A DNA stretch of 34,388 nucleotides from assembly GCA_944386305.1 (NCBI GenBank), contig CALXAN010000027.1, forward strand, positions 1 to 34,388, read 5' to 3'. Position 1 is the stretch's first letter. Every line of letters starts with the position of its first letter. Both the position numbers and the translations under genes were made by a program. This DNA comes from an uncultured Clostridia bacterium. GTDB taxonomy: Bacteria > Bacillota > Clostridia > Oscillospirales > UBA644. Positions 1 to 34,388 of the stretch are shown in pieces. The notes under the pieces are model-generated. The model had not been told where the DNA came from. It ran no database searches and saw nothing but the letters and a program-made list of their open reading frames with translations.

Positions 1-171
1 GAGGAGGGCATGACCATCGCTATCGAGCCGATGATCAATCAGGGCGTCCCTGATGTAAAGAGCCTCAGCAACGGCTGGACCGTCGTCACAATGGACGGCA
101 AGCTTTCGGCTCATTATGAGCACACCGTCGCTATCCGTAACGGCGAGCCGTTAATACTCACATCTCTATGA
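1..171 (+). CDS. map: Methionine aminopeptidase type I, C-terminal fragment
   Basis: The window opens inside this gene; only the last 56 residues and a TGA stop are present. The metalloprotease removes the initiator Met from nascent proteins. Visible family signatures are the EEGMTIAIEPM block, carrying a metal-binding Glu, and a C-terminal segment ending SAHYEHTVAIRNGEP, where a second metal-ligand Glu lies in the YEHT motif. Its position just upstream of a KOW protein and infA is the usual clostridial order at the end of the spc/alpha ribosomal region, which supports the call. The start and N-terminal part lie outside the window. Confidence 0.93.
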   Translation, partial: EEGMTIAIEPMINQGVPDVKSLSNGWTVVTMDGKLSAHYEHTVAIRNGEPLILTSL

Positions 172-263
172 CGGGTCAATATCCGTTGGGCATATCGGAA
201 GTGTATGCGGGGGCGCTGCACCACGGTATGCAGGCTGATCGCTTAAAATGATCGGAGGATTTT

Positions 264-548
264 ATGAGCGATATTCACAAAGGCTGTTTGGTCGAGTCAA
301 TTGCAGGTCGAGATAAGGGCAAGCTGTTCTTAGTCGTGGGATTAAGTCAGGAAAGAGCGTCGATCGTGGACGGGGATCTGCGGAAGACCTCGAAGCCCAA
401 GCTCAAAAATCTCAAGCACCTCAGGTTCGTATCCGACAACATGAATCAGCGCGTGCTGAACAAGATCGAGACGGATACCAAGCTTGAAGATGCGGAGGTT
501 CGCAAGGCGTTAAGACTGTTTTTATCAGAGGAGGTCAATGATGGCTAA
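264..548 (+). CDS. KOW-domain RNA-binding protein (L14e/L27e-like)
   Basis: A 94-residue protein with an N-terminal KOW-type beta-barrel: residues 7-25 read [19 protein letters not shown], the typical turn with an invariant Gly, and the chain continues into a Lys-rich stretch ([12 protein letters not shown]). Small proteins like this sit between map and infA in many Clostridia and are annotated as ribosomal-protein-L14e-like RNA-binding proteins; their exact role is not established. The ATG at 264 follows a GGAGG at the proper distance. The 3' end overlaps infA by 8 bases, so translation of the two is probably coupled. Confidence 0.85.
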
Positions 549-765
549 GGAAGGAATTATCGAAGCTGAAGGCGTTGTGGTCGACGTACTGCCCAATACG
601 AGGTTTATCGTCGAGCTGTCCAACGGGCATAAGCTTAACGCTTATATTTCAGGCAAGCTCAGGGACAACAACATACGCATCCTGCTCGGAGATACTGTCG
701 TGGTCGAGATTTCCCCGTACGATCTTACGCAGGGCCGCATAAAGTGGAGAGGCTCGCAGAGATAG
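541..765 (+). CDS. infA: Translation initiation factor IF-1
   Basis: A single S1/OB-fold domain of 74 residues that binds the 30S A site during initiation. Hallmarks seen are MAKEG at the start, [30 protein letters not shown] and [13 protein letters not shown], matching IF-1 over its full length. Two ATGs lie in tandem at 538 and 541; the second gives the family-standard MAKEG start, and GAGGAGG about 5-9 bases upstream suits it. The gene overlaps the end of the KOW gene. It is part of the alpha-operon tail and presumably co-transcribed with the following ribosomal genes. Confidence 0.97.
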
Positions 766-835
766 TCAGACAGTGATTCCGTCGATATTTCGGTTATGTA
801 ATTATAAGCCATGCGAGAGGCGTGGAGTTTACTAA

Positions 836-964
<129 letters not shown>

Positions 965-987
965 AAACAGGAGGTGTATTTTAGGAT

Positions 988-1356
988 ATGGCAAGAATAG
1001 CAGGCGTAGATTTACCTAATGCCAAAAGAGTAGAAATAGGACTTACTTATATATACGGTATAGGCCTCAGCACATCCAAGAAGATACTGTCCGCCACCGG
1101 CGTGGATCCTGACAGGAGAGTCAAGGACCTGACCGAGGACGACGTGTCCAAGCTGCGCGAATATATAGACCACAACATCACCGTAGAGGGCGATCTCAGG
1201 CGTGAGGTAGGGCTCAATATAAAGCGTTTGGTCGAGATAGGCTGCTACCGCGGCATAAGGCACCGCAAGGGCCTGCCCGTAAGAGGCCAGCGCACCAAGA
1301 CCAACGCCAGGACGCGCAAGGGCCCGTCCAAGACCGTGGCCAACAAGAAGAAATAA
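988..1356 (+). CDS. rpsM: 30S ribosomal protein S13
   Basis: A full-length S13 of 122 residues. The N-terminus [21 protein letters not shown], the helix-hairpin-helix region ([12 protein letters not shown]), [19 protein letters not shown] and the basic C-terminal tail are all present. S13 sits in the head of the 30S subunit and contacts 5S rRNA and L5 of the large subunit through intersubunit bridges. GGAGGTG lies upstream of the ATG. It is the third gene of the alpha-operon order here, followed 19 bases later by rpsK. Confidence 0.98.
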
Positions 1357-1375
1357 GGCGAGGAGGAGTTAGAAG

Positions 1376-1780
1376 ATGGCACAGGCAAAATCAGGTAAGA
1401 GACCTGCCGTAAAAAGACGCAGAGACAAAAAGAATATAGAAAAAGGCGCGGCGCACATCCGCTCCAGCTTCAACAACACCATTGTTACGATATCCGACGT
1501 CAACGGCAACGCCGTCTCTTGGGCCTCCGCAGGCGAAATGGGCTTCAGGGGTTCCAAGAAATCGACTCCGTTCGCAGCGCAGATGGCGGCAGAGACCGCC
1601 GCTAAGGCTGCGATGGAGCATGGCATGAAGACCGTAGAAGTGTACGTTAAGGGGCCGGGCACCGGCCGTGAGGCGGCTATAAGAGCGCTGCAGACCGCGG
1701 GCCTTGAGGTCACGATGATCAAGGACGTCACCCCGATACCTCACAACGGCTGCCGCCCGCCTAAGAGACGCAGAGTATAA
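1376..1780 (+). CDS. rpsK: 30S ribosomal protein S11
   Basis: A full-length S11 of 134 residues. It has a basic N-terminal extension, the core [15 protein letters not shown], the motif [19 protein letters not shown] and the conserved C-terminus [19 protein letters not shown]11 forms part of the 30S platform beside the E site and contacts mRNA near the Shine-Dalgarno helix. The start follows GAGGAGG. It is 13 bases from rpsD and clearly in the same transcript. Confidence 0.98.
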
Positions 1781-1793
1781 GGAGGATAACGCG

Positions 1794-2423
1794 ATGGCTA
1801 GATATACAGGCCCCGTCTGCAAGCTCTGCAGACGTGAGAATACAAAACTTTTTCTTAAAGGCGACAAGTGCTACTCCGCCAAATGCCCGATAAACAATCC
1901 GCGCGTACAGGCTCCCGGCCAGCACGGCGCCAGGCGCAAAAAGCTCACCGAGTACGGGGTGCAGCTGCGCGAGAAGCAGAAGGCCAAGAGGTACTACGGA
2001 GTTCTTGAAAAGCAGTTTGCCACCTATTTTGATATGGCAAACAAGAAGAGCGGCGTAACCGGCGACAACCTCATACAGATACTTGAGAGCAGGCTTGACA
2101 ACAACGTCTACCGCCTCGGGTTCGCCCAGTCCAGGGCAGAGGCAAGACAGCTTGTCACGCACAGGCATTTTACCGTAAACGGCAAGCCGGTAAATATCCC
2201 CTCCTATCTTGTTAAGCCCGGCGATGTAATTGCCGTAACCGACAGCTTTAAGGATTCCTCCAAGTGCAAGGTTATTGCGGAGGCTATTGATTCCAGGCCT
2301 CTCCCCACTTGGCTGGAGCTTGATAAAGAAAAACTTTCCGGCAAGGTAGTAAGGCTGCCCGAACCTTCGGAGATAGATATCTCTCTCGAGGTTCACCTTA
2401 TCGTTGAGTTGTACTCCAAATAA
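1794..2423 (+). CDS. rpsD: 30S ribosomal protein S4, zinc-binding form
   Basis: A 209-residue primary 16S rRNA-binding protein that nucleates 30S assembly. The N-terminus carries a Cys cluster (Cys9, Cys12, and the Cys pair in CYSAKC near residues 26-31), marking the zinc-containing C+ form rather than the Cys-free paralogue. The S4 RNA-binding domain is seen at [22 protein letters not shown] and [18 protein letters not shown]. In many bacteria S4 represses its own operon by binding leader RNA; no such site was sought here. A GC-rich spacer of about 115 bases with possible hairpins separates it from rpoA. Confidence 0.97.
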
Positions 2424-2539
2424 CGGCATTGTTTACGCGCGGCTCGCCCTATATATTCTGCGCGGGCCGCGGTCGGTTCAGGCCGCCGCATTTATCGCGG
2501 TATTATATAAAAGCATGATTGCTTGGAAAGGGTACGAAT

Positions 2540-3490
2540 ATGATTGAAATAGAAAAACCGACCATCGAAGTAGAAGAGTGTACCGAGGACGGAACCTACG
2601 GCAAATTTGTCGTCGAGCCGCTCGAGAGAGGCTACGGCATCACTCTCGGCAACTCGCTGCGGCGTATCCTTTTGTCTTCTTTGCAGGGAGCAGCGGTCAC
2701 GTCTATAAGGATAGACGGAGTACAGCATGAGTTTTCTACTATCCCGGGCGTAACCGAGGATGTGGCGGAGATCGTTCTGAACATGAAGGGCCTTATCGCC
2801 AAACTTCACGGCAATACGTCGAAGTTTGCGTATATAGACGTGCAGAACGAGGGTGAGGTGACCGCCGCCGATATAAAGGCGGATTCCGATATCGAGATAC
2901 TCAATCCCGACATGCACATCGCCACTTTAGGCAAAGATGCTAGACTGTATATGGAGATCACCATAGGGCTCGGCCGCGGCTATATCCCTTCTGAGAAGAA
3001 CAAGCCCTCCGACGCACCCATAGGGCTGATATCCATGGATTCTTCGCATTCCCCGGTCAGAAAGGTCAATTTTACTATAGAGAATACCCGTGTCGGACAG
3101 ATCACAGACTATGACAAGCTTACGCTCGAGGTGTGGACAAACGGTACGATTTCCGCCAAGTCCGCAGTGTCGCTTTCCGCTAAGATAATGAGCGAGCATT
3201 TGGCGCTCTTTGTCAACCTGGCGTCCGATACCGAAGTGGTAGAGGACGTGTGGAAAGGCGACGAAAGCGAGGTCAAGGAGCAGATACTCACCAAGACTAT
3301 AGAGGACCTCGACTTGTCGGTAAGATCTTTCAACTGCCTTAAGCGCGCGGGTATAAACACTGTGGGCGATCTTATCAGCAAGTCGCCCGAGGAAATGATG
3401 CGTGTCCGCAACCTGGGCAAAAAATCTCTTGAAGAGGTCATAGCCAAGCTTGAGGAATACGGTCTTTCATTTACAATGGACAGAGAATAA
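2540..3490 (+). CDS. rpoA: DNA-directed RNA polymerase subunit alpha
   Basis: A 316-residue alpha subunit. The N-terminal domain, used for dimerisation and beta/beta' assembly, includes [19 protein letters not shown]. The C-terminal domain, used for UP-element and activator contacts, shows the helix-hairpin-helix [13 protein letters not shown] and [13 protein letters not shown] start at the ATG at 2540 (MIEIEKPT), which has GGAAAGG upstream and matches the family N-terminus. An in-frame TTG at 2519 would add seven unsupported residues. Position between rpsD and rplQ is canonical. Confidence 0.97.
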
Positions 3491-3510
3491 GGAAGGAGGC
3501 TGCTGTTTAC

Positions 3511-3849
3511 ATGGCTAAGAGAAAACTTGGCAGAACCACCGACCACAGAATGTCTATGCTCAGGGGCATGGTGACATATCTGTTCGAAAACGGTTCTATT
3601 GAAACAACAGTTACGAGAGCCAAAGAGGTACGCTCGCTGGCTGATAAAATGGTAACGCTAGCTAAGACCAATACATTGCATTCCAAGAGACAGGCGCTGA
3701 GCTTTATCACCAAGGAGGATGTGGTCAAAAAGCTTTTTGACGAGATCGCTCCCAAGTACGCAGAGCGCAACGGCGGATATACCCGTATAATCAAGATGGG
3801 TCCCCGCCGCGGCGACGCTGCCGAAATGGCGATAATACAGCTTGTCTGA
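3511..3849 (+). CDS. rplQ: 50S ribosomal protein L17
   Basis: A full-length L17 of 112 residues with the signature [20 protein letters not shown] near the start, an interior [20 protein letters not shown], and the C-terminus [17 protein letters not shown]. It is the last alpha-operon gene and is followed by a strong intrinsic terminator. The cobalt/ECF ATPase genes, truA and rplM-rpsI that often follow in Firmicutes are not here; an LRR surface-protein gene with its own promoter comes next. Confidence 0.98.
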
Positions 3850-3869
3850 TCGCAGATATTCGTTTTTAG

Positions 3870-3922
3870 GAGCCGGTCGGCCCCCGCTGCATATAAGCTC
3901 GGGCCGTTCGGCTCGTTTTTTT
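3870..3922 (+). terminator. Intrinsic terminator of the alpha operon
   Basis: GAGCCGGTCGGCCC (3870-3883) pairs with GGGCCGTTCGGCTC (3901-3914), a 14-position stem with one weak internal spot, and is followed by a run of T (3916-3922). It lies 20 bases after the rplQ stop. Confidence 0.88.
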
Positions 3923-3961
3923 GCCCTTGCTGTCGGTTCGGCTCGGTTTGTGCGTTTTGTC

Positions 3962-3990
3962 TTGACATTTATAACAGTGTATGATAAAAT
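3962..3990 (+). promoter_or_regulatory. Sigma-A promoter of the first LRR gene
   Basis: -35 TTGACA at 3962-3967, a 17-base spacer, and -10 TAAAAT at 3985-3990 with an upstream TG at the extended -10 position. A GGAGG ribosome binding site follows at 4008-4012. Confidence 0.85.
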
Positions 3991-4021
3991 TTAGACAGTA
4001 TAAAATTGGAGGCATATAAGT

Positions 4022-5173
4022 ATGAGAAAAAATGCAATGCGGCTTGTATTCGCGTTTGTATTCATTTTCGCACTGTTTGCGTTCACCGTGCTTTTTAACG
4101 CGGAAGAAGAGCAGCCGCTGACTTTTGGCCCGTTTGAGTATACGGTCGACGAAGACGGCAACGCGACTATTACCGCATATACTTCCCAGGAGCCTAACGT
4201 GGATATTCCTGCAGAGATAGTCGTCGACGAGGAGCACAAGTATCCGGTGACCGTTATCGGTGAAAAGGCATTTCAAAACTCCTACGCTCAGGTAGTTACG
4301 ATGCCCGACAGCGTAAAGCGCATAGAGGCGTACGCCTTCAGCGGTTCGGCCCTGAACCAAATCACGCTGAGCAAGAATGTGGAATTTATCGGCAATCAGG
4401 CGTTTAGCTACACAGCCCTGACGTCGATAGACATACCCGACAGCGTCGTGACGATGGACACGACAATTTTTTGGCACTGTGAGACTTTGGAGGACGTTAC
4501 GATCGGCAACAGTGTCGAATCCATAGGCGACTACTGCTTTGAGGCCTGCTATATGCTCAGCGATATCGCGCTGCCCGACTCGCTGAAGACTTTGGGCAAT
4601 TATGCGTTTTTGGCCTGCGACGGTCTTAAAACGATTACTTTCGGCACAGGCCTGCAGACCATCGGCAATAACTGCTTTGAGGCCTGCGCGTCTTTGGAAG
4701 AAGTTATGTTCTATCCAAACTTAAAGTCCATAGGTTCTGAAGCTTTCAAGAGCTGCGAAAATCTCTATAAGGCTACGTTTGACTGCAACGCGCCTCAGAT
4801 AGGCGAGAATGCATTTGACGGAGTCAATGAGATTTTTAAGATATATTATGCTGACTGCGCGTCGGGCTGGGATTCCAAAGATCTCAGCGGCTATTCGCTC
4901 GAAGAGGTGCAGATGCATGTGTTCGGAGACTGGCAGGTGCAGACCGCGCCTACTACGGACACCCTGGGAATAGAGGCCCGCACCTGCTCAGGCTGCGGGG
5001 AAGTGGAGCAGCGCACCATAGACATGCTGCCGTCCGATGGCGAGACTCAGAACTCTTCCGCGTGGGTGCCTTATGTAGTGGCGGGGACGATAATCGTGGT
5101 TATCGCCGCGTTCATCGTCATATATCTCATATGCGCGCGCAAGAAGAAGCTCTCCGACAACGCCTCTAAATGA
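4022..5173 (+). CDS. BspA-like leucine-rich-repeat surface protein, membrane anchored
   Basis: A 383-residue predicted exoprotein. Residues 1-27 form a signal peptide. Residues of about 70-290 hold LRR_5 (BspA/TpLRR) repeats of about 23 residues, seen as repeated IGxxxFxxCxxLxxIxLPxSL patterns. A short segment near 300-340 (W, RTCSGCGE) resembles the Cys-containing linkers of gut Firmicute surface proteins. One membrane helix lies at about 348-371, followed by a basic tail (ARKKK). There is no LPXTG motif, so it should stay as a type I membrane protein with the repeats outside. BspA repeats often mediate binding to host or bacterial surfaces; the ligand here is unknown. It has its own strong promoter and appears monocistronic. 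Confidence 0.85.
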   Translation: MRKNAMRLVFAFVFIFALFAFTVLFNAEEEQPLTFGPFEYTVDEDGNATITAYTSQEPNVDIPAEIVVDEEHKYPVTVIGEKAFQNSYAQVVTMPDSVKRIEAYAFSGSALNQITLSKNVEFIGNQAFSYTALTSIDIPDSVVTMDTTIFWHCETLEDVTIGNSVESIGDYCFEACYMLSDIALPDSLKTLGNYAFLACDGLKTITFGTGLQTIGNNCFEACASLEEVMFYPNLKSIGSEAFKSCENLYKATFDCNAPQIGENAFDGVNEIFKIYYADCASGWDSKDLSGYSLEEVQMHVFGDWQVQTAPTTDTLGIEARTCSGCGEVEQRTIDMLPSDGETQNSSAWVPYVVAGTIIVVIAAFIVIYLICARKKKLSDNASK

Positions 5174-5400
5174 CCCATGGCTTTGTTTGAATCGGTTTAT
5201 TAAGCTTCGCCGTATTTTTTAAGAAATCTGCCGAGAGTTGCCTTTCTTGATGCGGATATTTGCTGCGCGCCCGCAGCCGCTTTGAAATGTGCCGTATGAT
5301 CGGGCGCGGGAATCGTATTCGCGGGACGTGAAACTGCGGAACATCCGCCTGCCTGAGGGCGGTTTGAGCACGGTACAATAAGCGCATCAGGTACGGCGCA

Positions 5401-5440
5401 GCCGCCGCATGTAGTCAGTACATGCGGCGGCGTTTTTTTT
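5401..5440 (+). terminator. Intrinsic terminator
   Basis: A perfect 13-base stem, GCCGCCGCATGTA (5401-5413) with its complement (5419-5431), a five-base loop and eight T (5433-5440). It sits about 230 bases after the upstream LRR stop, farther than usual, so it may serve that gene or an unrecognised RNA. Confidence 0.85.
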
Positions 5441-5862
5441 GTATAAAAAGCGCGAGTCTGATCGGCAGGGGGAAAAACTCAGTTTGCGGCAGACGGAAAC
5501 GTATACCGAAAGCGTAGGATAGCTTACGCCTGCGAAGCCGAAGCTGCCCGCGCAGGATTAAGACACGACGCTCAGACATTTTGCATATAGAGCGAATCCG
5601 GGGTCGCAGAAAACTGAGCCTTTAAATATGCGTATAAAGCGGGTTTGTCGGCCGGATAGGAACCGGCAAGCCGCAATAGGACGGACGCCGTGAAATGTCC
5701 CAAACTGCGGCTTTGCGGGCGGATATTTACGGCTTTCGGCGGCAAAAATTCGGGACAGGCGTTTGGTACTGCGTTTTGATACGGTAAAAAAAATATATGT
5801 CGCTCGGAGAGAGCTTGCGCCGTATCGGGGATAGCTGCGCGGGCGGCAGAGATGAACGCCAT

Positions 5863-5895
5863 GCTCCTCCGTCTTTGACGGCGGAGCACGTTTTT
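5863..5895 (+). terminator. Possible intrinsic terminator
   Basis: GCTCCTCCGTC (5863-5873) pairs with GACGGCGGAGC (5877-5887) with one mismatch, a three-base loop and T5 at 5891-5895. No plus-strand gene ends just before it. Confidence 0.5.
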
Positions 5896-6007
5896 ATGTT
5901 TAGTGCGTGAATTTTGGAATAATAAGCTTTATGTATTTTTTGCGATTTTAATTTTTAAGTATGCGCGCAGAAACAGCGTGCAGGCGGGGGAGAGGTAAAG
6001 TTTTTCA

Positions 6008-6036
6008 TTGACTTTTATCTTAGTATATGTTATGAT
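6008..6036 (+). promoter_or_regulatory. Sigma-A promoter of the second LRR gene
   Basis: -35 TTGACT (6008-6013), a 17-base spacer, and -10 TATGAT (6031-6036), ending 26 bases before the start codon. Confidence 0.85.
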
Positions 6037-6062
6037 TATACAGACAGGAGGGATGTGCGCAG

Positions 6063-7724
6063 ATGAGGAAATTGTCGATTTTTTTGAGCGTATTCGTTGT
6101 CTGTATGTGCATGGGATTATCTTCCTTTGCCGAGCAGAATGACACTTATATATACACTGTCTCCGACAGCGGAGGCGTGTCCATACAGGGTTACCTCAAC
6201 GAGATCAGCGGGGATCTTGTCATCCCGTCTGAGATAGACGGCCATCCCGTCACCGCGATCGAGCGCTATGTCTTCATGAACTGCGACATTACCTCGGTTT
6301 TTATCCCGGCCAGCGTCTCTTATATAGGTCCAGGCGCGTTCAGCGGCTGCACGAGCCTTACGAGCATCGAGGTGGAGGAGGGCAATGAGACATTCTCTGT
6401 CTCGGACGGAATATTGTACAGCTCTTCGGGCAAGACCCTCAGCGTGTACCCCGCCTCGCGCACCGATACCTCGTATACCGTGCCTGAGGGCGTGGACACT
6501 ATAGGCGCGGGCGCGTTCAGCGGTAACCAGTACATAGAGCAGATATCCATGCCCAACACTGTGGCCGTTATAGACAGCCGCGCGTTCTACGACTGTCCTA
6601 ACCTGAGGTCGGTGGATTTGGACGATATAATATATATAGGCGATTCGGCTTTTTATAATTGCCAAAATCTCGAGGCCGCAGAGTTCAGTTCCTCGCTCAC
6701 TACCATAGACAGCTATGCGTTTGAAAACTGCGTTTCCCTGACCGATATCGAGCTTCCCGACTCTCTGATCGAAGTCAGCGAGGCTGCCTTTAGGTCCTGC
6801 ACTTCGCTGAGCCGCGTCAGCTTTGGCGCTCAGACGCAGAGGATAGGGTTTCAAGCCTTTTACGGATGCACGTCTCTGCAGTCCGTAGACCTGCCCGATA
6901 CCGTTACTTCTATCGTGGACAGCGCGTTTGCATACTGCACCTCACTGTCGCAGGTCAATGTGGGCTCGGGCCTTGAGAGCATCGGCTCGACCGCATTCCA
7001 GGGCTGTACGATGCTGGAGTCGGCCGTGTTTAGCGGGGAGCAGTCTCCGCAGGACGTGGGTGAAAAAGTTTTTGACGAAGCTGAAAACGTGACTATATCG
7101 TTCCCGAACTCTCCCGAGGCTGAGGCTGAGTTTGAGGACAAGCTGTCCGCTTCCGACGCCCCGTCTACCTCAGAGGTTCAGGACGTGATAGATTATAACG
7201 AGGCTATCTCTTCGGGTCTGTCCCAGCGGGCCAAGACCCTCATCGTCGTGGGCGTGTGCGCGGCCATAGTTATCGCCGCCATCGTCATAGTCTGCGTGGC
7301 AAACAGGGAGAAGAAGGACGATTTCGACGGTTATCGCAATACCATAGACCAAAGCGTGCTTGAGCCCTCGGATGAAACTTCTTCAGCCCAAAGCGTGCCT
7401 GAGCCTTCGGCCGAAACTTCTTCTGTGGCGGCTCGTTCGGCTGCCGCCGAAGACGCAGAGCAGATAGATTCCGTATCCCTGCCCGATACTCCGGAGGAAT
7501 TTAGGGTAGAGGATTCTTCCGCAGAGGCTGAGGAAAAGATAACTGAAATACGCGAGTATATAGACAGCGTGGAGATTCACGGGCAGCTGCGCAAACGCCG
7601 CAGGAATCCGGACCCCGTCCGTGAAAGCGAGGACGGCGCCCAGGCTCCCGAAATTGCCCGCGACCCGGCTGAGCCGCCCAGGCCGCGCCGCCGCGAAGTG
7701 CGGCAGGAGGATGAGGAGCAGTGA
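6063..7724 (+). CDS. BspA-like LRR membrane protein with long acidic cytoplasmic tail
   Basis: A 553-residue protein. A signal peptide at 1-23 ends SSFAEQ. About a dozen LRR_5/BspA repeats cover roughly 40-330 (recurring AFxxCxxLxxVxLPxSL). One membrane helix follows at about 390-412 (LIVVGVCAAIVIAAIVIVCV). The last 140 residues are a Ser/Glu/Asp/Pro-rich, then Arg-rich, tail predicted to be cytoplasmic. Such a long inner tail is unusual for BspA-type proteins, which normally end in a short tail, a sortase signal or a secretion domain. The tail contains two tandem 13-residue units from a 39-base duplication. The start follows GGAGGG. The stop overlaps the next gene as GTGA, so the pair is probably made together. 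Extracellular binding with inner signalling or scaffolding is inference. Confidence 0.82.
   Translation: MRKLSIFLSVFVVCMCMGLSSFAEQNDTYIYTVSDSGGVSIQGYLNEISGDLVIPSEIDGHPVTAIERYVFMNCDITSVFIPASVSYIGPGAFSGCTSLTSIEVEEGNETFSVSDGILYSSSGKTLSVYPASRTDTSYTVPEGVDTIGAGAFSGNQYIEQISMPNTVAVIDSRAFYDCPNLRSVDLDDIIYIGDSAFYNCQNLEAAEFSSSLTTIDSYAFENCVSLTDIELPDSLIEVSEAAFRSCTSLSRVSFGAQTQRIGFQAFYGCTSLQSVDLPDTVTSIVDSAFAYCTSLSQVNVGSGLESIGSTAFQGCTMLESAVFSGEQSPQDVGEKVFDEAENVTISFPNSPEAEAEFEDKLSASDAPSTSEVQDVIDYNEAISSGLSQRAKTLIVVGVCAAIVIAAIVIVCVANREKKDDFDGYRNTIDQSVLEPSDETSSAQSVPEPSAETSSVAARSAAAEDAEQIDSVSLPDTPEEFRVEDSSAEAEEKITEIREYIDSVEIHGQLRKRRRNPDPVRESEDGAQAPEIARDPAEPPRPRRREVRQEDEEQ
7351..7428 (+). repeat. 39-base tandem duplication within the LRR protein tail
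   Basis: Two near-identical 39-base units (7351-7389 and 7390-7428), each beginning AAAGCGTGC, encode SVLEPSDETSSAQ and SVPEPSAETSSVA in the cytoplasmic tail. A unit of 13 codons keeps the frame. Confidence 0.85.
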
Positions 7725-7930
7725 GCCTGCATACGTATCAGATCATCATAGCCTGCGTCGTGGGGCTCATGGCCGTCATGGTCATATACAGCTTTGTGCG
7801 TATGGCCGTCTACCGCAGACAGGGCAGGCAGGATAAGGTGAACGGCTGTCTTAAGTCTGTCATTTTATACGTCGCCGCGGGTATAGTGTCCGCAGTAGTG
7901 GGGCTGATAATATCGCACCTTATAGATTGA
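7721..7930 (+). CDS. Small two-helix membrane protein, coupled to the LRR gene
   Basis: A 69-residue protein I do not recognise. Two hydrophobic helices at about 6-26 (YQIIIACVVGLMAVMVIYSFV) and 45-66 are separated by a basic loop (RMAVYRRQGRQDK). Its GTG start overlaps the stop of the upstream LRR gene as GTGA, and AGGAGG lies about 10 bases upstream within that gene. This coupling suggests equimolar expression and a possible partnership with the LRR membrane protein, for example as an accessory subunit; that is inference. The helices and the strong ribosome binding site argue against a chance ORF. Confidence 0.7.
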   Translation: MSLHTYQIIIACVVGLMAVMVIYSFVRMAVYRRQGRQDKVNGCLKSVILYVAAGIVSAVVGLIISHLID

Positions 7931-7972
7931 TAAAATACCGCATCAGTCGCGTTGTTTTTAGAAAAATATATG

Positions 7973-7993
7973 GGGACGGCAGTGTGCCGTCCC
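7973..7993 (+). terminator. Hairpin, likely 3' end of the LRR transcript
   Basis: A perfect 9-base stem, GGGACGGCA / TGCCGTCCC, with a GTG loop, 42 bases after the stop at 7930. The T-tract is poor (TCGTTTCTT), so it may stabilise or weakly terminate. Confidence 0.5.
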
Positions 7994-8200
7994 TCGTTTC
8001 TTGTCGGGGTATCTTTTGTCTTTCGCGGCTTATACCGCGCGTGTAAATGCGTCCGTATGTGTCGCTGCGCTTGTCTGTATGTTTTTTTGTGTCGTGTTTG
8101 AGATTTACCTGTCTTAATGCCGAGAGCGGGCGCGTTTGTTTTTTAGTTGGGTACGTTTTTTGCACAAATGAAAAAAAACGCCGTGCGCCGTAGCTTTTTG

Positions 8201-8232
8201 TTTTCCCCGCCGCATAAATGCGGCGGGGAAAA
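8201..8232. repeat. Long perfect inverted repeat
   Basis: TTTTCCCCGCCGCAT (8201-8215) and its exact complement (8218-8232) around a two-base spacer. The outer A/T pairs give some terminator character in both directions, but no long U-run follows on either strand. Confidence 0.6.
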
Positions 8233-8406
8233 TTCTTGTTGTAAACTCAAAATGCGGTTCCGTTTTTTGCCGCGCCGGCCGCACGTCAGTCAGTGATTTT
8301 TGTTCGGGATAGATTTGCATCGCTGTGTCCGAGCGGCGGCGATTCGGCGGCAAACAATTTATGTTCTGCTGTAATGTGTCAGGAAAAAATGTTCTTACGC
8401 TCTGAT

Positions 8407-8436
8407 AAAAATCGGGGGACGGCCCCGTCCCCCGAT
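8407..8436 (-). terminator. Terminator of the CotH gene
   Basis: A 12-base stem, ATCGGGGGACGG (8411-8422) with CCGTCCCCCGAT (8425-8436). On the minus strand it is followed by UUUU (8410-8407). It lies 20 bases beyond the CotH stop. Confidence 0.65.
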
Positions 8437-8455
8437 AAAAAAACACAGCGCTCAG

Positions 8456-9919
8456 TTACAGCGCGTTTATATTTTCGTCCAGCCATGAGTATCTGAGCTC
8501 AAGGAACCTGAGCAGCCAGTCTACGTTGCTCTGCAGCGTTTTGTACTGCAGGGTAAATTTCGGTTCGCTGCCCAGCTGCTTGTCGACCTGCCAGATGCTG
8601 AAGTTACGCTCCCATGCGCCCTCTGCCAGCAGCGCCTGTCCCTCATCGACTGCTTTAAGCGCCTCGTTGTAGAGGTCTTGCTTTATTTCGTTCCATCTCT
8701 GCTTATACAGCGCTCGGAAATCTTCGTCCGCCATGAGGTAGTTGAACCACGTTATGATGACATAGTAGTCGTCATAGGTGTAGTCCGAAATATCCAAATT
8801 CTTCAGCGTTTGCGCATCCATTATGTCTTCCGTGTCGGGGCCCACGGTGGCAAAATCGTCGTAATTCGGGTTGTCTTCGAAGAAATTGCCCAACGCAAGG
8901 TCGAAATCCCATGCGGGCCCCATTTTCAGCAGCCCGTCTTTATCCTTTACAAAATAGCAGCTGCGGCGGTAGCAGGAGTCGAGGTTATAGGTCAGCTCAT
9001 GCAGTATGGACCAGTCGATAAAGGACATTACGTCTATATATTTCTCGTAGCCGTCTAGCGATCGTATAGCCTTGTCCGTCTGAACAAAATAATTTTTGAT
9101 ATAATCGAACTGCGCCTTTGACATCACGTCCGTGTCGGGACTCTTTATCCTGACCCATTTTGCGCAGCCGGCCGAGAAATAATCCTCGCCCTCAACGTCC
9201 ACATCGGTGTCCGTTCCGCCTATTTCCAATAAATATCCCGTGTTCACGTCCGGATAGCTCTCGTCTATGTCTATCCTGTCCTCGCCTACCTGCAGCTGCT
9301 CGCCCATGGTGTATACCCCGCGGTATCTGCCGTTGAGATATACCTCGACAAGATACTGCGTGGGGTGGTATGCGAGGTTCTGCAGCACTTTGCCCATGCG
9401 GTGTGCTACATAGTTGCGCATCAGCGTTTTGTCGGCTATGTTTGCTATCAGCACCCATTGCCGCGCTTCGGCCAGTCCGAGCACGGAGACTTTGCTGTCA
9501 AACTTAATTTTGTAAGGCTTCTTATCCTTTGTCCATGATGTGTGACCTCTGCCTTTTATCTGAGCTGTCTGCACAGGCAGGGATTCAAAGCCGCTGCCGC
9601 GGGCGTCTATGCTTACCGTGCATGCCACATAGTATTCCTTTGAAACGATATCGACGTGTCCCTGCGTCTCTATATAGACGGCCGGCAGCGCCGAGTTTTC
9701 GTCTCCTTTGATGTCATCGGGCGGCTCAGGCAGCTCGGTATTGGGTTCCTCTGTTTGGACGGATCCGGGCTGTGTCCCGCTGTTCTGCTCCGTGTCGGGG
9801 TCGTCGGTTTGTCCGGGAACGTCGGGCTCGGTGCAGCCTGCTAGAACCGACGTAGTGAGTGCGGCCAGTAAGGTCAGGCATATGAGCCGCAATGTTTTGT
9901 TTATTTGTCGCAAATACAT
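8456..9919 (-). CDS. CotH-kinase family lipoprotein
   Basis: A 487-residue protein. A lipoprotein signal peptide ends in the lipobox LAGC (lipidated Cys29), followed by a Thr/Pro/Glu/Asp-rich linker (about 30-75). A CotH kinase domain then fills the rest: an N-terminal beta region (AQIKGRGHTSW, KKPYKIKFDSK), YLVEVYLNGRYRGVYTMGEQ, and the metal/catalytic segment MGPAWDFDLALGN. CotH proteins are kinases that phosphorylate spore-coat proteins in Bacillus, but many clostridial members are secreted, as this one appears to be; its substrate is unknown. A run of nine G (9921-9929) stands immediately before the ATG where a ribosome binding site is expected. It could be co-transcribed with the upstream GNAT gene, 167 bases away. 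Confidence 0.88.
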   Translation of the reverse strand: MYLRQINKTLRLICLTLLAALTTSVLAGCTEPDVPGQTDDPDTEQNSGTQPGSVQTEEPNTELPEPPDDIKGDENSALPAVYIETQGHVDIVSKEYYVACTVSIDARGSGFESLPVQTAQIKGRGHTSWTKDKKPYKIKFDSKVSVLGLAEARQWVLIANIADKTLMRNYVAHRMGKVLQNLAYHPTQYLVEVYLNGRYRGVYTMGEQLQVGEDRIDIDESYPDVNTGYLLEIGGTDTDVDVEGEDYFSAGCAKWVRIKSPDTDVMSKAQFDYIKNYFVQTDKAIRSLDGYEKYIDVMSFIDWSILHELTYNLDSCYRRSCYFVKDKDGLLKMGPAWDFDLALGNFFEDNPNYDDFATVGPDTEDIMDAQTLKNLDISDYTYDDYYVIITWFNYLMADEDFRALYKQRWNEIKQDLYNEALKAVDEGQALLAEGAWERNFSIWQVDKQLGSEPKFTLQYKTLQSNVDWLLRFLELRYSWLDENINAL

Positions 9920-9930
9920 TCCCCCCCCCG
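9920..9930 (-). promoter_or_regulatory. Poly-G tract at the CotH ribosome binding site
   Basis: Nine consecutive G on the minus strand (9929-9921) end one base before the ATG. It replaces a normal AGGAGG and is a possible slippage site. Confidence 0.5.
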
Positions 9931-9953
9931 ATTATTAACTCTCAGCTCGTCCT

Positions 9954-9982
9954 TACGGCGGATGAATGCCATTCCCGCCGTA
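9954..9982 (-). other. Hairpin in the CotH leader
   Basis: TACGGCGG (9954-9961) pairs with CCGCCGTA (9975-9982), with a further self-complementary core GAATG/CATTC inside. It lies in the 167-base gap between the GNAT and CotH genes. There is no U-run on either strand, so it is probably not a terminator; an attenuating or stabilising role is possible. Confidence 0.4.
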
Positions 9983-10086
9983 CTTTGACGTCCTGCTTTT
10001 TCTGCGTCTGCTTTATACCGCTCGTCTCGGGCTGCGGTTTATATTCCTACTGACAGCTTACGCTTTTATTGTGATACGGCCGTGAT

Positions 10087-10761
10087 TCAGTTCAGCAGAA
10101 ATGCCAGTCCGTAGGTGCCTTTGCACTTTCCGCTGAGGTCGAGCAGCATTCCCGACGGTTCGGTCCTTGCGGTTTCCGACAGATCGTCGCCGTATATTTT
10201 GCCGTCCCGCACGAATCCGTCGGGTGTAAACACCTTGCCGTCGAGCGTCAGTTCGAAGCTTTTTTTGTCCATGACTACGGCGTAGTTGTTCTTGTCTATG
10301 CCTCGCAGATATTTGCCGTATCCTTCCGGCGAGCGTCCAGCGGCGCGGCGGACGGTCCGCAGAAGCTTGGGTTCGTAGCCGAACCGTGCGTAAAATGTAT
10401 ACAGGCTCTTTGTCTCTGGTACTGTGATGATACAGTCCGCGCCCTCCCTGCGCAGTTCTTCTTTGGCGTATTCGTGCAGGGAGGTAAAAATTCCCTCGCC
10501 CCTGAGCTGAGGTTTTGTCGCCGCGGCGTACAGATAAGCGGCGCTGAGGGTTTGGCTGCCGTTCTTGATCCTGTACGGCAGCATGAACAGCATTCCCGCT
10601 ATTTGCCCGTCTTCCGAGCGCGCCACATAGCAGTCCTCAACGGTAAAAAACGAGTCTAGAAATTTGTTTATGAACTCGGGTTCGTCGGCTCCGAAGCATT
10701 CCCTCCACAGGTCGAATATCTGTTGTCGGTCCGTCATTTGCGCATGTTCATTGGTTATCAT
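10087..10761 (-). CDS. GNAT-family N-acetyltransferase
   Basis: A 224-residue acetyltransferase. The N-terminal half has the GNAT fold: substrate region IFDLWRECFG, central strands ending AAYLYAAATKP, and the acetyl-CoA pyrophosphate loop QLRGEGIF. A C-terminal sterol-carrier-like region resembles the Eis/enhanced-intracellular-survival architecture. The substrate is unknown. I start at the ATG at 10761, preceded by GGGAGG; a longer ORF to 11064 is only read-through of the upstream gene region. The start overlaps the upstream DUF2156 stop as ATGA, so the two are translationally coupled and likely work together. Confidence 0.82.
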   Translation of the reverse strand: MITNEHAQMTDRQQIFDLWRECFGADEPEFINKFLDSFFTVEDCYVARSEDGQIAGMLFMLPYRIKNGSQTLSAAYLYAAATKPQLRGEGIFTSLHEYAKEELRREGADCIITVPETKSLYTFYARFGYEPKLLRTVRRAAGRSPEGYGKYLRGIDKNNYAVVMDKKSFELTLDGKVFTPDGFVRDGKIYGDDLSETARTEPSGMLLDLSGKCKGTYGLAFLLN

Positions 10762-11672
10762 AGCGGCCTCCCAGCGCGGCAAGAATATTTTTTTATCATT
10801 CGGCACGGGCAGTAAGAGCTTTTGGACTGTCTCAGCCCGGGTATGCCCATGTCTTCCTCTCTGTTTATATATATGAAATCCGGGTTGTCCTGTGCGAACA
10901 TCGACGCCAGGGTCGGATATGCGCCCCGGACTTCGTCGTCGGCCTTTTCTATGTGTATCACTGCCGTCTGAGGGTGGCACGCGCATCTTTCCGCTATCGT
11001 AAATCCGCATATACGTCCGTCCACTCTCAGCACGCCGCCCAGGAGCCCCAGCTGATCCGCGCATGACAGCATCACGTCCAGCACATGCTCCTCCTTGTCC
11101 GTGCCTATCCCTTTCTCAGAGGCATGCTTTGCGCCCCAGTCTGCGGCAAATTCGGCGCATTCCGCGGCATTTGACCTCTCAAGCTTCTCATAGGCCCACC
11201 TGCCGCCGTACGTTTTTATAAAAGAGTTGTAATGATTTCTTTTTGCATGGAGCTTTTTGCCCGAATACGTGCGGAAGTTATCCGCCTCATAGAGATATTC
11301 GTCGTATTCGTCGTGGTTGTGGAACTCGAATGCGCCGGGGAACAGTCTGTCCAATCGCTGCCGCTGCGCTTCGTTTATATATACAAAATGGGCGTGCGTG
11401 CCGTCTCTGTGCAGCTGTATGCCGTCCATGATCCGTATCGCACGGGCAAAAGCCTGTTCGTCCTCAGCTATCGGCATGGGCCACAGCGTACGCTCTCCGT
11501 CCGTCTGCTGCAGATATACGCATTTGTCCTCGTATGCGATATACGTCGGGTAGATATCCGACCACGCGTATATGTTCCCGAAGCAGTATTCGCAGCTCTC
11601 CGCTTCCGCTCCGTGCAGGGCTGACAGATATCTTGTTCTGTCGCCCAAGTTTATGGGTTTAAAATCCGGCAT
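10758..11672 (-). CDS. DUF2156 (LPG-synthase C-terminal domain) protein
   Basis: A 304-residue soluble protein matching DUF2156, the aminoacyl-transferase domain that in MprF/LysX is fused to a membrane part and moves amino acids onto phosphatidylglycerol. Family features seen are CEYCFGNIYAWSD near the N-terminus, KKLHAKRNHYNSFIKTY in the middle, and AYPTLASMFAQ with YINREEDMGIPGLRQSK near the end. It lacks any membrane helix, so a role in acylating lipids or peptides from the cytoplasm is possible but unproven. I prefer the ATG at 11672 (MPDFKPINLGD) over the longer ORF start at 11780, whose first 36 residues look non-homologous. It is first in a pair with the GNAT gene. Confidence 0.82.
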   Translation of the reverse strand: MPDFKPINLGDRTRYLSALHGAEAESCEYCFGNIYAWSDIYPTYIAYEDKCVYLQQTDGERTLWPMPIAEDEQAFARAIRIMDGIQLHRDGTHAHFVYINEAQRQRLDRLFPGAFEFHNHDEYDEYLYEADNFRTYSGKKLHAKRNHYNSFIKTYGGRWAYEKLERSNAAECAEFAADWGAKHASEKGIGTDKEEHVLDVMLSCADQLGLLGGVLRVDGRICGFTIAERCACHPQTAVIHIEKADDEVRGAYPTLASMFAQDNPDFIYINREEDMGIPGLRQSKSSYCPCRMIKKYSCRAGRPL

Positions 11673-11798
11673 AAAGGCCGCCGTCCTTACCTGTCTTTTT
11701 GTGCGCGCCTCGGTACGGACTTTATGCGACGCCCGCTGATATTCGACCCCGAATATCGCTGCGCTTCCCCCGAGGCGCAACTGCTCTTCACGGCCTAT

Positions 11799-11827
11799 AT
11801 TCTACACTATTTTATTATTAAATTCAA
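11799..11827 (-). promoter_or_regulatory. Promoter of the DUF2156-GNAT pair
   Basis: On the minus strand: -35 TTGAAT (11827-11822), a 17-base spacer, and -10 TAGAAT (11804-11799). It implies a leader of about 120 bases before the chosen start. Confidence 0.7.
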
Positions 11828-11943
11828 GCCCCTTTATATATTTGGCCGTGCGGTTTTTTGCCTTCGCCGTTTTATTGCCGTTATCACGCACGGCCCGGCG
11901 TATTGCAGTATGCGTCAAATCTTTTGAATACGGCCTGCGCCGC

Positions 11944-11973
11944 TTGACAATACATGTGAGCGTATGATATATT
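11944..11973 (+). promoter_or_regulatory. Promoter of the DUF4091 lipoprotein gene
   Basis: -35 TTGACA at 11944-11949. The -10 is either GATATA (11966-11971, 16-base spacer) or TATATT (11968-11973, 18-base spacer). Confidence 0.65.
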
Positions 11974-12032
11974 ATTAGATAATTCTTATGATAATAATCG
12001 CATATTTTATTCGTCCACGGAGGTATGTAATA

Positions 12033-14819
12033 ATGGTAAAAAAAGCGATTTGTACTGCGGTTTTGTGCGCGGCGGCGGTTTTCGGCGTAATTTTGTCGGT
12101 TTCCTGTACCAAACGTCCCGAAAGCGTGGACGTCTATATACTCGAACCCTACGAATATCTGCTGCGCGACGAGACGCCCGAAGATTATGACGGGCCGAGC
12201 GGCATGTCGGCTTCCCTGGCCGGCAATGAGACGGAGAGTCTTCAGTTCGTGCTCAATTTCGGATTTGACGCCACCGAAGTGCGCGCCGAGGTCGGACAGC
12301 TGCGTTCCGATGCGGGGGACGTGCTGGATACGGAGCTGTTCAGGCAGCATTATATCGAGGTCAAGACCCCTACGACCGACGACTTTGAGCCGGGCTGGTA
12401 CCCCGACGCGCTGATACCTATGTACGACGGCTCCGACGGAGGCTTTGCAAACGATTCCTGCGACGTGCCGCAGGGCCAAAACTGCGGTTTTTGGATAAAT
12501 GTCAATGCGGCGCCCGACCAGCCCGCGGGTGAGTATTCGGGTACGGTCAGCGTGAGCTGTGCGGAGCTGGACGAACCGGTGCTGATTGATGTGACGGCGA
12601 CGGTTTGGGATTTTTCTCTGTCTGACCAGACCGAGAGCTCGACCTGCTTCGGAGTGTGGATGGACCATGTGCAGAGCTACGGGGAGTATAAGGGCTACGA
12701 GGATGTGGATTACGGGCAGCTGAGTGTGGATTACAGTATGTTCCTGCTCGATAAATACCGCATCTGCCCCACTTATGCTCCGTATTCCATAGACACGCAG
12801 CTGGCGGAGTTTGCCGAATACGTGTCTAATCCGCGTGTTTCACAGTACGCCATACCCTGTGCGGGCCAGTACGATGAGGCAAACGGCGTGTTTACGCCCT
12901 CGGAGGCGACAGTGCGCTTTGTGCAGATACTGCGGGAAGCGGGACTGCTGGACAAGGGCGTGTTTTACGTGACGGACGAGCCCGCCGACGACGAGGCGAC
13001 CAACGCTAAGCTCGCGGCTATAAACCGCGCTCTTAAAGAGCTGTGTCCCGAATGCCCCAATATTGTCACTACCGCGCCTCGTCCCAGCTGTTACGGCGGC
13101 GTAGTCGACGCCTGGTGCGGCCTGTTCAACGCTCCCAGTATGTATGAAGAAAACATACGCTACCGCCAGTCTCTCGCAGAGACGGTGTGGTGGTACGGCT
13201 GCGTCACGCCCGAATACCCGTACCCGAACTATCAGCTGACCAACGACCTGCTCAATATCAGGCTCATATCGTGGATGCAGCGCGATTATAACATATCCGC
13301 CAATCTGTTTTGGTCTACTACGGTCATGCGTAAATTTTTGGCCGATCAAGAGATATATACGGACAGAGATGTTTGGACCGATCCCAATGCGTTCGGCTCC
13401 TCGCCCGGAGACGGTTATCTGCTGTATCCCGGCTTTGAAGGAGACGGGATAGTGGGACGCAACGAACCCGTGCCTACAATACGCATCAACAATATCCGAG
13501 ACGGGATAGAGGATTATATTTATTTGGAAATGGTTGAAGCCAAGCTCTCCTCCAAGCTGCAGGCCCTGGGCGCTTCGGCTGATATCGATATGCTGATGGA
13601 CTCGTTTTACGACGCTTTATACGACAGCGTGGGCAGTATAAACTACGACGGAGAGCTTGTAAAAACCGCTCGCGCAATCGCGGCCGAACAGATCCTTTCG
13701 GACGAGCCCGTGATAATTTCACACAGACCCTATACTTCCGAGGATATAGTAAACGGCCGCCGCGTCGAAGTATACGCCGAACCCGGCCTGAAAGTGACCG
13801 TGGACGGCTCAGAAGCCGAAGAGATACCCATGGGTTCGTACAGCCTTTATGTCTGCTGCACGGACGTTGCAGAGGGGGTGCGCCGCGCCAGCGTAGAGGT
13901 GGACGGGCAGTCCTATTCGCTGCTGCTGCCTGCCAATACCGACGAGTCCTGGATAAACGAACTTGTCAGAAAGGTCTATTCTCATACCAATGCGCTCGGA
14001 CTGTACGGGGACGAATATATACAGAATTATAAAGATAATTTTGCCGGGGATGGTCTCGCTTCCGACCCCGCCCGCCTTTCTTCGATAGCCTCGGAGCTGG
14101 CCGTGGACGTTCCTGTCGTCGTGCAGAACAGTCTTTCGCTGACCTCCTCCGACGGCAAACCTCGTCAGAGCATGCGCATATACGTGCCCGAGGGCGCCTC
14201 TGTCGAGGTCGACGGACAGCCCGCAGAGCTTGACGGAACGGAGGACGGGATATCTGTATATCTTTACGAATGCGTCTGCGAGGGGGCTTATGTCGAGGCC
14301 GATATTACCGTATCGTACCGGGATCGGACTCAGACTCTGACCAAATATATGCCGTGCCCGATATCGGAATTTACGGCGATGTACGACATGTCCTCCCAGT
14401 CGTTCAAAAGCGCTGTTTTGGCCGCCAATCCCAATACGGAGTTAAGTTTCGGCAGCGACGGGCTTACGGCCCATATCGGCATAACTTCCTTATCTTTGAC
14501 CGTCCCTGTCAGCGGCACGGCCGTGCTCAGTGATCTGCGGGATTACGACGTGATGTATATAAGCGTCCGCAATTCCTCAGACTCCGATATGCAGGGACTG
14601 ACCGTAGAGCTTACAGGCGCGTCGAGCGCGGTCAGCGTCGCCGAATGCGGCGCTTTGGCTCCGGGGCAGAGCGCTTTGCTGCAGATTGATTTGTCCGCGC
14701 CTACTCTGCCCGAACAGCTGCTGGGAGATCTGCTGCAGATATGGCTGACGCAGGGCGGCACTGATATAAGGGAGGATGTGCTGACCCTGCAGTCCGTCAG
14801 CGTCGCTAAGCTTCAGTGA
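12033..14819 (+). CDS. DUF4091 / GH123-like glycosidase-family lipoprotein
   Basis: A 928-residue surface protein. A lipoprotein signal peptide ends in SVSC. An N-terminal beta-sandwich follows (about 35-190; ETESLQFVLN and PAGEYSGTVSVSC), then a TIM-barrel-like region with the Asp-Glu pair D315-E316 in YVTDEPADDE, where GH123-type enzymes keep their substrate-assisted catalytic residues. A classic DUF4091 block is seen at PVPTIRINNIRDGIEDYIYL. The final 370 residues are Ser-rich beta modules, probably Ig-like or carbohydrate-binding. Unlike its downstream neighbours it appears catalytically intact. The true start is the ATG at 12033 behind GGAGG; an ATG at 11988 has no such site. It may be co-transcribed with the next gene, 109 bases on. 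Confidence 0.85.
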   Translation: MVKKAICTAVLCAAAVFGVILSVSCTKRPESVDVYILEPYEYLLRDETPEDYDGPSGMSASLAGNETESLQFVLNFGFDATEVRAEVGQLRSDAGDVLDTELFRQHYIEVKTPTTDDFEPGWYPDALIPMYDGSDGGFANDSCDVPQGQNCGFWINVNAAPDQPAGEYSGTVSVSCAELDEPVLIDVTATVWDFSLSDQTESSTCFGVWMDHVQSYGEYKGYEDVDYGQLSVDYSMFLLDKYRICPTYAPYSIDTQLAEFAEYVSNPRVSQYAIPCAGQYDEANGVFTPSEATVRFVQILREAGLLDKGVFYVTDEPADDEATNAKLAAINRALKELCPECPNIVTTAPRPSCYGGVVDAWCGLFNAPSMYEENIRYRQSLAETVWWYGCVTPEYPYPNYQLTNDLLNIRLISWMQRDYNISANLFWSTTVMRKFLADQEIYTDRDVWTDPNAFGSSPGDGYLLYPGFEGDGIVGRNEPVPTIRINNIRDGIEDYIYLEMVEAKLSSKLQALGASADIDMLMDSFYDALYDSVGSINYDGELVKTARAIAAEQILSDEPVIISHRPYTSEDIVNGRRVEVYAEPGLKVTVDGSEAEEIPMGSYSLYVCCTDVAEGVRRASVEVDGQSYSLLLPANTDESWINELVRKVYSHTNALGLYGDEYIQNYKDNFAGDGLASDPARLSSIASELAVDVPVVVQNSLSLTSSDGKPRQSMRIYVPEGASVEVDGQPAELDGTEDGISVYLYECVCEGAYVEADITVSYRDRTQTLTKYMPCPISEFTAMYDMSSQSFKSAVLAANPNTELSFGSDGLTAHIGITSLSLTVPVSGTAVLSDLRDYDVMYISVRNSSDSDMQGLTVELTGASSAVSVAECGALAPGQSALLQIDLSAPTLPEQLLGDLLQIWLTQGGTDIREDVLTLQSVSVAKLQ

Positions 14820-14928
14820 GATTTTTTCGCATATTTTTAATTTCGTATATTGCCGTTTTTGCCGCTTGAAAGCTGAGGAGTAAGTTTCGGTTAAGATATT
14901 CTTGATATGAACGGAGGTTAGCCGCCGA

Positions 14929-15702
14929 ATGCGCGCAAAATTTATCGTGACCGTATTCTGCCTGATAATGTCAGTGTGCATGATGTGTTCGGCCGCTCAG
15001 ACAGCCGCGGTGTCTTACCGTATGCCTCAGGTAGGTCTGAGCGTGGATATACCCGAGGAGTACGACGTTTTTTCCGCGGATCTGTCAGTCTACGAGGCGG
15101 AAAACGCTTTCAGCGTATCCGACGAGGAGCTTATGCAATATTTTGAAGACAACAGCATCCTTTTGGAAGCGCTCAGCCCCGACAGAAATGTGGACATTAC
15201 CTTTACCGGAGTAGGAAACGTTTGGGACGTAGACTCGTTTGCCTCGCTCAGTGACGAGCAGCTTAGGGAAACTGCGGATGAGATAGCCCGCACGATAACA
15301 GACAGCGCAGAGTCCGTGCCGGGAGGCGTGCGCCTGCTTGAGGTGCGCACGGAGAGATTTTCGGATACGGCCGTATTCGCGGTTATAGAGTATACCGCGG
15401 GCGGTATATACGGCATGAAATATTACACCGCATGCAACGGGTCGGCCGTGACCATGTCCGTGTACGTCTACGACGGTATGCCCGACGCATATTTGGTGCA
15501 GACTGCGGACAGCGTCGCTGCCAGTTTTGAGTTCGATTCGGACAGTCTTTTGGATCCTCTGTTTATGTCCGCGGCGGCCGGGCTTGCCGTGACGGCGCTG
15601 CTTTTTGCGGCGCTCGGGCTGGGCTTCGGCTGCATCTCGGCGCTGCAAAGCAGGTCGCGGAATGTCGAAAAACGACGTTCCGGCGCATCATCCGATGTCT
15701 AA
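14929..15702 (+). CDS. Unknown exported protein with C-terminal membrane anchor
   Basis: A 257-residue protein of no family I recognise. A signal peptide (1-22, ending CSAAQ) is followed by an extracellular region of about 185 residues that begins YRMPQVGLSVDIPEEYDVF and contains VDITFTGVG and YTAGGIYGMKYY. This layout loosely recalls the PsbP/DcrB-like fold of small lipid- or surface-associated domains, but that is a weak impression. A membrane helix lies at about 211-236, followed by a basic tail (SRSRNVEKRR). GGAGG precedes the ATG by 11 bases. It shares the plan of its neighbours: extracellular domain, one C-terminal helix, basic tail. No terminator is seen before or after it. Confidence 0.65.
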   Translation: MRAKFIVTVFCLIMSVCMMCSAAQTAAVSYRMPQVGLSVDIPEEYDVFSADLSVYEAENAFSVSDEELMQYFEDNSILLEALSPDRNVDITFTGVGNVWDVDSFASLSDEQLRETADEIARTITDSAESVPGGVRLLEVRTERFSDTAVFAVIEYTAGGIYGMKYYTACNGSAVTMSVYVYDGMPDAYLVQTADSVAASFEFDSDSLLDPLFMSAAAGLAVTALLFAALGLGFGCISALQSRSRNVEKRRSGASSDV

Positions 15703-15765
15703 AAAAAATATATATGTGTTTTTTATTTTTGGTAAATTTACAGCCTACTTTTTATTTTCAACGGC

Positions 15766-15794
15766 TTGCAATATTTATTGAATTGTAGTATAAT
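15766..15794 (+). promoter_or_regulatory. Sigma-A promoter of the glycosidase-like gene
   Basis: -35 TTGCAA (15766-15771), a 17-base spacer, and -10 TATAAT (15789-15794). Confidence 0.82.
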
Positions 15795-15853
15795 AAATAA
15801 CATATGGGCGGAGTGCGCCGTTTTTTAAGCTTAATTTTTAAGGAGAGTTTTTG

Positions 15854-18232
15854 ATGAGGATCGTAAATCGCAATATGGCCGGCAGACTTCTCAGTGCCGC
15901 TCTTGCGCTTATGTTTGTCTTTTCTTTCGCCTCCGCTTTTTGCGCAGAGGAACAGACGGATTATTTTGATCTGTCCGCCATAAGCAGGACGCCCGCAGGC
16001 GCGTACGGCTCGCTGTCCGTTTCCGACGAGGGCAACCTTGAGTTCGTGTCCAACAACGACAGGTCGGACGTGCGCTTCTTCGGAGTTACATATGACCTTG
16101 CGCAGGGCATACCCGACCAGTCTCAGGCGCAGGCCATGGCTCAGACTCTTCATTCAAGAGGCTTTAATCTCATACGTGTAGAGAACGTCTACGCGGCTCT
16201 CGGCAGCGGCAATGCCCTCAACGAGGCCGCCATGGCTGATTTCGACGTTTTTGCCAATGAGATGTATGAGAACGGCGTGTATTTGTATTTGGAGATGTTT
16301 TCGCCCGAGTCTCTCGGTACGTCCGGGGCGGGCATGTATATAAGCACCACGGCCGTAAGTACCGCGCAGAGGTTTTTGCGCAATTTCTTTACTCATGAGA
16401 ATGCCCGCGGCGTCATATATGCCAACGACAATTCCATAGCCGTGGTCCAGTATTCCACCGACGCCTGCGTGCTGCTGGAGCCGGACGGCGACGTGTCCGA
16501 GTATTCCTCGACGCTGACCGACAGGTTCAATACCTGGCTGGCTACGCGCTACGACGATTCCGACACCGCTCTCGGCACTGCGTGGACCGACCGCTACCTT
16601 GACAGCGCACTGCGCGACGGCGAGTCTCTTTCTGCGGGCAATATAGCGCCCGGTTCGGTCATGTCCGGGGACACTGAGACGCCTGTGGACTGGCAGTCCG
16701 TGTCGGGCAGGGATATGGATTTCAGACTGTTTATGATAGAGCAACAGCTTTCGGTAGTATCCACCGTGCAGTCCACGCTCTCCGAGCTCGGTTACAGCGG
16801 TTTGTTTATCACCAACGGTACGTCAAGCGGCCCGGCTACGGCCAGGCTTGCGGGCAGCGCGGATGCGTCGGTCAAGACCCTGGTCTATGATTCTTCCATG
16901 TCTCTTTCGGACGCCTTGGGCGTTCTTGCGGGAGGGGTCATATCAGGCAAGCCTTTCTTCATGCATTGGGATACCGAGGCTTCGGATGTAAACAAGTCGG
17001 AGGCTCTCATTTCTCTGTCGGTATATGCGTCGTTTCAGGATTGGGACGCGGTGATACTGGGCTCTTATGAAGACGTGACTTCGGACCCCGAGCTGTGGAA
17101 TGAGATTAGCTTTGCGGCTTCTATTTACCGCAACGGGCGCGTCTCCCCGGCCATCACCTCTGCCGACGTAGTGTACACCGAGGCCGACATGCTCTGCGAG
17201 AGCGGCGCTTTCGGTGTGATAAACGGTCAGCTTGCGCTGTTCTCCAAGGTGGGCAACGTCTTTGTCGAAGACACGTACGCCGGAGACGCGGATATCGCCG
17301 TATCTTCGGGCAATACGGCGTCGGGCGACTATACCGGCGCAAACGCGGCTATCCTGTATTCGAGCTCTTCGTTTTTGGACCAGTATGAGTCCGAAGCGGA
17401 CAAGAGCCTGTGGTACAATACCCAGGTAGAAGCCAAGATAATGACTGAGACCGAAGTCAACGATTTGAGCGTGTATGTGGGTGAGAAGCGCGCTATAGTG
17501 ACGGACGGCGTTGTGGCAGACCTGGATACTCTCGGTCAAATTATATCCATGCTGCCGGCTTACGACGGCGGCGTATATGACGACGGCGTCGTGACCTGCG
17601 ACAACGAGCAGGTCATCTATGACTCGCAGACCGACTCCGTCACTGTCGACGGCAGTATGCTCATATATATGAGCGACTTTGCAGGGGACAATCAGTTCGA
17701 AGGCTTTACCGTCGGCACGTCGGGCGAATGCAGCCTGATAGTTATTTCCATAGACAGCGCAGCTTCTTATCTTTCCGTTTCTTCCAATATACTTGTCTCC
17801 GCTTTCGGCGCTGACGGCGCCGCGCCTGCCGTAACGCTGGATATCAGCAGAACGAGCGTGGACGCATACGCCTACGGGGTGACCTCGGACGGAGCCCGGG
17901 CCGATTCGGTGCAGGCTGCCGAGGACACAGAAAACGGACTGTGGTCGATGCAGCTGGACGGATACGGCAAGTATGAGATATTGTTTGTGGAGCGCGAAGT
18001 CGACGACAATCTTGATAATTATGTCATAGAAATCAACAGCCGCCCCAATCTGCTTTTGGTCATAGCCATACCCGCGCTGGCCTTTATCGCTTTGGCTGTG
18101 GTGTTCGTATGGTACAGCAACAAGCGCAAGCTCAAGAGAGAAGAAGCTCTCAGGAAAGAGACCCTTGAGATCAAACGCCGCGAGAATGCCGAAAGGCTCA
18201 AGAAGACCTATCGTCCGTTTGACGACGAATAA
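15854..18232 (+). CDS. Membrane-anchored glycosidase-fold protein, apparent pseudoenzyme
   Basis: A 792-residue protein. A signal peptide (1-31) precedes a cellulase-like (GH5/clan-A type) TIM barrel at about 55-410: DVRFFGVTY, LHSRGFNLIRVENV and NGVYLYLEMF are the early strands. Where relatives carry the acid/base Glu in an ITNEN-type motif, this protein reads VQYSTDA (Asp203). Where they carry the nucleophile in GKPFVVTEYN, it reads GKPFFMHWDT (Trp372). Both catalytic Glu are therefore missing although the flanks are conserved. About 320 residues of beta-rich sequence follow, then a membrane helix at 732-754 and a highly charged tail. The ATG at 15854 follows AAGGAGAG; a TTG one codon earlier is less likely. 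A binding rather than hydrolytic role is inferred. Confidence 0.8.
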   Translation: MRIVNRNMAGRLLSAALALMFVFSFASAFCAEEQTDYFDLSAISRTPAGAYGSLSVSDEGNLEFVSNNDRSDVRFFGVTYDLAQGIPDQSQAQAMAQTLHSRGFNLIRVENVYAALGSGNALNEAAMADFDVFANEMYENGVYLYLEMFSPESLGTSGAGMYISTTAVSTAQRFLRNFFTHENARGVIYANDNSIAVVQYSTDACVLLEPDGDVSEYSSTLTDRFNTWLATRYDDSDTALGTAWTDRYLDSALRDGESLSAGNIAPGSVMSGDTETPVDWQSVSGRDMDFRLFMIEQQLSVVSTVQSTLSELGYSGLFITNGTSSGPATARLAGSADASVKTLVYDSSMSLSDALGVLAGGVISGKPFFMHWDTEASDVNKSEALISLSVYASFQDWDAVILGSYEDVTSDPELWNEISFAASIYRNGRVSPAITSADVVYTEADMLCESGAFGVINGQLALFSKVGNVFVEDTYAGDADIAVSSGNTASGDYTGANAAILYSSSSFLDQYESEADKSLWYNTQVEAKIMTETEVNDLSVYVGEKRAIVTDGVVADLDTLGQIISMLPAYDGGVYDDGVVTCDNEQVIYDSQTDSVTVDGSMLIYMSDFAGDNQFEGFTVGTSGECSLIVISIDSAASYLSVSSNILVSAFGADGAAPAVTLDISRTSVDAYAYGVTSDGARADSVQAAEDTENGLWSMQLDGYGKYEILFVEREVDDNLDNYVIEINSRPNLLLVIAIPALAFIALAVVFVWYSNKRKLKREEALRKETLEIKRRENAERLKKTYRPFDDE

Positions 18233-18247
18233 TGGCTGTTTTTATCG

Positions 18248-18276
18248 GCCCGGCTCTTAACGAGCCGGGCTTTTTT
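18248..18276 (+). terminator. Intrinsic terminator of the glycosidase-like gene
   Basis: GCCCGGCTC (18248-18256) and GAGCCGGGC (18262-18270) form a perfect 9-base stem with a five-base loop and T6 (18271-18276). Confidence 0.93.
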
Positions 18277-18372
18277 GCTCCCTGCGCGCTTTCTTTGTAC
18301 TGCACGGCAGGGTCAAAACTGGACTTTAATGTTTCATGTTGAATATTGGCGGTGAAAAAAATCTGCTGATTA

Positions 18373-18401
18373 TTGAATTAGAACCTCGTATATGTTATAA
18401 T
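18373..18401 (+). promoter_or_regulatory. Sigma-A promoter of the carboxypeptidase-like gene
   Basis: -35 TTGAAT (18373-18378), a 17-base spacer, and -10 TATAAT (18396-18401). The leader is about 100 bases. Confidence 0.8.
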
Positions 18402-18508
18402 ATCCTATATAAAATCATGCATTGTCTCATGCTGTGCTTTACGGTTTGGGCCGCGGATGTTTTTTTCGGCTTGTCTTGTAGAAACGAGCCGGATATTTAA
18501 AGGAAAGG

Positions 18509-19891
18509 ATGGTTTTTTTGTTTGTGAAACGCGCGTTATTGTTTCTGCTCATGCTTGCCCTGAGCCTTTCCGTCCTTGCCTTGCCCACGTCGGCGCAGGA
18601 GCAGACTGCCGTACCCGGCACATCTATTCCCGAGACTCCCGAGGATGACGGCGAGTCGGACATGCCGGACGTGTCCGACGTGACGGGGTCAAACATAGTC
18701 ATATTCAATATGGATACGGGCGTGACCATATTTGACCGAAATGCGGACGAGCCTGTATACCTTGGATTTCTGCCTCGGCTTATGACGGCGCTTGTCGCGT
18801 TTGAAAATATACCCGATCCGGACAGCCGTATGGTGACCATTACTTCCGAAATGCTCAGGCTTACTCCCCAGGTCAGCTCTGCGGGCTTGTCGCAGGGTGA
18901 GACTTTGAGCGTTTCGGATCTGATAAAGTGCGTGTTGGTAGGAAATTCTCAGGAGGCATGCGTGGCGCTGGCTTTTGAGGTCGCGGGCAATATAAGCGGA
19001 TTTTTGGCCATGATGAACGATAAGGCCGAGCAGCTGGGCGCATATGATACGCGCTTCAGCAACGTGCACGGTTATTATTCTCCGGGAGACGCTTTGAGTA
19101 CCGTCAGAGACGCGGCGTATATAGTCAGGGCTTTCTGCGAGCATGAGATGCTGGAGAGCTGGGCGAATCTTTCCTACGCGGACCTTACGGTGTCGGGTCG
19201 GACGAGGCGGATATACGCCCGCAACAGCATTATCGTGTCGAGCAGCGAGTTTTATGTGCGCCGTGCCGTCGGCCTGGCCGCGTACTCCGGTTCGGGCGCG
19301 CCGGTCAGCGGGGCGAATTATATAGACGACTCCAATATGCGTCTGCTGTGCATAGAGGCGTCGGACGGCAGCGTAGGGGATCTGTATGCCGATATGGCGG
19401 TGCTGCTCAGCTTTTCGGCGGAAAAATATATCACGGAGCTGATAATAAAGGCCGACGCCGCGGTATGCGAGGTTCCAGTTGAAATGGGTTCCGACCGCGA
19501 CAGCGTGGTGGCCGCGGCCGCTCAGGATATATACGTGACTCATCGGGACGATTATACCGTGGACGACTATGAGGTTGTTTACGACGTGGTCGACAGCGTT
19601 ACGGCTCCGTTCGACAAGGGCATCGAGCTCGGCTCCGTCAGCGTCTATTTCGGCGGAGAGCTCGTCGGTTCGAGCGTGCTGGTAGCCAAGACCGGCGCGG
19701 AGGTCGACAGATTGGATCTGTTTACTCAGAATCTCAACAATTTCTTCTCAAATCCCATACTTTGGATAATTATAGGAGTAGTAGTATTTTTGGTTCTGCT
19801 GTACTCTATATTGCTCTACAGGGCTTCCAGGCGCAAGGCCAAGAGAATGAAGAGCGCCAAGCATGAACGCATAAAAATGGATATAGAATGA
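18509..19891 (+). CDS. DacF-like DD-carboxypeptidase homologue lacking catalytic motifs
   Basis: A 460-residue protein with the PBP5/DacF (peptidase S11) fold: signal peptide (about 1-29), a Pro/Glu/Asp linker, and a catalytic-domain relic at about 60-310. The block normally read ASLTKIMTALVALE is here GFLPRLMTALVAFE, so nucleophile Ser is Phe87 and the general-base Lys is Arg90. The SxN region reads VGNSQEA, and the KTG region reads GLAAYSGSG. All three penicillin-binding motifs are lost while the surroundings are kept (AEQLGAYDTRFSNVHGYYS). A membrane helix at about 417-437 replaces the usual amphipathic anchor and is followed by a strongly basic tail. It should not cleave D-Ala. The start is the ATG at 18509 after AAAGGAAAGG; TTG at 18518 or GTG at 18524 are alternatives. 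Four bases separate it from the radical SAM gene. Confidence 0.82.
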   Translation: MVFLFVKRALLFLLMLALSLSVLALPTSAQEQTAVPGTSIPETPEDDGESDMPDVSDVTGSNIVIFNMDTGVTIFDRNADEPVYLGFLPRLMTALVAFENIPDPDSRMVTITSEMLRLTPQVSSAGLSQGETLSVSDLIKCVLVGNSQEACVALAFEVAGNISGFLAMMNDKAEQLGAYDTRFSNVHGYYSPGDALSTVRDAAYIVRAFCEHEMLESWANLSYADLTVSGRTRRIYARNSIIVSSSEFYVRRAVGLAAYSGSGAPVSGANYIDDSNMRLLCIEASDGSVGDLYADMAVLLSFSAEKYITELIIKADAAVCEVPVEMGSDRDSVVAAAAQDIYVTHRDDYTVDDYEVVYDVVDSVTAPFDKGIELGSVSVYFGGELVGSSVLVAKTGAEVDRLDLFTQNLNNFFSNPILWIIIGVVVFLVLLYSILLYRASRRKAKRMKSAKHERIKMDIE

Positions 19892-19895
19892 CGGT

Positions 19896-20804
19896 ATGTA
19901 TGTTATAAATGATTACGGAACGTATCTTAAGCGCAGATACGGCCAAAAGGTATATAAACTTCCCGTAAGCCTGCCCGTATCCTGCCCTAACAGAGACGGC
20001 AGCAAGGGCAGGGACGGCTGCACGTTCTGCGCGTCGGGCGGCTCGGGCTTTGAGACTATAGACCGGTCGGTTCCTATCAGGGGGCAGCTGCGGATAAACC
20101 GCGAATATATGGGCAGAGCTTATAAGGCGCGCAAATTTATCGCCTTTATGCAGAATTATACCAATACATATATGCCCTTGCCCGACTTTGAGGCTGCGCT
20201 TAACGAATGCGCTGCAGACGACATTGTGCAGATTTCCGTTTCTACCCGGCCCGACTGCGTAGGGGAGGAGTATCTTGAAGTCAGTGAGCGGGTCAGCCGA
20301 AAATACGGCGTGAACATATCCTATGAGCTCGGCCTGCAGAGCAGCAATCCCGCCACTCTGCGGCGCATAAACCGCGGCCATACTCTCAGCGACTATATAG
20401 ACGCCGTACTCAGGATAAAGGCGCGCGGCTTTGACGTAGGCACGCACCTGATACTGAACCTGCCGTACGACGACGAGGGCGACACGGTCGAAGCGGCTCA
20501 GCTGCTGAGCGTACTGGGTACGGATACGGTCAAACTGCACAACCTTTTCCTTATACGCGGCACCGTGATGGCCGACGAATATCTGCGCGGCGAATGGGAA
20601 ATATGCAGCCGGGAGAGATATTACGAGCTGGCGGCGCTGTTTGTGAGACATTTATCGCCGGATATTGCCATAGAGCGTTTCTTTGCAAGATGTCCCGAGC
20701 CCGGCTGCGTGTTTTCGAATTGGGGCAGTTCGTGGCGCAGGCTGCATAATGAGCTTTTGGAGTATTTTGACCGCAATAACGTAGTACAGGGCAGCCTCGT
20801 CTGA
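19896..20804 (+). CDS. TIGR01212-family radical SAM protein (YtqA/YhcC-like)
   Basis: A 302-residue radical SAM enzyme. The [4Fe-4S] ligands are Cys30, Cys42 and Cys45 in SCPNRDGSKGRDGCTFC, the long-spaced Cys pattern of this family rather than CxxxCxxC. Other family marks are NYTNTY, ISVSTRPDCVG, YELGLQSSNPATLRRINRGH, THLILNLPYDD and the C-terminal CPEPGCVFSNWGSSW. The family's reaction and substrate are not, to my knowledge, established; tRNA or sulfur-related modification has been suggested from related radical SAM groups. The gene begins four bases after the carboxypeptidase-like gene and is probably in its transcript, though the functional link may be incidental. Confidence 0.9.
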   Translation: MYVINDYGTYLKRRYGQKVYKLPVSLPVSCPNRDGSKGRDGCTFCASGGSGFETIDRSVPIRGQLRINREYMGRAYKARKFIAFMQNYTNTYMPLPDFEAALNECAADDIVQISVSTRPDCVGEEYLEVSERVSRKYGVNISYELGLQSSNPATLRRINRGHTLSDYIDAVLRIKARGFDVGTHLILNLPYDDEGDTVEAAQLLSVLGTDTVKLHNLFLIRGTVMADEYLRGEWEICSRERYYELAALFVRHLSPDIAIERFFARCPEPGCVFSNWGSSWRRLHNELLEYFDRNNVVQGSLV

Positions 20805-21023
20805 ACGCCTTTGGAACCGCAATGATTGCGGCAGGGCGCTGATATTGCGCGTCGTTTTGCCTTGTTCGGCCGGATAGTCTTTTATATTTTTACGGGGTTT
20901 GCGTACGTTTTGGAGTTTATTTGTACAAGCGCGATGCGCGGAGGCTGAACAGGATCATATGAGTTTGCGCAGGGGCGGCGCAAATTTTTTTGATATTATA
21001 ATAAAAAACCTTTTTCGCCGCTA
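20805..21023 (+). other. Intergenic region before the rpmG promoter
   Basis: About 220 bases. It has a small hairpin CCGCAA/TTGCGG (20817-20831) and a second weak one ending in GTCGTTTT, which may terminate the radical SAM transcript. No gene is seen. Confidence 0.5.
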
Positions 21024-21052
21024 TTGCAAAATATTTGAAATTGTGATATAAT
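21024..21052 (+). promoter_or_regulatory. Promoter of rpmG-secE-nusG-rplK-rplA
   Basis: -35 TTGCAA (21024-21029), a 17-base spacer, and -10 TATAAT (21047-21052) with TG at the extended -10 position. The following leader, about 180 bases, is GC-rich and partly self-complementary (GCCC/GGGC near 21090-21105). Confidence 0.85.
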
Positions 21053-21236
21053 GTTGCTACCTTGTGTAAAGGTGCTTTGTTTTGTTGCCCTTAAATATGG
21101 GCGGCTTGACCCATTGCCGACAAGACGGGGGTTCGGTCCGTGCGCAAATATTTCGGCCGCGGCTTTGATTTCCCTGATCCCGGCGGCGGAGCACGCTTTG
21201 CGTTAAGGGAGGCAGTTATAAGGAGGTGCCGACAAT

Positions 21237-21389
21237 ATGGGTAAGGATAAGGTTGTTTTGGCTTGCACGGAGTGCAAGCAGAGAAATTACAACACTACCA
21301 AGAACAAGAAGAATGATCCGGACAGGCTTGAGATGAACAAGTACTGCAGATTCTGCAGGAAACATACCTCTCACAAAGAGACGAAATAA
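21237..21389 (+). CDS. rpmG: 50S ribosomal protein L33, zinc form
   Basis: A 50-residue L33 starting [18 protein letters not shown]. Two CxxC pairs (CTEC and CRFC) mark the zinc-binding C+ paralogue. AGGAGGTG precedes the ATG. It is directly upstream of secE, the standard Firmicute order. The usual tRNA-Trp between rpmG and secE is absent. Confidence 0.96.
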
Positions 21390-21404
21390 CAGGAGGGCGC
21401 GCTG

Positions 21405-21638
21405 ATGGCTAAAAAGACAGAAGCTTCCGCAAAAAACAAGAAGCCCGGATTCTTTGCCAAGATAGGCAGATTTTTTAAAGAAGCTCGAAGCGAACTCAAG
21501 AAGGTTGTATGGCCCACACCCAAGCAGACGGCCAACGATACGCTCGTTGTTTTGGTGATAGCGCTTATCGCCGCCGTGTTTATCGGTGTGGTCGATTTCC
21601 TGTTTAAATCTGTGGTCGGGTTTATTCCCGGCATATGA
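21405..21638 (+). CDS. secE: Preprotein translocase subunit SecE
   Basis: A 77-residue SecE with a Lys-rich cytoplasmic start, the conserved amphipathic segment FFKEARSELKKVVWPTPKQT, and a single membrane helix (LVVLVIALIAAVFIGVVDFLF). It clamps SecY in the SecYEG channel. It is short, as in other single-helix Gram-positive SecE proteins. AGGAGG lies upstream and nusG follows. Confidence 0.96.
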   Translation: MAKKTEASAKNKKPGFFAKIGRFFKEARSELKKVVWPTPKQTANDTLVVLVIALIAAVFIGVVDFLFKSVVGFIPGI

Positions 21639-21700
21639 GGTGCGCAGATATGCGCCCGGGGCGTTCGGCCCTTTATGTTGTTTACGGAGGATATTGACAG

Positions 21701-22219
21701 ATGTCACAGGCTCAATGGTATGTTGTGCATACTTATTCCGGCTATGAAAACAAGGTCGCTACCAGCATAGAGAAGATCGTGCAGCTGCGCGGGCTTCAGG
21801 ACGTTATATGCGACGTGCGTATTCCGATGCATGTGGAGCAGGAGGTCAAGGACAGCGGCGAGGTAGTGGACGCAGAGCGCAAGCTGTTCCCGGGCTATGT
21901 GCTCGTCAATATGGTCGTAAACGACGACACCTGGATGGTGATAAAAGGTATCCGCGGGGTTACGGGGTTCGTGGGCCCTGAGGGCAAACCCGTAGCGCTC
22001 AGCGATGCTGAGGTCCAGGCTCTTAATTTTACAAGAGAAGTTGCCAAGGCGCCGTTTTCTGCAGGCGATAGCGTAAAGGTCTGCAGCGGGCCAATGGCGA
22101 ATTTTACCGGCGTGGTGGAAGATGTGGATATGGCGAGCGGCAAGGCCCGCGTCATGATATCCATGGGAGGCCGAGGCATTCCCACGGAGCTGGATATAGA
22201 TCAGCTCCAGCTTATTTGA
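21701..22219 (+). CDS. nusG: Transcription termination/antitermination protein NusG
   Basis: A 172-residue NusG. The N-terminal NGN domain shows WYVVHTYSGYENKVATSIEK and KLFPGYVLVNM with WMVIKGIRGVTGFVG. The C-terminal KOW domain shows GDSVKVCSGPMANFTGVVEDV. It binds RNA polymerase to control pausing and coupling to ribosomes. GGAGG precedes the ATG. It lies between secE and rplK as usual. Confidence 0.97.
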   Translation: MSQAQWYVVHTYSGYENKVATSIEKIVQLRGLQDVICDVRIPMHVEQEVKDSGEVVDAERKLFPGYVLVNMVVNDDTWMVIKGIRGVTGFVGPEGKPVALSDAEVQALNFTREVAKAPFSAGDSVKVCSGPMANFTGVVEDVDMASGKARVMISMGGRGIPTELDIDQLQLI

Positions 22220-22266
22220 TTTCGCCGCGCGGTTTTTGACAAATTTGTTACGGAGGAACTTATAAT

Positions 22267-22692
22267 ATGGCACAGAAAATCACAGGCTATATAAAGCTGC
22301 AGATCCCCGCCGGCAAAGCTACGGCCACGCCGCCGGTAGGTCCTGCGCTCGGCGCGCAGGGCGTCAATATAATGGCGTTTATAAAGGAATTTAACGAGAG
22401 GACCAAGGCGGACGTAGGTCTGATAATCCCCGTGGTCATCACGGTTTATGCGGACAGGTCTTTTTCATTCGTTACCAAGACGCCTCCGGCAGCCGTTCTT
22501 ATAAAGAAGGCGTGCGGGATAGAGTCGGGTTCCGGCGTGCCCAATAAGACCAAGGTGGCTCAGATCACCCAGGCTCAAATCAGGCAGATCGCGGAGCAGA
22601 AGATGCCCGATCTTAACGCAAATACCGTCGAGGCCGCCATGTCCATGATCGCCGGTACTGCCAGGAGCATGGGCGTTACCGTAGTGGACTGA
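22267..22692 (+). CDS. rplK: 50S ribosomal protein L11
   Basis: A full-length L11 of 141 residues: [55 protein letters not shown] and the C-terminal [10 protein letters not shown]. It forms the GTPase-associated centre with 23S rRNA helices 43/44. GGAGG precedes it. Confidence 0.98.
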
Positions 22693-22755
22693 CGGGCGTC
22701 GGTCATATCAGTGGGAGGATTTATTTCCGAATAACCACATAGGAGGATTTTTGTA

Positions 22756-23451
22756 ATGAAAAAAGGTAAGAAATATATAGAGAGCGCCAAGCTCATAGAT
22801 ACAACCAAGAATTACGAGGTCGAGGAGGCCATGTCCCTGGTCTGCCAGACCGCTAAGGCAAAGTTTGACGAGACGGTAGAGGTCCATGTAAGACTGGGTG
22901 TCGACTCCCGTCACGCAGATCAGCAGGTCCGCGGCGCGATAGTATTGCCCCACGGCACGGGTAAGAGCGTAAGGGTTCTTGTCTTTGCAAAGGGCGACAA
23001 CGTTCAGGCGGCTCAGGAAGCCGGCGCCGATTATGTCGGAGCTGAGGATCTCGTCACCAAGATAACCAAAGAGAACTGGTTTGATTTTGATATTGTCGTC
23101 GCCACTCCCGACATGATGGGCGTAGTCGGACGTTTGGGTAAAGTGCTCGGTCCCAAGGGCCTTATGCCGAACCCGAAAGCGGGAACCGTCACTACCAATG
23201 TCGCTACGGCTATCAAAGAGATTAAAGCCGGTAAAATAGAGTACAGGCTCGACAAAACCAACATCATACACTGCCCCATAGGCAAGGCCTCTTTCGGCGC
23301 GGAGAAGCTTGCAGAAAACCTCAGCACGCTTATGACGGCTATCGCCAAGGCAAAGCCTGCCGCGGCTAAGGGTACTTATATACGCAGCTGCGTAGTGGCT
23401 TCCACTATGGGCCCCGGTATCAAAGTAAACGCACTCAGATTCGGCGCCTGA
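22756..23451 (+). CDS. rplA: 50S ribosomal protein L1
   Basis: A full-length L1 of 231 residues: [61 protein letters not shown] and the C-terminal [10 protein letters not shown]1 forms the stalk that moves deacylated tRNA and often represses its own operon. It is the last gene in this operon here; rplJ and rplL, which normally follow, are absent and a terminator stands directly after. Confidence 0.98.
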
Positions 23452-23477
23452 TCGGATTTTGATCTAAATATATACGG

Positions 23478-23512
23478 GTTTCCCGCGGCGTATGCCGCGG
23501 GAAACTTTTTTT
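23478..23512 (+). terminator. Intrinsic terminator after rplA
   Basis: A perfect 12-base stem, GTTTCCCGCGGC (23478-23489) with GCCGCGGGAAAC (23494-23505), a GTAT loop and T7. Confidence 0.95.
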
Positions 23513-23640
23513 ATGCGCGGCAGCTTCAAAGACATTTGTTTTTTGGCTCGTACGTCAACTTGTTCAGTTTTCGCATACCTCGGCTTTTTGAAAAAATGTG
23601 GCAATAGTATGGTAAATGCCGTATTCGCGCTGAGTATATA

Positions 23641-23668
23641 TTGACAAATCGCGTAAATGTGTTATACT
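23641..23668 (+). promoter_or_regulatory. Promoter of the MarR-ABC operon
   Basis: -35 TTGACA (23641-23646), a 16-base spacer, and -10 TATACT (23663-23668). Confidence 0.82.
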
Positions 23669-23678
23669 CATTAAGTAT

Positions 23679-23697
23679 TTAATTGTTAAGCAGTTAA
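23679..23697 (+). promoter_or_regulatory. Candidate MarR operator
   Basis: TTAATTG-TTAAG-CAGTTAA: 7-base arms, one mismatch, 5-base centre, lying just downstream of the -10. A further TTAA-GTAT-TTAA half-palindrome lies at 23671-23682. The position over the initial transcribed region fits autorepression. Confidence 0.6.
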
Positions 23698-23714
23698 TTT
23701 TTAAAAGGGTAGGT

Positions 23715-24173
23715 GTGAAAAGAATGTCGGACAATGAGCAGCTGAGGTATATAGTATATTTAATACATTTAGCCGACCGGCTGCATCAGCACTGCATAGA
23801 CCGCAGGCTTCAGGATATAGGCATGCTGAGGAATCAGCACCAGATATTGATGTACCTGCACCATCACCGCGACAATGTGTCTCAGCGCCAGATTGCCGAT
23901 CGCTTCGGCGTAAGCGGCGCGGCGGTTACGTTCGCCTTAAATACGCTGGAGAAATCGGGCTTTATTGTACGCAGTCCCAGCTCTGAAGACGGCAGACGCA
24001 ACGTCATAACGCTGAGCGATAAGGGCGAGCGGATAGTGGAGAAGACGCATCGCGAGTGCGAATACGTAGACAGCTCCGCTTTCTGCGGCATGGATGAGGC
24101 GGATATGCAGATGCTCTCTCGCAGCCTTGAACGCATATGTGATAATCTCAAAAATGCGACGCCTCAGGCTTAG
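23715..24173 (+). CDS. MarR-family transcriptional regulator
   Basis: A winged-helix regulator of about 150 residues. The DNA-binding part is seen at NVSQRQIADRFGVSGAAVTFALNTLEKSGFIVRSPSSEDGRR, with the wing Asp-Gly-Arg-Arg and the following ITLSDKG typical of MarR. Helices at both ends provide dimerisation (HLADRLHQHCIDRRLQDIG at the start). The listed start is GTG at 23715, with AAAAGGG five bases upstream; ATG at 23724 (MSDNEQ) is an equally plausible start. It is followed by a two-gene ABC exporter, so it probably represses the exporter and releases on binding a transported compound. Confidence 0.88.
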   Translation: MKRMSDNEQLRYIVYLIHLADRLHQHCIDRRLQDIGMLRNQHQILMYLHHHRDNVSQRQIADRFGVSGAAVTFALNTLEKSGFIVRSPSSEDGRRNVITLSDKGERIVEKTHRECEYVDSSAFCGMDEADMQMLSRSLERICDNLKNATPQA

Positions 24174-24250
24174 ATAACAGCCGTTCCGCGGCGGTAAGCG
24201 CGCGGAAGGACACGGTAAATATTTGATTTATACTTCGATGGAGACAGCTT

Positions 24251-26026
24251 ATGAAGAAATGGTACAGATACGTCAAACCGTATTTGGCGTATTTTATTAT
24301 CGGGCCGGTATGTATGCTGGTCGAAGTGGCGGGAGAGGTCATAATGCCCAAGATGCTCTCCGTCGTCATAAACGACGCCAACGCGCAGCAGCTTACCGTG
24401 GCCACGAGCCTTACTACCATGGCGCTGATGATTCTGACCGCTGTACTGATGCTGCTGGGCGGGGTCGGCGGCGCGTATTTTGCCAGTAAGGCCTCTGTCA
24501 ATTTTGCAGCCGATCTGCGCGCCGACGTTTATTCTAAGGTACAGAAATTTTCATTTGCAAACATAGATAAATTCAGCACCGGCTCGCTTGTCACAAGGCT
24601 GACCAACGACGTGACGCAGGTGCAGAATTTTGTCAACATGCTGCTGCGCATGGCCCTGCGCGCGCCGGGCATGCTGATAGCCGCGCTGATAATGGCCATA
24701 GCCATGCAGCCTACTTTGTCGGTCGTATTTGCAGTAAGTATCCCGCTGATGCTGATAGCCGTATCGTTTATAATTTCAAAGGGCTTTCCGAGGTTTTCCG
24801 TCATGCAGCGCAAGGTCGACGCGCTCAACACCTCCGTGCAGGAGAACGTGACGAACGTGCGCGTTGTCAAAAGCTTTGTGCGCGAGGAACATGAGGAGCA
24901 AAAGTTCGGCGTCGCCAACTCCGACCTCAAAAACAGCAGTATGGCCGCCATGCGTATAATGATATTTATGCAGCCCGTTATAACGCTGTTTATGAACCTC
25001 ACGGTTCTTGCGGTGATATGGTTCGGCGGCAGCATATCGCTTTCGGGCGGGATGCAGGTCGGAGACCTTTCAGCATTCGTAACCTATGTTACGCAGATAC
25101 TTTCATCGCTTATGATGGTTACCGTGCTGCTTATGATATCCTCCCGCGCAATGGCGTCCGCCAGGCGTATAACCGAGGTCCTTGACGAAGAGCCCGACCT
25201 CAGCGACGAGCACGCGGCGTACCCCGATCTGCGGGTAGGCAGAGGCGAGATAGAGTTCCGCCACGTGTCTTTTAAATATTATAAAAACAGCGAGGGCAAG
25301 GTGCTGGACGATATCAACCTGCACATCCCTGCCGGCGCCACTGTGGGCATAATAGGCTCTACCGGCAGCGGCAAGAGTACGCTGGTATCGCTCATATCGA
25401 GATTGTACGATGCCGACGAGGGTGAGGTGCTCGTAGACGGGGTCAACGTCAAGGACTACTCGCTGTACCATCTGCGCGAGGGCGTAGGCGTGGTGCTGCA
25501 GAAGAATACGCTTTTTTCGGGTACTATAGCGGAAAATCTGAGATGGGGCGACGAGTCCGCGACCGACGAGGAGGTCAGGGCTGCCGCAGTGAGCGCGCAG
25601 GCGGACAAATTCGTATCCTCCTTTACCGACGGGTACGACACCATGCTCGACCAGGGCGGTACGAACGTTTCGGGCGGGCAGAAGCAGAGGCTGTGTATCG
25701 CCAGGGCCCTGCTCAAGCATCCTAAAGTGCTTATATTAGACGATTCCACCTCTGCAGTGGATACCGCTACTGAGGCGCAGATACGCAAGACGTTCGTCAA
25801 CGAGCTGTCCGATTCTACAAAGATAATAATAGCCCAGCGCATCACCTCCGTAAAAGACGCTGACGAAATAGTGGTCATGAACGAGGGGCGCATAACGGGC
25901 GTAGGCACTCACAGCCAGCTTCTGGCAAACAATACCGAATATCAGGAGATATATTATTCTCAGAACGACAGAGAGGAGGGCGGCGCCGATGGCCAGGACT
26001 CTGCAGCAGCTCCGCAGACAATATAA
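24251..26026 (+). CDS. Heterodimeric ABC exporter, subunit with degenerate ATPase site
   Basis: A 591-residue half-transporter with six membrane helices (about 15-310) followed by an ATPase domain. Walker A is GSTGSGKS (369-376) and the signature VSGGQ. The Walker B end is LILDDSTSAVD, with Asp498 in place of the catalytic Glu, and the switch residue is Gln529 (IAQRITS) in place of His. These losses are typical of the non-consensus subunit of TM287/288- or LmrCD-type heterodimers, so the pair hydrolyses ATP at only one site. GGAGA precedes the ATG. The 3' end overlaps the partner gene by 38 bases. Likely multidrug or metabolite export under MarR control; substrate unknown. Confidence 0.9.
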   Translation: MKKWYRYVKPYLAYFIIGPVCMLVEVAGEVIMPKMLSVVINDANAQQLTVATSLTTMALMILTAVLMLLGGVGGAYFASKASVNFAADLRADVYSKVQKFSFANIDKFSTGSLVTRLTNDVTQVQNFVNMLLRMALRAPGMLIAALIMAIAMQPTLSVVFAVSIPLMLIAVSFIISKGFPRFSVMQRKVDALNTSVQENVTNVRVVKSFVREEHEEQKFGVANSDLKNSSMAAMRIMIFMQPVITLFMNLTVLAVIWFGGSISLSGGMQVGDLSAFVTYVTQILSSLMMVTVLLMISSRAMASARRITEVLDEEPDLSDEHAAYPDLRVGRGEIEFRHVSFKYYKNSEGKVLDDINLHIPAGATVGIIGSTGSGKSTLVSLISRLYDADEGEVLVDGVNVKDYSLYHLREGVGVVLQKNTLFSGTIAENLRWGDESATDEEVRAAAVSAQADKFVSSFTDGYDTMLDQGGTNVSGGQKQRLCIARALLKHPKVLILDDSTSAVDTATEAQIRKTFVNELSDSTKIIIAQRITSVKDADEIVVMNEGRITGVGTHSQLLANNTEYQEIYYSQNDREEGGADGQDSAAAPQTI

Positions 26027-27947
26027 CAGTTCCGCCTCTTCTTTCGGCGGGGGAATGATGCGCCGCGGCCCCGGAAAGGGCGGGCGCGGTCCGCGCGGCG
26101 CGGGCGGAAAACCCAAGGATGTAAAACGGACCGTCGGCCGCATCATAAAATATCTGTCGGCATATAAGCTCAGGTTTGCCGTCGTGTTCCTGTGCATGAT
26201 AATAAGCACGGCCACGTCTCTGATCGGCTCGTATATGCTCGCGCCCATAATCGACAAGATAGCCTATGAGGTCAATCCTGCGGCGGTCATAGACATGAGC
26301 CCCCTTGAGCAGATGGCAGACAGGGTCATTTCGCGCTTTACCGATCCGCTCGGCAGCTTTATAGGCAGCCCTATATTGGCTTATATTTTTACGGCATTGC
26401 TGCTGCTGGGCATAGTCTACCTTGTGGGGATAGCCACTACATATCTGCAGGGCCGCGTGATGCTGTCTATATCTCAGGGCGCGGTGGAGAGGATACGCAA
26501 CGACCTGTTCTGCCGCCTGCAGAAGCTGCCCGTGCGCTATTTTGACTCCAATCCCACGGGCGAGATCATGTCGAGGTTTACCAACGATATCGACAATATA
26601 GACGTCATGCTCAACAACTCGCTGACTTCTTTGGTGTCCGGTGCGATAACTCTGATAGGCACGTTCGTGTTTATGATAACTACTAACTGGATTCTGACCC
26701 TGATAACCGTGGCGTTTATTCCGCTCATACTGTTCGGCGGCTCGGCCATAGCCAAGCGCAGCAGCAAATATTATGCGGGACAGCAGGCGGCTCTCGGCGC
26801 GGTCAACGGATATATGGAAGAGACCGTCACCGGACAAAAGGTCATAAAGGTGTTCAACCATGAGCAGGACTGCATAGACGAGTTTTCGCTGCTCAATGAT
26901 GATATGCGCGACAAGCAGTTCCGCGCACAGTTTTGGGGCGGCGTAATGGGCCCCGTGATGGGCAATATATCTCAGATATCGTACGGCGTCACCGTAGGTA
27001 TAGGCGGCGTAATGATGTGTCTGAGCGGGCTGACGCCGGGTGCATTGACTGTGTTTGCCAACTATTCGCGGCAGTTTTCGATGCCGATATCTATGATTTC
27101 TCAGCAGATGAGCACCGTATTTGCTGCGCTTGCGGGAGCCGAACGTGTGTTTAACGTCATGGACCAGGAGCCCGAGCAGCTCGACGCGCCCGACGCTTCC
27201 GCCATGCCCGAGATGCGCGGGGACGTAAGGCTTGAGCATGTTAGCTTTGGCTATAACCCCGATAAAACGGTTCTTAAGGATATAACTCTCTACGCCCGCC
27301 CAGGTCAGAAAGTTGCGTTCGTCGGCTCGACAGGCGCCGGCAAAACTACTATCACCAACCTGCTCAACCGTTTCTATGACATATCCGAGGGCAGCATTAC
27401 GATAGACGGGGTCGATATAAAGCACATAAAGCGCGACGTCCTGCGCAGGAATATCGCCATGGTGCTGCAGGATACGCATTTGTTTACAGGCACGGTAATG
27501 GAGAATATACGCTATGGTCGGCTCGATGCTACGGACGAGGAGGTTGTCGCCGCCGCCAAGACCGCCAGCGCGCACAGCTTCATCATGCGTTTGTCCGACG
27601 GATACCAAACCGTGCTCGAGGGCGACGGCTCCAATCTGTCCCAGGGCCAGCGGCAGCTGCTCAACATCGCCAGGGCCGCCCTGTCCAAGGCTCCCATTCT
27701 CGTGCTCGATGAGGCGACCTCCTCCGTCGACACCCGTACCGAGCGGCATATAGACCGCGGTATGGACCGGCTTATGCACAATAGGACAACGTTTGTCATC
27801 GCGCACAGACTCTCCACCGTGCGCAATGCGGATGTGATAATGGTGCTGGAGCAGGGTCAGATTATAGAGCGCGGCACGCACGAACAGCTGCTGGAGCTTA
27901 AGGGCAGATATTACGAGCTGTACACCGGCGTGCGCGAGCTTGACTGA
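25989..27947 (+). CDS. Heterodimeric ABC exporter, subunit with intact Walker B
   Basis: A 652-residue half-transporter. A Gly/Arg-rich cytoplasmic extension (about 17-47) precedes the six-helix domain, which contains YFDSNPTGEIMSRFTNDIDN. The ATPase domain has Walker A GSTGAGKT, signature LSQGQ (Gln for Gly at the third signature position), Walker B ILVLDEATSSVD with the catalytic Glu, and switch His in IAHRLSTV. The non-canonical signature faces the partner's Asp-type Walker B, so both defects fall in one composite site. GAGGAGG inside the upstream gene drives the start. No U-tract terminator follows closely. Confidence 0.92.
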   Translation: MARTLQQLRRQYNSSASSFGGGMMRRGPGKGGRGPRGAGGKPKDVKRTVGRIIKYLSAYKLRFAVVFLCMIISTATSLIGSYMLAPIIDKIAYEVNPAAVIDMSPLEQMADRVISRFTDPLGSFIGSPILAYIFTALLLLGIVYLVGIATTYLQGRVMLSISQGAVERIRNDLFCRLQKLPVRYFDSNPTGEIMSRFTNDIDNIDVMLNNSLTSLVSGAITLIGTFVFMITTNWILTLITVAFIPLILFGGSAIAKRSSKYYAGQQAALGAVNGYMEETVTGQKVIKVFNHEQDCIDEFSLLNDDMRDKQFRAQFWGGVMGPVMGNISQISYGVTVGIGGVMMCLSGLTPGALTVFANYSRQFSMPISMISQQMSTVFAALAGAERVFNVMDQEPEQLDAPDASAMPEMRGDVRLEHVSFGYNPDKTVLKDITLYARPGQKVAFVGSTGAGKTTITNLLNRFYDISEGSITIDGVDIKHIKRDVLRRNIAMVLQDTHLFTGTVMENIRYGRLDATDEEVVAAAKTASAHSFIMRLSDGYQTVLEGDGSNLSQGQRQLLNIARAALSKAPILVLDEATSSVDTRTERHIDRGMDRLMHNRTTFVIAHRLSTVRNADVIMVLEQGQIIERGTHEQLLELKGRYYELYTGVRELD

Positions 27948-27969
27948 ACATTTTTTCCGCAACGGGGAC

Positions 27970-28104
27970 TTATGTCCGCAGGTACCGTGTGGTCGCCGAG
28001 TACCGTGTGATTTGTCGCATATGTTCACAGGTACCGTGTGTTCGGCGCTTATGTCCGCAGGTATCGTGTGTTCCGCAGCATATATTCTCAGATAGTGTTT
28101 TTAT
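27970..28104. repeat. Degenerate tandem repeat, about 30-base period
   Basis: Four to five imperfect copies of a unit like TATGTCCGCAGGTACCGTG(TG) at about 27970, 28000 (short), 28020, 28050 and 28081. The core GGTACCGTGTG recurs exactly at three sites (the third copy, near 28000, lacks the first G), GGTATCGTGTG once and GATAGTGT once. No ORF spans it. Confidence 0.7.
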
Positions 28105-28113
28105 TCTTAGAGA

Positions 28114-28154
28114 GCTAAGCGGCTGCGTCCCCTTGGGGACGCAGCCGCTTAAGC
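28114..28154. repeat. Strong inverted repeat between convergent genes
   Basis: AAGCGGCTGCGTCCCC (28117-28132) and its exact complement (28135-28150) with a two-base loop; the pairing extends with GCT/AGC on both ends. No U-run follows on either strand. It sits between the ABC operon and the minus-strand ECF gene and may end both transcripts. Confidence 0.7.
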
Positions 28155-28286
28155 TATGAGCCGCATCTTATGCCGAGATAAAATCAAAGCGTGTTTCTGT
28201 CAGCGCGCGTATGCGCTGGTGTCGGGTTTCCCGAGAGATACGGAGAGGCTCTCTGCAGTTTCGAATCGCTGAAAAGTCGTTCTGCG

Positions 28287-28838
28287 CTATTTTATGGGTA
28301 TGAGCTTCGACCTTTCCAGCGCGAACAATACAGCCGGTACAATTATGAGCTGCAAAATTATTCCCGGCACGGCGTTTACAAACGCTTGCGTGACGAATAT
28401 GCCCAGCGAAAAGGGGAGGTTCTGCATAAATCTGCTCATTATCAGTCTGACCACGGCCCATATCAGCCTGCCCCCGATCATTGCGCCTATCAGTGAGGCG
28501 TAAATATGGGGTATTCTGTGCTTATTGGGTATGACTTTGAGCAGTACTGCTATCAGCACCCCGTATGCCGCCAGCTCGAACATCATGGGTATGCCTGTAT
28601 TGATTATAGCGCCCGGCATGAATAATGCGAATCTCAGTATCGGCGTCAGCGCCCCTACCGCCAGTCCGTATTTCCAGCCGCATATGGCCCCGCAGAGCAG
28701 CACGGGCAAGTGCATGGGGCACAGCATGTTGCCTATCTGCGGCACGTTCATCGTCAAAGACGGCAGGAGTATACCTATTGCCAGCAGCATTGCGGCTGCG
28801 GTTAGTTCTTTTACGGATTTTTTCATTTTGTCTGTCAT
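28287..28838 (-). CDS. ECF transporter S component (PF12822/COG4684 type)
   Basis: A 183-residue, very hydrophobic protein with about six membrane helices. The pattern ELTAAAMLLAIGILLPSL, PQIGNMLCPMHLPVLLCG and CGWKYGLAVGALTPILR matches the uncharacterised S-component family COG4684, substrate-binding subunits that use shared EcfA/A'/T modules for vitamin or precursor uptake. Substrate unknown; no EcfA or EcfT gene is nearby, so it should be a group II component. I start at the ATG at 28838, directly after GGGAGGA; the longer ORF start at 29006 lies inside the structured leader. The transcript begins about 180 bases upstream, behind a consensus promoter, with a folded RNA and a terminator between, which strongly suggests ligand-controlled expression. 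Confidence 0.85.
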   Translation of the reverse strand: MTDKMKKSVKELTAAAMLLAIGILLPSLTMNVPQIGNMLCPMHLPVLLCGAICGWKYGLAVGALTPILRFALFMPGAIINTGIPMMFELAAYGVLIAVLLKVIPNKHRIPHIYASLIGAMIGGRLIWAVVRLIMSRFMQNLPFSLGIFVTQAFVNAVPGIILQLIIVPAVLFALERSKLIPIK

Positions 28839-28851
28839 GTTTGTCCTCCCA

Positions 28852-28897
28852 TAAAAAAAGACGCCGCGCGCCTTTCTTGAAAAGGCAAACGGCATCT
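28852..28897 (-). terminator. Intrinsic terminator inside the ECF leader
   Basis: On the minus strand AGATGCCG...GCCTTT pairs with AAAGGC...CGGCGTCT (28897-28859), and U7 follows (28859-28853). It ends only a few bases before the ribosome binding site, so it is an attenuator rather than an upstream gene's end. Confidence 0.85.
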
Positions 28898-28925
28898 TTT
28901 GATGTCCTGTACGGTTGCTGTGTAT

Positions 28926-29010
28926 GAGTTGAGGCATTTTTTCAAGGGGAGTCTTGGACTCCCGCTTTGCCGCTTGTGCGGCCTTTTGGTTATTACATGT
29001 CCCCAATCTC
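28926..29010 (-). ncRNA. Putative orphan riboswitch aptamer (three-way junction)
   Basis: On the minus strand, P1 is GAGATTGGGGACAT (29010-28997) pairing with ATGCCTCAACTC (28937-28926): 12 pairs including one G-U, with two single bulged A. Inside are P2, GCCGC/GCGGC with a four-base loop (28982-28969), and P3, GGGAGTC/GACTCCC with a three-base loop (28963-28947). The joining segments are purine- and A-rich. A terminator follows, then the ECF gene. I could not match it to TPP, FMN, cobalamin, THF, preQ1, purine, glycine, SAM or ZTP consensus cores. Confidence 0.55.
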
Positions 29011-29024
29011 TGATATGCGGAATT

Positions 29025-29053
29025 ATTATATCAAAAAAAGCGATTTCTGTCAA
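29025..29053 (-). promoter_or_regulatory. Consensus sigma-A promoter of the ECF gene
   Basis: On the minus strand: -35 TTGACA (29053-29048), a 17-base spacer, and -10 TATAAT (29030-29025). A start near 29018 puts the aptamer at the very 5' end of the RNA. Confidence 0.9.
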
Positions 29054-29337
29054 CTTCCCGCATTTATCGTTTTTTATGCGGCAGGCGGTACGCTGCCGCT
29101 TTCGCTGTTCTTTGATTTTAATGTTAGATAGTATTCAGTGTATAGGGCAGATTCATGTAAAAAATAGCATCTGAGGGGGGGGACATTAAGCCCATGTTCA
29201 TACTTTAGGCCGGAGAAAATCGTTTCATTTTCTTTTTATTACATAAAAAATGTCAGTCGGAATCTGTCGGTATTCCCGTGCGCCGCCTGTGAAATACGTT
29301 CTAAACTCGATTTAATATATCTCTTATATAAGCCGGC
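29054..29337. other. Intergenic stretch without recognised features
   Basis: About 280 AT-rich bases upstream of the ECF promoter. It contains a run of eight G at about 29175-29182. No gene, RNA or promoter is supported. Confidence 0.5.
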
Positions 29338-29643
29338 GGGAGCCGAACAAAATATTGCCGAAAACGCGCTGCAGCGGCGACTCCGACGTATACCTGTGGG
29401 GCTGCAAAGATTCGTCCGAGCCGTTTATCGGTACTGGCGGGAGATGAACAGAATATACGGAAAAGTGTGCCGTTGCGGCGGCATACCGCAGTTCTGCAAA
29501 GGAAAATAACATTGTAAGCTTGTGGTGCGTTTTAAGCGAGCATATTTTTGTGCGGACAAGGCACAAAACGCAGTTAATCCTTTTCGGATTAAAATGCAGT
29601 ACGTGCGCGAAAATCAGCCGCTTAAAGCCATATTGGGTTCGGC
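29338..29643. mobile_element. MITE-like repeat element, copy A
   Basis: About 305 bases bounded by imperfect inverted ends: GCCGAACAAAATAT near 29348 and ATATTGGGTTCGGC at 29630-29643. The 3' 120 bases (29524-29643) are nearly identical to 29768-29886. They contain inner hairpins: GCGTTTT/AAAACGC and TTAATCC/GGATTAA. No ORF is credible, so it would be non-autonomous. Confidence 0.5.
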
Positions 29644-29660
29644 ATTTCGGCAGCTAAGCT

Positions 29661-29886
29661 GTCGGGTGTCGAACAAAATATGCCGAAAACTCACACGGCG
29701 TCTTTAACGTATTACCTTCAAATTGAAGATACCCGCAAGCACAAAAAATACACATGCGCCGTTTTTCGGTGCGTTTTAAGCGAGCGAATTTTTGTGCGGA
29801 CAAGGCATAAAACGCAGTTAATCCTTTTTGGATTAAAATTAGTACGTGCGCGAAAATCAGCCGCTTAAAAACATATTGGGTTCGGC
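29661..29886. mobile_element. MITE-like repeat element, copy B
   Basis: About 220 bases with a start like copy A (TCGAACAAAATATGCCGAAAAC, from about 29667, without one T) and the same 3' end (29768-29886, ending ATATTGGGTTCGGC). The centre differs from copy A. Sharing both ends but not the middle is typical of small non-autonomous elements or structured repeat RNAs. Confidence 0.5.
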
Positions 29887-29907
29887 TGCCGTCAGCTTAA
29901 ACAAGTT

Positions 29908-30147
29908 TTACTCTTTAGCCTCTACAAACCATCGAGGTTCTTCATAAAACAGATAGCTCTGTCTGCCGCGTATTTTGACCGTATATCGTATCCCTGTTCC
30001 GCCGGCCTTCAGGGAGGCTGCGCGCCGTACGTCCGTTATTCGGTCTATTTCGTATACCGTTCCGTCTTCCCACAAAAGGGACAGTGGCGTTATTTTCCCT
30101 TCTGTATCAAACTTTGCGGTCACTTCCACAAATACTTTTCTTGCCAT
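29908..30147 (-). CDS. Small protein divergent from Ku, conserved-looking
   Basis: A 79-residue protein starting MARKVFVEVTAKFDTEGKI, rich in beta-strand pattern with conserved-looking WEDGTVYEIDRITDVRRAA, GGTGIRYTVKIRGRQSYLF and a WFVEAKE end. I recall similar short proteins beside Ku, ligase and Y-family polymerase genes in Clostridia, but cannot name a family or function. The ATG at 30147 follows GAGGTG with good spacing; a GTG two codons earlier overlaps the ribosome binding site. It shares a short divergent promoter region with Ku that holds a perfect inverted repeat, which suggests joint regulation. Confidence 0.7.
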   Translation of the reverse strand: MARKVFVEVTAKFDTEGKITPLSLLWEDGTVYEIDRITDVRRAASLKAGGTGIRYTVKIRGRQSYLFYEEPRWFVEAKE

Positions 30148-30165
30148 AAGCACACCTCAATAAAA

Positions 30166-30194
30166 ATAGTATTTCATTTTTTGGGAAATACTAT
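30166..30194. promoter_or_regulatory. Perfect inverted repeat in the Ku divergent promoter
   Basis: ATAGTATTTC (30166-30175) and GAAATACTAT (30185-30194), 9 bases apart, between the two divergent start codons. A -10-like TATAAT (30199-30204) lies just after, on the Ku side, with no good -35. It is a likely binding site for a dimeric regulator. Confidence 0.6.
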
Positions 30195-30221
30195 CCCATA
30201 TAATGAAAACGAGGTGTTTGT

Positions 30222-30983
30222 ATGGCAGTATCACACAGAGGCGCCATTTCTTTCGGCATGGTGCATATCCCGGTAGGTCTGTACACCGCTACGCAGGATA
30301 ACGATATCCATTTTAATCAGCTGTGCAGAGAGGACGGCTCAAGAGTCAGGTATAAAAAGGTATGCTCAAACTGCGGAAAAGAAGTGGGTGCGAAAGATAT
30401 TGTAAAAGGCTTCGAATATGAGCCGGGGAAGTATGTCACCATGACGGACGACGACTTTGAAAAAGCCAAATCCGAAAAGGATAAAACCATACACATCATG
30501 CTTTTTACCGATTTGGCCGCTATCCGCCCGATATACTTTGACCAAACCTATCATGCCGTACCCGAACAGGGCGGCGATAAAGCTTTTGAACTGCTGCGCC
30601 GCGCAATGAAAGACGAGAACAAAATCGGCGTGGCAAAAACCGTAATGGGCACCAAAGAAAAGCTGCTGGCACTGATCCCGACCGATAACGGCATTCTGAT
30701 AGAAACTCTTTTCTTTGCAGACGAAGTCAAAGAAGCGCCGAAGGAAGCGGCGCATACCGAGGTGAGCGCTGAAGAGCTGCAAATGGCAAAAACGCTGATC
30801 GGCGCCATGGTAAAAGAATTTGAACCCGAACGGTACAAGGACGAGTACCGCGAGAAGCTGTGGCAGATCATTAACGGTAAAATACAGGGCAAAGAAGTAA
30901 CAGCGCCGCAAGAGTCCGTCGTCAATGTCATCGATTTGATGGAAGCGCTCAAGCAGAGCCTATCGCAGGCAGGTGTCAAGTGA
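30222..30983 (+). CDS. ku: Non-homologous end-joining protein Ku
   Basis: A 253-residue bacterial Ku. Signatures: HRGAISFGMVHIPVGLYTAT at the start, VRYKKVCSNCGKEV with its CxxC knuckle, KGFEYEPGKYVTMTDDDFEK, PIYFDQTYHAVPEQGGDKAF and MAKTLIGAMVKEFEPERYKDEYREKL. As a homodimer it threads onto broken DNA ends and recruits the ligase. The length is at the short end for the family; the usual Lys-rich C-terminal extension is missing. GAGGTG precedes the ATG. The stop overlaps the ligase start (GTGA). Codon use is richer in GAA and AAA than in the upstream genes. Confidence 0.95.
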   Translation: MAVSHRGAISFGMVHIPVGLYTATQDNDIHFNQLCREDGSRVRYKKVCSNCGKEVGAKDIVKGFEYEPGKYVTMTDDDFEKAKSEKDKTIHIMLFTDLAAIRPIYFDQTYHAVPEQGGDKAFELLRRAMKDENKIGVAKTVMGTKEKLLALIPTDNGILIETLFFADEVKEAPKEAAHTEVSAEELQMAKTLIGAMVKEFEPERYKDEYREKLWQIINGKIQGKEVTAPQESVVNVIDLMEALKQSLSQAGVK

Positions 30984-31918
30984 GCGACCTGTTTGAACAA
31001 AAAAACATAAAACCGATGCTCATCGGCGCCGAAGGGGAGGCGTTTGACTCTCCCGATTATCTGTATGAGTTAAAGTTAGACGGTGAGCGCTGCATTGCTT
31101 ACCTTGACCCGGCTGAGGGCACGGAACTGCGCAGCAAGCGGAATATCAGAATGCTGACCAAGGTGCCGGAACTGAAAGACATTCATAAACAGGTCAATTG
31201 CCGCTGCATCCTTGACGGAGAGCTTGCGGTTATAAAAGACGGCAGGCCGGATTTCTACGAGATACAGCGGCGGTCTTTGATGAGCAGTCCTTTAAAAATC
31301 GAGCTTGCCGCCCGGCAGTATCCCGCTTGCTTTACCGCTTTTGATATTCTGTATTATGAGCGCAGAGCCGTCTGCGGGCTTCCCCTGACTCAGAGGAAGG
31401 AACTGCTCCTAAAGGCCGTTAACGAACAAACGGCGCGCTTGGCGGTATCAAGGATAGTTGAAAACAGCGGTATCGCTTTTTATCAGCTTGTCAAGGCTCA
31501 GAATTTAGAAGGAATTGTGGCCAAGCGCAAAGACAGCCGGTATTATTTCGATAAACGGACAAGGGACTGGATAAAGTGCAAGAATCTCAAGGACGACGAC
31601 TATGTCGTCTGCGGGTTTATTCCGAAAGATAACGGCATGACGAGCGTCGTACTCGGACAGTTTGCCGACGGGAAGCTGAAATACAAAGGTCATGTGACGC
31701 TCGGAGTAGGAGGCGAAAGCTTCCGCAGAATCAGGCGGCTGCCTCGGATATCCGTCCCATTGTTTGAACCGCCCGCCGGGAATGAAGACGCCGTGTGGGT
31801 CGAGCCTGTTGTCTGCTGTACTGTAAAGTATATGGAAAAAACAGAGTCCGGCCTTCGTCAGCCCGTGTTCAAAGGTCTGCGTGAGGACAAAGCGCCTGAG
31901 GATTGCGTGGAAAGCTGA
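30980..31918 (+). CDS. ligD: ATP-dependent DNA ligase (LigD ligase domain only)
   Basis: A 312-residue ligase. Motif I is ELKLDGERC, with adenylated Lys32. Further motifs are ILDGELAVI (III), TAFDILYYE (IIIa), LEGIVAKRKDS (IV) and DWIKCKNLK (V). The C-terminal OB-fold ends VEPVVCCTVKYMEKTESGLRQPVFKGLR, as in LigD. The polymerase and phosphoesterase domains of the large LigD are absent, so this is the minimal Ku-plus-ligase arrangement. The GTG start overlaps the Ku stop, so the two are coupled. It ends five bases from the convergent Pol IV reading frame. Confidence 0.93.
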   Translation: MSDLFEQKNIKPMLIGAEGEAFDSPDYLYELKLDGERCIAYLDPAEGTELRSKRNIRMLTKVPELKDIHKQVNCRCILDGELAVIKDGRPDFYEIQRRSLMSSPLKIELAARQYPACFTAFDILYYERRAVCGLPLTQRKELLLKAVNEQTARLAVSRIVENSGIAFYQLVKAQNLEGIVAKRKDSRYYFDKRTRDWIKCKNLKDDDYVVCGFIPKDNGMTSVVLGQFADGKLKYKGHVTLGVGGESFRRIRRLPRISVPLFEPPAGNEDAVWVEPVVCCTVKYMEKTESGLRQPVFKGLREDKAPEDCVES

Positions 31919-31923
31919 ACGGA

Positions 31924-32139
31924 TCAGCTTTTGAAGAAAGATTCAGGATGTATTGTATGGTCGTCTTTGGGGTTCAGCGAAGATAGCTGCTTGTCTTTCA
32001 GCAGCAGCCCGTTTTGGATAGAAAAATGGCCGAAGCGTTTTCTTATATCATCTACCGCGCTTTCCAATATTTCCTGTCTTTGAAGCGTTGAGATCTCCGG
32101 CAGCAGAGAAAGCTGCTCGTTTTCGTTGAGTGAAAGGTT
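31924..32139 (-). pseudogene. Severed C-terminal end of the Pol IV gene
   Basis: In frame beyond the TGA at 32142-32140 the minus strand codes for 71 more residues to a TGA at 31926-31924. These include NENEQLSLLPE, a beta-clamp-binding motif of the QL(S/D)LF type, then RKRFGHFSIQNG and SLNPKDDHTIHPESFF, the family's usual tail. The restored protein would be about 414 residues, a normal Pol IV length. The tail has no start signal of its own, so it is made only if the TGA is read through. Confidence 0.85.
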
Positions 32140-33168
32140 TCAGGCGCGCACGCTGAGCGAGCGAACCGGTTTGCCGGACGTGTGATGGAGCTTATACATC
32201 TCAAATGCTTTTTGGAACAGCGCCTTTGCCGTACGGTTCGGATAAGAGAGTTTGCCCTGCCGTTCATAGCTGTGCAGCTCATTGTCGCGCACGCCGATCT
32301 GTACGGTATTGCAGACAAAGCCGTACTCCCGCATGCGTGCGGACACGCTTTGGCACAGTATCATCAGAGTGATGCGTATATCTTCATCGGTTACCAAATC
32401 CCGGGGTGCGGTCGTGCTGTTGCCTATGGATTTGATTAAGGATTTTGCACCTATATTGGATACGGGCGAAGTATCCAGTCCGTTGGCGAACATCCACAGC
32501 TTTATTCCGTTTTGGCCTAATATGTGGTGTAAAAGGTCTTTGTCCGACTGCGCAAGGTGCCCTATTGTTTTGATGCCGTATCGCTGCAGCTTGCTGTGTG
32601 TGGCGCGGCCTACATAAAGAAGATCGCTGACAGGCAGCGGCCAAACAATCTCGCGGAACCGCTCGCTTGTAATGACTGTCGTTGCGTCCGGCTTTTTCAT
32701 ATCGCTGCCGAGCTTTGCAAATATCTTGTTGTAGCTGACGCCCACGGACGCCGTCACGCCCAATTCAAATTTAATCCGTTCCCGCAGCTTATCCGCAATT
32801 GCCTTGCCGTCTCCGAACAGGCGGGTGCTTCCGGTTACATCCAGCCAGCATTCGTCCAAGCCGTAAGGCTCTACTTGGTCGGTGTATTCGCTGTAAATTT
32901 CTCGTGCAATCTGCGAATATTTCATGTACAGGTCATAGTGCGGCGGTACGAAGACTATATTTGGGCATTTCCGCCTCGCCGCCCACAGCGGGTCTCCGGT
33001 TTGTACTCCGAGGGCTTTGGCGGCGTAATTCTTCGCAAGCACGATACCGTGCCGCGCTTCCGGGTCACCCGCCACTGCCACGGGTTTGCCGCGCAGCGAA
33101 GGGTTGTACAGGCATTCCACCGAGGCGTAGAAATTATTCAGATCCGAATGCAGAATAATCCTTTGCAT
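32140..33168 (-). CDS. dinB: DNA polymerase IV (Y family), truncated by in-frame TGA
   Basis: A 342-residue catalytic and little-finger part of a translesion polymerase. Catalytic acids are in ILHSDLNNFYASVE (Asp9) and EPYGLDECWLDVTG (adjacent Asp-Glu). Other signs are GIVLAKNYAAKALGV, TASVGVSYNKIFAKLGSDMKKP and the little-finger QIGVRDNELHSYERQGKL. The frame stops at TGA right after RSLSVRA, where relatives continue RAC-D/N-L, so the stop replaces a Cys codon. The lost 72 codons hold the clamp-binding motif. The truncated product may still polymerise but should be poorly recruited. GGAGAG precedes the ATG and an extended -10 (TGATATAAT, around 33206-33201) lies upstream. Its neighbours Ku and ligase make a repair cluster. 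Confidence 0.88.
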   Translation of the reverse strand: MQRIILHSDLNNFYASVECLYNPSLRGKPVAVAGDPEARHGIVLAKNYAAKALGVQTGDPLWAARRKCPNIVFVPPHYDLYMKYSQIAREIYSEYTDQVEPYGLDECWLDVTGSTRLFGDGKAIADKLRERIKFELGVTASVGVSYNKIFAKLGSDMKKPDATTVITSERFREIVWPLPVSDLLYVGRATHSKLQRYGIKTIGHLAQSDKDLLHHILGQNGIKLWMFANGLDTSPVSNIGAKSLIKSIGNSTTAPRDLVTDEDIRITLMILCQSVSARMREYGFVCNTVQIGVRDNELHSYERQGKLSYPNRTAKALFQKAFEMYKLHHTSGKPVRSLSVRA

Positions 33169-33200
33169 ATATATCTCTCCGAATTGAAAGGTATATCCGT

Positions 33201-33209
33201 ATTATATCA
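33201..33209 (-). promoter_or_regulatory. Possible Pol IV promoter, extended -10
   Basis: On the minus strand TGATATAAT, with only a weak -35 (TAGAAT) 17 bases upstream. No LexA-like palindrome was seen. Confidence 0.5.
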
Positions 33210-33264
33210 AACAGCGTCTGCATATTCTATCTGTAAATATTGGAAGTCTGAAATAGTTATTTAT

Positions 33265-33300
33265 AATAAAAAGCGGCGCCGACTTTTTTCGGCGCCGCTT
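33265..33300 (-). terminator. Terminator of the downstream-strand GNAT gene
   Basis: AAGCGGCGCCGA (33271-33282) and TCGGCGCCGCTT (33289-33300) form a 12-base stem. On the minus strand a T-rich tract (TTTTTATT) follows. Confidence 0.85.
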
Positions 33301-33393
33301 ATGTTTCTTTCGGTAATTATGTCTTTTCCGACGGCTGCAGACTGTTTCCGAGCGCTTCGGAACGATAAGCCGTACGGCAGGAATCATTTTTGC

Positions 33394-34017
33394 CTATACC
33401 AGCTGTCCCGGCAGCTTCAGCTTAACTTTGGGCGGAAACAGCTTGTCAAATTCTTCGGCTTCGTCCTCGTCCGCAAAATATCCGGCGGGCGGTTTATACA
33501 CTCCCGTGATTCCGTCAAGGAAACCTGTGCGCAGCTGCTTCAGCAGAAAGTACGGGACGATATTCTCCCGAGGCTCGGCATAATAATGGATACCGCTTTT
33601 GGAAGCGATATCAAAACCGCATTTGCCGTAAAACGCCATATTCCCCTCTATGCATACAGCTCCTGCTCCCATCTCTGCAGCTTTTTTAAGAGCATGGTCG
33701 AGCAGGATTTTACCGTATCCTCTTCGCTGAAATTCGGGGTGAATGCTTATCGGGCCGAAAGTCATGACCGGCAGTATATTGCCGTTATCCGCCTTTATTT
33801 CGGCCCGTGCAAACATGATATGTCCTATTATCCGTCCGTTGAGCAGCAAACACAAGTCAAGCTCTTTGACGAATTCGGGCCTGTCTCGGAACCGGTGCAG
33901 AATATAGTGCTCCGTACACCCCGGGCGGTAGACGTTCCAAAATGCTTCTCTTGTAAGATTTTCTACCGCACGGTAGTCTTCGGCGGTTTCATTGCGTATA
34001 ATGCAGTCTTTGTTCAT
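33394..34017 (-). CDS. GNAT-family N-acetyltransferase
   Basis: A 207-residue acetyltransferase of the 'predicted N-acetyltransferase YhbS-like' kind (COG3153 impression). Seen are IIRNETAEDYRAVENLTREAFWN at the start, a strand ending MTFGPISIHPEFQ, the acetyl-CoA loop QRRGYGKILLDHAL, and VCIEGNMAFYGKCGF, where the Tyr is a common general acid. The substrate is unknown. The ribosome binding site is weak (AAAGAG). It is monocistronic between a terminator and the repeat-containing end of the window. Confidence 0.85.
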   Translation of the reverse strand: MNKDCIIRNETAEDYRAVENLTREAFWNVYRPGCTEHYILHRFRDRPEFVKELDLCLLLNGRIIGHIMFARAEIKADNGNILPVMTFGPISIHPEFQRRGYGKILLDHALKKAAEMGAGAVCIEGNMAFYGKCGFDIASKSGIHYYAEPRENIVPYFLLKQLRTGFLDGITGVYKPPAGYFADEDEAEEFDKLFPPKVKLKLPGQLV

Positions 34018-34388
34018 AATCGATAGCTCTTTCTGTTTAAGTCTTTTTTATTATGAGATTCGGCCGATTGATGATGTATTTGGTAAAATGCTGTAACTGT
34101 CTTACGGTTTCGGCGCCGACTGGCGAGCTGTCGTGAGGGCGTTTGCAGCCTGAACGCCCTGGATTCGCAAGTCATACCGTCTAAGCTGCATGGGAAGGAT
34201 AATTTTGGCTTTTCAGTGGAAGAATCCGAACTCGCAAATGATGCGACAGCGAACCGTTGTGAGGGCGTTTACAACCGCGCAGGCTATTAGGTTCCCGCAA
34301 AGTCTTTACCTCTTTGCGGGGTGAGGAGAAACAGCGTAGCGGGCGAGTAGTTTTTATTTAAAAAAATCGGAGAAAGCGCAGCTTATTT
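34018..34388. other. Window end: no gene, imperfect repeats and a hairpin
   Basis: No ORF with a start and family signature is seen. Two similar 29-base segments (34122-34150 and 34248-34276) share GTGAGGGCGTTT and flanks. A hairpin CCCGCAAAG/CTTTGCGGG lies at 34294-34320. It could be decayed coding or mobile-element sequence. Confidence 0.45.

Follow-up and report, generated by a model that had tools for sequence, protein, structure and literature searches.

A conserved family of probable dual-hairpin attenuators before nickel-pincer nucleotide and nickel genes in Clostridia, with a divergent member upstream of an ECF transporter S component

The leader of an ECF transporter S component gene in the window, 34,388 nucleotides of a contig from an uncultured Clostridia bacterium, is by sequence comparison a divergent member of a conserved, previously undescribed family of dual-hairpin attenuators. 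Members are recognized by two hairpins with a common loop motif and an AAG-AAG distance of 17 to 21 nucleotides. They occur in many gut Clostridia, almost always together with the uncharacterized protein DUF3842. The window leader has two such pairs, H1-H2 and H3-H4, with a distance of exactly 20 in each; H3 excludes the terminator through a shared GAUGCC, and the genome encodes a DUF3842 protein. Judged from the genes that follow these leaders, the regulon is that of the nickel-pincer nucleotide (NPN) and nickel genes of Clostridia. Taken together, we think it fairly probable that this is an NPN/nickel attenuator family in which termination would be the default, the trans-acting protein would most likely be DUF3842, and the ECF S component would serve as an importer.

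Features of the window leader and the gene that it precedes
Feature	Coordinates	Strand	Description and basis
-35 element, TTGACA	29048..29053	-	Sequence; homologous leaders have a promoter at the matching place
-10 element, TATAAT	29025..29030	-	Sequence; 17-nucleotide spacer to the -35 element
P1 of the first-pass annotation (29010-28997 with 28937-28926)	28926..29010	-	Predicted; enclosing helix not conserved in relatives
H1, GCCGC-ACAA-GCGGC	28969..28982	-	First hairpin of the upstream pair; fold, motif-pair search, register of model R2 with filters off
H2, GGGAGUC-CAA-GACUCCC	28947..28963	-	Second hairpin of the upstream pair, AAG 20 nucleotides past that of H1; fold, pair search, R2 register
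H3, GG(A)CAUC-AAAA-GAUGCC	28891..28907	-	Antiterminator hairpin, excludes the terminator; equivalent H3 in relatives
H4, CCUUUU-CAA-GAAAGG	28869..28887	-	Upper terminator hairpin with the same loop motif, AAG 20 nucleotides past that of H3
Intrinsic terminator, stem GAUGCCG...CGGCGUC, then U7	28853..28896	-	Sequence, fold
Ribosome binding site, GGGAGG	28845..28850	-	Sequence
ECF transporter S component (PF12822), ATG at 28838	28287..28838	-	Domain search; candidate importer of NPN or a precursor

A first-pass annotation, made from the sequence alone, had described a consensus minus-strand promoter, a folded leader, a terminator ending at the ribosome binding site and an ECF S component gene. 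Each of these was borne out: the leader folds with a z score of -4.96 (none of 200 shuffles as strong), U7 ends at GGGAGG directly before the start codon, and the gene product matches PF12822 (ECF_trnsprt, E 5.4e-14). The leader is also an orphan, as had been claimed. Rfam gave no match for the window at the gathering threshold, and the leader alone gave no plausible match on the correct strand at E <= 10, only a chance DnaX hit; a known Rfam class was rejected, the weak matches being mostly on the wrong strand or meaningless. The proposed three-way junction stood as a prediction but not as a conserved core: the minimum-energy fold does contain a 12-pair P1 with two bulged A residues and two inner hairpins, but the enclosing helix is not conserved in related leaders (mean z -0.13 over 34 pairs), with values below -2 for the window leader and L205 only. 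Two things had been missed. The hairpins share a loop motif, and an antiterminator, reported as not found, exists in the form of H3: its 3' arm, GAUGCC, doubles as the terminator's 5' arm, making the two structures mutually exclusive, and H4 is compatible with H3, so that both can stand together. The predicted energy of the terminator is -26.7 kcal/mol, against -13.6 for H3 plus H4; given this difference of about 13 kcal/mol, transcription is expected to terminate by default.

The window copy is divergent, with loops ACAA, CAA and AAAA, and other GC-rich hairpins occur nearby. A CCAAGG tip is found, too, on the terminator that follows the gene (about 28121-28155), so a CAA triloop by itself is no specific mark in this genome. 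These observations would fit an unregulated leader with a plain promoter and terminator and hairpins arising by chance, an explanation that we nevertheless regard as extremely improbable. At least one motif pair was found in 16 of 20,000 shuffles of the window leader and at least two in none, and a search of both strands of the 34-kb window returned no pair besides the two in the leader. The same layout recurs in dozens of species, which refutes chance at the family level. R2, a covariance model built without the window copy, aligned that copy in the expected register with filters off, at a modest score (8.5 bits, E 0.0054 for 261 nucleotides); with filters on there was no match.

Homologous ECF S leaders have a common design of promoter, tandem H1-H2, H3, and a terminator tipped by H4. 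Loops are of the type C-[AN(G)AA]-G and measure 3 to 5 nucleotides (AGAA, UGAA, ANGAA, ACAA and CAA were seen), while the stem sequences vary freely. Spacing is more constrained: in nearly all leaders the AAG-AAG distance is 19 to 21 nucleotides for H1-H2 and 17 to 19 for H3-H4. As in the window, H3 and the terminator share an arm (3' in H3, 5' in the terminator), and the terminator tip repeats the loop motif. Among 70 unselected homologous leaders, the commonest tight loops were C.CAA.G, C.AGAA.G, C.ACAA.G and C.UGAA.G. In 22 leaders chosen for carrying the motif, 46 motif hairpins were counted, whereas shuffles led to an expectation of 0.54 and never gave more than 3. Two alignments with no sequence in common both showed strong stem covariation, with 94.4% and 97.2% of cells paired and scores of 1.00 and 0.79 versus 0.25 in shuffles, and the signal was lost when the alignment was slid; these rows were picked for having hairpins and the counts illustrate rather than prove, so the weight rests on the unselected counts (the 70 leaders, 80 DUF3842 loci and the R2 scan described below).

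When the leader was compared with 147 relatives at the nucleotide level, only short fragments matched, so conservation of the RNA does not extend to its sequence. At the gathering threshold, Rfam had no match in 20 homologous ECF S loci, nor at these leaders in 20 DUF3842 loci. MAFFT misaligned triloop members, and models were therefore built from loop-length-matched subsets. The first covariance model, R1, was set aside: among its matches at weak E-values were coding sequences beside true leaders, and it did not put the window copy in register. Degenerate members escape the strict pair test. Four loci upstream of ECF S genes (L010, L011, L013 and L027) show a variant layout, in which a pair of CCAAG hairpins lies directly before the start codon with no evident terminator; this arrangement suggests translational rather than transcriptional control.

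The genes downstream give the family its coherence. A clear copy found with R1 is in genome G105, flanked by a DUF3842 gene (PF12953) on one side and a larB-larC-larE operon on the other. Other DUF3842-linked leaders precede larE (G052, G112, G114 and G072), CbiM-type nickel/cobalt ECF genes (G085 and G062) and a FecCD-type importer (G119). Named DUF3842 loci were examined in Clostridia and a small number of other taxa. Of these 80, 31 have a dual-hairpin pair within 330 nucleotides downstream of the DUF3842 gene (0.05 expected), and none has one upstream or antisense. Among the genes that follow these linked leaders are larB/C/E, CbiMQO, FecCD importers, peptide/nickel ABC importer-like genes and the ECF S family, the last in L173, L183 and L244, where CbiO-like ATPase genes accompany it and L173 has a CbiQ-like gene as well; a small MACFLVP protein and a membrane protein found with lar genes are also downstream. 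A scan of 391 genomes of the class with R2 gave a similar picture. Nine of ten matches at E <= 2.5e-4 precede NPN-linked (for example larE/larC), FecCD or ECF S genes, and the remaining one is in coding sequence; a further leader in G486 at E 0.002 brings the total to ten leaders among roughly eleven top matches, the remaining five matches between E 7e-4 and 0.003 not being leaders. DUF3842 is present in all ten genomes with leaders found in this way. The substrates toward which the first-pass annotation had pointed for a ligand (folate, pantothenate, thiamin, queuosine and biotin) are thus displaced by an NPN/nickel theme.

Two further components recur at these loci. The protein beginning MACFLVPAAEA (L100:3075-3824 in G105, and many lar operons) recurs with larBCE and has no Pfam or NCBIfam match; alongside it and larBCE is a second small membrane protein with no Pfam match. 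Both are candidates for an unrecognized nickel/NPN membrane component. FecCD-type ABC importers lie under family leaders in L140 (downstream of DUF3842, G119), L259, L208 and L180, and are a possible second uptake route for NPN, a nickel-chelate or a corrinoid.

The occurrence of the dual hairpin follows that of DUF3842 even where the two are unlinked. A pair is present at 21 of 37 ECF S loci in genomes with DUF3842, versus none of 33 in genomes without it (p 3e-8); by the strict test, the other 16 of the 37 have no pair. When only loci with DUF3842 on another contig are counted, the comparison is 12 of 28 versus 0 of 33 (p 2e-5). Within the family to which the window's genome belongs, this genome (G000) is alone in having DUF3842 and alone in having an ECF S leader with the pair; its DUF3842 gene is on another contig (G000:C109:11763-12146), with no leader pair downstream. 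The association does not extend significantly to LarC operons, where a leader pair was seen in 4 of 20 genomes with DUF3842 and 1 of 16 without (p 0.35). All p values given here and below are without correction for kinship, and come from phylogenetically dependent samples that include many metagenome assemblies.

This tracking favors an element read by a protein over direct binding of a metabolite. A true riboswitch, in which the tandem hairpins would themselves bind NPN, a precursor or nickel and DUF3842 would be merely a pathway enzyme or chaperone, would explain why the regulon is coherent around a single cofactor, why DUF3842 resembles a nucleotide-binding enzyme with invariant residues, and how G099 can have a leader with no detected DUF3842. 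We consider it unlikely, since what is conserved is a set of small loops, nearly identical and repeated at a fixed distance, and not a single aptamer core, and since none of the 33 ECF S loci in DUF3842-lacking genomes has a pair, although several of those genomes do have LarA. Of the transcription-terminating riboswitch first proposed for the window leader, therefore, the terminating regulatory leader stands, but direct metabolite binding is not the best reading. In G099, a full leader precedes larE (L281, reverse complement of 8840-9160) and PF12953 was not detected; either DUF3842 has been lost or has diverged there, or another factor acts in its place.

As the protein that reads the hairpins, DUF3842 is the best candidate and most likely works the switch. 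Its predicted structure is a single Rossmann-like nucleotide-binding domain (pLDDT 94), a fold in keeping with the sensing of a pyridinium nucleotide, and the family has invariant residues. A search of the PDB with this model returned generic nucleotide-binding folds only, with no recognized RNA-binding module. In one genome (L110:1498-2115) DUF3842 is fused to CooT (PF10133), a nickel-associated accessory protein of CO dehydrogenase. CooT was tagged in older Pfam as a predicted RNA-binding family. Both the fusion and the want of a recognizable RNA-binding domain in DUF3842 could be taken to mean that another RNA-binding protein reads the antiterminator while DUF3842 supplies the signal. This is less probable again than a riboswitch, given that DUF3842 is the sole gene seen beside leaders of several unrelated downstream genes, and that casual, non-systematic inspection turned up no further regulator gene next to leaders. 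In L104, a CooT gene directly follows DUF3842. In the literature searched there is no mention of DUF3842.

In design, the family most resembles the targets of ANTAR proteins (EutV/eut, NasR and AmiR), in which two hairpins with conserved loops and a restricted linker exclude a terminator, so that protein binding holds the transcript in read-through; the ANTAR loop is a hexanucleotide with A at position 1 and G at position 4 (PMC3369931, PMC8934654). Like these RNAs, the present family has two tandem hairpins, one of which overlaps the terminator, and the ANTAR 13-mer AGCAANGRRGCUY resembles the family's GC-ANGAA-GC. Both likenesses could point to an ANTAR-domain response regulator as the reader of the hairpins. 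However, the loops have 3 to 5 nucleotides, C-[AN(G)AA]-G, and fail the A1/G4 hexaloop rule; leaders usually have two pairs; and the leaders go with DUF3842 and a nickel-cofactor regulon. About half of the leader genomes have no PF03861 protein: it is missing from 10 of 21, namely G000 (85% complete) and 9 others, and there is no association between leader and ANTAR protein (p 0.81). ANTAR as the trans factor was accordingly rejected, and we give it very little credence. We therefore describe the window leader as ANTAR-like in its logic but outside the ANTAR class. Similar to the riboswitches of other ECF S genes (THF, TPP and FMN), it is a leader with a choice between terminator and antiterminator and a vitamin-type transporter downstream. 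Unlike them, the family lacks an Rfam match at gathering or a single aptamer core, has up to four repeats of its motif, and also precedes larE, larC and nickel transporters. RAT elements are single, longer, imperfect hairpins read by a PTS-linked regulator. Their hairpin, in the BglG/SacY-LicT systems, is stabilized by protein and overlaps the terminator (PMC3369931), an overlap that the present family shares in a comparison made by description only.

What the window's ECF S component carries is probably NPN or a late precursor destined for LarA. Folate was rejected as substrate (TIGR04518, 25 bits against a cut-off of 60). The genome of the window encodes a LarA equivalog (625 bits, cut-off 460) adjoining a gene that by eye is malate/lactate dehydrogenase-like. 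At 85% completeness, which leaves gene absences uncertain, this genome gave no detectable LarC and no LarE or LarB above cut-off; LarC was found in no genome of the sample of its family. More widely, among genomes with strong LarA, an ECF S homologue is present in 15 of 16 that lack LarC versus 3 of 14 that have it; leaving out the weakest ECF S matches (14 of 16 versus 3 of 14), Fisher's test within the LarA genomes gives p 6e-4. None of the 16 has LarE or LarB above cut-off. In G138 and G095 the homologous ECF S gene is in an operon with LarA and overlaps it. Where genomes have either the biosynthesis or the transporter, this pattern usually marks a salvage importer, and nicotinate alone is useless to a cell without LarBCE, which makes NPN or a late precursor the natural substrate. 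Biosynthesis of NPN by LarB, LarC and LarE and its use by LarA are described in PMC7583248 and PMC11770544; a keyword search of these and of PMC11796402 gave no passage on NPN import or regulation.

Under the model that we favor, RNA polymerase would stop at the terminator by default. A trans-acting protein, most likely DUF3842 as a sensor of NPN or nickel status, would load onto H1-H2 and then clamp H3 and H4. Since H3 uses as its 3' arm the segment that the terminator needs as its 5' arm, the clamped hairpins would prevent termination, and read-through would allow the ECF S component to be made and to bring NPN or a late precursor to LarA in a host with no detectable LarB, LarC or LarE. The fullest form of this proposal, which we offer tentatively from comparative evidence and think somewhat less likely to be right than wrong, is that DUF3842 represents a new type of sequence-specific RNA antiterminator, senses NPN or nickel, and governs NPN biosynthesis, nickel uptake and an ECF importer of NPN or a precursor not known before, one that would enable LarA to work without cofactor synthesis. 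If true, this would provide the nickel-pincer cofactor of lactate racemase with a regulator, a regulon and a route of uptake, and give DUF3842, a domain common in gut Clostridia, a function to test. It would also predict cross-feeding of NPN from gut bacteria that make it to bacteria that only use it, and suggest that dual-hairpin antitermination arose with a loop code and a protein different from those of ANTAR.

Several features lie around the leader in the window. Past the ECF S gene, the terminator with the CCAAGG tip is a perfect inverted repeat (AAGCGGCTGCGTCCCC/GGGGACGCAGCCGCTT) at 28121-28155, followed by imperfect repeats of ACACGGTACCTGxGxACAT at 28000-28080. A MarR regulator and, after it, two ABC exporter half-transporters are encoded on the plus strand at 23715-27947. 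Adjacent genes for Ku and an ATP-dependent DNA ligase, the components of non-homologous end joining, occupy 30222-31918 on the plus strand, and adjoining them on the minus strand is a DinB-type polymerase gene (32140-33168).
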